A stretch of DNA of 64,000 nucleotides from Luteibaculum oceani (GTDB taxonomy: Bacteria; Bacteroidota; Bacteroidia; Flavobacteriales_D; Luteibaculaceae): NCBI RefSeq assembly GCF_007995015.1, contig NZ_VORB01000005.1:1-64000 (forward strand), written 5' to 3'. Position numbers and translations under genes: made by a program. Shown here one piece after another: positions 1 to 64,000 of this stretch (the first letter of the stretch is position 1; every line of letters starts with the position of its first letter). Below the pieces are notes generated by a model, which was given only the letters and a program-made list of their open reading frames with translations, made no database searches and was not told the DNA's origin.

Positions 1-267
1 TTTAAGGAAAATAGAGGTAAAATCTATGCATTTACAAGGTTGGCTCGTTGGCACGAAGAAGTGGCTCAGTCAGGATTTAAGTCCTTCAACACCATATCTA
101 GAACCATCCAAAATCACTACCAGACCATCATCAATTACTTCGATAACCGAAGCACCAATGCCGCTGCCGAATCCTTTAATGCCAAAATCAAGGCCTTTAG
201 AGCTCAATTTAGAGGGGTTAGAAAAATCGAATTCTTCCTTTTTAGATTAACCCAGATTTATGCTTAA
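1..267 (+). CDS. IS transposase, C-terminal part (ISL3-like DDE), 5' end outside window
   Basis: The reading frame is open from base 1, so only the last 88 or so residues are visible. The segment with ARWHEEVAQSG, followed by NRSTNAAAESFNAKIKAFR, resembles the C-terminal end of DDE transposases of ISL3-type elements common in Bacteroidota, where the last catalytic Glu lies in an AESFN-type helix. It stops 117 bp before the left attachment repeat of the island, on the chromosomal side. Whether the full transposase is intact cannot be seen. Family assignment is by motif memory only. Confidence 0.7.
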   Translation, partial: FKENRGKIYAFTRLARWHEEVAQSGFKSFNTISRTIQNHYQTIINYFDNRSTNAAAESFNAKIKAFRAQFRGVRKIEFFLFRLTQIYA

Positions 268-344
268 AAATCTTCAAGTCCACAGATTTATGACTTGATC
301 CGAAATTAGCACCTCCCTCGTTTAAATATGAATTATTAACGCAC

Positions 345-373
345 AAAAAAAGGGACTCAGTTATCTGAATCCC
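345..373 (-). terminator. Terminator copy beside the tRNA-Val fragment
   Basis: On the minus strand a GGGATTCAG/CTGAGTCCC-type stem with a 4-nt loop is followed by seven T. It is the left copy of the terminator that follows the intact tRNA-Val at 15174-15202, and the two copies differ at only a few positions. This was probably the original chromosomal terminator of the tRNA before the island inserted. Confidence 0.65.
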
Positions 374-383
374 TCTTATAATT

Positions 384-437
384 TTGTGTGGGAAATACTG
401 GATTCGAACCAGTGACCCCCTGCTTGTAAGGCAGGTG
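384..437. repeat. attL: 54-bp direct repeat, left end of island
   Basis: Bases 384-437 are identical to 15213-15266. The repeat covers the 3' half of tRNA-Val from the 5' arm of the anticodon stem through the acceptor end, plus a few downstream bases. The similarity continues outward (345-383 against 15174-15212) with three mismatches and ends abruptly after the anticodon stem at 438. This is what tyrosine-recombinase integration into a tRNA gene leaves. Crossover inside the anticodon loop is inferred from the usual habit of such enzymes. Confidence 0.9.
389..437 (-). pseudogene. tRNA-Val 3' fragment left by island integration
   Basis: This holds 49 of the 75 bases of the tRNA-Val(UAC) found intact at 15218-15292: anticodon arm, variable loop, T arm and 3' acceptor strand. 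The 5' acceptor strand and D arm are missing and replaced by AT-rich island sequence. It cannot fold as a tRNA. Confidence 0.9.
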
Positions 438-548
438 TATTTTTTCTTTAAACTCAAACATATATTTATAAAGGCACTGAAATACAGTTAAATAACGATA
501 ATTATTTTCTGATACTTCTGATTAAATGGTGCTGATTTGAATAAAAAC

Positions 549-567
549 CTTGACCTTTAGCTTGACC
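549..567 (+). promoter_or_regulatory. Left pair of CTTGACC repeats (candidate integrase arm sites)
   Basis: CTTGACC occurs at 549-555 and 561-567, a 12-bp period, 13 bp upstream of the integrase start codon. The same heptamer occurs as a pair with the same 12-bp period and orientation at 15145-15163, just inside the right end. Matching pairs on both sides of the core suggest arm-type binding sites for the integrase or its directionality factor. The left pair could also serve autoregulation of the integrase gene. Function is inference. Confidence 0.55.
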
Positions 568-579
568 TAAATTAGAAAA

Positions 580-1809
580 ATGGCTTCGGTAAAAATTCTA
601 TTGCGTAACAAATCGCTTAAATCAGGAAAGTACCCCATAATACTAAAATTATACGCCAGAAATGGTAAAACCTCTGTCATTACTACGGGGATAAACCTGA
701 ATAAATCTGAGTGGGATGCAAACAAGCTTTCAGTTAGAAGATCTGTAAACAACTACAAGGCAATTAACCAAGCACTGTTTGAAAGAAAACAAAAAATTGA
801 AGAGCTTATAAATACGTTGGAAGCAGAAAATGCTAATTATACACTACAGGATATCAAAATTGGATACCAAGAAATTTTCCACCCGAATATTGAACCTCAT
901 GCAATTTCAATATTTGAATTTGCAAAACATAGGGAGGAATACTTTAGAGAACATTCCAGACATTCTTCCGCAAAATCATGTTATGAGACTGCAAGAAGCT
1001 TTAAGTCATACATCAAAAAGTCAATAACCTTTGACGATATTACCCCAGAAATTCTTGATGGCTATGAGTTATTTTTGAAAAAAGCTGGTGGTACCGAGGG
1101 AGGAATTAGTTTTAAAATGAGAGAGATTAGAGCATGGTATAACTCTGCAATTGAAAAAGGAAATGCAAAAAAAGAAAACTATCCGTTCAACACCTATAAG
1201 ATTTCAAAGTTAAAATCGGACTATACTCCCACAACCTTATCACCAGAGGAATTTGAGAAATTTAAAAACATCAACCTTTCTAATCGACCAGATTTAGAAT
1301 TAACTCAATTAATTTTTCTTTTTAGCTTTTACTCGGGCGGGGTTAACTTAAAGGATTTAGCATTTCTAACGAAAAAAAAGAACCTTAAAGATGGGAGAGT
1401 TCATTTTACCCGTAGAAAAACAAAAAAGAAACTTTCATTCCCTTTAAACGAAACACTATATGACCTTCTTAAACGGATGGATAAATTTACCGAAAAGGAC
1501 TCACCTTACTTGCTACCCATATTAAACAATCAGGCAAAAACAGACATACAAATGGAGGGGCGTTATAAACGTCAGCTTAAGCGTCATAACAAAAACCTAA
1601 AAATCATTGGGGAGCTAATCGGGATTGAGAACAAAAAAATCACATCTTACGTGGCTAGACATGCGTTTAGCACAACTACCAGAGACAAGGGTGTTGGAAT
1701 TGAGAAATTAGGACAAATTCTTGGGCACAGTGATATAAAAACAACCAAGGGATATTTTGGTCAGTTTTCTAACGAAGCTACCGATGAAGTATTAAATGAC
1801 TTACAATGA
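580..1809 (+). CDS. Tyrosine recombinase (site-specific integrase) of the island
   Basis: This 409-residue protein has the layout of Bacteroidota phage/transposon integrases: an N-terminal arm-binding part (about 1-90), a SAM-like core-binding domain (about 100-210) and a catalytic domain (about 220-405). Visible catalytic motifs are VARHAF (Arg360, His361), LGHSDIKTT (His383) and the nucleophile in GYFGQF (Tyr392). The first catalytic arginine, expected in a FY-x-R-G-type motif, is replaced by glycine near residue 253 (FYSGGVN). The gene lies next to attL and its stop overlaps the next start by 4 bp. It probably catalyses integration and excision at the tRNA-Val anticodon loop. Family call is firm; activity without the canonical Arg is open. 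Confidence 0.93.
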   Translation: MASVKILLRNKSLKSGKYPIILKLYARNGKTSVITTGINLNKSEWDANKLSVRRSVNNYKAINQALFERKQKIEELINTLEAENANYTLQDIKIGYQEIFHPNIEPHAISIFEFAKHREEYFREHSRHSSAKSCYETARSFKSYIKKSITFDDITPEILDGYELFLKKAGGTEGGISFKMREIRAWYNSAIEKGNAKKENYPFNTYKISKLKSDYTPTTLSPEEFEKFKNINLSNRPDLELTQLIFLFSFYSGGVNLKDLAFLTKKKNLKDGRVHFTRRKTKKKLSFPLNETLYDLLKRMDKFTEKDSPYLLPILNNQAKTDIQMEGRYKRQLKRHNKNLKIIGELIGIENKKITSYVARHAFSTTTRDKGVGIEKLGQILGHSDIKTTKGYFGQFSNEATDEVLNDLQ

Positions 1810-2711
1810 TTTCTGAGATTCTAAAGCATATACCCGATTCGATTGATCAAATAAAGACATATCGAAACCCCGCATTTCGATCTTCAATTCATACAGGTTC
1901 TAAAGGAGGCACTTTCTCCAAACTTGCTGGCAATAGGTTAAAGGAATTAAATCCCGCTTTTAAAACTCAATGGCCAAAATTCTACAACCAAAACGATTTC
2001 TTTTTAACGCTAAAAAAAGATTTGAATTGTCTGGATGACAATGGAATCCCAACTTTTTTAAAACTTCTTATTAGGCATTTGGAAAACAATAATGTTCCTA
2101 ATCCTATCACGAAGAAGCATATTGATGAAACCGAAAGTCGACTTAAAATTCTGGTTAGTCTTCTTGAATCATATAAGCCAAATGATTCAAAAGAATTAAT
2201 ATGGAAGAAAAAGAATTTAAAAATTGCGAAGAGTTGGTACACCCAATTTCATCAGTGTGATGAAACAAACGATTGGTTAAAGCTGTACAAAAGCAAATCA
2301 CATAAAAAGCATAGTTCAATTTTCATTTGCGATGAAGTAGAAGAGACAGTTTACACATCTCTCTCGGAAAATGGCATTTATAAAGGTGAAAAGGAGGATT
2401 TCATTAAGCTTTTCTCTCTCGATTATTGTAAATGTGAAATTGAATTTATACTACACTTTAAAACCATAGCAGACCTATTCTCACTATTTGAGAAACTTAA
2501 TTCCAATAGAGCCTTAAGACGCAAATTCCAGCCTTCCGATTTGAAAAATCTGGTTAAAAATTTAATAGTTGATAGAGTTACGGTCATAACTCCAAAATCA
2601 AAAATAAATAAGCCCTGGACATCAACAGAATACTCTAAAAAATGGAATGAGTACTATATAGAAGAGAAACAAGGGAATTTTAGACTGGATTTACCAACAT
2701 TTGAGAATTAG
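1806..2711 (+). CDS. Unknown protein translationally coupled to the integrase
   Basis: This 301-residue protein starts within the integrase stop codon (ATGA overlap), so the two are very likely made together. It is Lys-rich and hydrophilic with no signal peptide or membrane segment. Cys residues near 225-227 (DYCKCE) do not form a clear zinc site. The C-terminal part, with a run of basic residues around LRRKFQPSDLKNLVKNL, might be a DNA-contacting region. I do not recognise the family. Coupling to the integrase suggests a recombination accessory or directionality role, but this is inference only. Confidence 0.75.
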   Translation: MISEILKHIPDSIDQIKTYRNPAFRSSIHTGSKGGTFSKLAGNRLKELNPAFKTQWPKFYNQNDFFLTLKKDLNCLDDNGIPTFLKLLIRHLENNNVPNPITKKHIDETESRLKILVSLLESYKPNDSKELIWKKKNLKIAKSWYTQFHQCDETNDWLKLYKSKSHKKHSSIFICDEVEETVYTSLSENGIYKGEKEDFIKLFSLDYCKCEIEFILHFKTIADLFSLFEKLNSNRALRRKFQPSDLKNLVKNLIVDRVTVITPKSKINKPWTSTEYSKKWNEYYIEEKQGNFRLDLPTFEN

Positions 2712-2856
2712 TTTCTAACAAGTCAGATCACGGATCTGACCATGAAATAATTTTTGTAAAAATCGTTGGGTACAATTACACGCAGAATAAAAATTTCAAC
2801 CAAGGATAATTTTAATCTATTCAATTTTCAAGTTTTTTAGATTTGTTAAATCAACT

Positions 2857-4602
2857 ATGACAACCAAAGAATCAGCAAACTTTATTTGGTCTATAGCAGA
2901 CCTTCTAAGAGGAGATTATAAACAATCGGACTACGGTAAGGTAATACTGCCGTTAACAGTTCTAAGACGCTTAGATTGCGTTTTAACCGACACCAAAGAG
3001 AAGGTGTTAAAGAAGCTGGATGCGGTTAAATCCATGAACATCCAAAACCTAGACCCAATACTTAACAAAGAAGCTGGCTACAACTTCCATAACAAGAGTA
3101 AATACGATTTTGACAAGCTCATTGCCGACCCCAACAACTTGGCTTCCAACCTTAGAAACTACATCAATGGTTTTTCGGAAGATGCACGAGAGGTAATAGA
3201 GCAATTTGAGTTTGATAACCAAATAAGCAAACTTGAGGACAATAACCTCTTGTTCATGGTATTTAAACGCTTTCAAGAAGTCGATTTGCATCCCGATAAA
3301 GTATCTAGTATGGAAATGGGTTACATGTTCGAGGAACTCATTCGAAAGTTTGCGGAATTATCGAACGAAACTGCTGGAGAACATTTTACCCCAAGGGAAG
3401 TCATCAAACTCATGGTAAATCTCCTCTTTATGTACGACAACGACATGTTACGTAAGAAGGGTGTGGTGAAAACCATTTTTGATTGCTGTGCCGGAACAGG
3501 TGGCATGTTATCAGTGGCAGATGAATACCTAAACGAACTAAACCCCGATGCACGATTAGAATTATTTGGACAAGAAACCAATAACGAGTCTTACGCCATC
3601 TGTAAATCAGATTTAATGATTAAGGGGCAAAACCCTGCAAACATTAAAAAAGCGAACAGCTTAAAGCGTAAGGAAAGCGAGAAGCAAAAGCCTGACCAAT
3701 TCATAGGACATGAATTTGATTACCTGATAACAAACCCGCCATTTGGCGTGAAATGGAAGAAGGTAGAAAAGGAAGTAAAAGACGAACATAATGAGCTTGG
3801 CTTTGCCGGACGCTATGGAGCGGGTTTACCGTCAGTATCCGATGGTTCTTTCTTGTTTCTAATGAACCTAATAAAGAAAATGAAACCTAAGGAAAAAGGT
3901 GGTTCTCGTTTAGCAATAGTGTTAAATGGTTCTCCTCTATTTTCTGGTTCACCAAGCTCAAAGAAAAATGAAAGTAGCATACGCCAATGGATAATTGAAA
4001 ATGACCTACTGGAAGCTATTGTTGCCTTACCTAATCAGTTATTTTACAATACAGGCATTAGCACATACATATGGATTCTATCCAACCATAAACCAAAAGA
4101 GAGGCAAGGAAAAGTACAGCTGATTAACGCTGTAGATTTCTACAAAAAAATGAGCAAGTCATTGGGTGACAAGCGCAATGAGTTATCTGATGAACACATT
4201 GCCGATATCACCAGAATTTATGGCGAATTCCTTGAAGGTGAATACTCTAAGATTTTTGATAATGAAGACTTCGGATATCATAAGGTGACTGTAGAACGAC
4301 CGCTTGTTGAAAACGGAAAAGTGATAACGGATAAAAAAGGAAATCCCAAAGCCGATAGCAGCTTACGTGATACCGAGAACATACCACTGAAAGAGGATAT
4401 TGACGCCTATATAAAACGAGAAGTGTTACCACATGTGCCAGATGCTTGGGTGGATAAAAGTAAGACGCTTACAGGCTACGAAATCAACTTTACCAAGTAT
4501 TTCTACCAGTATAAGCCTTTGAGGTCGTTAGAAGAGATTAGAGCGGATATTTTGAAGCTGGAAGAGCAGACTGAAGGGTTGATTAAAGAAGTGATATCCT
4601 AA
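2857..4602 (+). CDS. hsdM: Type I restriction-modification system, DNA methyltransferase subunit HsdM
   Basis: This 581-residue protein is an N6-adenine methyltransferase of the HsdM family. An N-terminal helical HsdM_N domain (SIADLLRGDYKQSDYGKVILPLTVLRR is read at about 10-36) precedes the catalytic domain. Its S-adenosylmethionine motif CAGTGGM is near residue 211 and its catalytic motif NPPF is near 293. With HsdS it would form the M2S methylase that protects host DNA. It is the first gene of the hsdM-hsdS-HEPN-hsdR locus. Its stop overlaps the hsdS start by one base (TAATG). The length is normal for the family and all motifs are intact. Confidence 0.97.
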   Translation: MTTKESANFIWSIADLLRGDYKQSDYGKVILPLTVLRRLDCVLTDTKEKVLKKLDAVKSMNIQNLDPILNKEAGYNFHNKSKYDFDKLIADPNNLASNLRNYINGFSEDAREVIEQFEFDNQISKLEDNNLLFMVFKRFQEVDLHPDKVSSMEMGYMFEELIRKFAELSNETAGEHFTPREVIKLMVNLLFMYDNDMLRKKGVVKTIFDCCAGTGGMLSVADEYLNELNPDARLELFGQETNNESYAICKSDLMIKGQNPANIKKANSLKRKESEKQKPDQFIGHEFDYLITNPPFGVKWKKVEKEVKDEHNELGFAGRYGAGLPSVSDGSFLFLMNLIKKMKPKEKGGSRLAIVLNGSPLFSGSPSSKKNESSIRQWIIENDLLEAIVALPNQLFYNTGISTYIWILSNHKPKERQGKVQLINAVDFYKKMSKSLGDKRNELSDEHIADITRIYGEFLEGEYSKIFDNEDFGYHKVTVERPLVENGKVITDKKGNPKADSSLRDTENIPLKEDIDAYIKREVLPHVPDAWVDKSKTLTGYEINFTKYFYQYKPLRSLEEIRADILKLEEQTEGLIKEVIS

Positions 4603-5990
4603 TGAAGGGCTACGATAGTTATAAGGAATCTGGAATTGATGGTATTGGTTCTATTCCGAAAGGATGGCACAGGACTAAGTTGAAAAATTTAGTGTGTCAA
4701 AGAATAACGGATGGCCCTCATGAAACACCAGAGTGGACAGACAACGGAGTTCCTTTTATTTCTGCTGAAGCAATAAGGATTAATGTTATCGACCTTGCAT
4801 ACAAACGAGGCTACATTAGTGAGGAGCAACATGCGATATACTCAAAGAAATCAAAAGTTCAGAAGGGAGATATTCTCTTTTGTAAGTCTGGTTCAACAAC
4901 AGGTAAGTCAGCGTACGTTGACATAGAGGAAGAGTTTGGAATTTGGTCACCATTAGCCATAATAAGGGCATCAAAGGAAAAAGCTGATGGTCGGTTTCTA
5001 TTCAGTTTTATTCAGTCCTCTGTTTTTAAATATCAAGTAGAAACCAATTGGACATTTGGTACTCAACCTAATATTGGGATGGGTGCTTTAGAAAATTTAT
5101 GGATTGCTTTTCCAGAGTCCATGCAAGAACAAACCCAAATAGCCAAATACCTAGACTATAAAACCCAGCAGATAGACGATTTAATCGCTAAAAAAGAGCA
5201 GCTTATTAAGCTCCTAGAAGAGGAACGCACCGCACTTATCAACGAGCTAGTTACAGGTAAAAAAGTTTGGGATGGCAAAGGCTTTAGCAAACCCACCAAA
5301 ACCAAAGATTCGGGCATAGATTGGCTTGGGGAAATACCTGAGGATTGGGAGGTTAAGAAGTTGAAACGGGTGTTTAAATTCTCGACCGGCTTGTCAATAA
5401 CAAGAGAAAATCTTTCAAATTCAGGTGTTCCTTGCATAAACTATGGTGAAATTCACTCCAAGTATGGTTTTGAAGTTAATCCGGAGAAAGACTATTTAAA
5501 ATGTGTTAATGAGGGGTATTTAGAATCCTCAACTAAATCGTTACTAAAGAAAGGCGACTTTGTTTTTGCCGATACTTCAGAGGATATAGAGGGATGTGGA
5601 AACTTTTCACATGTAACCGGAGAAGCTCAAATTTTTGCAGGCTATCACACTGTTATTGCGCAACCGTTAGTGCAAATTAATGCCCGCTTTTTCGCATATA
5701 TTTTCACTTCCCAACCATTTAGAAATCAGGTCAGAAGCTCAGTTAAAGGGATTAAGGTTTTTAGTGTGACTCAAAGTATTCTTAAAAACACAACGGTTTG
5801 GATGCCTACATTGGAAAATCAAAGAAGAATATCTGAAACCATAAAGCTGAAAGAGGGCAGGATAAAAAGTGCCGTTGATAAAATGGTGAGTGAAATAGAT
5901 TTACTCAAGGAATACAAAAAATCCTTGATTTCAGAGGTGGTAACAGGTAAGGTGGATGTGAGGAACGAGGTGATACCTGAAGAAAATTAA
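4602..5990 (+). CDS. hsdS: Type I restriction-modification specificity subunit HsdS
   Basis: This 462-residue protein has two target-recognition domains, each opening with the usual SGI(D)-x-IGSIP or SGIDWLGEIP signature (about residues 10 and 232), and each followed by a conserved helical region. The first helical region (QIAKYLDYKTQQIDDLIAK) and the terminal one (RISETIKLKEGRI) act as the spacer dimerisation arms. It would set the bipartite DNA target shared by HsdM and HsdR. Both halves look complete, so a functional full-length HsdS is likely. The recognition sequence cannot be read from the protein. Confidence 0.95.
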   Translation: MKGYDSYKESGIDGIGSIPKGWHRTKLKNLVCQRITDGPHETPEWTDNGVPFISAEAIRINVIDLAYKRGYISEEQHAIYSKKSKVQKGDILFCKSGSTTGKSAYVDIEEEFGIWSPLAIIRASKEKADGRFLFSFIQSSVFKYQVETNWTFGTQPNIGMGALENLWIAFPESMQEQTQIAKYLDYKTQQIDDLIAKKEQLIKLLEEERTALINELVTGKKVWDGKGFSKPTKTKDSGIDWLGEIPEDWEVKKLKRVFKFSTGLSITRENLSNSGVPCINYGEIHSKYGFEVNPEKDYLKCVNEGYLESSTKSLLKKGDFVFADTSEDIEGCGNFSHVTGEAQIFAGYHTVIAQPLVQINARFFAYIFTSQPFRNQVRSSVKGIKVFSVTQSILKNTTVWMPTLENQRRISETIKLKEGRIKSAVDKMVSEIDLLKEYKKSLISEVVTGKVDVRNEVIPEEN

Positions 5991-6002
5991 AAATAATTAT
6001 TG

Positions 6003-7178
6003 ATGGAGTTTACCGAGCCACAGGAAAAGGTTTTAGCTGAGTTAAAGCAAATTGTCAAGGGTTATCCTATCGAAGGTCGATTGCCAGCTGATGTGGTAAC
6101 AGATATTTCGCAACACAAAAAGGCCGGTAAAACGGAAAAGATTAAAGCTTTAGTATGTGCCGTTCCTGAGTTCACCATTTTTGACGGTGGTTTGCAACAC
6201 GAATTTGAGGCATACAATCATGTTAGGATCGATGATTTTATCAGTACACTCATTCATATTGCATTAAGAAACTCCCCCGAAAGAGCGATTCAAGGTGCTG
6301 TGGATTATGCCGTCAATAGAAAATTTAAGGCATTTATAGGGGCGGTAGTGCCAAAATTAGATATCGATTCCTCTTTTACTTTTTCGAATGGAATTACTTT
6401 GATGAGTTCCGAGGAGATTCCGAATCAGTTTGTCAAAAAAAGAATTCATTGGGACGACTTCATAGGTATGCATAGGCCAGAAACAATCCTTTGCTACATT
6501 TTTGAACATCCTGTACCGAGTACCAATGACATTGATGAAGTTGAGAAACTATTTCTTAACGAGGAGATTGAACAAATTCATTTAACTGCGGTGTTAATTT
6601 CTTTAGTTGTGGCTAAAGATTCGGGGTGCCACATTCATGAAATTATCAAGTTTACTGAAGAGACAGTTCCGTTAGTTAACAGCGGTGTTATGTGTCACCC
6701 TAGGCCGGTGAAGAGCAATGGGATAATTCCTAACTATTTTGGAGCGTTGGCTTTCAATGATGTTGATTCACTTATTAAAGCATTTAATGGTTTACCAAAA
6801 CCACTTCAAGAAAGATTAAGGGTTGCTCTAAATTTTTTGAATTACTACAAAAGCAATGACTCCATTGTGGAAAGAGCAATCTTTCTAAGATGTAGCATGG
6901 AGTCGGCATTTCAGGTAGGTAATAAAAGTGGAATTAGGGAGAAATTATCTTGGAGGTCTGCTCATTTGTTCTGCAAGAATGAAGCAGAAAAAATCGAGAT
7001 GTATAAAAAGGTAAGAGCTATATATAGTGCAACTTCTGATTCGGTACATGAAGGGAAATTTGATGGAGATTTAAAAGACTTAGCGTTTGCTGCTGATATT
7101 GTTAAAAAGGCAATAGTTATTCAAATCAATGGTGGACAAGTAAATTGGGATAATACTCCGATTAAAGAAGAAAATTAA
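6003..7178 (+). CDS. ApeA-like HEPN-domain protein embedded between hsdS and hsdR
   Basis: This 391-residue soluble protein lies 12 bp after hsdS and 2 bp before hsdR, so it belongs to the restriction operon. The N-terminal 240 residues are not recognised. The C-terminal 110 residues read like an ApeA-like HEPN domain: a helix with ERAIFLRCSMESAF, then EKLSWRSAHLF, then a final helix ending YSATSDSVHEG. In HEPN nucleases that last motif carries R-x4-6-H. Here His349 is kept but the Arg position is Thr344. HEPN domains often act as RNA-cutting effectors in phage defence. The position parallels prrC, the anticodon nuclease gene inside the EcoprrI type I locus, but there is no PrrC-type ATPase domain. 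Start chosen at the ATG at 6003 rather than the TTG at 6000. Confidence 0.8.
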   Translation: MEFTEPQEKVLAELKQIVKGYPIEGRLPADVVTDISQHKKAGKTEKIKALVCAVPEFTIFDGGLQHEFEAYNHVRIDDFISTLIHIALRNSPERAIQGAVDYAVNRKFKAFIGAVVPKLDIDSSFTFSNGITLMSSEEIPNQFVKKRIHWDDFIGMHRPETILCYIFEHPVPSTNDIDEVEKLFLNEEIEQIHLTAVLISLVVAKDSGCHIHEIIKFTEETVPLVNSGVMCHPRPVKSNGIIPNYFGALAFNDVDSLIKAFNGLPKPLQERLRVALNFLNYYKSNDSIVERAIFLRCSMESAFQVGNKSGIREKLSWRSAHLFCKNEAEKIEMYKKVRAIYSATSDSVHEGKFDGDLKDLAFAADIVKKAIVIQINGGQVNWDNTPIKEEN

Positions 7179-7180
7179 TA

Positions 7181-10100
7181 ATGATACACTCCGAAGCAAC
7201 ATTCGAATCAGCAATAGAAGAAAGTCTACTATCCAACGGTGGTTACGTAAAAGGTTATTCAGACGATTACAATCCATCTTTAGGATTATTCCCCAGCTAC
7301 GTTACCAACTTTTTAAGAATAACGCAGCCTAAAGAATGGGAGAAGTCAGTAAAATTTCACGGTGCTAATGTGGAACAAAAAGTAGTAGAGCGTCTAGTCA
7401 AAGAATTAGATGCTAAAGGGGCGTTGAATGTGCTACGTTACGGATTTAAAGACCTTGGAGCTAAATATAAAATGGCCTTTTTTAAGCCAGAGACGGGCTT
7501 AAACCCAGAGAACGAGCAACTATACCATCAGAATCATTTAAGTGTTACTAGGCAGCTGTATTACCAGATAGAAGGAATGAATTCTTTGGATTTGGTAATT
7601 GCATTGAACGGAATACCTGTTAGTACGCTTGAATTGAAGAATGAGTTCACCGGCCAAAGCGTTGAAAATGCCAAAAAGCAATACGCATACGATCGTAAAC
7701 CCACAGAACCCATATTTCAGTTTAAAAAACGAGCTTTAGTCCACTTTGCAGTAGATACAACGGAGGTGGCAATGACGACCAAGTTAGAAGGGAAAAACAC
7801 CTTCTACCTGCCATTTAACCTCGGTAGAGGAACTGGTGCAGGGAATCCAGATAATCCCAACGGATACAAAACAGCTTACCTGTGGGAGCAGGTTTTAGTT
7901 AAGGATAGCTTAATGGATTTAATCTCAAAATTCTTGCATTTAAAAGTGGAGGAATTTGAGCTAAACGGTGTAACTAAACGGAAAGAGACTCTAATTTTTC
8001 CTAGATATCATCAGTTAGATGTGGTGCGGAAACTTACATCCGATGCAAGAACCAATGGTGCAGGTAAAAACTATCTTATCCAACATTCAGCGGGTTCTGG
8101 TAAAAGTAATTCAATCGCATGGTTGTCGTATCGTTTATCCAGCTTACACAATAACAAAGACCAACGCATTTTTGATTCAGTAATCGTTGTAACTGACCGA
8201 AAGGTATTAGATTCTCAATTGCAAAACACCATCTACCAATTTGAGCATAAAGACGGTGTTGTTCAGAAGATAGATAAGAACTCCCAACAGCTTGCAGATG
8301 CTATAACCGCAGGGACAAATATTATCATTACCACCCTTCAAAAATTCCCAGTGATTCTGGATAAAATAGGTGCTTTACCTTCTCGGAATTATGCTGTAAT
8401 CATTGATGAAGCACATAGCTCCCAAGGTGGTGAAGCGACAAAAAAAATGAAGGAAGTCTTAACCACTTCATCATTAGAGGAGGCCGAGGAAATTGAAAAT
8501 ATTGAAACTGAAGATACAGAAGATCAGATAAGAAAATCCATGGAAGCAAGAGGAAAACAAGCCAACCTTAGCTTCTTTGCATTTACCGCCACTCCTAAAC
8601 CCAAAACCGTAGAAGTTTTTGGAACATTAAACAGTGAAGGTTTACCGATGCCCTTCCATGTTTATTCAATGCGTCAAGCCATTGAAGAAGGGTTCATTCT
8701 GGATGTTTTAAAGAACTACACTACCTACAAAACCTACTTTGGATTATCGGAAAAAATAAAAAAGGATAGAGAAGTAAATAAGAAGCAAGCATCAAGAGCC
8801 ATAGCTAGATTTTTAACGCTACATCCAACTAATTTAGCCCAGAAGACAGAGGTGATTATCGAACACTTTAGAGAAGTAGTTAGCAAGAAAATTGGTGGAC
8901 AAGCAAAAGCAATGGTGGTAACGGCATCCAGATTACATGCGGTGCGCTATAAGCTGGAATTCGATAGCTACATAAAAGAGAAGGGATATAAAGACATCAA
9001 GACCCTGGTGGCGTTTTCAGGTAAAGTTATTTGTGACGGTTATGCTGATGGTGCAACGGAAGTAGATTTGAACAAAGGAATTAAGGAACGAGAGTTACCA
9101 AAAAAGTTTGCTTCACCGGAATACCAAGTTCTCTTAGTTGCAGATAAATACCAAACTGGATTTGACCAACCGCTTCTGCATACCATGTATGTGGACAAGA
9201 AGTTATCGGGAGTTAAATGTGTTCAAACTCTATCCAGACTGAATAGAACTACAAAAGGGAAAGAAGACACCTTTGTCTTAGATTTTGCAAACGAAGCGGA
9301 GGATATCCTAAACTCGTTCCAGCCATACTACGAGGTTACCACCATCAACCAAACCTCAGACCCCAACAAGCTTTACGACTTATTAAATAGGATTGAAGAT
9401 TCAAGAGTTTTACGATTGGAAGAGATAGATTCGTTTGCCAAGGTGTTCTTTAAATCGAAAGATAAGCTAACAACTCAAGACCAGAGTAAGCTTTATTCAT
9501 TTGTAGACCCTGCTGTGGATAGATTCAAAGCACTTCCATCTGAGACGGAATTTGACGATGTAATTCCCGAATTAACGCAAGAAAGCCTCAAGAAAACCTT
9601 CGTAGAGTTTATCCGGTCGTATTCCTTCTTAACCCAAATTATGCCCTTTAGCGATGAAGATTTGGAGAAGTATTATACATACTGCCGATTCCTGATAAAG
9701 AAACTACCCAGGAAGAAACAAGAAGACCGTTTTCAGTTAGGGGATGATGTATCGCTTGAGTATTACAGAATTCAGAAAGTTGGAACGCAAAATATAGCTC
9801 TAGACCCACAAGGGGAATTTCAGATGGAAAATAAGGGTGAATCTGGACTTGGAAAAGTGGATGAAGAATACGGACAACTATCTGAAATAATTAAAAGCCT
9901 AAACACCCGATTTGGAACAGAATTTACCGATGCTGATAGATTGTTTTTTGACCAAATAGAAGCAGAATTAAAAGACGATAACGCACTTGCAGAACAAGCA
10001 AAATCGAACTCCATTGAAAATTTCAAATATGGATTTAATGATAAGTTCCTTGAAAAGTTAATTGGGCGTATGGAGCAAAATCAAGACATTTTTAGTAAAA

Positions 10101-10183
10101 TAATGGACGACCAAAATTTTGGCAACTTAGTAAAGGATTACTTTATGCAGCGGGTGTATCGTGAATTAACGGCTAAGAAGTAA
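7181..10183 (+). CDS. hsdR: Type I restriction enzyme, endonuclease/translocase subunit HsdR
   Basis: This 1000-residue subunit has an N-terminal PD-(D/E)xK nuclease domain (Asp137, then Glu151-x-Lys153 in LELKN) and an SF2 translocase. The translocase has a P-loop AGSGKS (about 303-309), a DEAH box (about 409-412), an FTATPKPKT motif, and motif VI near QTLSRLNRT. A C-terminal helical region would dock on the M2S core. All key residues are visible, so restriction should be active. It cuts unmodified DNA after ATP-driven translocation. It closes the hsdM-hsdS-HEPN-hsdR operon; only 31 bp separates it from a small membrane-protein gene on the same strand. Confidence 0.97.
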   Translation: MIHSEATFESAIEESLLSNGGYVKGYSDDYNPSLGLFPSYVTNFLRITQPKEWEKSVKFHGANVEQKVVERLVKELDAKGALNVLRYGFKDLGAKYKMAFFKPETGLNPENEQLYHQNHLSVTRQLYYQIEGMNSLDLVIALNGIPVSTLELKNEFTGQSVENAKKQYAYDRKPTEPIFQFKKRALVHFAVDTTEVAMTTKLEGKNTFYLPFNLGRGTGAGNPDNPNGYKTAYLWEQVLVKDSLMDLISKFLHLKVEEFELNGVTKRKETLIFPRYHQLDVVRKLTSDARTNGAGKNYLIQHSAGSGKSNSIAWLSYRLSSLHNNKDQRIFDSVIVVTDRKVLDSQLQNTIYQFEHKDGVVQKIDKNSQQLADAITAGTNIIITTLQKFPVILDKIGALPSRNYAVIIDEAHSSQGGEATKKMKEVLTTSSLEEAEEIENIETEDTEDQIRKSMEARGKQANLSFFAFTATPKPKTVEVFGTLNSEGLPMPFHVYSMRQAIEEGFILDVLKNYTTYKTYFGLSEKIKKDREVNKKQASRAIARFLTLHPTNLAQKTEVIIEHFREVVSKKIGGQAKAMVVTASRLHAVRYKLEFDSYIKEKGYKDIKTLVAFSGKVICDGYADGATEVDLNKGIKERELPKKFASPEYQVLLVADKYQTGFDQPLLHTMYVDKKLSGVKCVQTLSRLNRTTKGKEDTFVLDFANEAEDILNSFQPYYEVTTINQTSDPNKLYDLLNRIEDSRVLRLEEIDSFAKVFFKSKDKLTTQDQSKLYSFVDPAVDRFKALPSETEFDDVIPELTQESLKKTFVEFIRSYSFLTQIMPFSDEDLEKYYTYCRFLIKKLPRKKQEDRFQLGDDVSLEYYRIQKVGTQNIALDPQGEFQMENKGESGLGKVDEEYGQLSEIIKSLNTRFGTEFTDADRLFFDQIEAELKDDNALAEQAKSNSIENFKYGFNDKFLEKLIGRMEQNQDIFSKIMDDQNFGNLVKDYFMQRVYRELTAKK

Positions 10184-10214
10184 ATTTCACATTCATTAAA
10201 ACAACACGATTAAC

Positions 10215-10535
10215 ATGGAAATGATATTTATTGCGGCTATTCCAGCTGTTATTTCCGGGGTAGTAAGTTACATACTAGCCTCAAATCAAATAAAAAAATC
10301 AAGGGCGGACTTAATGGTGATTCAATCAGCAAAGCATTACTTATCTCATAAAACAAACGTTGAAAGAAGCTTCGAGTCTTTGAAAAAAGCTTTAGGGGGA
10401 TGGGATAATGATGAGGATGAACTACGAAGGATTTTAGTTAGTGCTGGAGCGATTAGAACCTACAGAAGTGATAATTCAGAATGGTGGTCGCTCTTAACAA
10501 GAGGTTCGGAAAAATCTAAAAACCAAAAAATCTAA
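10215..10535 (+). CDS. Small membrane-anchored protein downstream of hsdR
   Basis: This 106-residue protein has one N-terminal hydrophobic helix (about residues 3-22, IFIAAIPAVISGVVSYILAS) and a charged cytoplasmic part ending in a basic tail. The gene follows hsdR by 31 bp on the same strand and probably belongs to the same transcript. I do not recognise a family. It might tether something to the membrane or be a passenger; function is unknown. Confidence 0.65.
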   Translation: MEMIFIAAIPAVISGVVSYILASNQIKKSRADLMVIQSAKHYLSHKTNVERSFESLKKALGGWDNDEDELRRILVSAGAIRTYRSDNSEWWSLLTRGSEKSKNQKI

Positions 10536-10718
10536 AATCTAGATCCATCCAATAATAAATACATGAAGCACATCAGGAGAGTAGGGTGGGCATATAACCC
10601 TTCTTAAGCCTACATTTCCCATGTAAATTTCAGCAATCAATCGCGCCACCTGCGCGGTATATATAAAAACATATTGCGGTTGTAAACCTGAAACTTAATG
10701 TTACATGAAGAAGTATTA

Positions 10719-11807
10719 TTAAGAATTCATAGTACTACCGTCTGAAAATATAACCGATTTTATTCTTGCAGATAATTTCACTCCATTTTTTCTAGCGTAG
10801 TGAAAGGCATAGTTATTTGCTTTAAAACCATCTGTTAAAGTTGAGTAATTCATAGTGAATGAATCAAAATACTTAGAGCTAATCGTATACCCCTCAGGAG
10901 TTATTTTTATTGGAACTGTGGGATTGTAAACGCAATTATCAAAGACACAAAGAACATCATTAAACTCATCCATTACGACCAAATCATACTTGATTTTAGA
11001 AATAGGTCTATCCTCTAATTTAGATGTCCTAAATATGTCTACAATAGTAAATGTTAAGCCAAATTCTTTATAGCTGCCATAATTTTCACTTCGGGTTTCT
11101 TTCCATTCAACGAATTCTGGTGTGAATTTTATTATATCAGCGGGTTTTAAATTTTTTCGCAAGTTCTCCTTTATCTTGTTTAATTGAGCACTATAATTTA
11201 CTGCTCGATACTCTACAAGAGTTTCAAAACCTGAATATCCAGATAATTCATAATCTTCATTAATGATCGGTTTGCACTTTAAAAAGAGGTCTGATTCTTT
11301 CAAATTCCATTTATAAATTCTTTGATAATTAACACTAGTATCCTTTTTGCTTTCGTAAACCTGTGGTTTACCATCAAAAAAATGCTCTACCTCCCATGTT
11401 TTACTATGGCAGATTGAATCAGGTTGCCCGTGTACGGAAATAAAAAATTGTTTTATTTCTTCTAATCTACCTTGGCTAACTATACCCTTTCCATATGATT
11501 GCATGTATTTGTCCTTAAAGAAAGAAACAGAATCAGCACCAATGTATAGTGTGAACTTCAATATAGAGTCCGATTCGAAGCAGTCTTCATTTAACTTTAA
11601 ATATGCGGCTGCAGGTCTATTCTCTGGGGAGAAATTATACTGATAAACGAACTCTTCTTCATCTATTAGCTCCAAAGCCCCTAAACTATCCAATTTTTGC
11701 AATACAATTTCACGGTGGTTTCCCATCAAATTATCACTTGCTAAAAAATCAACTTTTGTTTTCCCACATGATAAAAGAATGACAGAAAAAAGAATGAATA
11801 TCCTCAT
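10719..11807 (-). CDS. Putative lipoprotein, unknown function
   Basis: This 362-residue protein begins MRIFILFSVILLSCGK, a lipoprotein signal with the lipobox Cys at 14. The start at 11807 is preferred because it puts the signal peptide first and lies one base after the preceding stop; a further nine in-frame codons upstream would read through the previous gene. The mature part is rich in acidic and aromatic residues with no recognised domain. It forms a minus-strand pair with the small protein at 11809-12015, inside the island and opposite to the restriction operon. Confidence 0.75.
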   Translation of the reverse strand: MRIFILFSVILLSCGKTKVDFLASDNLMGNHREIVLQKLDSLGALELIDEEEFVYQYNFSPENRPAAAYLKLNEDCFESDSILKFTLYIGADSVSFFKDKYMQSYGKGIVSQGRLEEIKQFFISVHGQPDSICHSKTWEVEHFFDGKPQVYESKKDTSVNYQRIYKWNLKESDLFLKCKPIINEDYELSGYSGFETLVEYRAVNYSAQLNKIKENLRKNLKPADIIKFTPEFVEWKETRSENYGSYKEFGLTFTIVDIFRTSKLEDRPISKIKYDLVVMDEFNDVLCVFDNCVYNPTVPIKITPEGYTISSKYFDSFTMNYSTLTDGFKANNYAFHYARKNGVKLSARIKSVIFSDGSTMNS

Positions 11808-11808
11808 G

Positions 11809-12015
11809 CTACTTTTTGTTTTGTTTACTGTCAATTTCCTTTATGATAAAATATCCAACAATACAGATGGTAATTCCAATACCCAAGCCCTTACCGAATC
11901 CTGAACTAGGCCCTTCAACCCATCCTGGGCCATCTGCTATAGCTTCCATTTTAACGAAAAGGCAAATAAAAAAAATTAGAATGGAGGTTTTCAATCGTGA
12001 AAAGTTAGTTTTCAT
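11809..12015 (-). CDS. Small exported or membrane protein
   Basis: Read from the ATG at 12015, this is a 68-residue protein with an N-terminal signal-like helix (about 8-20), a Gly/Pro-rich stretch (DGPGWVEGPSSGFGKG) and a second hydrophobic helix (about 42-58, LGIGITICIVGYFIIKE). It could be a two-helix membrane protein or a secreted one. It is coupled to the lipoprotein gene downstream. No family recognised. Confidence 0.55.
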   Translation of the reverse strand: MKTNFSRLKTSILIFFICLFVKMEAIADGPGWVEGPSSGFGKGLGIGITICIVGYFIIKEIDSKQNKK

Positions 12016-12061
12016 AAGAACGGTAATTTTCAATTCAGGCAAAGCAATATTACTTGTGGTG

Positions 12062-12553
12062 CTATTTCGTTAATTTCCTAAAACAAATAAAACACCTTTC
12101 AAGTTTAATAATAGCTTCATCAGGGTTTAAATTTATTGTTTTTTTAATAATATCATTAATATCTGATATTGTATCCCCCCCCCCACTTAATGGGTTGAAG
12201 TTATCTGAAAAGTCCTTAACATACCTGCTATCATCTCTTGAGTTTAAATCTCGATCATAAAAATAAAAGGAGTTAAGGTCTCTTAAAATCCTGTATGGGG
12301 AATCAAAGAAAAATGCTTCAAAGCTTACATCGTAAATTAGAACCCCTGTTTGGTTGGGAAGTGCGGTTGAATTTTCTGGTTTTAAGTATAAAGGAAAGGG
12401 GCTATTTACTTTTCTTCCCAAAACACACTCTAAATAATTTGATGTTCCGTTCTGTTTAATTCCGAGGACTTTTTTAAACAAGTCAAGAGTCTCTTTTATG
12501 CAGTCACTTCGAGGTATTTCTTCTATGATATAGTTATTAAAGTACTTTCTCAT
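12062..12553 (-). CDS. Unknown cytosolic protein with an internal G10 tract
   Basis: This 163-residue protein has no signal peptide or membrane segment. Its mid-part, with LIYDVSFEAFFFDSPYRILRDLN, is rich in aromatic residues. Near the C-terminus the coding strand runs through ten consecutive G, encoding three glycines in NPLSGGGDTIS; a change in tract length would shift the frame for the last 40 or so residues. No family recognised. It lies 46 bp upstream of the small exported protein on the same strand. Confidence 0.65.
   Translation of the reverse strand: MRKYFNNYIIEEIPRSDCIKETLDLFKKVLGIKQNGTSNYLECVLGRKVNSPFPLYLKPENSTALPNQTGVLIYDVSFEAFFFDSPYRILRDLNSFYFYDRDLNSRDDSRYVKDFSDNFNPLSGGGDTISDINDIIKKTINLNPDEAIIKLERCFICFRKLTK
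12175..12184. repeat. Homopolymer C10 (G10 on coding strand)
   Basis: There are ten consecutive C on the plus strand inside the 163-residue minus-strand gene, in an otherwise AT-rich sequence. Tracts of this length are prone to slippage and to sequencing error. It keeps the frame open as given. Confidence 0.9.
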
Positions 12554-12674
12554 AATTATTTTTTAGGGTGTGGGGAACATAGGGTCAGGGAAACACTACC
12601 CCTATGGATTCAAGATTTTGCCCCTTACCCCGTAGGAAGCAAAAATGTAAAAAATCTTTCCGTTCAAAGCATCA

Positions 12675-12693
12675 AGCGGAATTTTTTTCCGCT
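12675..12693 (+). terminator. Hairpin with T-run upstream of the HTH gene
   Basis: AGCGGAA and TTCCGCT pair across a 5-nt T loop, followed by GTTTTTC. It could terminate plus-strand transcription entering from the left or form a leader structure for the HTH gene that starts at 12724. Stem of only 7 bp, so modest support. Confidence 0.35.
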
Positions 12694-12723
12694 GTTTTTC
12701 TTACTGATATCCAGTGTTTTACC

Positions 12724-13047
12724 ATGATTTTTGTTGAAAATTCTAATCAAATGGTAAAAAGAGAAACACTTGAAGAAAAATTAGACCTGATTTTAAAATA
12801 CCTAAATCAGAGCAAAACCAATTCCAAAAAACTGCTTTCCATTAAAGAAGCTGCTTCACTAACTGGTTATACCTCGGGAACAATCTATCAGTATGTATCT
12901 AAAGATGCAAGTTTCCCAGCTTACACACCAGAAAATGGAGGCAAAATTTTTATCCCTCAAGACGAGTTGGAGTCATGGTGTATCAAACGAAAAAAGTTCG
13001 ACTTAGAATCCGCTGAAATAGTTTTAAACAAAAAAAATAAGAGGTAA
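12724..13047 (+). CDS. Helix-turn-helix protein, excisionase/AlpA-like
   Basis: Read from the ATG at 12724, this is 107 residues. It has a short coiled N-terminal part (TLEEKLDLILKYLNQS) and a DNA-binding domain of the HTH_17/excisionase type (LLSIKEAASLTGYTSGTIYQ, then a wing with GGKIFIPQDELESW). Such proteins in Bacteroidota elements act as excisionases or as regulators of the replication gene next door. An upstream extension to 12604 exists but has unlikely composition and crosses a hairpin; the ATG at 12751 is also possible. Its stop overlaps the next start by one base (TAATG), so it heads the HTH-zinc ribbon-replication operon. Confidence 0.85.
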   Translation: MIFVENSNQMVKRETLEEKLDLILKYLNQSKTNSKKLLSIKEAASLTGYTSGTIYQYVSKDASFPAYTPENGGKIFIPQDELESWCIKRKKFDLESAEIVLNKKNKR

Positions 13048-13316
13048 TGGCACGTATTAGAAATAAAATTCAGGAAAAATTAGTCGATGAGTCAGGTTAT
13101 ATCACTGTAAAATGGAAAAGAGATTTAAAAATCGAAAAACATAATCCAGAAAAGTGCTCAAATTGTTCAAGGCCCATTGTACACAAGAACATATATCGGA
13201 TGCCCGACAACTCAGAAATCATTTTGTGTTACCAATGTAACGAAAAAAGGGTGCACAATCCCAACAGTAACAACCCAAGGTACAATCGACTTCTAAATGT
13301 TAAGAACCATGATTGA
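13047..13316 (+). CDS. Small zinc-ribbon protein
   Basis: This 89-residue basic protein carries two Cys pairs, CSNC (about residues 37-40) and CYQC (about 62-65), spaced as in a four-Cys zinc ribbon. It lies between the excisionase-like gene and the replication gene, overlapping both, so it is translationally coupled to them. It may bind nucleic acid and help replication or control of the element; no specific family is recognised. Confidence 0.75.
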   Translation: MARIRNKIQEKLVDESGYITVKWKRDLKIEKHNPEKCSNCSRPIVHKNIYRMPDNSEIILCYQCNEKRVHNPNSNNPRYNRLLNVKNHD

Positions 13317-14238
13317 TTTTATAAAGGCAAGATGTACAGATAAAGAATGGATAGAAAATATTTTAGTAGAAAATCCTGAACACTTTAATACTAATCAAAA
13401 GCTAAAATGCTCTGATGGAGAAATAACATATCCCTTGATGGGAAACTTGGAAAACCTTCGAATAAAGGTAACTGAGAGGGATGCGTATTTATCAGGCTCA
13501 TTGCATAAATACTTTAACCTGAAAAAAATTGGCAAGGCAGCTAACTGCGATCAATTTAGTTTTTGTGATTTAATCGAATCCATTAAACTCTTACAAATTG
13601 ACTTGCAAAATTATGACCTGAGGAAAACTGTGATTACACAATTAGAAAGTGGTTTCAATATTGAAGTAGATAATTGCCAAGAATTGATTCGAAATAAAAT
13701 TCTAATGGAAAAATTTAGGCTTTTTACGGCAAATGGCGATAACACGAGAATTGATCAGAGAAATTTTAGGAGAGACGATTATGTAATGAAAATCTACCAT
13801 AAAGGTAAAGAACACGAAAATGAGGAACTTTGTAGTTATGAATTGTTGCGCTTTGAAGTAAAAATCACTCGAAGTAGGGTGTTAAAGAATATGGGGATTT
13901 GCTCCTTATTAGACCTGAAGAGATTAGATTGCTTTAATTCGATTTACAAAAGTCTTATCAGTCGTTTTAAGAATCTAACAATTATTGATGAACTTAATCC
14001 CAAAGAACTTCGGGATCACTCTTCCAAGGAAATTATTTTATTTAAGGATGGAATTAATCCTTTTTACTGGAACAATTTACGTGGCACCGATTCATCTAGA
14101 AAAAAGAAAGCATTCAACCGCTTATTAGAGAACTTAAATCTTCTAAACACTAAACGAGATATTATGCATAAAATTTCTCAACAATACGGATTCATGATCC
14201 ATGGAACCTCACTAAAGCCATCACCGTCCCAATGCTGA
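13309..14238 (+). CDS. Phage/plasmid replication initiation protein, gene II/X-like
   Basis: This 309-residue protein matches the pattern of the gene II/X (Phage_CRI/Phage_X) replication proteins: NLRIKV, then SGSLHKYFN, a conserved Asn-x-x-x-F step (ANCDQFSF), LESGFNIEV, a KIYHKGKE strand and LLRFEVKITRS. These proteins start rolling-circle replication of filamentous phages and small elements. Its presence in an integrated island implies the excised circle can replicate. No filamentous-phage coat or assembly genes are in the island. Start chosen at 13309 (8-bp overlap with the previous stop); the ATG at 13297 is possible too. Family call rests on motif memory. Confidence 0.75.
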   Translation: MIDFIKARCTDKEWIENILVENPEHFNTNQKLKCSDGEITYPLMGNLENLRIKVTERDAYLSGSLHKYFNLKKIGKAANCDQFSFCDLIESIKLLQIDLQNYDLRKTVITQLESGFNIEVDNCQELIRNKILMEKFRLFTANGDNTRIDQRNFRRDDYVMKIYHKGKEHENEELCSYELLRFEVKITRSRVLKNMGICSLLDLKRLDCFNSIYKSLISRFKNLTIIDELNPKELRDHSSKEIILFKDGINPFYWNNLRGTDSSRKKKAFNRLLENLNLLNTKRDIMHKISQQYGFMIHGTSLKPSPSQC

Positions 14239-14383
14239 GAATTCCGCTAATGTATAGAATGGAATTTCTCCTTTTGCCTAATAACCTTAACTAATAATTT
14301 AGAAAGGCGTGAATAATACCTAATCTGCAATGAATTTGTTCTAAGACACTGTGTATACCCTTGAAAAAAAGAATCTCCTCTAC

Positions 14384-14794
14384 CTACGCTGTGGCCGACA
14401 TGTTGTCCAAGTATCGTTTGGTGATATCTTGATAAATCTTTTTTAAACTATCAGTTTTGTTGAAGGTAAAGTCTATGATCCTTTCGTTTTCCGCCACATC
14501 AAGGTACTGAAGAGCAATGTAAATTTTCTCATTTACATGCTTAAGGTCTAAACGGATTGGATAACCTAATTGATCGCGATATCGAGCCCTGATATACTCA
14601 CGCTTAACCTGCACACTATTCAACACACTACTAAATGGCAATTCCAAGTCTCTTAGAAGACCACCATACTTAGATTTCATTTGTTCATCGGAAATAAAAC
14701 TGCCATTACCTTTTGATTCTTCGTTACGATTTACCACCTGTGCGACACCGACCAACAGAAGAATGAACCCTCCAATTATTAATAATCCCAACAT
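14384..14794 (-). CDS. Small membrane-anchored protein, unknown
   Basis: This 136-residue protein has a single N-terminal membrane helix (about 2-20, LGLLIIGGFILLLVGVAQVV) and a mostly helical charged domain of about 110 residues with LPFSSVLNSVQVKREYIRAR. No family recognised. It lies near the right end of the island on the strand opposite the replication gene. Confidence 0.6.
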   Translation of the reverse strand: MLGLLIIGGFILLLVGVAQVVNRNEESKGNGSFISDEQMKSKYGGLLRDLELPFSSVLNSVQVKREYIRARYRDQLGYPIRLDLKHVNEKIYIALQYLDVAENERIIDFTFNKTDSLKKIYQDITKRYLDNMSATA

Positions 14795-15144
14795 AATTTA
14801 ACTCCTTTTAATCAATCCCCAAAAACGGTAATTCACCTAAAATGGTGGTTTAATTGGGCTTCTAGTAGCGGTTAATTTAACCATTTTGGTAAAATCTGTT
14901 TTGGTAAATTTAGTCTGAGACATAGTACGTACCTCTTCTATTGTGCCTTTCCTTAAGAAGTTGTCCTCATTTATTTTGACCATAGCTTTTTTAGATTTCT
15001 TCTCGTTGCGCACCTTTTTTAGAATTAAAAAAGCTAAACATTCGGTCAATATAGAAAATAAATGTGGGGCTAATTCAATTAGAAAAAAGAGAGAATCTGT
15101 TTTACACTAGGAATGAGAGAATTTGTTTAGAAAACAAAATTTAC

Positions 15145-15163
15145 CTTGACCAGTACCTTGACC
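15145..15163 (+). promoter_or_regulatory. Right pair of CTTGACC repeats (candidate integrase arm sites)
   Basis: CTTGACC lies at 15145-15151 and 15157-15163, again 12 bp apart and in the same orientation as the left pair at 549-567. The longer shared form is ACCTTGACC. It is 10 bp inside the duplicated terminator of attR. In the excised circle the two pairs would flank the core as in lambda-type attP sites. Role is inference from position. Confidence 0.55.
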
Positions 15164-15173
15164 TTACGGGAAT

Positions 15174-15202
15174 AAAAAAAGGGACTCAGTTACCTGAATC
15201 CC
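15174..15202 (-). terminator. Terminator of tRNA-Val
   Basis: Minus-strand stem of 9 bp (one G-T pair) with a TAAC-side loop of 4 nt, followed by seven T, directly after the tRNA-Val 3' end. It belongs to the island copy of the attachment region, so the island restores not just the tRNA 3' half but its terminator too. Confidence 0.75.
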
Positions 15203-15212
15203 TCTTCTAATC

Positions 15213-15266
15213 TTGTGTGGGAAATACTGGATTCGAACCAGTGACCCCCTGCTTGTAAGGCAGGTG
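15213..15266. repeat. attR: 54-bp direct repeat, right end of island
   Basis: Identical to 384-437. It runs from just past the tRNA 3' end to the 5' arm of the anticodon stem. The remaining 26 bases of the tRNA (15267-15292) are present only here, which places the chromosomal side on the right. The island is therefore about 438-15266. Confidence 0.9.
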
Positions 15267-15292
15267 CTCTGAACCAACTGAGCTAATTTCCC
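15218..15292 (-). tRNA. tRNA-Val (anticodon UAC)
   Basis: The minus strand folds into a complete 75-nt cloverleaf: acceptor GGGAAAT/ATTTCCC, D stem GCTC/GAGC, anticodon stem CCTGC/GCAGG with loop CTTACAA, T stem ACTGG/CCAGT, discriminator A. The CCA end is not encoded. The anticodon TAC reads Val GTA codons. This is the restored copy at the island end. Confidence 0.95.
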
Positions 15293-15336
15293 ATTATGTC
15301 AATGCTTTTGAGTAATTATCTCCCCGAAAGCGGTTG

Positions 15337-15367
15337 CAAATATATACCAATTTTGAATTACACCAAA
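15337..15367 (-). promoter_or_regulatory. Promoter of tRNA-Val
   Basis: The minus strand has TTTG, exactly 19 bases, then TATATTTG: a full match to the Bacteroidota -33/-7 promoter (TTTG / TAnnTTTG). It ends 44 bp before the mature tRNA 5' end. It lies on the chromosomal side, so integration leaves expression of the tRNA intact. Confidence 0.65.
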
Positions 15368-15370
15368 CAA

Positions 15371-16600
15371 CTAATTAAATTTTTCGAAAATTTTTTCTGG
15401 AAGGGCTTCGGCCACCACAAAAAAGCTCCCAAAAACCAATGTGGGCTTGCCTTGCGCGCTAGCCATTTGAACCGCTTCTTCAACCGATTTTGATAAAAAA
15501 TAATTGAATCCTCTGCTCTTAAAGGTCTTTTCTAGTTCTTCTAATGGGAGTGCTCGAGGCACTTTGGCCTCACACAAATAATAGGTGGATTCTTCGGGGA
15601 GTAAATCCATGATTTTACCCAAATCCTTATCTCTTACCACCCCAAAAACAAAATTCCAGCCTTTATGATCTACTATACTCTTGGCTTTTTCTAATACATG
15701 GGCAACTCCAGCGGTATTATGGGCTACATCAAAATACAGGTTTTTCTTTTCTGAATCTCGATACCATCTCCCGTAAAAACCCGTATTCTCCACGGTTCTA
15801 TTTATTCCTTCACGGATATGATCCTTGCCAATTTGAAAGTCCATATGGCTTAGAATTTCAGCGGACTTTATTACGAGATCTACATTATCCTTTCTAAAAG
15901 GTAAATCTTGAGCCAACCCCTTAATAAATACATCCTTTACAAAATGGTATTTAGCTTTATTGGCATTGGCATGGTCAATAAAAACTTCCTCAACAGAGGG
16001 ATTGTGAATCCCCGAAACCAGTGGAACCCCATTTTTTATAATTCCTGCTTTTTCTTTTGCAATTTCCTCCACCGTACTTCCCAGAAACTCCGTATGATCC
16101 AGTGAAATAGATGTAATTACACTCAACAACGGAGTGATTACATTGGTACTATCAAGTCTTCCCCCTAGCCCAGTTTCAATAATGGCTATATCCACCTCTT
16201 CCTCAGCAAAATGCTGAAAAGCCATGGCTGTACTGTATTCAAAAAAACTGGGTTCTGGTAATTCTGACTCCTTTAGACTACTCACAAAAGAAATAACCGC
16301 CTCTTGAGGGATACATTTGCCATTGATTTTTATGCGCTCTCGAAAGTCTTTAAAGTGTGGAGAGGTATATAATCCAACTTTATAGCCAGCCTCTATAAGC
16401 ACTGAGCATAACATATTGGCAACCGAACCCTTTCCGTTGGTTCCAGCAATATGTACCGATTTAAATTTTCTTTCGGGGTTATCTAAAATATCGCAGATGC
16501 GACTGATTCTCTCCAGCCCAGGCTTAATTGCAGCAAGTCCTTTATTCTGGAGCATTGGCAATCGGCTAAAAAGATAATCAAGTGTTTCCTGATAGGTCAT
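15371..16600 (-). CDS. folC: Bifunctional folylpolyglutamate synthase/dihydrofolate synthase
   Basis: This 409-residue ATP-dependent ligase adds glutamate to dihydropteroate and to reduced folates in the cytoplasm. The Mur-ligase-type P-loop AGTNGKGS is at about 52-59. The family motifs SPH (YTSPHFKDFRERI) and ETGLGGRLDSTN are clear, and LDHTEFLGSTVEEIAKEKAGI carries the conserved Mg/carbamylated Lys region. Length is normal. Its start overlaps the stop of the TonB-like gene (ATGA), an unusual coupling of folate and envelope-energy genes. Confidence 0.96.
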   Translation of the reverse strand: MTYQETLDYLFSRLPMLQNKGLAAIKPGLERISRICDILDNPERKFKSVHIAGTNGKGSVANMLCSVLIEAGYKVGLYTSPHFKDFRERIKINGKCIPQEAVISFVSSLKESELPEPSFFEYSTAMAFQHFAEEEVDIAIIETGLGGRLDSTNVITPLLSVITSISLDHTEFLGSTVEEIAKEKAGIIKNGVPLVSGIHNPSVEEVFIDHANANKAKYHFVKDVFIKGLAQDLPFRKDNVDLVIKSAEILSHMDFQIGKDHIREGINRTVENTGFYGRWYRDSEKKNLYFDVAHNTAGVAHVLEKAKSIVDHKGWNFVFGVVRDKDLGKIMDLLPEESTYYLCEAKVPRALPLEELEKTFKSRGFNYFLSKSVEEAVQMASAQGKPTLVFGSFFVVAEALPEKIFEKFN

Positions 16601-17391
16601 TTAAGGATGAACTTAAAGGTCATTTTACCTTTCTGTTCCACAGCCGCATTGCTTTTTGGGCTGTATTTAGACTGCTTTGCCGCCTTGGTAGCCAAATCGA
16701 ACAAATATTGGCTGGTAGTATTGGACTCTGCCAAATTAGGAGCCGTACGCGTTACGTTACCATATCGGTCTACCCAAATATTTAGGACAACAATTCCTTC
16801 TTCTTTGGTGTCTTCTATGGCAGTACCCTTAACAAGCGATCTACCCGATAGCTCCCAGCTTCCCATCCCGCCGCCAAGAATACCTTTTCCTTGAGGCTTC
16901 CCTTCTTCGGAACCCATATCGCCTTTACCACCGGTATTTCCCTGAGACCCACCTTGTGAAGCTTCAGAATCTTTGGTTTTGTTTCCGGGATATAACGCTC
17001 TTTTATTAACCTGTGGCTTAGGTTCTTCTTCTACCTTTTCGGGTTCTTTTGCCGGCTCTTCTTTTTTAACAGGAGCTTTCTCTGCCTTTTCTGTAGCCAC
17101 TTCAGAAGCATCTTGTTCCACCACTTTTGGTTGACTACTTGGAGAACTAGTAGGGGTGGGTGTTGGAGTTGCTTTTGACGGAGCAGGCTCAGGATTGGTC
17201 GTAGGTTGGGGACTTGGGTTATTTCCACTTCCCGTTACGCTATTCCCCAAATCTGCCATGGCAATTTCTACCCCAATTTCTTCAGGAAGAGGATCGGGTT
17301 GGGTGAGACCAAAAATCATAAAAAGGATAAGCACCACTAGGTGAAACACGATTGTGATGGCTAAAGCTTTTTTATTTTTTGGAAATCTCAT
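16597..17391 (-). CDS. tonB: TonB-like energy transducer
   Basis: This 264-residue protein has one N-terminal membrane helix (about 9-28), a Pro/Ser/Thr/Lys/Glu-rich periplasmic linker (about 50-135), a Gly-rich part and a C-terminal TonB-type domain (about 200-264) with VLNIWVDRYGNVTR and the final KFILK. With the ExbB and ExbD genes just upstream it would carry proton-motive energy to outer-membrane receptors. It could instead be a TolA-type protein of a Tol-like system, since the C-terminal domains are hard to tell apart by eye. Confidence 0.88.
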   Translation of the reverse strand: MRFPKNKKALAITIVFHLVVLILFMIFGLTQPDPLPEEIGVEIAMADLGNSVTGSGNNPSPQPTTNPEPAPSKATPTPTPTSSPSSQPKVVEQDASEVATEKAEKAPVKKEEPAKEPEKVEEEPKPQVNKRALYPGNKTKDSEASQGGSQGNTGGKGDMGSEEGKPQGKGILGGGMGSWELSGRSLVKGTAIEDTKEEGIVVLNIWVDRYGNVTRTAPNLAESNTTSQYLFDLATKAAKQSKYSPKSNAAVEQKGKMTFKFILK

Positions 17392-17396
17392 CGCTA

Positions 17397-17789
17397 TTAA
17401 GGCTGTGTCGCCAGTACTATTTTACAGTTATTTCTTTTGGCAACGTCTAAAACGCTCACCATGTTACCCGTTGGAACGGCCTTATCGACATGTAACACAA
17501 CACTTTGTTGCTCTTCTCCTGGCACAAGGCTATTCACCAACTCGGCCTCAAAGTTGTCTTTAGACACCCTTTTTCCACCTATAAAATATTCCAAATCTTT
17601 GGTAATGGTTACCGAAATCTTTGGCTTTTGCTTGGTTTTATTCTTACTCGATGGTAGGTCTACAGGCAATGCATAGGGACTTACCAAGGTTGAAAGAATA
17701 ATAAAGAATATCAACAACAGGAATACCAAGTCGGTCATAGACGACATGCTAAATCCTGTATTTATTTTATTTCTGGATCCTAAATTCAT
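17397..17789 (-). CDS. exbD: ExbD/TolR-family biopolymer transport protein
   Basis: This 130-residue inner-membrane protein has a single helix (about 16-36) containing the conserved proton-path Asp in SSMTDLVFLLLIFFI, and a periplasmic domain after residue 45. It forms the ExbB-ExbD proton channel that powers the TonB-like protein encoded 5 bp downstream. The gene follows exbB by 5 bp. Confidence 0.95.
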   Translation of the reverse strand: MNLGSRNKINTGFSMSSMTDLVFLLLIFFIILSTLVSPYALPVDLPSSKNKTKQKPKISVTITKDLEYFIGGKRVSKDNFEAELVNSLVPGEEQQSVVLHVDKAVPTGNMVSVLDVAKRNNCKIVLATQP

Positions 17790-17794
17790 AGGAC

Positions 17795-18520
17795 TTATTT
17801 ACTGGGTTCGTCTAATAAATCAAGGAACTCGATGGCACTAATTTCCAGCTTATTTACCACCTTATTTACAAAGGCAACAAGCGAGTTATAAGCAATGTAA
17901 GCTACGATACCAATTACCAAACCAGCAACCGTTGTAACCATCGCCTGCATAATCCCTCCGGAGAGCTCTGCGATTTCAACACCTTTGTCGGAAATCTTCA
18001 TTTCGTGGAAGGTAACGATCATACCGATTACGGTTCCAAGGAAACCAATCATTGGAGCTGCACCGGCAATAGTAGCAAGACTAGAAAGGTTTTTCTCTAG
18101 GTTATAAACCTCAAGTTTTGCAACGTTTTCTATGGTTGCTGCAATGTCTTTGGTAGGTTTTCCAATTCTAGAAATTCCTTTGGCAGTAATTCTTGCCATT
18201 GGCGTATCGGCTGCTTCACAAAGGTGTAGAGCGGCATCAATTTTCCCATCGTGGATGTTATCCTTGATTTTCGCCATAAAATCAGGCTTTTCTACTGAGG
18301 CCTTCTTAATAGCGAAATAGCGCTCTACAAAAATGTAAACCGACATCAAGCTCATAATTCCAAGCGGAATCATAATATACCATCCACCCTGAACGATTAG
18401 TTCCCAAATGGAAATGGTTTCTTCTTTTGTAATTGGATTACCATCTGCATCCAACATCAATCCAGCAGTATCTTGCGGAAGCTGCTGAATTTGTAGTAAT
18501 AATGTATATACCAGGTTCAT
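17795..18520 (-). CDS. exbB: ExbB/TolQ/MotA-family proton channel protein
   Basis: This 241-residue protein has three membrane helices: one near 40-65 and two in the C-terminal half with the family signature around IAGAAPMIGFLGTVIGMI and the stretch MVTTVAGLVIGIVAY. A cytoplasmic loop lies between helix 1 and 2. It forms the pentameric scaffold of the energising complex and is the first gene of exbB-exbD-tonB-folC. The leading 35 residues are a periplasmic extension of low complexity. Confidence 0.95.
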   Translation of the reverse strand: MNLVYTLLLQIQQLPQDTAGLMLDADGNPITKEETISIWELIVQGGWYIMIPLGIMSLMSVYIFVERYFAIKKASVEKPDFMAKIKDNIHDGKIDAALHLCEAADTPMARITAKGISRIGKPTKDIAATIENVAKLEVYNLEKNLSSLATIAGAAPMIGFLGTVIGMIVTFHEMKISDKGVEIAELSGGIMQAMVTTVAGLVIGIVAYIAYNSLVAFVNKVVNKLEISAIEFLDLLDEPSK

Positions 18521-18560
18521 AAACTTGATTGATAAAACGTATTGATTGGTGGCTTATTAT

Positions 18561-19907
18561 CTAAAGTAGAAGGTAAACGGCAGCTCCTGCTAAATATCCT
18601 GCAAGCGCTAAACCGCTAATTTTTTTAAGGTACCAGCCAAAGCTGATATTCTCCATCCCCATTGCTACTACACCCGCTGCAGATCCAATAATCAACATAG
18701 ATCCACCTGTACCAGCTGCGTAGGCAATAAAGTGCCAAATTCCGGCATCTGTAGGCATATCGAACATTCCCATAGAGGCGGCAACAAGAGGTACATTATC
18801 TATGACCGCCGATCCAGCTCCGAGTAGGATAACAAACAAATTATCTGGAATTACTTCCCTAACCTGTCCTCCAAAAGTAAATATCATCCCCAACGACTCT
18901 AAGGCAGCAACAGTCATTAAAATACCTAGGAAGAATAAAATACTAGGCATTTCTATTCTACTCAGTGCACGCATAGTTGGACTATGTGCACCATGACCAC
19001 CGCCAGCTAAATCATCCTGAAAATCGGTTAATGAGAACTTTCGGTTGGAAATAATCTCGGCAACTAAAGAAACTACGGTTAACGAAAGCATCATACCAAT
19101 GTATGGCGGTAAATGAGTTACCGTTTTAAAGATGGGAACAAACACTATCATTCCCAGTCCCAAATACAGTATTCTAGATCCCACTTTAGTTTTCTTACCA
19201 ATTTCACCTTCCGAGGAAAACTCACCTTTGAAAGGGGTTAAGAAAGAAGCAATAAAAGTAGGTACTAGCATACACACTAATGATGGAAGTAATAGTTCGG
19301 TAACCAGTTTACCCGTACTCACTTTCTCTCCTATCCATAGCATGGTGGTGGTAACGTCTCCAATTGGTGACCAAGCACCACCAGCATTGGCTGCAACGAC
19401 AATTAAACCTGCAAACCAAAGCCTGTCTTTATTGCTGTGTAGAATTTTTCTTAACAGTGTTATTAAAACAATGGTAGCAGTAAGGTTATCGATGATAGCA
19501 GAAAGAATAAATGCTAGGAAAGCGATAATCCATAAAAGTGTCCTTTTCTTGTTGGTTTTAATGAAATCTTTAATCGCAACGAACCCATCGAAGTGATCGA
19601 TTATTTCCACGATGGTCATTGCCCCCATAAGGAAAATCAGGATCTCACAAGTTTTACCAAAGTGATGCAGCAAAGTCTCCTCCATCACATGTAATTTCTC
19701 CTTGTGCTCCATTCCTACAAACCCGTCCAGCATGGAGTAATTGGCCGAATCGAACCATTGAGTAAAATCGTCTAGGCCTAAAGCAACACCTGCCCAAGCT
19801 AGCGCCATCATCCCCAATGCGGGAATTAGCTTATCAATTTTAATGGTATGCTCAAGGGTAATAAGAAGGTATCCAATGATGAATACCAACAAGATAAAGG
19901 TCTCCAT
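18561..19907 (-). CDS. nhaD: Na+/H+ antiporter, NhaD type
   Basis: This 448-residue membrane protein has about 12 hydrophobic helices. It matches the NhaD branch of the ion-transporter superfamily, with conserved stretches such as SAIIDNLTATIV, NAGGAWSPIGDVTTTMLW and GAGSAVIDNVPLVAA. It exports sodium in exchange for protons, which fits a marine lifestyle. It lies 40 bp upstream of exbB, perhaps co-transcribed. Confidence 0.93.
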   Translation of the reverse strand: METFILLVFIIGYLLITLEHTIKIDKLIPALGMMALAWAGVALGLDDFTQWFDSANYSMLDGFVGMEHKEKLHVMEETLLHHFGKTCEILIFLMGAMTIVEIIDHFDGFVAIKDFIKTNKKRTLLWIIAFLAFILSAIIDNLTATIVLITLLRKILHSNKDRLWFAGLIVVAANAGGAWSPIGDVTTTMLWIGEKVSTGKLVTELLLPSLVCMLVPTFIASFLTPFKGEFSSEGEIGKKTKVGSRILYLGLGMIVFVPIFKTVTHLPPYIGMMLSLTVVSLVAEIISNRKFSLTDFQDDLAGGGHGAHSPTMRALSRIEMPSILFFLGILMTVAALESLGMIFTFGGQVREVIPDNLFVILLGAGSAVIDNVPLVAASMGMFDMPTDAGIWHFIAYAAGTGGSMLIIGSAAGVVAMGMENISFGWYLKKISGLALAGYLAGAAVYLLL

Positions 19908-19934
19908 TGAGAGTGTTTTTAAGTAAAATCCTCG

Positions 19935-21164
19935 CTAAATAAGTTGTTTTAACGCAATCTCGAAAGCAGTTTTACTGATTTGTGTTTTGGATTGGTTTTT
20001 ATTGTAGGCGCGCTCAATTGCCATACGGATTGTATTGGATGTATCCTCGAAAATACCCTGATCCGATAGCTCGTGTTCAGCCTCCATTAAATAAGCAAAC
20101 ACCCTAGCCATTCCACAGTTCGCGATAAAATCGGGAATCACTGAGATTCTGTCATCACACATTTCAGCAATGGGCCCGAAGAAAATTTCTTTATCTGCAA
20201 AAGGAACGTTTGCTCCACTGGAAACAACTTCTAGTCCCTTATTGATTAATCTTTCAATTTGGTCTTTGGTAATTAATCTCGATGCAGCACATGGAAGGAA
20301 AATATCCGCATCTAAATCCCACACTTTGTTATTTACTTCTTCGAAAGAGATGGTTTTTGGATGAGCACCCAACTTGTTCCCTTCTTTTCCTAGGTATAGG
20401 TCGGTAACTTCTTGTAGAGAAAGACCCTCTTGTTGGATAATCCCTCCATCGCGATCAATAATCCCTACCACTTTGGCTCCCATTTTCGCCATGTAATAAG
20501 CAGCGGCAGAACCAACATTTCCCCAACCTTGAACGATTACTTTTTTACCGGTTACCTCACCACCATAAATATTGTAATAGTGCTTAACCGCTTCTGCAAC
20601 ACCGTATCCGGTAATAAGGTCGGCTACCACATATTTCTTAGAAGTATCCGGAGAGAAATTAGCATCCTCTACCACTTTTAATACTCCAAATCTTAGCTGC
20701 CCGATACGAAGAATCTTTTGCGCCTCATTGGGTTGATAGTGTCCATTAAAAACCCCTTCTTGAGGATGCCAAACCCCACAACTCTCGGTAATAGGAATTA
20801 CTTCGTGAATTTCATCAACGTTTAGGTCACCACCAGTTCCATAGTAGTTTTTCAATAAAGGAGAAACCGCTTTGTACCAACGCTGTAAAACACCTTTTTT
20901 CCTTGGATCGGCAGGATCGAAGTTAATTCCCGATTTAGCCCCTCCGATAGGAGGACCTGCAACGGTAAACTTCACCTCCATCGTTTTAGCTAAAGATTCA
21001 ACTTCGCGCTTATCAAGACCCTTTCTCATTCGAGTTCCACCTCCGGCTGCTCCCCCGCGCAATGAGTTAATTACCACCCATCCTTCCGCTTCAGTTTCAG
21101 CATCTTTCCATTCAAATACAATCTCCGGTTGTTTATTCTCAAATTTTTCGAGTAGGTCCTTCAT
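19935..21164 (-). CDS. Glu/Leu/Phe/Val dehydrogenase (glutamate dehydrogenase)
   Basis: This 409-residue oxidoreductase interconverts glutamate (or a related amino acid) and 2-oxo acid with NAD(P). The catalytic region PPIGGAKSGI and the dinucleotide-binding fold GWGNVGSAAAYYMAKMGAKVVGI are clear. Start chosen at the ATG at 21164 (MKDLLEKFENKQP), the usual start for the family; 17 in-frame codons further upstream look non-coding and include the likely promoter. Exact substrate cannot be told by eye. Confidence 0.93.
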   Translation of the reverse strand: MKDLLEKFENKQPEIVFEWKDAETEAEGWVVINSLRGGAAGGGTRMRKGLDKREVESLAKTMEVKFTVAGPPIGGAKSGINFDPADPRKKGVLQRWYKAVSPLLKNYYGTGGDLNVDEIHEVIPITESCGVWHPQEGVFNGHYQPNEAQKILRIGQLRFGVLKVVEDANFSPDTSKKYVVADLITGYGVAEAVKHYYNIYGGEVTGKKVIVQGWGNVGSAAAYYMAKMGAKVVGIIDRDGGIIQQEGLSLQEVTDLYLGKEGNKLGAHPKTISFEEVNNKVWDLDADIFLPCAASRLITKDQIERLINKGLEVVSSGANVPFADKEIFFGPIAEMCDDRISVIPDFIANCGMARVFAYLMEAEHELSDQGIFEDTSNTIRMAIERAYNKNQSKTQISKTAFEIALKQLI

Positions 21165-21181
21165 TTCAAAATAATTTTCGC

Positions 21182-21189
21182 CAAATATA
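21182..21189 (-). promoter_or_regulatory. -7 promoter element of the glutamate dehydrogenase gene
   Basis: TATATTTG on the minus strand, a perfect TAnnTTTG, ends 17 bp before the chosen start codon. TTG triplets lie upstream at off-optimum spacing, so the -33 part is uncertain. Confidence 0.5.
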
Positions 21190-21334
21190 TAAATACACCC
21201 AATGCAAGAAACCAACGATTTAAACTACTCGCTTTTGTTTCTAAGGTTTAGGTTTTCTACGCTCTCTTTTCCGATTATTTTAAACTTCATGTACACCGAA
21301 GTTTTCAGGATTCGAAAAATATCCTCTAATAATT

Positions 21335-22432
21335 TTATGGTAGATGAATTGTCCCTCCCGAACAATCTTTGGTAGCTCCAGAATAGCTCGCTAAAATATT
21401 TGGTAATCCAAACCACCGAAACAAACCTAAAAAGGCAAAAATGATCGCTTCCTTATTCTCAACCACCTCTTTGGAAGGAATGTGAAAAGCTATACCCAAC
21501 TCATTGTCTTGCAGATCTTTTATTAAAGCTGTATTAAATGCCCCTCCACCCGTTACCAATACCTTTTTAGCATCGGAGTGTGTAAGTGCTTCGAAAATTT
21601 TGTCCTCTACATGCTTTTGGAAGGTTTTCATTTTGTTCGGCACCGAACAATCATACTTTTCTAAAAGAGGAATTACCTGATCTTTAATAAAATGGTTGCC
21701 CATGCTCTTAGGAATGGCCTCCTGATAAAACTCCAACCGATTGAGCTGGGTTAGCAGGTCGGGTTCAACTTTTCCAGAAATAGCAATTACTCCATCCCTA
21801 TCAAATGCTTGCCCCATTTTCTGAGCTAGGTAATTAAAAACCTGGTTACAAGGAGAAATATCCCAGGCCTTAAGTTGATTTGCAGCATGGAGTGAAATAT
21901 TTGCAATTCCACCAAGGTTCAGACACGCATCGTATTCAGGAAATAGGTGCAAATCTCCAAATGGAACCAAGGGTGCACCCTGCCCTTTGTATGCAATATT
22001 TAACTGTCTAAAACTGGTAATAGCAGGAATTCCTGACTTTGCTGCAATATGTGCTCCATCGCCTAACTGGGTTGAATACCCACTTTGGGGATAATGAAAT
22101 ACCGTGTGGCCATGAACAGCTGCAAAAAGAGGTAATTCATTCAAATCCTGCACAACCATCTTGACATTGTGCCCTATCCAATCTCCAAAAGCGGCATCTA
22201 ATTGGAAGAAATCCTTTGCGCTTAAATCGGTTGACTTAACTAGAGCCTCCCGAACATTACCGGGGAACTCCTTGGGGTGGGAAGCTAGAACTTCGTATTC
22301 CCATTTGTTATCAATTTTGGCAAACTTGCAAAGCGCTATATCCAGTCCATCCATAGATGAACCCGACATTACACCAATTGCGTGGTACCATTTTCCTTCC
22401 GCTAACTCCATATCAAAATTTCGCGGTTGCAT
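21335..22432 (-). CDS. anmK: Anhydro-N-acetylmuramic acid kinase
   Basis: This 365-residue enzyme phosphorylates and opens 1,6-anhydro-MurNAc released in cell-wall turnover, giving MurNAc-6-phosphate. Family signatures are the ATP-binding GVMSGSSMDGLDIAL (about 19-33), AVHGHTVFHYP, NLGGIANIS and VTGGGAFN. Length is normal. The start at 22432 is kept; the ATG seven codons later is equally plausible. Confidence 0.95.
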   Translation of the reverse strand: MQPRNFDMELAEGKWYHAIGVMSGSSMDGLDIALCKFAKIDNKWEYEVLASHPKEFPGNVREALVKSTDLSAKDFFQLDAAFGDWIGHNVKMVVQDLNELPLFAAVHGHTVFHYPQSGYSTQLGDGAHIAAKSGIPAITSFRQLNIAYKGQGAPLVPFGDLHLFPEYDACLNLGGIANISLHAANQLKAWDISPCNQVFNYLAQKMGQAFDRDGVIAISGKVEPDLLTQLNRLEFYQEAIPKSMGNHFIKDQVIPLLEKYDCSVPNKMKTFQKHVEDKIFEALTHSDAKKVLVTGGGAFNTALIKDLQDNELGIAFHIPSKEVVENKEAIIFAFLGLFRWFGLPNILASYSGATKDCSGGTIHLP

Positions 22433-23003
22433 ATTACAAATAGAAAAGTTGGTAAAAACAATTAAATCGATGAGAATATGAAAATGGGACTAATCGATAA
22501 AATCGGTAGACCAAATGTTTTTTTTTCACTCTAAATCCATTTTAGCACTTCAACAATAATTGAGCAGAACTATAATCTACCACTATAATAGGTTATATGA
22601 AAACTTAAGGCCATGGATAATGGATTATGAAACTTAAAAATCCATCCAGTTTTATTAATTAAGTACTATCAAATAAACATTAGTGCATTTCTTCTCATTT
22701 CAACTATTTTTTACAGTTACTTATAGAGATAAATTAAATTTAAAGATTACTTAAGTTTTAAATAAAGATAATTCCGTTTCCAATAAACCCCTAACTCTTT
22801 CATCAACAAGCATTTCTAACTGGAAGTCAAATTAACCACCAGCCAAGCCTTTCTGCTCAGGATAGCTATCTAATTAAAGAAGTTAAATGCCTGTTCTTCC
22901 ATCTAATTTCTCTGCTTTCGTGTTGTTTTTTGTTTCAAATTAGTCCATTGATAAATTAGGCTATTTCCAAAAAATAGTCCATTAGCAGAAACAGGAAAAA
23001 TAT
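22433..23003 (+). other. Intergenic region of 571 bp, divergent, AT-rich
   Basis: No credible ORF or RNA gene is seen. It lies between divergently transcribed anmK and the HAD-like gene, so it must hold both promoters, but I find no strong TTTG/TAnnTTTG pair. Features noted: a nine-T run near 22518-22526 and a direct repeat TAGTCCATT at 22941-22949 and 22975-22983, just upstream of the HAD-like gene. Confidence 0.6.
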
Positions 23004-23693
23004 ATGATACAACTTGCTATTTTGAACATGGAGAACACAACTGTAGATTGCACCTTTGCTGTTCATGACGCAATTGTTTCTTCATTTGAGGGCGTTGGCT
23101 TAGAAATTGACAGAAAAACGGCAAACGACTGTATTCCAGTTCCCAACCTTGTTGGAATAAGAAAGGTTTTAAAGGAAAAATTTGATTCTGAAGACGAAGC
23201 CCAAGCCAATCAAATCAATACATACCTCAACAAATTCATAAATCATTACTACAAAAAATCCACCCAATTACGTCCAATGCCCGGGGCTGAAGGCTTGTTT
23301 CTTACCCTTAGAGAAAAGGGTATTAAAATCTACTTAACCTCAGGGTTTGAGCGCAAAACAGTGGACATACTAATGAAACGCTTTAAGTGGATAAAGAATA
23401 ACCTGATAGATGGGACCATTGCCGCGGATGAAATCCAACAAGGACGTCCTTTCCCAGATATGATTCAAAAAGCCATGCATAGCGAAAACATTATGGACGC
23501 AAGAGTGGTTCTAAAGGTCGGTGACCACCCACTGGATGTGCTTGAGGGGAAAAATGCTGGTTGTGGTTTAAACTTAGTTTTCTACTCTGGATCTCTTTCT
23601 CCAAACGAACTTAAGGAAGGAAATCCCGACGGTATAATCCACACCCTGAGCGAGATTCCGCAATACATCGATAAACTCGAGCAAATTCAGTAA
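23004..23693 (+). CDS. HAD-like protein, phosphonatase-type, nucleophile Asp replaced
   Basis: This 229-residue protein has the layout of phosphonatase-like HAD hydrolases: N-terminal strand, a helical cap (about 15-95), then PMPGAEGLFLTLREKGIKI, motif II LTSGF, a GRPFPDM loop and the acidic motif VGDHPLDVLEGKNAGC. Motif I, normally DMxGTT with a nucleophilic Asp, reads LNMENTT, so Asp is replaced by Asn8. Normal phosphatase chemistry seems impossible unless the residue is deamidated; a binding or regulatory role is an alternative. It lies 33 bp before the acyl-CoA dehydrogenase gene on the same strand. Confidence 0.85.
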   Translation: MIQLAILNMENTTVDCTFAVHDAIVSSFEGVGLEIDRKTANDCIPVPNLVGIRKVLKEKFDSEDEAQANQINTYLNKFINHYYKKSTQLRPMPGAEGLFLTLREKGIKIYLTSGFERKTVDILMKRFKWIKNNLIDGTIAADEIQQGRPFPDMIQKAMHSENIMDARVVLKVGDHPLDVLEGKNAGCGLNLVFYSGSLSPNELKEGNPDGIIHTLSEIPQYIDKLEQIQ

Positions 23694-23726
23694 AAAGGCT
23701 ATTTTTGGAACCCAATAAATCAGCGC

Positions 23727-24869
23727 ATGGATTTTCAATTAACTGAAGAACAAATTGCAGTAAGAGATGCTGCCAGAGATTTTGCTCAAAACGTATTAAA
23801 ACCAGGGGTAATCGAAAGAGATACCCATATGAAGTTTCCTCACGAAGAAATCAAACAACTAGGAGAACTTGGTTTTCTTGGAATGATGGTAGACCCAAAA
23901 TATGGCGGTTCGGGAATGGATACCGTTTCCTACGTACTTGCCATGGAAGAGATTTCTAAAGTTGACGCATCGACTTCAGTTGTGATGTCGGTAAACAACT
24001 CATTAGTTTGTTGGGGTCTTGAAAAGTTTGGTACCGAGGAACAAAAACAAAAATATTTAAAGCCACTTGCAAGTGGTGAAATCATTGGAGCATTCTGTTT
24101 GTCTGAACCAGAAGCTGGTTCTGATGCTACCTCTCAAAGAACGACTGCCATCGATAAAGGTGATCATTACCTTTTAAATGGTACTAAAAACTGGATTACC
24201 AACGGTGGAAATGCATCTGTTTACCTGGTAATGGCGCAAACCGATGCCGAAAAAGGTCACAGAGGTATCAACTGTCTTATCGTTGAAAAAGGAATGGACG
24301 GTTTTGTAGTTGGAGCGAAAGAAGATAAGCTTGGAATTCGCGCATCTGATACTCACACTCTTCTTTTTAATGATGTTAAAGTTCCTAAGGAGAACAGAAT
24401 TGGAGAAGATGGATTTGGATTCAAATTTGCTATGAAAACACTTTCGGGTGGTAGAATTGGTATTGCTGCTCAAGCACTTGGTATTGCTTCAGGAGCCTAC
24501 GAATTATCTCTAGCATACTCGAAAGAGCGTAAGGCTTTTGGAAAAGAAATTTCTAAGCACCAGGCTATCGCATTCAAACTGGCCGACATGGCTACTGAAA
24601 TAGAAGCAGCTCGTTTACTTTGTCTTAAAGCAGCTACGCAAAAAGATAACGGCGAAAACTTCGATCAATCTTCTGCTATGGCTAAGGTTTTTGCATCTGA
24701 AACAGCTATGAAAACTACGGTTGAAGCAGTTCAGATACATGGTGGATACGGATACGTAAAAGAATACCACGTAGAGCGCCTGATGAGAGATGCTAAGATT
24801 ACGCAGATTTACGAAGGAACTTCTGAAGTACAACGTATTGTAATTTCAAGAAACGTTTTAAAAGACTAA
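23727..24869 (+). CDS. Acyl-CoA dehydrogenase (short-chain type)
   Basis: This 380-residue flavoprotein oxidises acyl-CoA to enoyl-CoA in fatty-acid or amino-acid breakdown. The family signatures GAFCLSEPEAGSDA and QIHGGYGYVKEYHVERLMRD are present. The catalytic base is in YEGTSEVQR (Glu363), as in short- and medium-chain enzymes. Length is typical. Chain-length preference cannot be settled by eye. A strong terminator follows. Confidence 0.96.
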   Translation: MDFQLTEEQIAVRDAARDFAQNVLKPGVIERDTHMKFPHEEIKQLGELGFLGMMVDPKYGGSGMDTVSYVLAMEEISKVDASTSVVMSVNNSLVCWGLEKFGTEEQKQKYLKPLASGEIIGAFCLSEPEAGSDATSQRTTAIDKGDHYLLNGTKNWITNGGNASVYLVMAQTDAEKGHRGINCLIVEKGMDGFVVGAKEDKLGIRASDTHTLLFNDVKVPKENRIGEDGFGFKFAMKTLSGGRIGIAAQALGIASGAYELSLAYSKERKAFGKEISKHQAIAFKLADMATEIEAARLLCLKAATQKDNGENFDQSSAMAKVFASETAMKTTVEAVQIHGGYGYVKEYHVERLMRDAKITQIYEGTSEVQRIVISRNVLKD

Positions 24870-24890
24870 GCTCTTTTTACACGAAATACA

Positions 24891-24920
24891 AAAGCGACAC
24901 GCTGTGGTGTCGCTTTTTTT
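24891..24920 (+). terminator. Terminator after the acyl-CoA dehydrogenase gene, shared with marC
   Basis: A 10-bp stem AAAGCGACAC/GTGTCGCTTT with a 6-nt loop is followed by a T run on the plus strand. It sits between convergent genes and overlaps the marC stop by a base or two, so it may also act on the minus strand. Confidence 0.8.
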
Positions 24921-25530
24921 ATGCCTCAAAAAACCCTTTGATTCCCATTAATATACTCTGCACCGCATAAGCCGCAAGTATCAATCCCATTACCTTGCTT
25001 ATTACCGTAATTCCGTATTCTCCAACCTTTTTCTGCACATAAGTTGCACCCAATAGAATAAACATGGTAAGGATAACCACCGTCGCCACTAATAATGTGG
25101 TTATAGCCTGTTCTTTTATAGTATATAGATTGTTGTCAGTTAATAGCACAACAGCCATAATAGCCCCCGGCGAAGCAATGGAAGGCATAGCAACAGGAAA
25201 AACCGTTACGTGCTTATAGTCTTTAATCAAATCCTTTTCCGATTCTGGTTTCCCTTGTCCGAAGATCATGGTTAAAGCAAAGAGAAATAGAATTACTCCG
25301 CCCGAAATTTCAAACGCGTAGAGCGAAATATCCATACCCTCCAATATCATTTGCCCCACAACAATAAAAAAGAGGAAAATAAGGATAGCGATAAAGGAAG
25401 CTCGAATGGCTACGGCCTTTTTATGTGCCTCGTCTAACCTTTTGGTAGCTTCCAAAAAAACGGGAACCGACCCCAATGGATCAATTACCGCAACTAAAAA
25501 TAGAAGTTTCGTGATTAAATCTGCGAACAT
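24919..25530 (-). CDS. MarC-family integral membrane protein
   Basis: This 203-residue protein has six hydrophobic helices. It shows the MarC signatures AVIDPLGSVPVFL near the N-terminus and PSIASPGAIMAVVLL in the middle. The family is widespread but its transport role is unsettled. The gene lies one base after the DUF3124 lipoprotein gene and is probably co-transcribed with it. Confidence 0.92.
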   Translation of the reverse strand: MFADLITKLLFLVAVIDPLGSVPVFLEATKRLDEAHKKAVAIRASFIAILIFLFFIVVGQMILEGMDISLYAFEISGGVILFLFALTMIFGQGKPESEKDLIKDYKHVTVFPVAMPSIASPGAIMAVVLLTDNNLYTIKEQAITTLLVATVVILTMFILLGATYVQKKVGEYGITVISKVMGLILAAYAVQSILMGIKGFFEA

Positions 25531-25531
25531 C

Positions 25532-26038
25532 CTAATTTACACGTTTTCCAGTTGTTGTAAACGATAAGCCCTGTTGCCCAGACGTGGAAATCATAACCGC
25601 TTCGAAAAGTGGTTCGGCTGCTTCTATTTCCATACTCCATGAGAACAAAAAGTTAGCTCCCGTTCCTCCCTCTCTATCTTTTTCGTCAATTACTATATCT
25701 ACGGTTTCCAACGGAGAAATATAAATAGGATCTTTAAAGTAATTGCGAATTAGCTTCCCTTTACCATCGAAGTACTTTGCGCTTTCAATGTAGAGCGTAT
25801 CCACAGTACTTGTGTTACGCATGCTTACCGTAACCGTTAAATCGTGCTTTCTATGCTCGGTTAACGAATAAATCTGCGAATAGATGGATAAATAGGTCGC
25901 TCCGTGTTCGGTAGAGTCTGGAATAACAATGGCCCTGTTAGCCCAATTAACAGGATCTATGGAACTAGATTTTTTATTCTCGGAACATGCAAAAAGCAGC
26001 ATTCCCAAAACCAGGGCTATTTGGGTAATCTTCATCAT
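25532..26038 (-). CDS. DUF3124-family lipoprotein
   Basis: This 168-residue protein starts with a lipoprotein signal (LGMLLFACSEN, Cys at about 18). The rest fits the DUF3124 pattern: YLSIYSQIYS, LTVTVSMRNTS and YFDGKGKLIRNYFKDPIYISPLETVDIVI. Function unknown; a periplasmic or outer-membrane location is expected. Confidence 0.8.
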   Translation of the reverse strand: MMKITQIALVLGMLLFACSENKKSSSIDPVNWANRAIVIPDSTEHGATYLSIYSQIYSLTEHRKHDLTVTVSMRNTSTVDTLYIESAKYFDGKGKLIRNYFKDPIYISPLETVDIVIDEKDREGGTGANFLFSWSMEIEAAEPLFEAVMISTSGQQGLSFTTTGKRVN

Positions 26039-26093
26039 CGAGGAATTTACTAGCCAATATCGTACAATCTAATCGAATAAATTCCTATCAAAT

Positions 26094-26123
26094 GCAAAAG
26101 GCACGCCCATGCGTGCCTTTTGC
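26094..26123 (-). terminator. Terminator of the GEVED surface-protein gene
   Basis: A perfect 13-bp stem (GCAAAAGGCACGC and its complement) with a CCAT-side loop of 4 nt lies just after the stop at 26147 on the minus strand. The U-run is partly within the stem. Confidence 0.65.
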
Positions 26124-26146
26124 AATATGGTACACTAAGATATTGG

Positions 26147-29101
26147 TTAATCAACTTTTAAGACTACCTGTTTGCCATTTACAAGGGTTAGGCTTAAGAG
26201 TACTGGCCCCTGATTATCCCATTCAAAAACAAAAGTACTGCCAAGCTTTTTTATTAGTCGACCATCTATGGTATAAAGACTAGCTTCAAAAGGGCGTTGA
26301 TTCTTAACCTTGCTTCTACCAGCCTCTTTATATATCACAAACCCATATTCCTGAAACTCAGAAATACTGGTAGCATTTTTGAAAAAGGATTCGGACATAG
26401 GCCCTAAACAACCTCTACTACTGCGCAATTGCACCGTATAGGTTACCTCGTTTACAAAAGGAATAATTCTCTCATCAAAAGTAAGTAACTGCCCTTCGGC
26501 ATACCAATCGTAATGATCAGCCACATGGAAAGATATTAATGAGTCTTCGCCAGATACCACCTGACTGATACTACTCTGAGGAGGAATAACTCCAAAATCT
26601 ACCCTAAGCGTGTCAGAAATGGTCTTACAATTACCATTGAAGGATTCCAACCAGTATTTCCCAGAATCAGAAACCAGTATACTTGGTGTGGATGCTCCAG
26701 TATTCCAAAGTAAATCGTAAATACTATCCGTACTAACCAACTCGGTTACATCCCCTTCACATAGAGAGTCTAGCGGTAATAAACTGCTTATTTGAGCTTG
26801 CTCTGGGAAGGGCTTAAAATTAAACTGTACCGAATCGGAAACCTTTACACATCCACGGTCTGAAATAAAGTCCACATATATAAGCGTGGTATCTTTTACC
26901 CATTTGCTTAAGCTGGAATCATCGCCATCATACCATACAAAACCATCTATTCCAATTCCATGAGACACCTCAATAGAATCCCCCTCACAAAGCAGGGCCG
27001 GACTTCTGTCAATCGCCAATAAAATAGTATTTGGAACTTCGTCGAAGGTAAAACTCGTATCCGTAGAAATCACACAGCCATCATCGTAGGTTACAGTTAA
27101 ATTCGTGGTTTCATTTACAAATATGGAATCTCCAGATGCTCCATTACTCCAGCTTAGGAAGTCGGTATAATTATTAACCCTAATAAGATAATCTTCACCC
27201 GGACATGGCCCTAAGGAGTCTGGGTTTTCAAAAATTATTTCAGGAATCTCTAGCTGAGGTAAAAAAACCACAGTATCCAGCCAAGCGGTATCAGCGCAAC
27301 CGTTTGCAAACAACTCTACCCCGTAAATTACCGTATCCACATCGTTAAAAATGTACTGGTCGCCAAGTTGATTAAGAGGACTAACATCCTCCATTCCATT
27401 CTGACTTTGCTTTAAAAAGTTAAGACTATCCGCTTCAAAATCGAGGGTGAGAATTAAATCTTCACCGAAGCAAATTTCTCTGGAGTTAACAGAAGCATTT
27501 ACCACTTTTCCCTTTTCGAAAACCTGTACCACCAAGGAGTCTGAATTAGAACAGCCATATTGATTTGATACCTGAAGTGAATACTTAAAAAATTCTGGGA
27601 GTTCTGAATTGAAAACTGGATTATCAACTGCTGGATCACTTAAAAGACTTAAATCACCTGACCAGTTATAACTTAAAGTTCCCCCACCGGTTATAGTAGG
27701 ATTTAAGACCAAGGGTCTTCCCTCACAAACATCTACAGAATCTGGACTAAAAGAAACGGTTGGATCCGCAGCATCTGCAGTAAAAAAAGTAAGAGTATCG
27801 CATCCGAAGGACTTTCTTCCTTGGTCATCTATTGGCTTTACTATCCATTTGTAGGCTTCAGAAGCCCTTAGACCAGTTACGAAAAGGTTTGTATCTGAAA
27901 CTTGCTTTGAATCTATAGTATCTCCCGATGAGTCTAGAACCAATAGTTGATATGAACTCGCTCCAGAGACAGCCCCCCATGATAACTGGGTTGAAGTACA
28001 AATATTTTGTGTGGAATCTTGGGGAATAAATGAACTGGCACAACCAATGTTATCTGGTGGAATTACAATAAAAGAATAGTCTTCTATTTCCCCATTACCT
28101 ATATCAGCACATGGATCTGTTATAGGTTCAAGAAAATCTTGTTTAATTCTGAAACCACCAATAATATGCACTCCCTCAACAGCATCCTGAGGTACTGTAA
28201 TAATTGCAGTCATTTCATTGACCACAGTGCTCTCTCCTCTAAAAGTGATTATTTCATCATTATCCCAGGTACCACTATTATCCCAATCTAGCCATCCCGA
28301 TATTTCATCAAATACATTCCCGTCCACAGTTAAAGTTGCTGTAACCACCTCTCCCGGAGCAAAAATCACCGTAAAATCAGAGTAATCGCTGTAACCGTCT
28401 GGGTCGAAATCGGGAGCCGTTTCATCGTTATCTTCTCTATCGCAATATCCATCATCTTGAATTACATTCTTACAAGTAAAGGTCTCTATCCATTGAAAAT
28501 TACAAGGACTATCACCTCTTGCGGAGCAATAGTCATTAGCTCCCCCATCAGTAGTTCCACTATTGGTCACAATAAAAGAGTAATCTTCTATTTCCCCATT
28601 ACCTATATCAGCACAGGGGTCAGTTATAGGTTCTAAGAAATCTTGTTTAATTCTAAACCCTCCTAGTATCACCGAATCCTGTACCGCATCGGATGGGACG
28701 GTAATTACGGCGGTCATCTCATTAACCACCGTACTCTCTCCCCTAAAGGTTATTATTTCGTCTGTATCAAAGGTTCCGCTATTGTCCCAATCTATCCAGC
28801 CAGAAATTTCATCGAATACGTTACCATCCACTGTTAAAACTGCGGTAGTAACCTGTCCTGGGGTGAAAATCACTACAAAATCAGAATAGTCACTATATCC
28901 ATCTGGATTAAACCCTGGAGCGGTTTCATCATTATCTTCCCTATCGCAATAACCATCGTTCTGGAGAACATTATTACACGAAAAAGTCTCTATCCACTGA
29001 AAATTACATGGACTTCCTCCTTTTGGTTGGCAATAATTGTTTTGCGCTATTAGGAATGCAGGCAAAAAGCCCAATAGTAGAATTAAAGTTAAGGTTCTCA
29101 T
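26147..29101 (-). CDS. Secreted surface protein with two GEVED domains, type IX secretion candidate
   Basis: This 984-residue protein has a signal peptide (MRTLTLILLLGFLPAFLIAQ) and two tandem, near-identical GEVED-type domains (about 22-178 and 189-346, each ending GNGEIEDYSFIV). A fibronectin-like domain follows (about 355-435), then several Ig/PKD-like repeats with paired Cys and Asp-Ser/Thr repeats. The C-terminal 70 residues (YTIDGRLIKKLGS, then LVNGKQVVLKVD) look like a diverged type A sorting domain of type IX secretion. It is probably exported and cell-surface attached. Ligand unknown. Confidence 0.85.
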   Translation of the reverse strand: MRTLTLILLLGFLPAFLIAQNNYCQPKGGSPCNFQWIETFSCNNVLQNDGYCDREDNDETAPGFNPDGYSDYSDFVVIFTPGQVTTAVLTVDGNVFDEISGWIDWDNSGTFDTDEIITFRGESTVVNEMTAVITVPSDAVQDSVILGGFRIKQDFLEPITDPCADIGNGEIEDYSFIVTNSGTTDGGANDYCSARGDSPCNFQWIETFTCKNVIQDDGYCDREDNDETAPDFDPDGYSDYSDFTVIFAPGEVVTATLTVDGNVFDEISGWLDWDNSGTWDNDEIITFRGESTVVNEMTAIITVPQDAVEGVHIIGGFRIKQDFLEPITDPCADIGNGEIEDYSFIVIPPDNIGCASSFIPQDSTQNICTSTQLSWGAVSGASSYQLLVLDSSGDTIDSKQVSDTNLFVTGLRASEAYKWIVKPIDDQGRKSFGCDTLTFFTADAADPTVSFSPDSVDVCEGRPLVLNPTITGGGTLSYNWSGDLSLLSDPAVDNPVFNSELPEFFKYSLQVSNQYGCSNSDSLVVQVFEKGKVVNASVNSREICFGEDLILTLDFEADSLNFLKQSQNGMEDVSPLNQLGDQYIFNDVDTVIYGVELFANGCADTAWLDTVVFLPQLEIPEIIFENPDSLGPCPGEDYLIRVNNYTDFLSWSNGASGDSIFVNETTNLTVTYDDGCVISTDTSFTFDEVPNTILLAIDRSPALLCEGDSIEVSHGIGIDGFVWYDGDDSSLSKWVKDTTLIYVDFISDRGCVKVSDSVQFNFKPFPEQAQISSLLPLDSLCEGDVTELVSTDSIYDLLWNTGASTPSILVSDSGKYWLESFNGNCKTISDTLRVDFGVIPPQSSISQVVSGEDSLISFHVADHYDWYAEGQLLTFDERIIPFVNEVTYTVQLRSSRGCLGPMSESFFKNATSISEFQEYGFVIYKEAGRSKVKNQRPFEASLYTIDGRLIKKLGSTFVFEWDNQGPVLLSLTLVNGKQVVLKVD
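28064..28537 (-). repeat. GEVED tandem repeat, copy 2
   Basis: It encodes the second GEVED domain, starting NDYCSARGDSPCNF. It is the same length to within one codon as copy 1 and clearly similar at DNA level, which points to an internal duplication. Confidence 0.8.
28568..29038 (-). repeat. GEVED tandem repeat, copy 1
   Basis: It encodes the first GEVED domain, starting NYCQPKGGSPCNF. It is separated from copy 2 by a 30-bp linker encoding Thr/Gly/Asn residues. Confidence 0.8.
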
Positions 29102-29114
29102 AATGTCGAATTAG

Positions 29115-29134
29115 AACAAGATTACTGTCTTGTT
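29115..29134. promoter_or_regulatory. Inverted repeat upstream of the surface-protein gene
   Basis: AACAAGA and TCTTGTT are separated by 6 bp, 14 bp upstream of the start codon. The overlapping TAATCTTG on the minus strand is near the -7 consensus, so a regulator bound here could block transcription. Operator role is a guess. Confidence 0.3.
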
Positions 29135-29285
29135 ACGTTGATTTCAAACCACTTATCTATTGAAATACGAATTTTAAGTGCTAAGAGGTTTAGCTTTTAC
29201 GATTAAGCGAAGAAATCCCTCTACTACCGAAATAGAATAATGACCACACATCCCAATCTATAACCGATGATGGTTATGACAACAA

Positions 29286-29316
29286 AAAGGGTAACAATTT
29301 TAGATTGTTACCCTTT
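29286..29316 (-). terminator. Terminator of the tig-clpP-clpX operon
   Basis: A 12-bp stem AAAGGGTAACAA/TTGTTACCCTTT with a 7-nt loop is followed by TT on the minus strand after the clpX stop, continuing the T run. Confidence 0.8.
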
Positions 29317-29338
29317 AAATCTTTATTGAAAACCTATG

Positions 29339-30577
29339 CTAAGCTACTTTTAACTTGGCCATATCCGAATTCTCGAATTGCCCTTTAGCATAGTCTAATG
29401 TCACTTTAAATTCTCCAGTAAAATCTTCAGACGGAAGTCGGTACATTGCTTCGTTCATGATGATTTCGCAGATAGACCTTAATCCACGTGCTCCCAGCTC
29501 AAATTCTATTGCCTTTTCTACAATGTAGTCTAGCACACTCTTCTCGAAACTGATTTTAATTTTATCCATCTCGAAAATCTTTTCGTACTGACGGATAAGT
29601 GCATTTTTAGGCTCGGTTAAAATTCTAAGCAAGCTACCCTCATCAAGTGGGTTTAGATGCGAAAGCACTGGGAATCTTCCGATTAATTCAGGAATCAAAC
29701 CAAAAGTACGGAGATCAGTTGGGGAGATATATTGGAGGATATTGTTTTCGTCGAAGTTTTCTCTATCATCATGACTAGCATAACCAATTGGGTTTTTATT
29801 AACCCTCTTCATGATAATCTTATCGATATCTGCAAATGCCCCACCGGCTACAAATAGGATGTTTTTGGTATTTACCGAAATCATCTTCTGCTCGGGATGT
29901 TTCCTTCCTCCTTGTGGTGGTACATTTACCGTTGCACCTTCTAGGAGTTTTAATAAAGCTTGCTGAACACCTTCACCGGAAACATCTCTGGTAATGGAAG
30001 CATTATCTCCTTTACGAGCAATTTTATCAATCTCGTCAATAAATACAATACCTTTTTCCGCTTTAGCCACATCGTAATCGGCAGCTTGAAGCAATCTACT
30101 TAAGATGCTTTCCACATCTTCTCCAACATAACCAGCTTCCGTTAAAACAGTAGCATCGGCAATACAAAAAGGAACATCCAATAATTTAGCAATGGTTTTC
30201 GCAAGCAAGGTTTTACCCGTACCTGTTTGCCCCACCAAAAGAATATTAGATTTTTCTATCTCGATATCGTTGGCATCTGACTTTTGGAGTAATCTTTTAT
30301 AGTGATTGTATACCGCAACCGAAAGAACTTGTTTGGCTTTTTCTTGGCCGATAATGTGCTGATCTAAAAAGCTTTTGATGTCCTTTGGTTTACGAAGTTT
30401 TATTTGGTCGGAAATTTCCTTGCGGTTAGCCTCTACAAATTCTTCGTTAACAATTTGAGCTGCCTGCGTGATACAATTATCACATATATGCCCGTTGATA
30501 CCGGCAATCAATAGCTTAGTTTGTGACTTTGGAGTGCCACAAAATGAGCATTTTAATTCTTGATCGTTGTTTGCCAT
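29339..30577 (-). CDS. clpX: ATP-dependent Clp protease, unfoldase subunit ClpX
   Basis: This 412-residue AAA+ unfoldase recognises and threads substrates into ClpP. The N-terminal zinc-binding domain (CSFCGTPKS at about 10-18, then CDNC) is intact. Walker A is GQTGTGKT and Walker B is FIDEIDK; the sensor and substrate-loop parts are present. Length and order (after clpP and tig) are canonical. The 52-bp gap to clpP suggests one operon. Confidence 0.98.
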   Translation of the reverse strand: MANNDQELKCSFCGTPKSQTKLLIAGINGHICDNCITQAAQIVNEEFVEANRKEISDQIKLRKPKDIKSFLDQHIIGQEKAKQVLSVAVYNHYKRLLQKSDANDIEIEKSNILLVGQTGTGKTLLAKTIAKLLDVPFCIADATVLTEAGYVGEDVESILSRLLQAADYDVAKAEKGIVFIDEIDKIARKGDNASITRDVSGEGVQQALLKLLEGATVNVPPQGGRKHPEQKMISVNTKNILFVAGGAFADIDKIIMKRVNKNPIGYASHDDRENFDENNILQYISPTDLRTFGLIPELIGRFPVLSHLNPLDEGSLLRILTEPKNALIRQYEKIFEMDKIKISFEKSVLDYIVEKAIEFELGARGLRSICEIIMNEAMYRLPSEDFTGEFKVTLDYAKGQFENSDMAKLKVA

Positions 30578-30629
30578 AATTTATATTCTGGGCGCAAGAG
30601 CTTTTTTGGTTAGTGTATAAATTTACGGC

Positions 30630-31295
30630 TTATTTTTTGTTCCTGACCAAAACCTCGTCAATCATACCGTATTTCTTGGCTTCTTCACTTGACATCCAGA
30701 AATCGCGATCGGAGTCTTTTGAAATTTGCTCAAACGTTTTACCTGTATGATTAGCAAGTATATTATATAACTCATCTCTAACCTTTACGGTTTCTTTAAG
30801 CGCAATTTCCATATCAGAAACCTGACCTTGCGTTCCGCTCATCGGTTGGTGAATCATAATTCTTGAATGCTTAAGGGCAGTTCTCTTCCCTTTCTCACCT
30901 GCACATAGAAGTACAGCTCCCATAGAAGCCGCCATTCCCGTACATATGGTAGCCACATCTGGGGTGATATACTGCATGGTGTCGTAGATGCCTAAACCGG
31001 CATAAACAGAACCACCTGGTGAATTCAAGTAAATTTGGATGTCTTTTTTAGCATCGACAGATTCTAAAAACAGCAATTGCGCTTGGATAACGTTTGCCAT
31101 TTGATCGTTTACACCCGTTCCGAGGAAAATGATTCTATCCATCATTAATCTCGAAAAAACATCCATCTGCGCCACATTTAGTTGTCGCTCCTCTATAATA
31201 TAGGGAGTCATAGATGCATCGATGTACTGATCTAAAGCGTTTCCGTTTATTCCTTTATGCTTAGTTGCGTATTTTCTAAATTCTTTTCCGTCCAT
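30630..31295 (-). CDS. clpP: ATP-dependent Clp protease, proteolytic subunit ClpP
   Basis: This 221-residue serine protease has the catalytic triad Ser124 (GMAASMGAVLL), His149 (RIMIHQPM) and Asp198 (DSDRDFWMS). The N-terminal part is somewhat longer than in E. coli, as often seen in Bacteroidota. It forms the barrel fed by ClpX, encoded downstream. Confidence 0.98.
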   Translation of the reverse strand: MDGKEFRKYATKHKGINGNALDQYIDASMTPYIIEERQLNVAQMDVFSRLMMDRIIFLGTGVNDQMANVIQAQLLFLESVDAKKDIQIYLNSPGGSVYAGLGIYDTMQYITPDVATICTGMAASMGAVLLCAGEKGKRTALKHSRIMIHQPMSGTQGQVSDMEIALKETVKVRDELYNILANHTGKTFEQISKDSDRDFWMSSEEAKKYGMIDEVLVRNKK

Positions 31296-31344
31296 GATTA
31301 AAATAACTATTTGAGTCTGTTATTGTTGTCGAAATATAGGCGAA

Positions 31345-32688
31345 TTACCCTTTCGCAATTTCGATAAACTCGTCAAATGTTACTTCCTTTTCTTCGACCT
31401 TCGTATTGTCCTTAACAAAGTTTACGATCTTCTCTTCAAACATTTCATCGTATAAACGACGTGCTTCCTTTTGGTCGTTAAGCACATTACTCGCAGCTTT
31501 GGTTAACTCCTCGTCGCTTTGAGTAATGCCATACATAGCAAAATGCTTAGCAAGCGTTTGTTTGGTATGCTCAACTAGCTCTTCGTGCTCTACTTTTAAA
31601 TCGTTACCCTCAATGATCTTATTCTCTACCAATTGCCATTTAAGGTTATCGGCATAGTGAGGATAATCTTTCTCAAGCTGCTCGTCGCTAATTGGTTTCT
31701 CGTTAGAAACTTTAATCCAACGCTTTAAGAAATCATCTGGAAGCGTTAGCTTAAGCTTGTCAAGCATCTTCTCAGACATTTGCTTTTTGAACAAACGCTT
31801 AGATTCTTGCTCTAATTCTGCAGCGATTCTCTTTTCGATTTCAGCTCTAAATTCCTCTTCAGTCTTAACGTTTTCCCCAAAAATCTTAGAGAACAATTCC
31901 TCATTCAACTCAGCAGGCATCATTCTTCTGATTTCCTTAACCTTAAGTTGGAATTTCTTTGAAAGCGCAGGAATTTGGTTTTCTTCAATTCCCAACATGC
32001 GCATCAAATCGTTGTCGTCTTCAGCTAGGTTTTTTGGATCCACTTCAACGGTATCATCAGCTTTAAGACCGATCAACTTTTTCTTTTCACCTTCGTTTTT
32101 AAGGTGCTCTAGGCTTATTGTAGTACTTGCTAGAATTCCACCTTCTAGAATGCTTCCATCCTCAGAAAGCTCAACAAGGTCTACCACCAACATATCTTTA
32201 TCTTCAGATTGCTCTGGCTCGCTAAGTTTACCGTAGCGTCGTGCGTAATCTTCAACTTGTTGGTTGATTAATTTTTCATCTGGCTTAATCGTATACCAGG
32301 TGTACTTCTCTCTTTTCGACAGTTTTACATCGAATTCTGGAGCAAGACCTAATTCAAAAACGAATTTAAAGTCGGCTGGATTTTCCCAATCTCCTTCTTC
32401 GGCCCCTTCTTTTGGAAGCGGTTGTCCAAGAACAGGAAGATTATTCTCTTTAATGTAACCGCTAATTTGTTGGTTGATTACATTGTTAACCTCCTCGGCT
32501 AAAAGAGACTTTCCATACTTCTTTTTGATTAAGCTTGCAGGCACCTTTCCAGGACGAAAACCAGGAAATTGGGCTTGCTTTCTATAACGCTGAACCGCGT
32601 TTTCGAAGTTACTGTTGTAATCTTCTGGCTTTAGCTCAATGGTTAACTCTCCATTTAACTCGTCAATTTTATTCAAATCAACCTTCAT
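31345..32688 (-). CDS. tig: Trigger factor, ribosome-associated chaperone
   Basis: This 447-residue protein has the N-terminal ribosome-binding domain with the signature near GFRPGKVPASLIKKKYG (about 44-60), a central PPIase-like domain (about 150-240) and a long helical C-terminal chaperone domain. The PPIase part is diverged, as is common in Bacteroidota. It is the first gene of tig-clpP-clpX. Confidence 0.96.
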   Translation of the reverse strand: MKVDLNKIDELNGELTIELKPEDYNSNFENAVQRYRKQAQFPGFRPGKVPASLIKKKYGKSLLAEEVNNVINQQISGYIKENNLPVLGQPLPKEGAEEGDWENPADFKFVFELGLAPEFDVKLSKREKYTWYTIKPDEKLINQQVEDYARRYGKLSEPEQSEDKDMLVVDLVELSEDGSILEGGILASTTISLEHLKNEGEKKKLIGLKADDTVEVDPKNLAEDDNDLMRMLGIEENQIPALSKKFQLKVKEIRRMMPAELNEELFSKIFGENVKTEEEFRAEIEKRIAAELEQESKRLFKKQMSEKMLDKLKLTLPDDFLKRWIKVSNEKPISDEQLEKDYPHYADNLKWQLVENKIIEGNDLKVEHEELVEHTKQTLAKHFAMYGITQSDEELTKAASNVLNDQKEARRLYDEMFEEKIVNFVKDNTKVEEKEVTFDEFIEIAKG

Positions 32689-32720
32689 ACTCTGTTCTTG
32701 CTTTGGACTTATATAAAACT

Positions 32721-32750
32721 AAAAAGGCCTCGATTCTCGAGGCCCTTTTT
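32721..32750 (-). terminator. Terminator of tRNA-Leu
   Basis: An 8-bp stem GGCCTCGA/TCGAGGCC with a 3-nt loop is flanked by A5 and T5. On the minus strand it follows the tRNA-Leu, separating it from tig. Confidence 0.8.
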
Positions 32751-32764
32751 AAAACTTTCTTTGG

Positions 32765-32846
32765 TGCGGATGGAGGGACTCGAACCCACACACCTCACGG
32801 CACTAGATCCTAAGTCTAGCGTGTCTACCAATTTCACCACATCCGC
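32765..32846 (-). tRNA. tRNA-Leu (anticodon UAG)
   Basis: The minus strand folds into an 82-nt class II tRNA: acceptor GCGGATG/CATCCGC, D arm GGTGAAATTGGTAGAC, anticodon stem CTAGA/TCTAG with loop CTTAGGA, a long variable arm (GCCGTGAGGTGT region) and T arm GGGTTCGAGTCCC. Anticodon TAG reads Leu CUA codons. CCA is not encoded. Confidence 0.95.
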
Positions 32847-32869
32847 GTATTCCGAAAAATTTCGGACTG

Positions 32870-32877
32870 CAAAGATA
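32870..32877 (-). promoter_or_regulatory. -7 promoter element of tRNA-Leu
   Basis: TATCTTTG on the minus strand matches TAnnTTTG and ends 23 bp before the tRNA 5' end. No clear TTG lies at -33. Confidence 0.5.
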
Positions 32878-32965
32878 GATATTTTCTAAAAACGAAAAAG
32901 AGAAATATCATTTTTATTTCACTTTTTTCTCGCTTAGAAATACTATCCTCCACCAACAACCCGAT

Positions 32966-33640
32966 TCATTGGTAATTTAATGCTCTTAACGCCCCAATTT
33001 TTTTTCGAAATTTCTGGATTTTCATTCCTATTCGCTTCCTCAACTTTCTAAAGTGCCCCAACACATACAATCTGGCCAGGATAATTACGATGCACCCCGC
33101 GATACTCGCTTTAAAAGGATCTACTTCTAATCCGAATTGCAGCAGCACCTTAATTAATCCACCTCCCAATAATAAAGTAGCATACCATTCTGATCTGAAA
33201 ATCCTAGGTATTTCGTTACATGTGATGTCTCTTAGAATACCTCCACAAGTTCCCGAAAGCATCCCTAGAAAAATTGCTGCGACTGGTCCCGCTTCAAAAT
33301 GCAAACTCTTTTCCAATCCAGCCATTGCAAAAAAAGCAACCCCCAGAGTGTCTACCACATTAATCAATCGGTTTAGCTTGCTTAAGGATTTCGTTAAAAC
33401 AAAGGCCGTAACAACCCCTAGTACTATGCTAATTAGGTAACCATCTTGTTGAATCCACGCTATGGGGTACGCATTAAGTAGCCAATCGCGCACAGTTCCA
33501 CCACCCACCGCAGTAAGCAACGCGACAAAGCCTATACCAAAGGCGTCTAGTTTACCATAACGTCTAGCAATAAGCGCACCACTGATACTAAAAAAGTAGG
33601 CACCAAATAAATCTGCGAAATAGATAAACTCCTTCGTCAT
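32966..33640 (-). CDS. TRIC-type (UPF0126) cation channel family protein
   Basis: This 224-residue membrane protein has seven helices in two similar halves, each carrying a Gly-rich motif: TAVGGGTVRDWLL (about 44-56) and GTCGGILRDITCNEIP (about 130-145). This is the prokaryotic TRIC/YicG family, monovalent cation channels. The C-terminus adds a basic tail. Its start overlaps the thioesterase stop by 4 bp (ATGA). Confidence 0.92.
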   Translation of the reverse strand: MTKEFIYFADLFGAYFFSISGALIARRYGKLDAFGIGFVALLTAVGGGTVRDWLLNAYPIAWIQQDGYLISIVLGVVTAFVLTKSLSKLNRLINVVDTLGVAFFAMAGLEKSLHFEAGPVAAIFLGMLSGTCGGILRDITCNEIPRIFRSEWYATLLLGGGLIKVLLQFGLEVDPFKASIAGCIVIILARLYVLGHFRKLRKRIGMKIQKFRKKIGALRALNYQ

Positions 33641-34038
33641 GGCCCAACTGGTTTTAGTTTGTGCTTAAATGGTTTTCCTTTCTGCAATGCCACAAAAACA
33701 AAAAATGCATCGCAAATGGTCCTTCGCTGACCGTTAACCTCCTCTTTAATAGCTTTTATACCAACCTTTACCGAAGTATTTCCCCATTCTAGCACGTCGG
33801 TGTGCAACTCTACGATATCTCCCAAGTAGGCAGGCGTTAAAAAGTTCACTTCCCCAACGTGGGCCGTAACTAAACCATCACATCCAGATCCATACAAAGC
33901 ACGACGAGCACAATTACTAGCGGCCAGATCCATTTCGGATAAAAGTTTTCCTCCGAAAAGCGTCCCGGCATAATTCAAAAACTCTGGAAACACGGTGAAG
34001 GTGTAAACTTGTGCATCTTGTTTCTTTGCTGCTTGCAT
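33637..34038 (-). CDS. Acyl-CoA thioesterase, hotdog fold
   Basis: This 133-residue protein has the YbgC/YciA-like pattern: YAGTLFGGKLLSEMDLAA with the catalytic Asp, then HVGEVNFLTPAYLGDIVEL and VKVGIKAI. It hydrolyses acyl-CoA thioesters; the substrate is unknown. It is translationally coupled to the TRIC gene. Tandem hairpins lie directly upstream. Confidence 0.88.
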   Translation of the reverse strand: MQAAKKQDAQVYTFTVFPEFLNYAGTLFGGKLLSEMDLAASNCARRALYGSGCDGLVTAHVGEVNFLTPAYLGDIVELHTDVLEWGNTSVKVGIKAIKEEVNGQRRTICDAFFVFVALQKGKPFKHKLKPVGP

Positions 34039-34066
34039 TTTACTTTCTGTTTTGGTTAAATAAAAA

Positions 34067-34090
34067 GGGCCTTTCTGATCAGAAAGGCCC
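34067..34090 (-). terminator. Second of two tandem terminators upstream of the thioesterase
   Basis: GGGCCTTTCTGA/TCAGAAAGGCCC is a perfect 24-bp palindrome (10-bp stem with a GATC loop) followed by five T on the minus strand. It should end transcripts that pass the first terminator. Confidence 0.75.
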
Positions 34091-34094
34091 CTAA

Positions 34095-34130
34095 TAAAAA
34101 AAGCCTTTCCATTGGACTTGGAAAGGCTTT
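34095..34130 (-). terminator. Attenuator-like terminator after the leader ORF
   Basis: On the minus strand an 11-bp stem AAAGCCTTTCC/GGAAAGGCTTT with a 9-nt loop is followed by a T run. Its left arm and loop (TTTCCAAGT) can instead pair with ACTTGGAAA inside the leader ORF (34176-34184), giving two mutually exclusive structures. Confidence 0.7.
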
Positions 34131-34159
34131 CTATGTTTGGTTAAAATCTATCTAAAATT

Positions 34160-34246
34160 TCAGCATAGTAGTCCATTTCCAAGTTTACCGTTAGGTTTAA
34201 ACTTGCGACACATAGACATACAATAATTTCTGCTGTTGTTTTTCAT
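34160..34246 (-). CDS. Putative 28-codon leader peptide
   Basis: ATG at 34246 to TGA at 34160 encodes MKNNSRNYCMSMCRKFKPNG and eight further residues ending in Cys. The ORF begins 17 bp after a perfect TAnnTTTG element and is followed by a terminator with a competing antiterminator. A ribosome reaching the stop would mask the antiterminator strand; one stalled at the Cys/Met-rich codons (9-13) would not. That is the layout of transcription attenuation. The controlled gene is not obvious. An alternative is that this is a small RNA or a chance ORF. Confidence 0.45.
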   Translation of the reverse strand: MKNNSRNYCMSMCRKFKPNGKLGNGLLC

Positions 34247-34262
34247 TGCTTTAATGAGAGCA

Positions 34263-34270
34263 CAAATCTA
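34263..34270 (-). promoter_or_regulatory. -7 promoter element of the leader transcript
   Basis: TAGATTTG on the minus strand, a perfect TAnnTTTG. The start of transcription would fall close to 34256, about 10 bases before the leader ORF. No clear -33 TTG. Confidence 0.5.
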
Positions 34271-34417
34271 AAACCAAAATTCTCTATTTTCCTACCCTTT
34301 TGGAAAATTTAATTTTCAGATCACTTCTTTTTCCATATCCACTTCTCCTACTGGGTTAGCAAAAAACATTTTTTGCTTCCATTCACTTTGTATTTTAGCC
34401 ACTTTAAAATAAATAGA

Positions 34418-35311
34418 ATGAAAACCATTATACCATCAGATATACCCGTACCTCAACTACATGGATTACTTCTTGGAAGCGTTGGCCCAAGGCCCATAGC
34501 TTTCGCAAGTACTGTTGATGAAAACGGAAACCCAAACCTAGCTCCATTCTCATTTTTTAATGTTTTTAGTGCTAATCCTCCCATGCTAATATTTTCACCG
34601 GCACGAAGAGGAAGAGACAATACCACAAAACACACCTATGAGAACATAAAAAAAACCATGGAGTGCTGTATAAATGTGGTTAATTATGACATAGTACAAC
34701 AAACTTCGCTTGCCAGTACTGAGTATCCAGAAGGAGTAAGCGAATTTGTAAAAGCTGGATTAACCCCTGTCGATAGCGAGAAAATTAAATCTAAAAGGGT
34801 AAAAGAGTCCCCTGTTCAGTTCGAGTGCAAGGTTAAAGAGGTAATAGAACTTGGAAACCAAGGAGGAGCGGGAAATTTAATTTTAGCTGAGGTTGTTTTA
34901 ATGCATGTTAATGAGGACGTTCTCGATGAAAACGGCAAAATAGACCAACATAAAATTGGCTTGGTTGGAAGAATGGGAGCGAACTGGTACTCAAAAGGCT
35001 TTGGAGATGCTCTTTTCGAAGTACCCAAACCTTTAACCACACTTGGTATTGGGGTTGATGCTATTCCAGAAGAGATCAGGTTATCCAAACACCTTACTGG
35101 AAACGATCTTGGTATGCTGGGAAATGTAGAGCAACTTCCAGATGAGACGGATGTTAACGACTATAAATTGGTTGAGTTAAGTGATCTTTTTGTGGAGCTT
35201 GAGGACGAACCTGAAAAATTAGAAATAGCACTTCACAAATTAGCACATAAACAATTGGAAGAAGGTAAAGTAGAGGAAGCTTGGAAAACCTTATTGGCTT
35301 TTAATAATTAA
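34418..35311 (+). CDS. Flavin reductase-like domain protein
   Basis: Read from the ATG at 34418 this is a 297-residue protein. Its first 200 residues match the FMN-binding flavin reductase-like fold (VGPRPIAFASTVDENGNPN, then LAPFSFFNVFSANPPMLIFS), which binds flavin and reduces it or uses it. The C-terminal 90 residues are an acidic helical extension not usual in the family. An in-frame ATG at 34373 exists but the extra residues look like untranslated leader. Confidence 0.88.
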   Translation: MKTIIPSDIPVPQLHGLLLGSVGPRPIAFASTVDENGNPNLAPFSFFNVFSANPPMLIFSPARRGRDNTTKHTYENIKKTMECCINVVNYDIVQQTSLASTEYPEGVSEFVKAGLTPVDSEKIKSKRVKESPVQFECKVKEVIELGNQGGAGNLILAEVVLMHVNEDVLDENGKIDQHKIGLVGRMGANWYSKGFGDALFEVPKPLTTLGIGVDAIPEEIRLSKHLTGNDLGMLGNVEQLPDETDVNDYKLVELSDLFVELEDEPEKLEIALHKLAHKQLEEGKVEEAWKTLLAFNN

Positions 35312-35314
35312 TCC

Positions 35315-36649
35315 ATGAAAACCCCCAAATCCAAAATCCCTTCCCCCCTAGCCATCGCTTGGGTACTTTTCTTATTTGTATTTCTTTCAGCCCTGTTTTT
35401 ATACAAACCTTCGGAAACAGACTGGCATAATCATTTAGAAAATACTTTTAACTGGGCCTACGAGGGAATGTGGTCTTCAAGTGCGCTGGCCTTCTTGGTA
35501 CAAATGAGCTTGATGTTGGTTCTGGGGCACATTATCGCACTTTCCGAGCCTTGTAAAGGTCAAATCAAAAAATTAACGCAGCTTGGTAAAAACAACCAAC
35601 AAGCAGTTGTAATCACCGCTGCCGCGGCGATGATAGCAGGCTTTATTAATTGGGGCTTCGGATTGGTTATGGGTGCCATTATTGCAAAATCCTTCATAGA
35701 CGAATTAGCTAGAAAGGGGATTAGCCGAAATCCTGGATTAATAGCCGCCTCTGGATACACCGGGTTATTGGTTTGGCATGGTGGACTTTCGGGATCTAGC
35801 TTGTTAAAAGTAGCGGAAGCTGGTCACCTGAATTCTCTAGCACCCCATCTGTACGACACAGATGCTCTTATTGACATTTCATCCACCATCTTTAGCAGTG
35901 TAAACCTTTTGAATTTCGGCCTTATTTTTTCCGCTGTTTTACTAACAGGGTATTTTCTCGGGAAAAGAAATCCAGGGTGCGGAGCCAAAGAAAGCCTCAA
36001 AGACGAAAAAGTCATTGAGCAAAAAGCTTCAAAAGGATTAGACGGCAGTACTTATTTCGCCTGGATTTTGGGAGTCTTATTAATTTTAGCAGCGGAAATG
36101 ATTGCCCAGCAGTACTCGGGTTTAAAATTTCTCAATCCCAACTTTATCAATTTCTGCTTGCTAGCCATGGCTTTTATTGCACACGGCAGTTTAAGTAGAT
36201 TTTCCAAAGCCCTTAACGAAGCCATATCAGGTACAAGCGGAATACTCATTCAATTCCCCATTTACTTTGCCATAATGGGGCTTATGAATAGTAGCGGCAT
36301 GGCACTTTCTATTGCCAACTTTTTCACCTCAATTTCTACTGAAAACAGCCTCCCATTCTTTACTTTTTTAAGTGCTGGATTGGTAAACCTGTTTGTACCA
36401 AGCGGCGGAGGACAATGGATGATACAAGGTCCCATTATCCTTGAAAGCTGCCAACAATTCGGAATTGCAGTAGAAAAGGGGATTCTAGCATTGGCCTATG
36501 GCGATCAACTAACAAACATGCTACAACCCTTTTGGGCCCTACCTCTTTTAGCTATTACCAGAGTGAAGGTTGGAAAATTACTCCCGTATACAATTAAGTA
36601 TTTTTTGGTTGGATTTGTGGTTTACGGAACGGTAGTCTTATTATTTTAG
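35315..36649 (+). CDS. Short-chain fatty acid transporter, AtoE type
   Basis: This 444-residue membrane protein has about 12 helices and family-typical stretches such as INWGFGLVMGAIIAK, VWHGGLSGSSLL and FVPSGGGQWMIQGP. The AtoE family takes up short-chain fatty acids. It follows the flavin reductase-like gene by 3 bp, so both are probably co-transcribed. Its stop overlaps that of the convergent permease gene. Confidence 0.9.
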   Translation: MKTPKSKIPSPLAIAWVLFLFVFLSALFLYKPSETDWHNHLENTFNWAYEGMWSSSALAFLVQMSLMLVLGHIIALSEPCKGQIKKLTQLGKNNQQAVVITAAAAMIAGFINWGFGLVMGAIIAKSFIDELARKGISRNPGLIAASGYTGLLVWHGGLSGSSLLKVAEAGHLNSLAPHLYDTDALIDISSTIFSSVNLLNFGLIFSAVLLTGYFLGKRNPGCGAKESLKDEKVIEQKASKGLDGSTYFAWILGVLLILAAEMIAQQYSGLKFLNPNFINFCLLAMAFIAHGSLSRFSKALNEAISGTSGILIQFPIYFAIMGLMNSSGMALSIANFFTSISTENSLPFFTFLSAGLVNLFVPSGGGQWMIQGPIILESCQQFGIAVEKGILALAYGDQLTNMLQPFWALPLLAITRVKVGKLLPYTIKYFLVGFVVYGTVVLLF

Positions 36650-37698
36650 GCCTTAACATCGGTAGTATCCCGAAGTGTATTCCCAACCCAAATAAAAGAC
36701 AGCACCAAAAGCATAATGGCTACCCCTGGAACTATAGGTATAAAGGCCGCATCGGTAGTTAGATAAGAAAAGTGATCTTTTATCATCCCCCCCCAAGATG
36801 CCATAGGCACCTGAGCCCCGATACCCAAGAAACTCAATCCTGCCTCCAATAATATTGCTGTAGAAAAATTTCCTGCTGCAATTACAATCAAAGGTCCCAC
36901 AGCATTGGGCAACATTTCTCGAAAGATGATTTTTAAAGGTGGGGTATTAAATAATCGGGCGGCCATTACGTAATCTAATTGCTTTATTTCCATAAAGCGC
37001 CCTCTCGTAACACGGGCGACCTCTACCCACATGGTTAAACCAACCGCAATAAATACTTGTACAAAACCCTTTCCTAATGCTAGGGTAATAGCCATAACCA
37101 TAAGTAACGTGGGGATGGACCAAACCACGTTTACCACCCACATAATAGCGGCATCAAGCCAGCCGCCAAAATATCCTGCCAAGCCCCCGAGGAAAACACC
37201 TATTAAGAGAGAAATTACTACGGAAATCAATCCTACTGAAAGAGAAACCAGTGTACCAGACATTAGGCGAGATAGTACATCTCTTCCAAGTTTATCAGTA
37301 CCCAGCCAAAAAGTCCTCTGAACAAGCTCTACCGGCTGCTCAATTTCCCTTTCCTCTACTTTTATTAAGGGTCCGTTGGTGGTGCATCGACGGTAAAAAA
37401 CCGTTCCTTTTTGCACCCAAAAAGTATCTACTGGAATTTCAGAAACGCCTATATCTCCACCAAAAAATAATCTTTGAAAAAAAGACGCCTTCTCCCCTTT
37501 TTCAAAACTTAAAAAATCAACCTTAGAACCAGGTGGTATTTTTGCAATTTCTGGATGTTGATTATTCGAATGAGTAGTGGCATCCGGACGGATGTTAGCT
37601 CCCAGAACAGAGACAATTATTGCGATTAAAAGTATGCTAGCTCCAAATATTCCCGCAGGGTCCTTTTTGAGTTTGGCTATGAATCTGGAAATCAGCAA
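36646..37698 (-). CDS. ABC transporter permease, OppC/DppC type (orphan)
   Basis: This 350-residue inner-membrane protein has the OppC layout: one N-terminal helix, a large extra-cytoplasmic insert (about 40-125), the entry motif FWLGTDKLGRDVLSRLM, five more helices and the EAA loop around AARLFNTPPLKIIFREMLPN. It would pair with an OppB-like permease for peptide or nickel uptake, but no partner, ATPase or binding protein is in the window. It lies 4 bp after the glycosyltransferase gene. Confidence 0.9.
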   Translation of the reverse strand: MLISRFIAKLKKDPAGIFGASILLIAIIVSVLGANIRPDATTHSNNQHPEIAKIPPGSKVDFLSFEKGEKASFFQRLFFGGDIGVSEIPVDTFWVQKGTVFYRRCTTNGPLIKVEEREIEQPVELVQRTFWLGTDKLGRDVLSRLMSGTLVSLSVGLISVVISLLIGVFLGGLAGYFGGWLDAAIMWVVNVVWSIPTLLMVMAITLALGKGFVQVFIAVGLTMWVEVARVTRGRFMEIKQLDYVMAARLFNTPPLKIIFREMLPNAVGPLIVIAAGNFSTAILLEAGLSFLGIGAQVPMASWGGMIKDHFSYLTTDAAFIPIVPGVAIMLLVLSFIWVGNTLRDTTDVKA

Positions 37699-37702
37699 TT
37701 AC

Positions 37703-38752
37703 TTAAATTTTAAATCGTTTAAAGGTTGCCCCTATTACTACTGGCAAATAAAGGACGGGCATTGCAAAAGAACAAAAAACATCAAGTAGAAAATGGGAGC
37801 TTCTGACCCTACTTTCGGTAACTGCAATAAATAGGAGACAAAAAAGGAAACCACTCGGGCAAAACCATAAAAACTGACTTAGCGCCAAAAAAGGAATAAT
37901 CATTCTTATGCCAACCACAACTTTGGCCATTCTAAAATGGCTTTGTTTAAACTCGAAGTTCTTAGATGCCCAGCGAATTCGCTGCTTTAAAAATTCACTA
38001 TAATTTTTAACACCGCGTGTATAACACCAGGATTGGTCTTTTAGCGTGACTATGCTTCTTCCGTCTTTTTGAAAGGCATCCAGTAAAAAAATGTCATCAC
38101 CCGTTTTAAATTGATAGTTATTCTGGTATGGTTTGACCTCTAAAAATGCACTAGTACTCACCAACAAATGAGCTCCATTGCACATTACCGCCTTATCTCT
38201 AGATTTTACATTGAGGGTAATTCGTTGCAGTAATCTCCATTCGAAATTTAAAAAGGGTCTTAACCAGAGGGCGGTATTTTTAGTTTTCAATCCTAAGGAT
38301 GGAATGATAAGATCTGCGGTTGGCACCCGCTCTAAACATTCATAAAGCCGTTGAGTTGGATAAAACCTAACATCACAATCTAATAACCAAAACCAGGGTG
38401 TCCCGCAGTGATCTACAGCTGCCTCAATAGCTTTCTTCTTATCAGGTTCTGGAATGCTAATAAATTGCCCGCTGATATATTTATTTTGCCCTATTAGACG
38501 ACGAATAATTTCTTCGGAATTATCGGTACAACCATTAAAAACAAAAATGGCCTTAACGTCGGTATCAACAAAGGCGCTTAGAGAATTGATAAAGTCTTCC
38601 AATTCCTTTTCCTGATTGTGAACGGCAACGATTATTGTTGGCACAGGAATTCCAGTGTAGACCGCTGGCGCATTACTATCTTTTTCAGATATATTTATAA
38701 GCCAGAGTATGTAGAACACCGTACCTAGAAAAACCAATGTTAGAGGGATCAA
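37703..38752 (-). CDS. Glycosyltransferase family 2, membrane-bound
   Basis: This 349-residue protein has an N-terminal helix, a GT-A domain with TIIVAVHNQEKELEDFINSL (about 38-57), the metal-binding DCDVRF (DxD-like) motif and the QRIRWASKNFEF (QxxRW) motif of processive or related family-2 enzymes, and three C-terminal helices. It probably transfers sugars to a lipid or polymer at the inner membrane. It shares a tight minus-strand cluster with a flippase-like protein and the orphan permease. Confidence 0.92.
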   Translation of the reverse strand: MIPLTLVFLGTVFYILWLINISEKDSNAPAVYTGIPVPTIIVAVHNQEKELEDFINSLSAFVDTDVKAIFVFNGCTDNSEEIIRRLIGQNKYISGQFISIPEPDKKKAIEAAVDHCGTPWFWLLDCDVRFYPTQRLYECLERVPTADLIIPSLGLKTKNTALWLRPFLNFEWRLLQRITLNVKSRDKAVMCNGAHLLVSTSAFLEVKPYQNNYQFKTGDDIFLLDAFQKDGRSIVTLKDQSWCYTRGVKNYSEFLKQRIRWASKNFEFKQSHFRMAKVVVGIRMIIPFLALSQFLWFCPSGFLFCLLFIAVTESRVRSSHFLLDVFCSFAMPVLYLPVVIGATFKRFKI

Positions 38753-38756
38753 ATTG

Positions 38757-39683
38757 CTATTTCTTTACAGTTGACTTGTTCAATAAATATATCAAAAATC
38801 CCATAATCGCCGGTAAAAGAAGATTCACCAGCCACACTATTAACGACGCGAGGATTAGTCCTTCATTTTCAAAACCTAACATGGCATAAACGCCCACAGC
38901 AACGCCTTCTCGCACTCCTACATTTCCTGCAAATCCAATTGGAATAATGGTAGAGACCAGAAAAACTAAAGGGATGATTTGTAAATGATCTACCAAGGAC
39001 AATTCTGGACAAAAATAGTGTGCTGCAAACGCAAATTGAAAGGTGAAAATGGCATATCGCAATAAGGAGTCTCTTCCGAGAAGAATTACAAGGCTAGCAT
39101 TGATGGGTTGATTGAAAATTTCCCATTTTCTTTTTGCCATCCATATCAAAACCAAAGCTCCGATAATCATCCCAAAAGCAAGCCCATTCCATTTCCAGTT
39201 TCCCAAAGAGATATCCTTCCAATAAATAACTAAAGAGACCGCCCCGAACAACAAGGTCATAAACATCTGAGAAATATTATTTAGCGCCAATGGCAAGATT
39301 AGACTCACACTTTGCTTTCTTCCTGCAGCCCACAATACCGAGGCTGCAAGTCCCATTTTATTCGGTAGGCCAAAACGTAATGCCAAGCCTCTGCTTATTC
39401 CCAATTGCACTGCCTTAGAATCCAAATCAACCTTTGCAAATTTCAGACAGTTGAGCACCTTATTAATTTCCAATCCAAGATTAAAAGGCAATAGCAAAAG
39501 CAACACCCCCAATAAGGACCAGGAAAATTTATCCAATGCGTAATATTCATGCTCTAATCTTGACCAGCCGATAAAATAGAATAAGCAGCAAATTGTTAAT
39601 GGAAATGCTATCCATTGAAAAATTCTAAGCAAAGGCTTAGTAGATTTGTAGTGAGTTATATGGCGCAATCCAATTCTGAACAA
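38757..39683 (-). CDS. Lysylphosphatidylglycerol synthase TM-region/UPF0104-like protein
   Basis: This 308-residue protein has eight or so hydrophobic helices and fits the LPG_synthase_TM family, with the C-terminal signature around PIGFAGNVGVREGVAVG. Such proteins move or modify lipids or lipid-linked sugars. It stands 4 bp before the glycosyltransferase gene. The start at 39683 overlaps the ruvC start region; a TTG start near 39626 would remove the overlap. Confidence 0.85.
   Translation of the reverse strand: MFRIGLRHITHYKSTKPLLRIFQWIAFPLTICCLFYFIGWSRLEHEYYALDKFSWSLLGVLLLLLPFNLGLEINKVLNCLKFAKVDLDSKAVQLGISRGLALRFGLPNKMGLAASVLWAAGRKQSVSLILPLALNNISQMFMTLLFGAVSLVIYWKDISLGNWKWNGLAFGMIIGALVLIWMAKRKWEIFNQPINASLVILLGRDSLLRYAIFTFQFAFAAHYFCPELSLVDHLQIIPLVFLVSTIIPIGFAGNVGVREGVAVGVYAMLGFENEGLILASLIVWLVNLLLPAIMGFLIYLLNKSTVKK
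39615..39648 (+). promoter_or_regulatory. Promoter of ruvC
   Basis: TTG at 39615-39617 and TAGATTTG at 39641-39648 (spacing 23 bp, somewhat long) lie just before the start codon at 39660. The -7 element is a perfect TAnnTTTG and settles the ruvC start. Confidence 0.5.
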
Positions 39684-40223
39684 ATAATTCTAGGTATAGA
39701 CCCCGGAACCACAATTATGGGTTACGGTGTAATTAGCGTAAGAGGCTCAAAGATACAATTAGTGAATTACGGTGTTATCAACCTGACGAAATACAAGAGT
39801 CATGAGTTGAAGTTAAAAACCATCTTTGAGCGAGTAACGGGCCTAATTAACAGTTACACCCCAGATCATCTAGCTATTGAAGCTCCCTTTTTCGGTAAGA
39901 ATGTTCAGTCTATGCTTAAACTGGGGAGAGCCCAAGGAGTAGCAATGGCAGCAGGATTGGTAAGGGAAATTCCTATTAGTGAGTACGCACCCAAACAGAT
40001 TAAACTTGCGATTACAGGATCGGGAACCGCATCTAAGGAACAAGTTGCTGGGATGTTGAAGCACATTTTTGGACTAAAAGAATTACCTCAACACCTGGAT
40101 GCCACCGACGGGTTGGCCGCTGCACTTTGCCATCACCATGCACTGCAAAACAAAATTCCAGCTGGAAACAAGAAAAATAATTGGGGTGCATTTTTAAAGA
40201 ACAACCCCAACCGGTTGGGTTAA
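39660..40223 (+). CDS. ruvC: Holliday junction resolvase RuvC
   Basis: This 187-residue nuclease resolves four-way DNA junctions with RuvAB. The catalytic acidic residues are in GIDPGTT (Asp14), IEAPFFGKN (Glu, about 71) and the C-terminal HLDATDGLAAALCHHH. Length is normal. Read from 39660; an in-frame ATG at 39615 would add 15 residues but precedes the promoter. Its 3' end overlaps the stop of the convergent YdcF-like gene by 4 bp. Confidence 0.97.
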   Translation: MAQSNSEQIILGIDPGTTIMGYGVISVRGSKIQLVNYGVINLTKYKSHELKLKTIFERVTGLINSYTPDHLAIEAPFFGKNVQSMLKLGRAQGVAMAAGLVREIPISEYAPKQIKLAITGSGTASKEQVAGMLKHIFGLKELPQHLDATDGLAAALCHHHALQNKIPAGNKKNNWGAFLKNNPNRLG

Positions 40224-40981
40224 GCTTTTCCTGTTAGCTTGTAAGCCGTGTAACCTATCCATTCATGAAAAAGGGTTTCCCATTTGTGAAAAGCATCGAC
40301 AGAGGGAAATAAAATGTATTCAAAATCGGGTTTGGGGGGCCCCGCTTTATGGTCTACTGGAAAAGGGAAAACCGAAATATTCTCTTTGTTAAAACAGGCC
40401 AAAGACCTGGGCATGTGAAAAGCAGAAGTAACCAACAACCACTTTTTACCTTCCCAATTATTTTCTTGAATAATTCTTTTAGTATTTACCGCATTCTGGT
40501 AGGTATTCCTTGATTCAGGCTCGTATATAAACTGACCCGTATCCAATTTAGCCTGACCTAGAAAGGCCTCCATAAAAATAGCTTCCTTCTCTTTTGGCTT
40601 ATAGATATTCCCAGAGCCTCCCGTTATAATTACCGGCTTTAAACCTCTATCTCTTGAAATTAAAATGCTTTGCATTATCCTATCAGAAGACGATCGGAAT
40701 ATTGGCCTTTCTGCATCGGGGAAATACGATGAAAATCCCCCTAGCAAAATCAGCCCTTCAACATCTGCAGGAATCTCGTGGTATTTTATTGGATCGGGCT
40801 CATAGGAACGAAAAATAAAATCCACCAAAAACTGGTTCGAAAACAAGTAGGAAATGATTACAAAACCCAGCCAGAACTTTCTGGAATTTCTCTTTTTCCA
40901 AGCGCCAAATAACCCTCCAAAAAACACCCATAATATAGGCTTAACGAGAAAATGCAGGATCTTACTTATTACAAAAAACAT
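40220..40981 (-). CDS. YdcF/ElyC-like DUF218 membrane protein
   Basis: This 253-residue protein has two N-terminal helices and a DUF218 domain with LILLGG (about 81-86), the strand VIITGGSGN, ESRNTYQNAVNTKRI and the final region VTSAFHMPRSLACF. Members such as ElyC act in envelope assembly. It follows the EamA transporter gene with a one-base overlap. Confidence 0.92.
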   Translation of the reverse strand: MFFVISKILHFLVKPILWVFFGGLFGAWKKRNSRKFWLGFVIISYLFSNQFLVDFIFRSYEPDPIKYHEIPADVEGLILLGGFSSYFPDAERPIFRSSSDRIMQSILISRDRGLKPVIITGGSGNIYKPKEKEAIFMEAFLGQAKLDTGQFIYEPESRNTYQNAVNTKRIIQENNWEGKKWLLVTSAFHMPRSLACFNKENISVFPFPVDHKAGPPKPDFEYILFPSVDAFHKWETLFHEWIGYTAYKLTGKA

Positions 40982-41841
40982 CAGTTAACTCTTCTCCTTA
41001 TTTTATGAACTCCACTATTAAGTAGAACCGCCGCCACAATGATAAAAATACCCACGATATTAAGTAACAATAAGCGCTCATCGAAAACAAAATAACCTAT
41101 CAAAATGGCGTAAATGGCACCAATATATTTTACCGGAGTTACTTTGCTGGTTTCATCGCTATGCAAGGCCTTGGTCATATAGATTTGCGCCACCTGGGTT
41201 CCGGCACCAATAATTAGCAAAAAAAGCCAATCCCACCCATGTGGCTGTACCCAGTCGAAAAGGCACCAAACAGCCATAATAGGAGTTGCTATAAGAGGGA
41301 AATACAATACTACCTGAACGGGTTTATCGGTGTCTTTACATTTTCGTACTGCGTTATAGGCCAAGCCGGCAAAGATGGAGGACAAAACTCCCAAGCCCAG
41401 ATAAAACCAACTTAGATTTTTATCGAATCCTTTTATAATAACAACACCCAAAATGGCCATAGCGAAATACACCCACTGGGCAGGCTTTACTTTCTCTTTG
41501 AGTAGAAAAATGGCAAGTATTGCGGTAAATAAGGGACTTAAATACTGAATCGAGACAGCATTGGCTAAGGAAATATTCTGCAGCGTTATAAAGAAAAGGG
41601 TAAGTGCGGTAACCCCTGCGAATCCACGAATTACCAACCACTTTCTGTTATTTCCCCAAATGGACAAACCCATTTTTTTAATGGTAATAATGCAAAGCGT
41701 AAGGGAAATTATAGATCGAAAAAATATTAGTTCGTGAGCCGGTATGTGATTCAGAAATTTCACGAAAGTATTTACCAAGGCAAACATCGTGGTAGAAATC
41801 AACATAAAAACCAGACCCTTTTGCGGGCTCGTTAATTGCAT
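40981..41841 (-). CDS. EamA/DMT-superfamily transporter
   Basis: This 286-residue protein has ten hydrophobic helices in two EamA repeats (first half with FFRSIISLTLC, second with the HSDETSKVTPVKYIGAIYA loop). It is likely a metabolite exporter; the substrate is unknown. Its stop overlaps the YdcF start by one base. Confidence 0.92.
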   Translation of the reverse strand: MQLTSPQKGLVFMLISTTMFALVNTFVKFLNHIPAHELIFFRSIISLTLCIITIKKMGLSIWGNNRKWLVIRGFAGVTALTLFFITLQNISLANAVSIQYLSPLFTAILAIFLLKEKVKPAQWVYFAMAILGVVIIKGFDKNLSWFYLGLGVLSSIFAGLAYNAVRKCKDTDKPVQVVLYFPLIATPIMAVWCLFDWVQPHGWDWLFLLIIGAGTQVAQIYMTKALHSDETSKVTPVKYIGAIYAILIGYFVFDERLLLLNIVGIFIIVAAVLLNSGVHKIRRRVN

Positions 41842-41884
41842 TGGGCAAAAGTACTTGGTTTATACCATTGAGACTAATTCCTTT

Positions 41885-43507
41885 TTACAATAGCGGCGGG
41901 GTAGACTGAAGCCCCCTCCAAACGGCGGCATCCCTTTCATAAACGTCATTCAAAAAGTATACCTCGGTGTCCGATTTTCCTTCTACCGTGAGATAAGTAA
42001 GATGCACTTTGGGTTTTCTATCTAATCGGATGGTCCTTGTAATTCTTTCCGAAACCATTTCCTGCAAGCGAGGGAGCGAATAATTCTCAGAATCCAGAAG
42101 AATCTCCGCTAATTTCAAGGGGTATTGCACCCGAATACACCCTGAACTAAGAGCCCTATCTTCTTGCGTAAAGAGCGATCTAGATGGGGTATCGTGGAGA
42201 TAAATGCTGTACTTATTCGGGAACATAAACTTAACATCGCCAAGGGCATTATCAGGTCCAGCAGGCTGGCGATATATTAATCTTTTTGCTTCTGGAGAAG
42301 TCCAGTCTACAAATTCTGGTAGCACCCGCTCTCCCCGAGAATTATACAGCTCAATTCCTTTCTTACTAAGATAATTGGGGTCTTTTTTAATTCCAGGTAT
42401 CACATCCTTACTCAAAATGGTTGGGGGTACAGTCCATGTGGGGTTTATCACCAAATATTGCATGGTAGAACTAAATACAGGGGTTTGCCTAGCTGGCTTT
42501 CCGGCAATAACCCTGTGGGTGGAAATTTTATTACCCCCATCTATTAAATCTAAGCGGTAGGCAGCAATATTTACGTGGATGTAGTAGTCCCCCAGATTAC
42601 GCTCCAACCACCTCCATCTTTCAAGGTTAATTTTTATCATCTTAACCCTTTCTGCAGGGGTAAGGTTAAGGGCTCTCATCGTTTTAGGACCTATAACTCC
42701 ATCGGGGTTTAGCCCGTGCAACTCCTGTATTTTACGCACCCCATTTACCAATGTGGAATCATAAAAACTATGATTTGCTCCTAAAGTAAATTCGGCAATT
42801 GGCAAACCGGAAATGATGGCAACACGCCTACGGATTTTTATAATTTGATTGTGGCTGGCTCCAGGTTTAAAACTTTCTGGAATGGATATAATTTCCCAGG
42901 CCTGATCTTGAAGTTGACTCCAATAGTATAACTCCATTTTAAGGAATCTATACTCAGCCTTTTTTGGTGTAGCGGCCCTCAAAATTTCCTCAAATGGGGC
43001 TCCACTACGATAATAATCCAGTAAGGCCTTTGGATTACCATCGGCCAATGAAATATCCCAAATGGGGTGTAGTGTTTCGGGGTTTAGTTTTCCATGAAGC
43101 AAGTGAGAAGTAAAAAGTAAAAATGCATCGGTGAGGGCAATTTCTATTCTTGCCAATCTTTCTTCTTCATACGGCCAAGGATTTATGGCCTTGGTGAGTG
43201 AGTTTAGATGATAGTCAGTTGGAATTAACCCATCTAAGTGCGAAAGCGCAACATAAGATAGAAATTCTTCGGCACGGCGTTGATTCCAAATGGGATATGG
43301 TGCATTAGAATACACCTCTCTAACGGCTTCGGCACAATAAACTGGCTCTCCATAAACCGAGAAAGAACCAGATTTAGAGGCGCCAATAATGGCCTTTATT
43401 CGCTCGGGAACATTTTGGTCAGATCCTAACGCGGTGCCAGCCCAAAATATAAGAGCAATTAAAAAAGAAAGTTTACTAGGTGTTTGGCTGTAAAATTTTA
43501 GATTCAT
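41885..43507 (-). CDS. L,D-transpeptidase with scaffold and peptidoglycan-binding domains
   Basis: This 540-residue exported protein has a signal peptide, an N-terminal scaffold domain (about 50-230) and a peptidoglycan-binding-like domain around VRKIQELHGLNPDGVIGPKT. The YkuD catalytic domain has the His in YLHDTPSRSLF and the nucleophile in SSGCIRV. It belongs to the YcbB/LdtD layout, which makes 3-3 cross-links. Its first 32 bp overlap the upstream transpeptidase gene, so both are made from one transcript. Confidence 0.94.
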   Translation of the reverse strand: MNLKFYSQTPSKLSFLIALIFWAGTALGSDQNVPERIKAIIGASKSGSFSVYGEPVYCAEAVREVYSNAPYPIWNQRRAEEFLSYVALSHLDGLIPTDYHLNSLTKAINPWPYEEERLARIEIALTDAFLLFTSHLLHGKLNPETLHPIWDISLADGNPKALLDYYRSGAPFEEILRAATPKKAEYRFLKMELYYWSQLQDQAWEIISIPESFKPGASHNQIIKIRRRVAIISGLPIAEFTLGANHSFYDSTLVNGVRKIQELHGLNPDGVIGPKTMRALNLTPAERVKMIKINLERWRWLERNLGDYYIHVNIAAYRLDLIDGGNKISTHRVIAGKPARQTPVFSSTMQYLVINPTWTVPPTILSKDVIPGIKKDPNYLSKKGIELYNSRGERVLPEFVDWTSPEAKRLIYRQPAGPDNALGDVKFMFPNKYSIYLHDTPSRSLFTQEDRALSSGCIRVQYPLKLAEILLDSENYSLPRLQEMVSERITRTIRLDRKPKVHLTYLTVEGKSDTEVYFLNDVYERDAAVWRGLQSTPPLL

Positions 43508-44159
43508 TCAGATAGCTTTCATCTGGATAATATATAAAAAAGCAAGTACGCTCCTTTATTGTATTGATGATTGCCTTATGATTTGCGACAGGTACCGCAG
43601 GACAGCCATGGCTGCGACCTAATCTTCCATGTTGGTTTACAAAATCCTTGCTTACATACTTTGCACCATGTAACACAATGGCTCTATCTCTTGCATTGTT
43701 GTTCCACCCCTCTTCAAGTCCATCTAAACGTAGAGACAAACCATGCTTACCATGATACGTTTTAGCCGTTCTATAAAATCCGATGCTACTTTGATAACTC
43801 TCTGGAGTATTTGAAAATGACTTGGCATATAAATTACCAGAGTTTCTTCCGTGGGCCACAAGAGATTGGAAAAGCACCTTTTTAGTCTTTAAATCGATAA
43901 TCCACATTCTTTCTTCAGACGAAGGAAGAGAAAAGTCCACAATAGTAATCAAGCTCTTTTGCTCACTAATTTCCCCGCTAAACTGTAAGTTTCTAAACCC
44001 TTGAATCGCTAATTCGAAAACCTCAATTTTAGGTCTAGAGTTAGTCCACTCAATTGCGTTGTATGCGCGGTGTGCTAATTCGGTTGGATTGGAGGCGATG
44101 ATGGTTGGGGAAACTAAAAGACTTCCGATAAAGAAAGCCAAAACAGTTGCTAGCTTCAT
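43476..44159 (-). CDS. Murein L,D-transpeptidase, YkuD_2 type
   Basis: This 227-residue exported protein has a signal peptide (TVLAFFIGSLLVSPTIIAS) and the YkuD_2 catalytic pattern: IVLHGAKYVSKDF with the His and GRLGRSHGCPAVP with the Cys. It is a second transpeptidase of a different subfamily, encoded upstream of and overlapping the larger one. Together they suggest a cell-wall remodelling pair. Confidence 0.92.
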   Translation of the reverse strand: MKLATVLAFFIGSLLVSPTIIASNPTELAHRAYNAIEWTNSRPKIEVFELAIQGFRNLQFSGEISEQKSLITIVDFSLPSSEERMWIIDLKTKKVLFQSLVAHGRNSGNLYAKSFSNTPESYQSSIGFYRTAKTYHGKHGLSLRLDGLEEGWNNNARDRAIVLHGAKYVSKDFVNQHGRLGRSHGCPAVPVANHKAIINTIKERTCFFIYYPDESYLNESKILQPNT

Positions 44160-44231
44160 TAAGGTAATTGTGGTTAATTGTTTGTTGATGGTGCTTAATT
44201 TTATTCCTTTTTTATTCCTTTTCAGGCCCTA

Positions 44232-44239
44232 CAAAAATA
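44232..44239 (-). promoter_or_regulatory. -7 promoter element of the transpeptidase pair
   Basis: TATTTTTG on the minus strand is a perfect TAnnTTTG, 72 bp before the start codon. TTTG lies upstream at a short spacing. Confidence 0.4.
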
Positions 44240-44458
44240 CGTTGAAAAACAAATACAAATAGCTGATTATCAATTATTTTCGATAAGCGGTTAACATAAT
44301 CGGATTAAACACGAAAAAACACTAAGTTTATTGCGTTGCCTTAGCTGACTACAGTCATGTTTTATTCCTGATTCTTCTCATATCTCCTTGTTTTTCTGGC
44401 GAGTAGCGAGACTATATCGCCGCTCATCAAACAAAGCAATTAAATCCCTTGCAAGCCT

Positions 44459-44466
44459 TATATTTG
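44459..44466 (+). promoter_or_regulatory. -7 promoter element of icmF
   Basis: TATATTTG, a perfect TAnnTTTG, ends 19 bp before the icmF start codon. No TTG at the best -33 distance. Confidence 0.45.
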
Positions 44467-44485
44467 CGAGTCGAAAAATCAGACT

Positions 44486-47400
44486 ATGGAAACTGTAGCT
44501 CCTTATAAACCAAAAAATAAAATCAGAATTGTAACTGCTGCCTCCCTTTTTGATGGGCATGATGCTGCCATAAATATTATGCGCAGAATTATCCAGAGTA
44601 CTGGAGCAGAAGTTATTCACCTTGGACACGATAGAAGTGTTGAAGAAGTGGTTAACTGCGCAATTCAAGAAGATGCACAAGCTATTGCCATGACTTCCTA
44701 CCAAGGGGGGCATACCGAATATTTTAAATACATGTTCGACCTGCTTAAAGAAAAGGGCGCAGGACATATTAAAATCTTTGGAGGTGGTGGTGGAACCATA
44801 CTACCCGAGGAAATTAAAGAGCTTCACGAGTATGGAATTACCCGTATTTACCATCCGGATGATGGTAGAGAAATGGGGTTACAGGGTATGATTAACGATA
44901 TGTTGGAGCAATGCGATATTCCAACAGGTCAAAGTTTAAATGGAGAAATTTCCCGTTTATCTGGAAAAGACCCTTTGGATATCGCCCGACTGATCTCTGC
45001 TGCAGAAAACAACCCAGAAGGGGCAGCAAAAGACCTAGACACAGTTCATAAGGAAGCTGAAAATACCGCAACTCCAATATTGGGCATAACCGGAACCGGA
45101 GGAGCTGGTAAATCTTCTATGGTTGATGAGCTAGTTAGACGCTTTTTGGTTGATTTTCCAGATAAAACAATTGGGGTTGTATCTGTAGACCCTTCGAAAA
45201 GAAAAACTGGTGGTGCCCTATTGGGAGATAGAATTAGAATGAACTCCATTCGAAATTCTCGTGTTTACATGCGTTCATTGGCAACACGTCAAAGTAATCT
45301 TGCCCTTTCTAAGCATGTAAAAGAGGCAATCTCCATTCTAAAGGCTGCGAAATACGACCTAATTATATTGGAAACCTCTGGAATTGGCCAGAGTGACACC
45401 GAAATCCTAGATCACTCCGACGTTTCTCTTTATGTTATGACTCCAGAATATGGAGCGGCAACGCAGTTGGAGAAAATTGACATGTTGGACTTTGCGGATA
45501 TTATTGCGCTTAACAAGTTCGACAAACGAGGAGCTCTAGATGCCTTGAGAGATGTGAAAAAGCAATACCAGCGCAACCATCAACTTTGGGATAAAAACCC
45601 AGATGATATGCCGGTGTTTGGAACCATTGCTTCTCAATTTAACGATCCAGGTACCAACAGCTTGTACAAGGCTATCATGGATGTTTTGGTTGAAAAAACA
45701 GGAGCCAACCTCAAATCCAGCTATGAAATAACCGATGAAATGTCTGAGAAGGTATTTATCATTCCTCCTCAGCGTACAAGATATCTAACCGAAATAACCG
45801 AAACGGTTCGTTCTTACAATCAATGGGTGGTTAAGCAAGCTGAAGTGGCTGATAAGTTATATGCCCTAAATGCTAGCGTTATCAATTTTGGTGGTCCTAA
45901 TCAGCTGGAAGAATCTCCTGAGAACTACACCGGAGATAACAGCGACATCGTTAAAACATTGATTGCAGAGTTCGATCGCATTAAGTTAGATCTAGATCCA
46001 CACAACTTTAAAATCCTTCAGGATTGGGATAGTAAGAAGGCGAGATACAAGGCAGACGAATACATCTTTAAGGTTAGAGATAAAGAAATTAGAATTAAAA
46101 CCCATACGGAATCCCTTTCTCATAGTCAGATTCCAAAAGTTTCTCTTCCTAAATACAAAGCATGGGGAGATGTTTTACAATGGGTTCTTCAAGAAAATGT
46201 ACCGGGTGAATTCCCATACACGGCTGGAATTTATCCTTTTAAAAGGGAAAACGAGGATCCTACAAGAATGTTTGCTGGGGAAGGTGGACCGGAAAGAACC
46301 AACAGAAGATTCCACTACGTATCGAAAGGAATGCCAGCAGCTCGTTTATCTACGGCATTTGATTCGGTTACCCTTTATGGAAACGACCCGGATTACCGAC
46401 CAGATATCTACGGAAAGGTTGGAAACTCGGGAGTATCTATTTGCTGTCTTGATGATGCCAAGAAACTGTACTCTGGATTCGATTTATGCGCTCCAACAAC
46501 TTCGGTATCGATGACCATCAACGGGCCAGCTCCTATGCTTCTTGGGTTTTTCATGAATGCCGCCATAGACCAACAATGTGAAAAATACATTAAGGAAAAT
46601 GGTTTGGAGCAAGAAGTGCAGACTAAGCTGAAAAAGATCTTTGCAGAAAAAGGTGAAGAACAACCAAGGTACAATGGCGACCTTCCTGAAGGAAATGACG
46701 GATTGGGTCTTATGTTACTAGGAACCACTGGAGACCAAGTGCTTCCTACAGATGTTTACCAAAAAATTAAAACCGAAACACTTTCTCAAGTAAGAGGTAC
46801 TGTTCAGGCAGACATTCTAAAAGAAGATCAGGCTCAAAACACCTGTATTTTCTCTACAGAATTTGCCCTTCGTTTAATGGGAGATGTTCAGCAATATTTC
46901 ATTGAAAAAAATGTAAGAAACTTTTACTCTGTTTCTATTTCTGGATATCACATTGCCGAAGCTGGTGCCAACCCGATTACTCAGCTTGCCTTTACCCTGG
47001 CTAACGGGTTTACCTACGTTGAGTATTACTTAAGTAGAGGTATGGATATCAATAAGTTTGGTCCCAACCTTTCTTTCTTCTTCTCTAATGGAATAGACCC
47101 GGAGTATGCGGTAATTGGACGTGTTGCCCGTAGAATTTGGTCTAAGGCTTTAAAGCAAAAATACGGTGCTAACGCACGTGCTCAAATGCTTAAGTACCAC
47201 ATCCAAACGAGTGGAAGGTCGCTGCATGCTCAGGAGATTGACTTTAACGATATTAGAACCACGCTTCAGGCGCTTTACGCGATTTACGATAACTGTAACT
47301 CACTACATACCAATGCTTATGATGAAGCCATTACTACACCTACCGAAGAATCGGTTCGTAGAGCTATGGCTATTCAGTTAATCATTAATAAAGAGCTTGG

Positions 47401-47893
47401 ATTAGCGAAAAACCAGAATCCAATTCAAGGTGCCTTTATTATCGAAGAATTAACCGACTTGGTTGAAGAAGCGGTAATGGCTGAATTCGACAGAATTACC
47501 GAACGTGGAGGTGTATTGGGTGCAATGGAAACCATGTACCAACGAAACAAGATTCAAGAGGAGTCGCTATACTACGAAACACTTAAGCACACTGGAGAAT
47601 TCCCGATTATTGGGGTGAACACTTTCCTAAGTTCTAAAGGTTCGCCTACGGTACTACCGAAGGAGGTAATTAGAGCAACTACAGAAGAAAAAGAATTCCA
47701 GATTAATACCTTACAAAGCCTTCACAAAAGGAATGAAGCTAAAGCGAAAGAGGCAATTAAAGAGCTTCAAGATGCGGCTATACAGAACGAGAATATGTTC
47801 GAACGACTAATGGATGTTACCAAAGTTTGTTCTTTAGGTCAAATTACTGATGCCCTATTCGATGTGGGTGGTCAGTACAGACGTAATATGTAA
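44486..47893 (+). CDS. icmF: Fused isobutyryl-CoA/methylmalonyl-type mutase IcmF
   Basis: This 1135-residue protein has the IcmF order: an N-terminal B12-binding domain with [14 protein letters not shown] (about 23-36), a MeaI-type G-protein chaperone with the P-loop GTGGAGKSS near residue 200 and [16 protein letters not shown], and a C-terminal mutase barrel (about 560-1130). It rearranges the carbon skeleton of acyl-CoA (isobutyryl/n-butyryl or a related pair) and repairs its own cofactor. Substrate choice depends on active-site residues I did not resolve. A strong promoter element and a terminator make it a single-gene unit. Confidence 0.94.
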
Positions 47894-47911
47894 TTATTTG
47901 CAATGAAAAGG

Positions 47912-47943
47912 AAAAAGGCTGACTCGTTGAGTCAGCCTTTTTT
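47912..47943 (+). terminator. Terminator of icmF, shared with the convergent gene
   Basis: A 9-bp stem GGCTGACTC/GAGTCAGCC with a 3-nt loop is flanked by A5 and T6, so it can work on both strands. Confidence 0.85.
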
Positions 47944-47945
47944 CG

Positions 47946-48392
47946 TTAGTCTTTTTGGAAGATAAATCGGGTTATATAAATCCCTTTTCCATCTTTATCT
48001 CCAGCATCGCTTTCCACACCACTGGTTACAAAAACTAATTTCCAACCCTGTTGTGCAAGGCTAGAAATGCGGTCTCCGATAAGAGCATCATTAGAAGCAA
48101 TATTTTGGAAGTTTATACCCACTCCAGAGTAGAAGTTAAGCAGCTTGGTTTCTTTTAAATCATCAATTTTAAGATCCTTTCTACGCACTTTTCCTTGTTT
48201 GCTATCCTGGCCTTCGGTCCTTTCTGTAGTTGCAGCCTCTGAATCCACATCTTCCGCCGCTTCAATGATTCTGGATCTACCTAGCCCCATTGGAACAATA
48301 GATTCTACAACGGTAACCACCTTAAATTCTTGGGCCATAGCATCTACACCAAAGAAGCATACAGCAATGAGCCCCAGTAATAACTTTTTCAT
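47946..48392 (-). CDS. Secreted protein of unknown function
   Basis: This 148-residue protein has a signal peptide ending AMAQ (about 18-21), an acidic/charged linker (about 45-75) and a C-terminal domain with ISSLAQQGWKLVFVTSGV, reminiscent of DUF4177-like folds. Not confidently assigned. Confidence 0.75.
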   Translation of the reverse strand: MKKLLLGLIAVCFFGVDAMAQEFKVVTVVESIVPMGLGRSRIIEAAEDVDSEAATTERTEGQDSKQGKVRRKDLKIDDLKETKLLNFYSGVGINFQNIASNDALIGDRISSLAQQGWKLVFVTSGVESDAGDKDGKGIYITRFIFQKD

Positions 48393-48445
48393 ACGATTTG
48401 AGTTTGCATTTGTCCCACCAATTTAATGCCAAACTCAGTTGAAAA

Positions 48446-49330
48446 TTAAAATAGCCCAAATTTTAGTTGGTAATACCAAATTACATCGGGACCAAAAGAG
48501 CGAAAGAATTTTTGTACTCCTGGGATATCCGATCCTTCAAAATCTAAAATCATTAGGGTTTCAGAATGCTTGTTAACGAGGTAATTAAGTAAAAAAGGCA
48601 TTGCATAATGTTCTGGACCAATCTCGGTAGAAGCCCCATAAACATTATAAATGTATCTGTCGTCAATAAAGAAATACGAAATATTTAAAAGCTCATTTTC
48701 AGCATTTAACACCTCGTAAATTATCCCTGAATCATTCTCTAGCCCTTTTTCGAGCACGGTTCGAATTCGAGCAAAATCACTCGATTTCAAATTCGTTTTT
48801 TGGGCTAATTCTTTTTGGGTGAGATCCATTAAACCCACAAGGTTTTCGGTAGCCCTTACTTTTAAATTAAGCGGAATCGTCCTTTTTAGGTTTTGCTTAA
48901 GTCCCCGTCCAAAATCTCTGTAAATTTCTTGGTAGGGACGATTCAAATGCAACTCCATATTAATACGGTGGGGCATTCCTGCAATATCAACATCGAGAAA
49001 TGGACCTTGCTGATAAAACCTTACATATTTCCTTTTAAGAAAGCTTAAAACCCTATGATATAGTACCCCATCTATTTTACCGAGGGGACCTAATTGCTGA
49101 CTCAAAACTGGTTGATACACCTGTTTTAAACCAAAGAGTTTACGATTATATGGAAGGGGCCAAATCCATTTGTAATTCTCGCCTATTAAGGCATCCCAAC
49201 GAGAATCGGTAACGGCATCGAGGTACCAAGTTTGCCAATAGATTTTACCACCGGGTAGTGATTTCACCTTTTCATTCCATCGATCCTCATCGATTTCTGT
49301 TCTGGATAGAAAGCAAAATTTAGATTGCAA
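48446..49330 (-). CDS. GNAT/FemAB-like acyltransferase
   Basis: This 294-residue soluble protein has a GNAT-like C-terminal half (FGRGLKQNLKRTIPLNLKV, YFFIDDRYIYNVYGAST, LDFEGSDIPGVQKFFRSFG). The last motif is typical of FemAB-related acetyl- or aminoacyl-transferases. Substrate unknown. Confidence 0.75.
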   Translation of the reverse strand: MQSKFCFLSRTEIDEDRWNEKVKSLPGGKIYWQTWYLDAVTDSRWDALIGENYKWIWPLPYNRKLFGLKQVYQPVLSQQLGPLGKIDGVLYHRVLSFLKRKYVRFYQQGPFLDVDIAGMPHRINMELHLNRPYQEIYRDFGRGLKQNLKRTIPLNLKVRATENLVGLMDLTQKELAQKTNLKSSDFARIRTVLEKGLENDSGIIYEVLNAENELLNISYFFIDDRYIYNVYGASTEIGPEHYAMPFLLNYLVNKHSETLMILDFEGSDIPGVQKFFRSFGPDVIWYYQLKFGLF

Positions 49331-49400
49331 GCCGAATAGAATTTTTACAAATAAAACCCTTCCTTTTTAGGAAAGTGGCAATTAAACATATTTTTGAAAC

Positions 49401-50132
49401 ATGCGTTGGCTAAGACTACTTTTTAGATTCTTCTTTTTCGTAACCGTTTCTTTAGTTATCTCCATCCTCCTGCTCCTCCTAAAAATACTGGGAGCACCAT
49501 TTAAATGGCTATTTGGCATTTTCAATCTCTGGAAAAACCTAATGAAATGGGGACTGGGGATTAAAGTACTTACCGAGGGGAAAGTACCCAAAAGTCCCGG
49601 AGTAATTATGGCAAACCACAGATCGTATGTAGACATCCTTTTAATTTCTTCGAAAATTCCAGCTGTTTTTGTCGCCAAGGCATCGGTAAAAAACTGGCCC
49701 ATTATTGGCTGGGGAGGAAATGGTCTTAGTACAGTTTGGGTAAACCGATCGAGTAAAGAGAGTAGAGCAGAAACCAGAGCGCAGCTTAAAAAGCGGTTAG
49801 CTGAGGGAAAATCAGTTATTATTTTTCCAGAAGGAACCACCATTCGCGGACCGGAAACACTTCCCTTTAAACCAGGTATGTTTCACACGGTAGCAAAGGC
49901 AAAATTGCCGATTTATGGGCTGGCAATTGAATATGAGAACCCGAAAATTGCCTGGGTGGATGACGATTTATTCCTGCCCCACTTTTTTGAGATTTTCAGC
50001 CAGAAATCCATCCCGGTTAAAATTAAGTTTTCAGATCCCATGGTTAACCAAGATGGGGAGCAATTGCGCGCTCAAACCCAAAATTGGATAAACGATACCA
50101 TAATGGGCTTCAGATCAGAATGGGATCAATAG
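49401..50132 (+). CDS. plsC: 1-acylglycerol-3-phosphate acyltransferase
   Basis: This 243-residue enzyme acylates lysophosphatidic acid in phospholipid synthesis. It has an N-terminal membrane helix, the catalytic NHRSYVD motif (H-x4-D, His73 and Asp78), VNRSSKESRAETR and the FPEGTTIRG motif. Another acyltransferase of the PlsC superfamily cannot be excluded. Confidence 0.92.
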   Translation: MRWLRLLFRFFFFVTVSLVISILLLLLKILGAPFKWLFGIFNLWKNLMKWGLGIKVLTEGKVPKSPGVIMANHRSYVDILLISSKIPAVFVAKASVKNWPIIGWGGNGLSTVWVNRSSKESRAETRAQLKKRLAEGKSVIIFPEGTTIRGPETLPFKPGMFHTVAKAKLPIYGLAIEYENPKIAWVDDDLFLPHFFEIFSQKSIPVKIKFSDPMVNQDGEQLRAQTQNWINDTIMGFRSEWDQ

Positions 50133-50195
50133 ATTATGATTCTTTTACATCCTATCTGCCCAAGGCTCGTTAAATTCGTAGCTCAATAATAAAGC

Positions 50196-50861
50196 ATGCA
50201 AAGAATCTTATTCCCCCTACTTTTAATAGCCTCACTTATAATTGGAGGCAGTGTACAAGCCCAAAAAAAATCCAAAAAAGAAGACCCTGCTAAATACGGC
50301 ATGGACGATGATTATAAACTTCCAAAAGGATTAAAACTAGGAAGTGACCTACCAGAATTTACCACAAGCACATCTAGTGGAACGGAAATTAATTCTGAAG
50401 ATTTAATAAAAGAAGGACCCGCCGTAATTCTGTTTTTTAGAGGTAATTGGTGCCCAGTTTGCAGTAAATATCTAAGTAACCTCAACGATTCCCTACAACA
50501 AATCACATCACTTGGTGCCAAAGTTTATGCTATTTCACCTCAAAACAAAGTGGCTAACGAAACTGCTGCCAATAAAGCCAAAGGCAACATCATTTTTCTA
50601 AATGATGAAAATGCGCAAATAATGAAAGCTTTTGATGTAGACTTCAAGGTCTCGGAGAAATACGACCAAAAAATTAAGATGTTTTTGAATACTGATATTG
50701 CAGAGTTTAACGGGATGGAAAATGCCTTGTTACCCGTTCCTGCCACCTTTGTTTTTGATCAGAGCGGAGAATTAGTATTTCGCCACTTCAATTTCAATTA
50801 TAATCGCAGAGCACACACCAAGGAAATTATCAACGCAATTAAGAATATCAAAACCAACTAA
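50196..50861 (+). CDS. Peroxiredoxin-like periplasmic protein (AhpC/TSA fold)
   Basis: This 221-residue protein has a signal peptide (MQRILFPLLLIASLIIGGSV) and a thioredoxin-like fold with GNWCPVCSKYL carrying a CPVC pair near residue 90, and the strand KVYAISPQ. It would handle peroxides or disulfides outside the cytoplasm. It lies one base before the exonuclease gene. Confidence 0.85.
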   Translation: MQRILFPLLLIASLIIGGSVQAQKKSKKEDPAKYGMDDDYKLPKGLKLGSDLPEFTTSTSSGTEINSEDLIKEGPAVILFFRGNWCPVCSKYLSNLNDSLQQITSLGAKVYAISPQNKVANETAANKAKGNIIFLNDENAQIMKAFDVDFKVSEKYDQKIKMFLNTDIAEFNGMENALLPVPATFVFDQSGELVFRHFNFNYNRRAHTKEIINAIKNIKTN

Positions 50862-50862
50862 C

Positions 50863-51627
50863 ATGAAATTAATCTCTTGGAACGTAAATGGAATAAGGGC
50901 TGCTGTAAAAAAAGGAGCCATTGCGGATTTAAAGGATATGGACGCAGATGTATATGCGTTTCAAGAAACCAAAGCCACTCCGGAGCAAGTGCAGGAGGCC
51001 TTGGCTGAGTTAGATGGATACGAAGTATTTGCAAATGGTGCAGATAAAAAGGGATATTCAGGTACTGCTGTGGCGATTAGAAAGTCGCTAAACAGTAAAT
51101 TTTGGAAGGATTTGGACCACGAAGAACACGATGGTGAAGGTAGAGTGGTACACGCCGAGTTTGAGAACTTTATTCTGGTGAATACTTATGTTCCTAATTC
51201 AAAATCTGCCTTAGAGCGATTGGATTACCGTCAGGAGTGGGATGCCTACTTATTAAAGCATCTTAAGGAGTTGGAAACAAAGAAACCAGTAGTACTCTGT
51301 GGCGACCTTAATGTGGCGCATAAAGACATAGACTTGGCTCGCCCTAAGGAGAACTATGGTAAATCTGCTGGATTTACGCAGGAAGAAATAAACGGGATTG
51401 ATAATTTCGTTAATGGAGGCTTTGTGGATAGTTTCCGCCACTTACATCCAGATAAAGTGCAATACACTTGGTGGAGCTTCCGCGGAGGTGCAAGACAAAG
51501 GAATGTAGGCTGGAGAATTGACTATTTCTTGGTTTCGGAAAAACTAAAACCTCAAATTTCCGATGCATTTATCATGGACCAGATCATGGGGTCGGACCAC
51601 TGCCCAGTTGGTCTTATTCTTTCCTAA
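50863..51627 (+). CDS. xth: Exodeoxyribonuclease III
   Basis: This 254-residue AP endonuclease/3'-5' exonuclease shows the family signatures SWNVNGIRAA (about 4-13), FQETKA, LCGDLNVAHKDIDLARPK, and SDHCPVGL near the end with the catalytic His. It acts in base-excision repair. It is likely co-transcribed with the peroxiredoxin-like gene. Confidence 0.96.
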   Translation: MKLISWNVNGIRAAVKKGAIADLKDMDADVYAFQETKATPEQVQEALAELDGYEVFANGADKKGYSGTAVAIRKSLNSKFWKDLDHEEHDGEGRVVHAEFENFILVNTYVPNSKSALERLDYRQEWDAYLLKHLKELETKKPVVLCGDLNVAHKDIDLARPKENYGKSAGFTQEEINGIDNFVNGGFVDSFRHLHPDKVQYTWWSFRGGARQRNVGWRIDYFLVSEKLKPQISDAFIMDQIMGSDHCPVGLILS

Positions 51628-52097
51628 GCTCCAAAAAACTGAGCCACGATACTGTGTATCTTTTGCTCTAGTAGCGGCTTATTCTCAAAATAAGAAATAC
51701 TTTCAATCTGCTCGGCACGCTGTCTGTCATCTGGGTTTAGAGATGTGGTTAGCATCACCACAATTTGCTCACCCTTTTGTTCCGGTGGTAACTGTTCGTA
51801 GTGCTCCAAAAATTCCCATCCGTTCATACCTGGCATATTGATGTCTAAAAATATAATCTGAGGCTGTGGATAAACACCATTAACAGGAGTACTTAAGTAA
51901 TCCAAGGCCTCCTGGCCTCCCATCGCGATGTCAACCTGTTCACATATCTGTGCTTTGGTAAGGATGGTTTTATGCAGGAAATTGTCTGCACGGGAGTCAT
52001 CCACTAGTAAGATTCGGTCCAATTTTGTCATTCCGGCGTAATCTAATGATCTAATGAAGGAATTTGTTTTTTCTTTAACGTTAATTTGCCCTGACAT
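51624..52097 (-). CDS. Response regulator receiver protein
   Basis: This 157-residue protein is a single receiver domain: ILLVDDSRADN (acid pocket), the phosphorylated Asp in FLDINMPGMNGWEFL and the signalling TTS and Lys (NKPL) at the end. No output domain, so it acts on another protein in signalling. The N-terminal 25 residues may be non-coding; MTKLDRILLV is an alternative start. Its stop overlaps that of xth. Confidence 0.93.
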   Translation of the reverse strand: MSGQINVKEKTNSFIRSLDYAGMTKLDRILLVDDSRADNFLHKTILTKAQICEQVDIAMGGQEALDYLSTPVNGVYPQPQIIFLDINMPGMNGWEFLEHYEQLPPEQKGEQIVVMLTTSLNPDDRQRAEQIESISYFENKPLLEQKIHSIVAQFFGA

Positions 52098-52294
52098 TGC
52101 TAAGAAACTCTTTTTAATTTAATTCCAACGGTTTGCACCCTGCAATTAATTAGTTGGGTAATATAAATTTGATAAATAAACGAGTTGGGAGATTAAAATT
52201 CCGATGAAATGGAGTATTAATCGGTAAAACAGATTATTAATAAAATTTGTTTAAAGGCTAAAAGAGCTAATATTTAAACTTTGCAGCTACATAT

Positions 52295-53314
52295 ATGTTT
52301 TTAAAAAAGAATATTTCAATTCCCTCCCTTGCTATTTTAATCCTACTTATTGGCACCATAATTGGCTGTGGAAAAGGAGAACCTATGGTTCAAAACATAT
52401 CTATACCAGATGATATTAGCTTTAGAGGGATATCCATTAGTGAGGAGGGAGAAATTTGGCTTTCAGGCAGCAAGGGGACGATACTATACAAATCGCAAAA
52501 AGGGGCAGAATGGTCCAAAAGTATAATTCATCCCGAAGCAGAAATAAGATGCATAAAGGCGCTGGATAATTCAACCGCCATAGCTTGTTCTGCAACCGAA
52601 CCCGCCGCTGTATTTAAAACAAGTGACAAGGGAAAAACGTGGAACAAGGTATTTGAGGATAGCACCGCATTTTTTGACGCTTTGGTTATGGATAGTGCGG
52701 GCTTGGGATACATACTTGCCGATCCCATGAACGGCAGATTTAAGATATACCAAAGCAAGGATTTTGGTAACTCCTGGACCGCCATTCCAGACAGTTTACT
52801 TCCTGAAGCGGGAGAAAATGAGTACGCCTTTGCTGCATCTAATCAAAGTGCAATTCAAATTAAAAACGGGTTGATTTTTGTAACTGGTGGTGCTTCGGGA
52901 GCTTTTATTCATGCGGGCATCCCCACCGAGGGTAAGTGGAAAAAAGAACATTTGGCGCTAAACGCTGGCGAAGCTTGTGGAGCCTTTTCCCTTGTAAGAA
53001 AGGGTGACGACCTTATGTTAGGAGGAGGATGTTATAACGATATTTCCAACTCGGAAAGAAATATGTTATTCAGCGATAATCTCGGCACCCAATGGTTTAG
53101 CCTACCAAAAGGTCCGGTAGGATACATTTCCTCCATGGCGTTTTTAGGAGACAAATACCTTTTCTCTGCCGGAGACTTGGGACTACAGTATGCCTTACCT
53201 CGCTACCGAAAGTTTGTCCTAATAAAAGACACGGAGGGCCTTAACGCTATTACCTGCAACAACCAATTTTGTATTGCAGCAGGGAAAAAAGGAAAAATAT
53301 TGTGGGTTGAATAA
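52295..53314 (+). CDS. YCF48/BNR-repeat lipoprotein
   Basis: This 339-residue protein starts with a lipoprotein signal (LLIGTIIGCGKG, Cys about 25) followed by BNR/YCF48-like repeats, e.g. GTILYKSQKGAEWSK, AAVFKTSDKGKTWNK and IYQSKDFGNSWTA. These form a beta-propeller. Role unknown; many such proteins are envelope scaffolds. Confidence 0.85.
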   Translation: MFLKKNISIPSLAILILLIGTIIGCGKGEPMVQNISIPDDISFRGISISEEGEIWLSGSKGTILYKSQKGAEWSKSIIHPEAEIRCIKALDNSTAIACSATEPAAVFKTSDKGKTWNKVFEDSTAFFDALVMDSAGLGYILADPMNGRFKIYQSKDFGNSWTAIPDSLLPEAGENEYAFAASNQSAIQIKNGLIFVTGGASGAFIHAGIPTEGKWKKEHLALNAGEACGAFSLVRKGDDLMLGGGCYNDISNSERNMLFSDNLGTQWFSLPKGPVGYISSMAFLGDKYLFSAGDLGLQYALPRYRKFVLIKDTEGLNAITCNNQFCIAAGKKGKILWVE

Positions 53315-53364
53315 CCCTTGTAACTTTACTACGTCTTAATCGTAAATACCTACAATCCCAACCT

Positions 53365-54354
53365 ATGAAATTAGTTTCAAGCTTAATATTTACAGTTTTT
53401 GTTTTGCTTAGCATTAGTTCCTGTAAAAAACTAAATGTTGACGGGGAATATCAACCTACCTCCTCTACCTATAAATCAGAACAATTTCTTTCTCAGCGAA
53501 AACAACCACTAGATACCATTAAGTTCGAAATCAAAGAATCTCAAGAAAGAGATACCATTATTGTATTCCCCGACGGAAACCAGATTCGATTTAACTTAAA
53601 AGAGAGCATTAAGGATCTTTGGGGTAACCGAATTACCGGAAATATAGAGTTCCATTATAAGGCGGCATTAACTCACGATGAAATCATTTTCGAGGATAAA
53701 CAAACCGTAGCCAATTACGAGCCGCTTGTATCTGCTGGTGCTTATTACTTTAAAGTGAAAAAAGACGGTCAAACCCTTAAGCTTGAAAACTATGAGATTT
53801 CCTTAAAGGTAGAATCTCCCCAGGACCTGGATACAGAAATGGAAGTATTTCTCCCAAGCGAAACGCCTAATGGACAATTTACATGGCAAAATGAAACAGT
53901 TCCTCCCGAGTCAATGCGTTTCTTGTTTGCAAATGACACGGTAACCAATCCTGATAGCACCATCTCATCTAGAAATTATTGGGCCTATTCTCCTACCCTA
54001 AACGATACCCTGGGGTGGATGAACTGTGATAAATTTTACAACTTAAACGCCCCTCGTACCGTATACACCTTGCGTTTTCAGCAAGAAGACATCCAGCTAT
54101 TAGATGACATGGCAGTTTATGTGGTATTTAAAAATTTTAGAGGGGTAATGCGAGCCTATAGAAATGGAGATCAATTTGAGTTGAGATCTATTCCCATCGG
54201 AGAACCCATTTACGTGGCCGTAGTGGCATTTCAAGGCATAGACCTATACTTTGCCTCATATTCTACAACAACGCGCGCAAATCATATAGATAATGTGGAA
54301 ATGCAAGAGGCTGATGAGGAATCGGTAATTCAAGCTTTAAAAAATCTTCAATAG
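53365..54354 (+). CDS. Putative lipoprotein, unknown
   Basis: This 329-residue protein has the lipobox LSISSCKK (Cys about 20) and a beta-rich mature part with no recognised domain. It follows the YCF48-like gene by 50 bp and a terminator follows it, so the two may be one unit. Confidence 0.75.
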   Translation: MKLVSSLIFTVFVLLSISSCKKLNVDGEYQPTSSTYKSEQFLSQRKQPLDTIKFEIKESQERDTIIVFPDGNQIRFNLKESIKDLWGNRITGNIEFHYKAALTHDEIIFEDKQTVANYEPLVSAGAYYFKVKKDGQTLKLENYEISLKVESPQDLDTEMEVFLPSETPNGQFTWQNETVPPESMRFLFANDTVTNPDSTISSRNYWAYSPTLNDTLGWMNCDKFYNLNAPRTVYTLRFQQEDIQLLDDMAVYVVFKNFRGVMRAYRNGDQFELRSIPIGEPIYVAVVAFQGIDLYFASYSTTTRANHIDNVEMQEADEESVIQALKNLQ

Positions 54355-54369
54355 CAAATATTCATAATC

Positions 54370-54409
54370 AAAAAACCCCGTTCCGGAAATTCCGAAACGG
54401 GGTTTTTTA
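54370..54409 (+). terminator. Terminator of the lipoprotein gene, shared with greA
   Basis: A long stem around ACCCCGTT and AACGGGGT with one mismatch and an AAT loop is flanked by A and T runs, between convergent genes. Confidence 0.85.
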
Positions 54410-54421
54410 TTTGAATTAATC

Positions 54422-54895
54422 TTATCTGGCTATCTCTAATATTTCGAATGGGATAACGCCACCTGGTGTTTTAATTTCAACTTTAGCTCCAACAGCTTTC
54501 CCTAATAACCCTTTTCCGATCGGCGAGTCGATAGAAATCTTTCCCTCTTTTAGGTTTGCCTCACTTTCGGCAACCAAGGTATAAGTGATTTTCATATCAT
54601 TTTTAAGGTTCTTAATGGTAACCTTTGATAGGATGAACACCTTGGAATTATCAACTTGGCTTTCATCAATTACCCTTGCATTGGCAATTAGATCCTTAAG
54701 CTTAGAGATTTTTAATTCTAGCAATCCTTGAGCTTCTTTAGCCGCATCGTATTCTGCGTTCTCAGATAAATCTCCTTTATCTCTTGCTTCAGCAATTTGT
54801 GCTGAAATCTTCGGACGCTCGATAGCCTCTAATTGGTGAAGCTCATCTTGCAACTTCTTTAATCCGGCTTCTGTATAATATGTTACTTGTGACAT
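54422..54895 (-). CDS. greA: Transcription elongation factor GreA
   Basis: This 157-residue protein has an N-terminal coiled coil with ARDKGDLSENAEYDAAKEAQ (the acidic tip loop) and a C-terminal FKBP-like domain with SPIGKGLLGKAVG. It rescues backtracked RNA polymerase. Length is canonical. Confidence 0.97.
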   Translation of the reverse strand: MSQVTYYTEAGLKKLQDELHQLEAIERPKISAQIAEARDKGDLSENAEYDAAKEAQGLLELKISKLKDLIANARVIDESQVDNSKVFILSKVTIKNLKNDMKITYTLVAESEANLKEGKISIDSPIGKGLLGKAVGAKVEIKTPGGVIPFEILEIAR

Positions 54896-54919
54896 GTGTT
54901 AACTAACTTATATAAATGC

Positions 54920-54945
54920 AAAAGAACCCCTAAAAGGGGCTCTTT
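54920..54945 (-). terminator. Terminator of the PorV/PorQ-family gene
   Basis: On the minus strand an 11-bp stem (one mismatch) AAAAGAGCCCC/GGGGTTCTTTT is followed by T-rich sequence, between that gene and greA. Confidence 0.65.
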
Positions 54946-54974
54946 TGAACTGCAAATATAAAAATTAAAAGGTC

Positions 54975-56006
54975 TTACAGAGATAAGTTCAATCCAATAG
55001 AATTTATTCCATCAAACGGATTGGATGGCTGGTAACCATAATCGATTGAAAGGAAGCTTCCATTGCTATTCATAGGAATTTTTATAGATGCTCCTACTGC
55101 CAAACCAGTATGTGCTCTTAAGTTGCTCTTGTTTTCTTGAGACTTACGCTCAAGGCTATAACCAGCTCTTAAGTTAAATCTGTCGTTAAAGTTATACTCA
55201 AGACCTGTAAGGATTTCGTCTCTAATAAAAGAGTTAGAAAGGAAAGATCCATTGAAAGTTAACTCGTGGTTTTCTGCTAACAAGAAATCGTAAGCAAAAC
55301 CAAGGTTAATAGATGCTGGTAATTCAGCTCCTGCTGTTCTTTCAAAGAAAGATCTTTGGTTTTCCGAACCGTCTTCTGCTTGTACAGCTAAACCGTCCCC
55401 TTCGTATGCGTATGATGGTCCAACATTTTTAAGAGAGATACCAATTCTAACATTGTCTCTATCTCCAGTTACGTAACGTATACCAGCGTCAAAAGCCATC
55501 CCAGAACCACGGGTGTTCGCAATAGATTCCTGGTGGAATCTAAATGTAATACCCCCGTAGATACTGTTAGAGAATGCTTTGGCATAAGAAATACCAATGT
55601 TAGTCATGGTTGGAGAGAAAGTTCCAATACCACCATCAGGTTGATCGGTAGTTGTTCTAGTGATATCACCAAAATCCATAGACACCACGTTAAAACCAAT
55701 AACAGAAGACTCTCCAAGCTTTTGGCCAAAACCTAAAGCTGCATTTCTAATTCCAGCACCACCCATATAGTTGGTAGTAGAAAAAAGAATATCCGTGTTA
55801 TTGATAAAGGCCAAACCAGCAACGTTGGTAAAAATTGCCTCAGAACCAAAAGAACTCGCTACGTTACTTCCCATTAAACCAATAGAACGCGACCATGGGT
55901 TTACTAGAAGTTGTGGAGCTCCAGCCTCCCCGGCTCTATCCGGATTCCCGGAAAAAGCCGTAAGAGCTGAAAATAAAATCGCTGAAAATATGCTTAGTTT
56001 TTTCAT
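54975..56006 (-). CDS. PorV/PorQ-family outer-membrane protein
   Basis: This 343-residue beta-barrel protein has a signal peptide (SIFSAILFSALTAFSG). Its start, with SRSIGLMGSNVASS and TNVAGLAFI, and its alternating strand pattern match the PorV/PorQ family of type IX secretion shuttle proteins. It is encoded 22 bp after the giant secreted protein gene, so it probably works with it. It may be a paralogue rather than PorV itself. Confidence 0.85.
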   Translation of the reverse strand: MKKLSIFSAILFSALTAFSGNPDRAGEAGAPQLLVNPWSRSIGLMGSNVASSFGSEAIFTNVAGLAFINNTDILFSTTNYMGGAGIRNAALGFGQKLGESSVIGFNVVSMDFGDITRTTTDQPDGGIGTFSPTMTNIGISYAKAFSNSIYGGITFRFHQESIANTRGSGMAFDAGIRYVTGDRDNVRIGISLKNVGPSYAYEGDGLAVQAEDGSENQRSFFERTAGAELPASINLGFAYDFLLAENHELTFNGSFLSNSFIRDEILTGLEYNFNDRFNLRAGYSLERKSQENKSNLRAHTGLAVGASIKIPMNSNGSFLSIDYGYQPSNPFDGINSIGLNLSL

Positions 56007-56028
56007 AGCTTCTTTCTAAATATTATTT

Positions 56029-59000
56029 CTACAGATCTTGTAAATCTACTTTACGCATTACACCAAACCACTTGATAATTCGCTCGCCAACACCTGGCAT
56101 GTCAATGTGGATAATGTACGTTCCACTCGAAATTGGAATGTTTGCGCTGTTCTTAAGATCCCACTCCACTATGGTACTCTGTGTATCATCTTTTTCAAGC
56201 TGACGAATCAATGTACCGTTTACAGTGAAGATTTTAATTGTAGCTCTTGTTGGAAGGTTGGTAAACTTAATTCTGTTATCCAAACGACCACTTTCGTAAT
56301 CTTTAGCGTATCCGTAGTAAGGGTTAGGTACCGCTAGGATATCCTCTAAGTTATCCTGAACCACTTTTGTTTGTCCCTTCAATGGCTCAAGCCCTTCAGA
56401 ACTGAAATAGTATAATGGACTCCAGTCTTCATTCACACTATTAGTTGTACTATCTGCGAATTCTAATCCGTTGTTCGGATATGGCTGGAATTTACGTGCA
56501 ACTCTAAGCTCTACTCTGGTTTCTGTTGGGATGTACCCTTGAGAGTAGCTCTTCATATCTGCTACATTGTTTACGTATGGAATACCTGCCCAAGCTACCG
56601 CTCTAAAGATGTTATCCACCTTACTAGTTGTTACACAATACTCACCAAAATCATACGCTGGCATTTGAGTTTGTGTACTACGGATATGAGGTTCTTTAGT
56701 AGTGTTCTTAAGAATGTAAACATAGTGTCTACCACCCGCAATAATGTTGTCCACTATTGATGGATCTCCAGAGTATAACCTGTCTGATGGGTTAAATAAC
56801 ATATCGTCTCCGTTGTCTGCCGCAAATCTTGAATCCTCCGCAAAAGCGATGTTCAAACGTTCTCCAGTCTCAGGATCAACTGCGTAACCAGGGAACCATG
56901 ACATACCAACTGGGCTAGTTAAATCACCTTCAGCAGCATTGTATCCAGGATCTCCAGCAACTCTACCACTCTTATCTACGGATGGCCTGTTCTTTATGGT
57001 AAACTGATCTGAGATTGGGCTCGGTGAAGCTTCGAATACCACACACCTTGTCCATAGATCTTTGTTTGGAGTAAACACAAGATCCACTGAAGGCGTAATG
57101 TGTAGCGATAATTCGAACTTACCACCGGTATTCTGAGAGTTATTGTTGATAGCCGATTGAGGCATTAAGTAGATTGAAGGCTCAGCTGCTGGTGCAGTTG
57201 ACGCTAATACACGTCCCGGCCCCCACATTCTACTTAGAGTAGTTTCGTATTCACCATTGATGTCAATTCCTTGCTCTCCATCTGATGATTGTACAGAAGC
57301 ATCTGCATAAACAGTTCCCGTTACGTTACCTGCACGGATCCAGTTGGCTGGGTCTGTACCTTCACCATCGCGAAGACCGTTTAACCATTCTACTCCTGGG
57401 TTGTCTTGAACAACATCTCCACCTACCGGAGGAGTATACCAATCCCTGTTAAATTGTCCTCCCTTAAGTTTACGATACTGCACCTGCTTAATATTAACCG
57501 AAATACCCATGTTTATTTCGGTACCATTTGGTCCTACATTGGCAAAAATCAATTGCTGACCACCAATGTCCATAGTTTGGTCACTAGTTACCGTAGCTCT
57601 TTCACCTGTAACAGTATTTTCAATAGCCAATTCCCAATGAGGGTTATTATAAATTTCCACTCTATCACCAACATCACTTGTATCCACTACACGTAAACTA
57701 TACTTAGCGGGTACGATGTTTAGTGGATCGACTATTCTGATGTCCAAAGGTCCAAATTGTTGCTGGTACTTAAGAGAATCCGTAGCAAAATTTGCACTGG
57801 TAGCAATTGCCAAACGAGACTCCTCAGTTAAACGCGTGTAAACACCACCGTTTCCTTTTCCTTCTAATCTGGTAATTTGAAGTTTATCTCCAAACTTAGA
57901 TCTAAGCACGGTACCACCATCTTGATTATCTCTCTTGTGAGGAATACCAGATACCGCTCTAATAGATCCACCGGTTGCAGATTTTCTAGAAGGTGCATAA
58001 GGTTCTGGCTGTCCAGATCCTGTCATCGTATTGTATGGCTCATACTCATTGAAACCATAAGCAATAGCAACGAAGTAGTAAGGCTTGTTATTTACAAGTT
58101 TTCTATCCGTTCCTTTAGCAAATGCATCTTCAGTAACGCGAATAGCTTTTACTAATCCTTTATTCATTTCCTGTCCTGGAGCTGCTTCTACTTTCACTTC
58201 TGGGATAGGAATTTTAAGCTTAGGGTCAGTTGTATAATTAACTAGCTCTGCAACAGGTCTGGTTAAATCAGGTTCCCCGGTAGCAGTATCTGTGTAGTAA
58301 TTAACTATATCTGACTGGGAAATTAGTACCGCTTTGCTAGGGTCGTTTAGGTCTGACACAGAAACGGTAGCATCCTTAAGTTGATACACCTGGTAACCTT
58401 CGAAGTTATAGGTTCTATCTTCAGCATCGTTAGGAATTTCAGGTCTGATTTTCTCGTACTTCTCTTGGAAGTTATTAGATGTTTGAGGGTTCTCTAATGT
58501 TAAGATAATCTCTCTATCTAATTCAGTAACGTTTACAGTAGGTGCATCAGGACCTTCGAAGATTTGGAAACAGTTATCGAACAAACTCTGTGCGATATCA
58601 TCCACAGTTCTCAGTTTCTCAACTGAAGTAAGGTTGTTTCCTGTTTCTGCTCTTGCCCATACCACACCAACAGTAATGTTATTTACCTGTCCTGGTGTTA
58701 GGGTAAATGGTCCAGCAGATTGCATAAATCTTCTATCCCCTTGTGGTGTTCCAGCAGTAACCTCAGTCCAGTATACATTTCCGTTTTGAGCAGGGTAATC
58801 CACACCTCTTGTTCCGAATGAAACTGGATCGGTATCTCCTGGGAACATGAAATCACAGAATGCATCTTGCGCTACAACATCAGTAGGATACCCAGTTTGA
58901 GATCCTGAGGTAGGTCCGTGAGCTTGTCCACCATAAACGAATGGGGTAAAGTCTTTCCACAAACCAGATAGGTAGTTATAGTGATCTCTTGCAGAACCTG

Positions 59001-60339
59001 GATCTCCAGTTGCACCCGTACCACGGGTATAGTATACGAACTTACGCATACCGAAACGCTCATTATCAATGACTCCATCACCGTATCCAATACCTAAACC
59101 TAGGTAAGGAATACCATTTCCACCAAGACCAAGTGAATCGTTCCCGGAAATAGCTTCGTCATAAGTAACCGTTTTATCTCCAAAAGGAGCTAAAATAGGA
59201 TCGTAAGGACCGTAGTTATCTACTCCATCATCATCCTGATATGGCCCTTGGAAGAAGTCGATACCAACTGCAGGAGGAATAGCACCATAACCAGGAGAGT
59301 TAGCTCCAGCTTGATCGTCGTTATCTCCATTGTAACAGTATCCTAATCCACGCTGAACGTCACATCCAACATAATCATCATCAGAAAAACCAAGATCGGT
59401 ATCCACCCACTGACCGAAATAAGTGTTATTAAGCGTTTGAGAACCTTGGTTAATTAAAACGTAGTTACAGAAAGTCATGTTGTTGATAGCAGTCTGATCC
59501 GCAAAGGCGAAAGCCTGAGCACGAATCTCCATACCAATAGGACCACCGTTAGTTGCGGTGTGCGTATTCCCCTTATCGTTGAATACCCAATAAATAGTTG
59601 TATCACCAAAAAGTGGTACACGTCTAGATGAATCTCTACAAACTACAGTACCTGCTAGGTCATATCCAGGATAATCCCCTTGATCTGGCGTATACATACC
59701 GTCACCATTGAAATCGAAATAAGGAGCTAATTCTCTATCGTAACCAGCTAAACCGTTATTCGCTATTTCTGACCATTCAATAAAGGCATCAGGAGTTTCA
59801 TAATTAAGGAAAGCCTCATTCGCAGCTGCTTCACCTTGCTCTGAAGCAATTTTCCAGTATGCATCATGCTTAAGTGCTTCAACCTTAGAAGCTCTCCAAA
59901 ATCTGTCGAATTTCCCACATACGTCGGAAGTAATCTCGGCAGAACCATCGGTTAACAGAGGACCAGGATAAAAGTCATCACTACCTTGCCCTCTAAAGGT
60001 TACTGCAGCAATTTTAAGATCACCGTTTGGTCCTAAACCTCCCATCCAAAGTGCACCGGAGAAAATGGAGTGAACACCACCATTCTTTGGCACTTCGTAG
60101 AAAGCTGTACTATTCGCACGGTTCATCCACATGTTCCCACCATTCTCTATCCTAGCTCTAACGTTGTTAAAACTAAGCTGAGCAATAGCGGTGGCTGGTG
60201 CACAACCAGCTGCCGACTTGCGGATGCTATTTTTATTTTCTGCATTTCGCAGATATTCAGGCTCTCTTGCTTCTACAAGTCCGGTAAAAATTCCGAGACT
60301 CAATAGCAACAAAATATGTCTCATACCTATTTGTTTCAT
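56029..60339 (-). CDS. Large secreted protein (1436 residues), type IX secretion candidate
   Basis: It has a signal peptide (about 6-24), a first half with many Gly/Asp/Tyr-rich stretches (FNGDGMYTPDQGDYPGYD, Ca2+-like DxDxDG loops), a central fibronectin-like region and a C-terminal part ending with a beta-strand domain (NLPTRATIKIFTVNGTLIRQ, then NIPISSGTYIIHIDM) that resembles type A sorting domains of type IX secretion. The family is seen in many Bacteroidota but has no defined function. It is encoded between a TonB-dependent receptor and a PorV/PorQ protein. Confidence 0.85.
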   Translation of the reverse strand: MKQIGMRHILLLLSLGIFTGLVEAREPEYLRNAENKNSIRKSAAGCAPATAIAQLSFNNVRARIENGGNMWMNRANSTAFYEVPKNGGVHSIFSGALWMGGLGPNGDLKIAAVTFRGQGSDDFYPGPLLTDGSAEITSDVCGKFDRFWRASKVEALKHDAYWKIASEQGEAAANEAFLNYETPDAFIEWSEIANNGLAGYDRELAPYFDFNGDGMYTPDQGDYPGYDLAGTVVCRDSSRRVPLFGDTTIYWVFNDKGNTHTATNGGPIGMEIRAQAFAFADQTAINNMTFCNYVLINQGSQTLNNTYFGQWVDTDLGFSDDDYVGCDVQRGLGYCYNGDNDDQAGANSPGYGAIPPAVGIDFFQGPYQDDDGVDNYGPYDPILAPFGDKTVTYDEAISGNDSLGLGGNGIPYLGLGIGYGDGVIDNERFGMRKFVYYTRGTGATGDPGSARDHYNYLSGLWKDFTPFVYGGQAHGPTSGSQTGYPTDVVAQDAFCDFMFPGDTDPVSFGTRGVDYPAQNGNVYWTEVTAGTPQGDRRFMQSAGPFTLTPGQVNNITVGVVWARAETGNNLTSVEKLRTVDDIAQSLFDNCFQIFEGPDAPTVNVTELDREIILTLENPQTSNNFQEKYEKIRPEIPNDAEDRTYNFEGYQVYQLKDATVSVSDLNDPSKAVLISQSDIVNYYTDTATGEPDLTRPVAELVNYTTDPKLKIPIPEVKVEAAPGQEMNKGLVKAIRVTEDAFAKGTDRKLVNNKPYYFVAIAYGFNEYEPYNTMTGSGQPEPYAPSRKSATGGSIRAVSGIPHKRDNQDGGTVLRSKFGDKLQITRLEGKGNGGVYTRLTEESRLAIATSANFATDSLKYQQQFGPLDIRIVDPLNIVPAKYSLRVVDTSDVGDRVEIYNNPHWELAIENTVTGERATVTSDQTMDIGGQQLIFANVGPNGTEINMGISVNIKQVQYRKLKGGQFNRDWYTPPVGGDVVQDNPGVEWLNGLRDGEGTDPANWIRAGNVTGTVYADASVQSSDGEQGIDINGEYETTLSRMWGPGRVLASTAPAAEPSIYLMPQSAINNNSQNTGGKFELSLHITPSVDLVFTPNKDLWTRCVVFEASPSPISDQFTIKNRPSVDKSGRVAGDPGYNAAEGDLTSPVGMSWFPGYAVDPETGERLNIAFAEDSRFAADNGDDMLFNPSDRLYSGDPSIVDNIIAGGRHYVYILKNTTKEPHIRSTQTQMPAYDFGEYCVTTSKVDNIFRAVAWAGIPYVNNVADMKSYSQGYIPTETRVELRVARKFQPYPNNGLEFADSTTNSVNEDWSPLYYFSSEGLEPLKGQTKVVQDNLEDILAVPNPYYGYAKDYESGRLDNRIKFTNLPTRATIKIFTVNGTLIRQLEKDDTQSTIVEWDLKNSANIPISSGTYIIHIDMPGVGERIIKWFGVMRKVDLQDL

Positions 60340-60366
60340 AATATTCTTAATGTCTCTGTTCGGATT

Positions 60367-63300
60367 TTAGAAATCTAGTCTTGCACCAATTTGAATGGTT
60401 CTCGGAGCTCCAAAGTTAAATGGACGAGTATTCCACAAGCTGTAGATATCTCTGAAAGAAGCTTCGCTAACCTGGTTTCTAATGATTTCTTGGTAACGTG
60501 GATCTGTTAAATAACCATCGTCATCCGGAGTACCTGTAAATGGATAAACTCCAAATATGTTTCTGGTATTTAATACGTTGTTTACAAGTAGGAATACGTT
60601 TAAGTTCATTCCTTTCTTCGTATCGTCACCATCCACTTTTCCAAGTGTAAATGACTTATCAAATACTAGGTTAATGTTAGTATTCCAAGGAAGGCGAGAA
60701 CCGTTAATGGTTCCTTCTAGTCTTGATGCGTTTGGATCTGAAGAAGCAGTATACGGAGTTCCAGAACCTACTGCCAATACCGCGTTTGCTCCGAAATCTT
60801 CGAAGATTTTTCTAGCGAATCCTTCAGGACCATTGTAGTTTTTACCCGCTCCAAAACGGTAATCTACACGAGCATTGAACTTGTGTCTTTGGTCGTTATT
60901 AAGTGGAGCAATTGTTCTAAGGGTTGAGAAGTCGGTTGCGTTAAGGTTAACCACTGCACCACCTGCGTTAGAACCCGTACCATCAGCAAACTGAAGGGTA
61001 TAGTTAACGTTTAATCCGATGTTGTTCGTTGCACGTAAATCGTACTCAATAGTTAATCCTTTTACGGTACCAAAATCCAGGTTATCAAAAGAGTAGTAAT
61101 CCTGTGGGTATGCTCCAACATACTGGAATACCTGGATTTGATCTCTCATTTCTCTATAGAAAGCCTCGATTTTTAAAGCAGAGCTTTTGTTAAGCGCCTG
61201 CTGGAATCCAACTGCGTAATCTACAGTCTTCTCTGGAAGAAGGTTAGGATTACTTAATGGACTATTTGCAGAAGAACCAATATTTCTAATGAATTCGTAA
61301 CGAACAAGATCAAGTGCGTTACTAGAAACTGGTCTACGTGTTAAGATATCGTAGTGAGCGAAGAATAATGCCACATCCGAAATTGGGAAAGAGAATGCTA
61401 CCCTTGGCATTACGTTAATCTGAGGAGTATAGTCCTCGAATGCCGCAGCATTAACATCACTCTTATCATTTCTATCCTTTAAGTAAGGAGCAATTTCTGA
61501 AGTAGAAGTACGAATTGCATCGTCGGTAGAAACCTGACCTCTTGCGTTAAAGAAGGTATTCCCCTCTCTAAAACCTAAAATTTGAGTTGGGTTGTCTAGG
61601 TTGTCAACATAAACATAAGCATCATCACTGATACCGGCTGGAATTACAACGTCAGGACCAAGATTGATGTTATCGTTAGATCTATAATCTCCAGCAGTAT
61701 ATGCATCTCTAAATAAATAAGGATCTTTTAATACAGATTGGTTCGCATCGAAACGGTCAACTCTTAATCCAACGTTAAAGATGATATCATCGAAAGAGAA
61801 TTTATCCATAATATAACCTGCTGCATAAACAGGCTGGAATGCTGCAACTGGCTTTTCTAGGTTACCGTTTGCATCTCTTTTATTGAAGTAATCCTCAATT
61901 GAAGGGTTGTAGTTAAGCTTGTTTCCATAGATATCGAAACCTCTGTGGTTTACTAATCTACCACCGTTGTTAAGTAATTCAAGTGGAGAGAAGAATTCGA
62001 TATTGAATTGAGATGGATCTAAAGCATCGATGTTAATGAAATCGTCTCCATCTGGATCTAATCCTAGTGATGCTCTTAAGCTTCTATCGAAGTAGCTTTG
62101 GTTAGCAGAGTCAATACGCGTAGCGTAGTTAACATAAAGAGCTCCATTTATTTCAGTTGTATCAGGAGAAGGAGTAAGCACCTGAGCTGTATCTCCATTA
62201 GCATCGAAAATAACAACTGGCTCATTGAAAAGCTCCTTGATGTGCGAGTTAGCACGTGCTCTCATTACAGACCAAAGGTTGTTGTTACGGTTTCTTTCGT
62301 CACCAGCTAATCCGTTAAAAGACCAGTTTCGGTCAACACGCTGCTCGTACTCAAATCCTAGTGTTACCGCGTGGTTACCAAGGTCGGCAGATCCTGAAGC
62401 AGAAACACGATACTGGTTATCATCATTGATCCCGTATCCACCTACTGGCATACCTAGGTTGGTAAAACGACCATAAAGACGATCTGGACCATCCCCGTTT
62501 CTAAAACCTACTAGGTTATCCATACGATCGTAACGCTGAGAGTTTTGATCGAACTCATTAAAGAAAGCCTCTACATAGTTAGAGCTTAACTCGTTTACCA
62601 TACTTCTTTCGAAGGTTACAAGTGTATCTCCGTCAACTGCGTTTCTTACGAAAAGTGGCTGTCCGTTGAAAATGGTATCAAAAGCCCACTGAGCACTATC
62701 CTTAAAGATGTTGTACTTACCATTGTAACCATATGCAAAGTAGTTATCTCCGTGTAGGGCACTTTCAGTTTTGTCGTAAGACTTACTGTAGTCCAACATA
62801 ATAGAGTAATAAAGATTCTTAAGAAGACCTTCACTCTCTTGGTCATTAAATAATCTGTGTGAGAATCTTACATAACCACGGTAATCTAATGAAGTGGTAA
62901 TCGGGCTGATATCCGCATTCATTAGGTGGTTAACAAAGCTATACCCGTTATTCTTAGAGAATACGGCAGAACCACCGAAGGTAAGGTCCATATCGTTCCC
63001 AAGATCAACAGTTAATTTGGTTTGAAGGAAAGCGTTTCTATTCTCAGTATTAATACTGGTAGGAACGTTAGTGAAGTCGCTTTTTCTTAGGAAAGAAGAG
63101 TTATAGTTAACCCCAGACTCCGCACCTGGCACACGAGAAATAGGATCTGCGATTAATGCAGCTCTTGCCTCATCAGAAAGTACGTTATGCCCAATAATAG
63201 AAGGTTGTCCATCTACATTAGAGGTATAGTTACCAGAAACTCTATATCCTATTAAAGACTCGCCCTTAGTTCCGTCTTCGTTCTTCTTTCTGATTAGCGG

Positions 63301-64000
63301 ACCAGAAAAAGAAGCCTCAAGAATGTTGGAACCGAACTTATCTAACAAGTTAATTTGTTGGTCACCTACTTTAAACCCAGAAGTAATAGCCTCAACCGAA
63401 CCATTAAATTCAGAAGCAGGACCTCTAGTAGTAATAGAGATAATTCCACCTGTAGCATCCCCGTAGTTAGCAGGAACCCCTCCGGTAATTACGTTTACCT
63501 CTTGAAGTGCACTTTTTGGTAGCGAAGAAGATCCACGCACTTTCACCCCATCGATGTAGATGAAGTTTCCACCCGTTCTAGACCCTCTAATAGAAATACC
63601 ACCACCGGTACCGGCAGTAGATACCCCACCAACAGTGGTTGCAATACCAGCCGCAGAACGCGTAGGCATCTTAGCAATCTCTTCAGAAGTTACAGAACCC
63701 CCAGAAGCTCCACCATCTTTGTTAATAAGAGGTTTCTTATACTGTACAATCTCAACCTCACCTAAATCAACACCCGAAGTTAACTTCATGTCTTGGAAGG
63801 TGATAATGTTAGAACGTACAATTACGTCGGTAACTCTTTTGGTTGTGTAACCAACAAAAGAAGCCTGGACATCGTATTGCCCTGGATCTATAGGTTTGAT
63901 GGTAAACTTACCGTTAAAGTCAGACGTAGTCCCTTTAATTTGCTTGTCCCCTTTGAAAATTGCCACGTTTACAAATGGCAGAGGCTCTCCGGTGCTCTCG
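60367..64000 (-). CDS. TonB-dependent receptor with carboxypeptidase-like domain, 5' end outside window
   Basis: The frame runs from the window edge (about 1210 residues visible). It begins in a CarboxypepD_reg-like domain (STGEPLPFVNVAIFKGDKQ, then IKPIDPGQYDVQASFVGYTT), followed by a plug domain (SIRGSRTGGNFIYIDGVKV, then LQEVNVITGGVPANYGDATG) and a long 22-strand-type barrel ending in Phe (IQIGARLDF). The true start is beyond base 64000; the GTG at 63966 is internal. It opens the operon with the 1436-residue protein and the PorV/PorQ protein. Confidence 0.95.
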   Translation of the reverse strand, partial: ESTGEPLPFVNVAIFKGDKQIKGTTSDFNGKFTIKPIDPGQYDVQASFVGYTTKRVTDVIVRSNIITFQDMKLTSGVDLGEVEIVQYKKPLINKDGGASGGSVTSEEIAKMPTRSAAGIATTVGGVSTAGTGGGISIRGSRTGGNFIYIDGVKVRGSSSLPKSALQEVNVITGGVPANYGDATGGIISITTRGPASEFNGSVEAITSGFKVGDQQINLLDKFGSNILEASFSGPLIRKKNEDGTKGESLIGYRVSGNYTSNVDGQPSIIGHNVLSDEARAALIADPISRVPGAESGVNYNSSFLRKSDFTNVPTSINTENRNAFLQTKLTVDLGNDMDLTFGGSAVFSKNNGYSFVNHLMNADISPITTSLDYRGYVRFSHRLFNDQESEGLLKNLYYSIMLDYSKSYDKTESALHGDNYFAYGYNGKYNIFKDSAQWAFDTIFNGQPLFVRNAVDGDTLVTFERSMVNELSSNYVEAFFNEFDQNSQRYDRMDNLVGFRNGDGPDRLYGRFTNLGMPVGGYGINDDNQYRVSASGSADLGNHAVTLGFEYEQRVDRNWSFNGLAGDERNRNNNLWSVMRARANSHIKELFNEPVVIFDANGDTAQVLTPSPDTTEINGALYVNYATRIDSANQSYFDRSLRASLGLDPDGDDFINIDALDPSQFNIEFFSPLELLNNGGRLVNHRGFDIYGNKLNYNPSIEDYFNKRDANGNLEKPVAAFQPVYAAGYIMDKFSFDDIIFNVGLRVDRFDANQSVLKDPYLFRDAYTAGDYRSNDNINLGPDVVIPAGISDDAYVYVDNLDNPTQILGFREGNTFFNARGQVSTDDAIRTSTSEIAPYLKDRNDKSDVNAAAFEDYTPQINVMPRVAFSFPISDVALFFAHYDILTRRPVSSNALDLVRYEFIRNIGSSANSPLSNPNLLPEKTVDYAVGFQQALNKSSALKIEAFYREMRDQIQVFQYVGAYPQDYYSFDNLDFGTVKGLTIEYDLRATNNIGLNVNYTLQFADGTGSNAGGAVVNLNATDFSTLRTIAPLNNDQRHKFNARVDYRFGAGKNYNGPEGFARKIFEDFGANAVLAVGSGTPYTASSDPNASRLEGTINGSRLPWNTNINLVFDKSFTLGKVDGDDTKKGMNLNVFLLVNNVLNTRNIFGVYPFTGTPDDDGYLTDPRYQEIIRNQVSEASFRDIYSLWNTRPFNFGAPRTIQIGARLDF

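Follow-up and report, generated by a model that had tools for sequence, protein, structure and literature searches.

Leader-peptide attenuation as such is a classical mode of gene control. In the trp/his-type attenuators of Proteobacteria and in the ilvB1 leader of M. tuberculosis (PMC13236596), a short ORF with regulatory codons is followed by an intrinsic terminator, the antiterminator overlaps the end of the ORF, and a ribosome at the stop codon masks the antiterminator strand. The cys operons of mycobacteria and Actinobacteria are preceded by attenuators with polycysteine short ORFs (PMC1262725; Cys leaders in Actinobacteria, Canestrari et al., 2020, as cited in PMC13236596), which are leaderless, of the Rho or translation type, respond to Cys only, and have no conserved intrinsic terminators. 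In Bacteroidota, a passage that does not name Cys or Met places leader-peptide attenuation before amino-acid operons of Flavobacterium psychrophilum (PMC9723704), and short ORFs occur in Bacteroides 5' UTRs (PMC7366714). These two cases share phylum and proposed principle with the locus described here, and the passages concerned describe no Cys/Met leader and no leader before a thioesterase. Searches of the main texts of openly accessible papers likewise turned up no leader of the Met/Cys kind for this phylum, nor any leader upstream of a thioesterase gene.

The locus lies in a 64,000-nucleotide stretch of the Luteibaculum oceani genome (hereafter the window; contig NZ_VORB01000005.1, positions 1 to 64,000), where it separates the gene of an acyl-CoA thioesterase from a divergently oriented flavin-reductase gene. 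On the minus strand, TAGATTTG is followed by a 28-codon ORF, two strong U-tailed hairpins, the thioesterase gene and a TRIC gene (Table 1). On the basis of sequence and computation, we consider this leader likely to be a ribosome-mediated transcription attenuator that senses Cys and/or Met. In sequence and predicted folding it shares with the trp/his-type and ilvB1 leaders every feature listed above, and differs from them in its Cys/Met sensor codons, its thioesterase-TRIC target and its tandem terminators with a possible relay; moreover, no strong 1:2 protector hairpin was seen in its relatives. With the polycysteine attenuators, which control sulfur-amino-acid genes, it has in common Cys codons in the leader ORF, but here Met codons accompany those for Cys, the phylum is another one, and leaders of the window type carry intrinsic terminators. 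SAM-I riboswitches (RF00162) control met genes in L. oceani as well as in relatives; by contrast, the window locus has no aptamer, and sensing would be by translation rather than by SAM binding. The general kind of regulator is known, while the sensor codons, target genes, phylum and possible relay appear to be new.

Table 1. Features of the predicted attenuator and of the genes downstream (window coordinates).
Feature	Position	Strand	Basis
Promoter element TAGATTTG, match to the Bacteroidota -7 element TAnnTTTG	34263..34270	-	Sequence
Leader ORF, 28 codons, MKNNSRNYCMSMCRKFKPNGKLGNGLLC and stop	34160..34246	-	Cys/Met-rich ORF before gene or operon in 14/14 orthologous loci
Proposed regulatory codons C9 M10 S11 M12 C13	34208..34222	-	Cys + Met enrichment before the switch point, five leaders
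Segment 1, CAAGTTTAAACC; can pair with segment 2 region TAAACTTG (34187-34180), possible protector hairpin	34194..34205	-	MFE fold; weakly supported
Segment 2, ACTTGGAAA, codons 21-24, antiterminator 5' strand	34176..34184	-	Complementarity and folding
Segment 3, TTTCCAAGT, antiterminator 3' strand, overlaps terminator 1 left arm and loop	34116..34124	-	Complementarity and folding
Segment 4, terminator 1 right arm, can pair with segment 5	34099..34111	-	4:5 hairpin, -14.6 kcal/mol
Segment 5, terminator 2 left arm (AGGGGCCTTTCT)	34081..34092	-	Terminator calls
Terminator 1 with U-run (AGAAAGCCTTTCCAAGTCCAATGGAAAGGCTTTTTTT); stem-loop 34131-34099	34094..34131	-	Fold and terminator calls
Terminator 2 with U-rich tail (AGGGGCCTTTCTGATCAGAAAGGCCCTTTTTA); stem-loop 34092-34065	34061..34092	-	Fold and terminator calls
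Acyl-CoA thioesterase (4HBT/YciA-like hotdog protein), first proposed target gene	33637..34038	-	PF03061, E 1.6e-12; matches PDB acyl-CoA hydrolases
TRIC membrane protein (PF03458, 'Glycine transporter'), second proposed target gene	32966..33640	-	PF03458, E 1.5e-37

TAGATTTG matches the -7 consensus TAnnTTTG given for Bacteroidota in PMC7366714, and the same motif stands 12-57 nt upstream of the ATG in nine leaders, the window's included. A preliminary description of this DNA had put the ATG 17 bp after the element; the element is present at 34270-34263, but the spacer is 16 nt, hence the transcript probably begins with several nt of 5' UTR. The Cys/Met-rich ORF that it reported is there, and when its intergenic region was shuffled, a short ORF equally rich in Cys/Met arose 0.4% of the time (p 0.004). 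With its CMSMC in mid-ORF and no Cys run beside the stop codon, this ORF is not of the leaderless polycysteine type. We noted that its start has a G at -3 instead of the favored A, which counts against the attenuator reading.

Downstream of the ORF, both terminators named in the preliminary description were found, the second being a strong hairpin (34092-34065) with a U-rich tail, and the complementarity that it had proposed between the first terminator's left arm and loop and a stretch of the ORF is perfect over 9 nt (ACTTGGAAA, 34184-34176, against TTTCCAAGT, 34124-34116). This complementarity alone has p ~0.01 against codon- or dinucleotide-shuffled ORFs, and the folding z of -5.9 for the stretch is due mostly to the two terminators. 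Taken singly, then, the features of the window are only moderately unlikely. The thioesterase ATG (34038) lies ~27 nt past terminator 2, and the thioesterase stop and TRIC start overlap as ATGA (33640-33637); coordinates and Pfam matches bear out the described order of terminators followed by a thioesterase-TRIC gene pair. Nothing at the locus scored above the gathering threshold in Rfam, including SAM-I and T-box. The best match below threshold was PyrR (33.4 bits, 54 needed), over the terminators, and the sub-threshold matches to RefA9 and BTnc231 also fall on the terminators.

Next, we computed folds of the nascent RNA as far as the terminator loop, masking 30 nt around the ribosome at each of its positions. 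While the ribosome occupied Cys/Met codons close to the switch point, the in silico antiterminator probability was 0.87-1.0, and it was 0.00 from the moment the ribosome had passed the switch point (in the window, after codon 19) through to the stop codon. The exception was one leader of a relative, L062a, with a probability of 0.59 when the ribosome stood exactly at the stop codon. The earlier proposal that ribosome position decides between antiterminator and terminator thus agrees with nascent-RNA folding in silico. At equilibrium, however, the full-length RNA prefers the terminators at every ribosome position, so the switch would depend on co-transcriptional kinetics, with the timing assumed. 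When the model contained no ribosome, the antiterminator mostly formed, unlike in trp. A protector hairpin (1:2, CAAGTTTA/TAAACTTG) is possible in the window, and none is evident in the relatives L038 and L039.

From these features we infer how the leader would be transcribed and translated and what it would sense. RNA polymerase would start just downstream of TAGATTTG, and a ribosome would follow on the 28-codon ORF. With charged tRNA-Cys and tRNA-Met plentiful, the ribosome would reach the stop codon and cover ACTTGGAAA, terminator 1 would form with terminator 2 as a back-up, and the transcript would end at ~165-200 nt. If Cys and/or Met were short, the ribosome would stall in CMSMC and leave ACTTGGAAA free to pair with TTTCCAAGT once the latter had been transcribed, which would block terminator 1. 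The right arm of terminator 1, now unpaired, could bind terminator 2's left arm, permitting read-through into thioesterase-TRIC; pairings 2:3 and 4:5 would thereby take the place of 3:4 and 5:6. CoA is made from cysteine, and the physiological purpose might perhaps be to recover free CoA when sulfur amino acids run short.

The relay is invoked at the second terminator, which would defeat a simple antiterminator. The hairpin between the right arm of terminator 1 and the left arm of terminator 2 has an energy of -14.6 kcal/mol, and the MFE fold holds both 2:3 and 4:5 at the point where the polymerase has just completed the latter arm. Complementarity between terminators can stem from their looking alike, and 2% of random terminator pairs reach the 4:5 energy; hence a double-terminator relay in the window is plausible rather than demonstrated. 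No counterpart of the relay was found among the relatives. If true, it would be a simple route to an attenuator that is tight when off yet releasable.

The preliminary description had pointed to relatives as the place to look for a conserved ORF and covarying pairing. Neither the leader DNA nor its peptide has a recognizable homologue: in 100 relatives the DNA gave nothing beyond chance matches to short AT-rich or terminator-like stretches, the 28-aa peptide gave weak matches in unrelated sequence without leader context among 399 genomes, and Pfam and NCBIfam hold no family for it. We therefore used the thioesterase as the query, in genomes of the genus, family, order and class and in one contig scan; L. 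oceani is the sole member of its family among the genomes compared. Fourteen thioesterase orthologues were found in Bacteroidota, the window's own and 13 others, and genus and order searches around the genomes G091, G716 and G755 added none.

A short Cys/Met-rich ORF precedes the thioesterase or its operon at all 14 loci (Fisher combined p 2e-20 when each region is compared with its own dinucleotide shuffles), with p <= 0.01 at 13 of them and p 0.15 at L062; the loci are not fully independent, since L038 and L039 come from one genus, as do the four loci of family f57. Examples are MKPQTLHINTIWRMPKPHMMRKCYMLCTYQPHRTGLE (L038), MIIQAPGNTIFKSKPMAACIHMCMWSYMQAFPWSRTGNN (L039), MKATQTYLFNSHRGCCMPMSRRCMC (L066) and MNNKQHISVSQMHRMHHCMCMCCMCM (L088, the operon of L060). 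Intrinsic terminators stand beside the leader ORF in the window (two), L038 (one), L039 (one) and L062 (two); at L062, on the reverse strand within 536 nt before the thioesterase, two complete ORF-terminator units lie in series. In all five of the resulting ORF-terminator leaders (window, L038, L039, L062a and L062b), the end of the ORF pairs with the left arm of a terminator, over 9, 7, 7, 8 and 6 nt, respectively, and the pairing segment ends 7-15 nt before the stop codon. The paired sequences are mostly unrelated (GAACAGG/CCTGTTC in L038 and L039, AGAGGCTT/AAGCCTCT in L062a, GAGAAG/CTTCTC in L062b). Combined over the five leaders, the pairing has p 0.005 when scored by duplex energy and 0.002 when scored by longest complement; taken on their own, L039 and L062b show weak pairing (p ~0.09 or more). 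By comparison, complementarity of this sort spanned just 3-6 nt at 26 decoy gene-end terminators (Mann-Whitney p 1e-4, or 4e-4 with L038 and L039 counted once). Independent cases of pairing are few, L038 and L039 being of one genus; the relatives that show it come from two families other than that of the window. The check on relatives suggested in the preliminary description thus had a positive outcome, and the element is real and conserved.

This conservation bears on whether the locus encodes a free-standing small RNA of ~165-200 nt, or a processed form of it, acting in trans, with an incidental ORF and a thioesterase gene that has its own promoter. A promoter element of its own and two tandem terminators would indeed make a complete short transcription unit. 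Nevertheless, the sequence of the RNA shows no conservation whatsoever, whereas the position before the thioesterase, the Cys/Met coding and the arm pairing are kept, and the distance from terminator 2 to the thioesterase ATG leaves no room for a downstream promoter. As the leader stays with the thioesterase gene despite complete sequence divergence, we regard a trans-acting RNA as unlikely; of the two options left side by side in the preliminary description, a new attenuator or a small RNA, the evidence favors the former.

For the attenuator, the codons themselves are informative. Taking from each of the five leaders the 12 codons that precede its switch point, we counted 8 Cys among the 60 (0.5 expected, p 5e-8) and 10 Met (1.1 expected, p 1.6e-7), and the enrichment of His is marginal. 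Gly codons (G20, G23 and G25 in the window), considered as the sensor on account of the 'glycine transporter' name of PF03458, were rejected, with Gly at 0 of 60 in the stall zone of the five leaders. Rival explanations are a Cys/Met peptide that is itself functional, for instance in metal binding, or a nascent-chain arrest peptide that senses a small molecule instead of tRNA charging; the attenuator logic would then answer another signal. A C-x3-C motif with Met inside does recur in the window, L038 and L039. However, the spacing and order of Cys and Met vary freely in the leaders of L059, L062 and f57, as codon counting predicts and a peptide motif does not, and the leaders of f57 and of family f23 turn into runs of Cys, Met and His codons; a role of the peptide itself is accordingly quite improbable. 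That a random short ORF happens to precede two ordinary, non-regulatory terminators is in keeping with the modest single-locus statistics (p 0.004-0.02), but the 14 of 14 orthologous loci and the pairing kept with different sequences make chance a very remote explanation.

The gene neighborhoods add to the attenuator reading a link to sulfur metabolism. In the window the thioesterase is paired with TRIC only, and TRIC also follows it at L038, L039, L059 and L062; at the four f57 loci (L063-L066), it has other neighbors. At L060, L061, L067, L068 and L069, it lies beside genes for homoserine O-acetyltransferase (metX), a Cys/Met PLP-enzyme (named from PF01053) or homoserine dehydrogenase; the first and last of these we take to be such from reading their sequences. 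The earlier view that the downstream genes have no obvious Cys/Met role needs revision, since the company of methionine-biosynthesis genes in five relatives supplies a Cys/Met link for the thioesterase. The met operons that contain the thioesterase have extreme Cys/Met leaders, e.g. HHSMHAMCMHMCCCMCS.

Despite the Cys/Met ORF, 10 of the 14 loci have no clear intrinsic terminator, L059, f57 and the f23 met-operon leaders among them, and these ten must use another output. In this respect the f57 and f23 leaders resemble the polycysteine attenuators. At L059 and in f57, a C-rich, G-poor spacer separates the ORF from the gene, and in f57 this spacer is almost unstructured; Rho-dependent termination would suit such spacers, as has been suggested for actinobacterial cys leaders (PMC1262725). 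We also noted that the f23 met operons carry two successive Met/Cys/His-rich leader ORFs (L084 900-1479, L086 959-1488, L087 2799-3464 on the minus strand, L088 875-1473), the second of which, in L086-L088, ends in a near-perfect hairpin overlapping its last codons (e.g. TGTTGCTC-ACACG-AGCAACA). Neither an intrinsic terminator nor an Rfam match was found in these leaders (L084, L086-L088). At L085 (1-278), the leader ORF MIITINNIHFDNFVLSHHECCYCCCR stands before a peroxiredoxin-thioesterase-metY operon, which ties this leader type to redox/sulfur genes.

Elsewhere in the L. oceani genome (L089 3150-3257, contig C2 near 166 kb), a SAM-I riboswitch (RF00162, 90.5 bits) precedes an operon with OsmC-like, metZ and metX genes. 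Three SAM-I-preceded met operons, from this genome, G716 and G755, served as controls, and none has a Cys/Met leader ORF upstream. G755 has SAM-I on its met operon, but its thioesterase-TRIC operon (L062) carries the two leader-terminator units in tandem. L. oceani controls met genes through SAM and, apparently, the thioesterase through tRNA charge. A wider reading is possible, if still somewhat doubtful: Bacteroidota may have a sulfur-amino-acid leader regulon in which Cys and Met codons are read together, controlling a dedicated thioesterase, in some lineages whole met operons that are SAM-riboswitched elsewhere, and in the window employing a double-terminator relay; this would make the thioesterase an enzyme of sulfur limitation that, for example, frees CoA. 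If true, Bacteroidota would gain a translation-based Cys/Met sensor beside the SAM riboswitch, one type of regulator would have been swapped for another on the same genes, and an anonymous thioesterase and the TRIC/PF03458 membrane protein would be placed in sulfur-amino-acid physiology.

Two minor observations were made in the course of the searches. A partial tRNA-like Rfam match (34.1 bits), not called by ARAGORN, lies at 397-454 on the minus strand of the window, and a 174.7-kb IMG/VR contig classed as viral (L102) encodes one remote thioesterase homologue with 34% identity.
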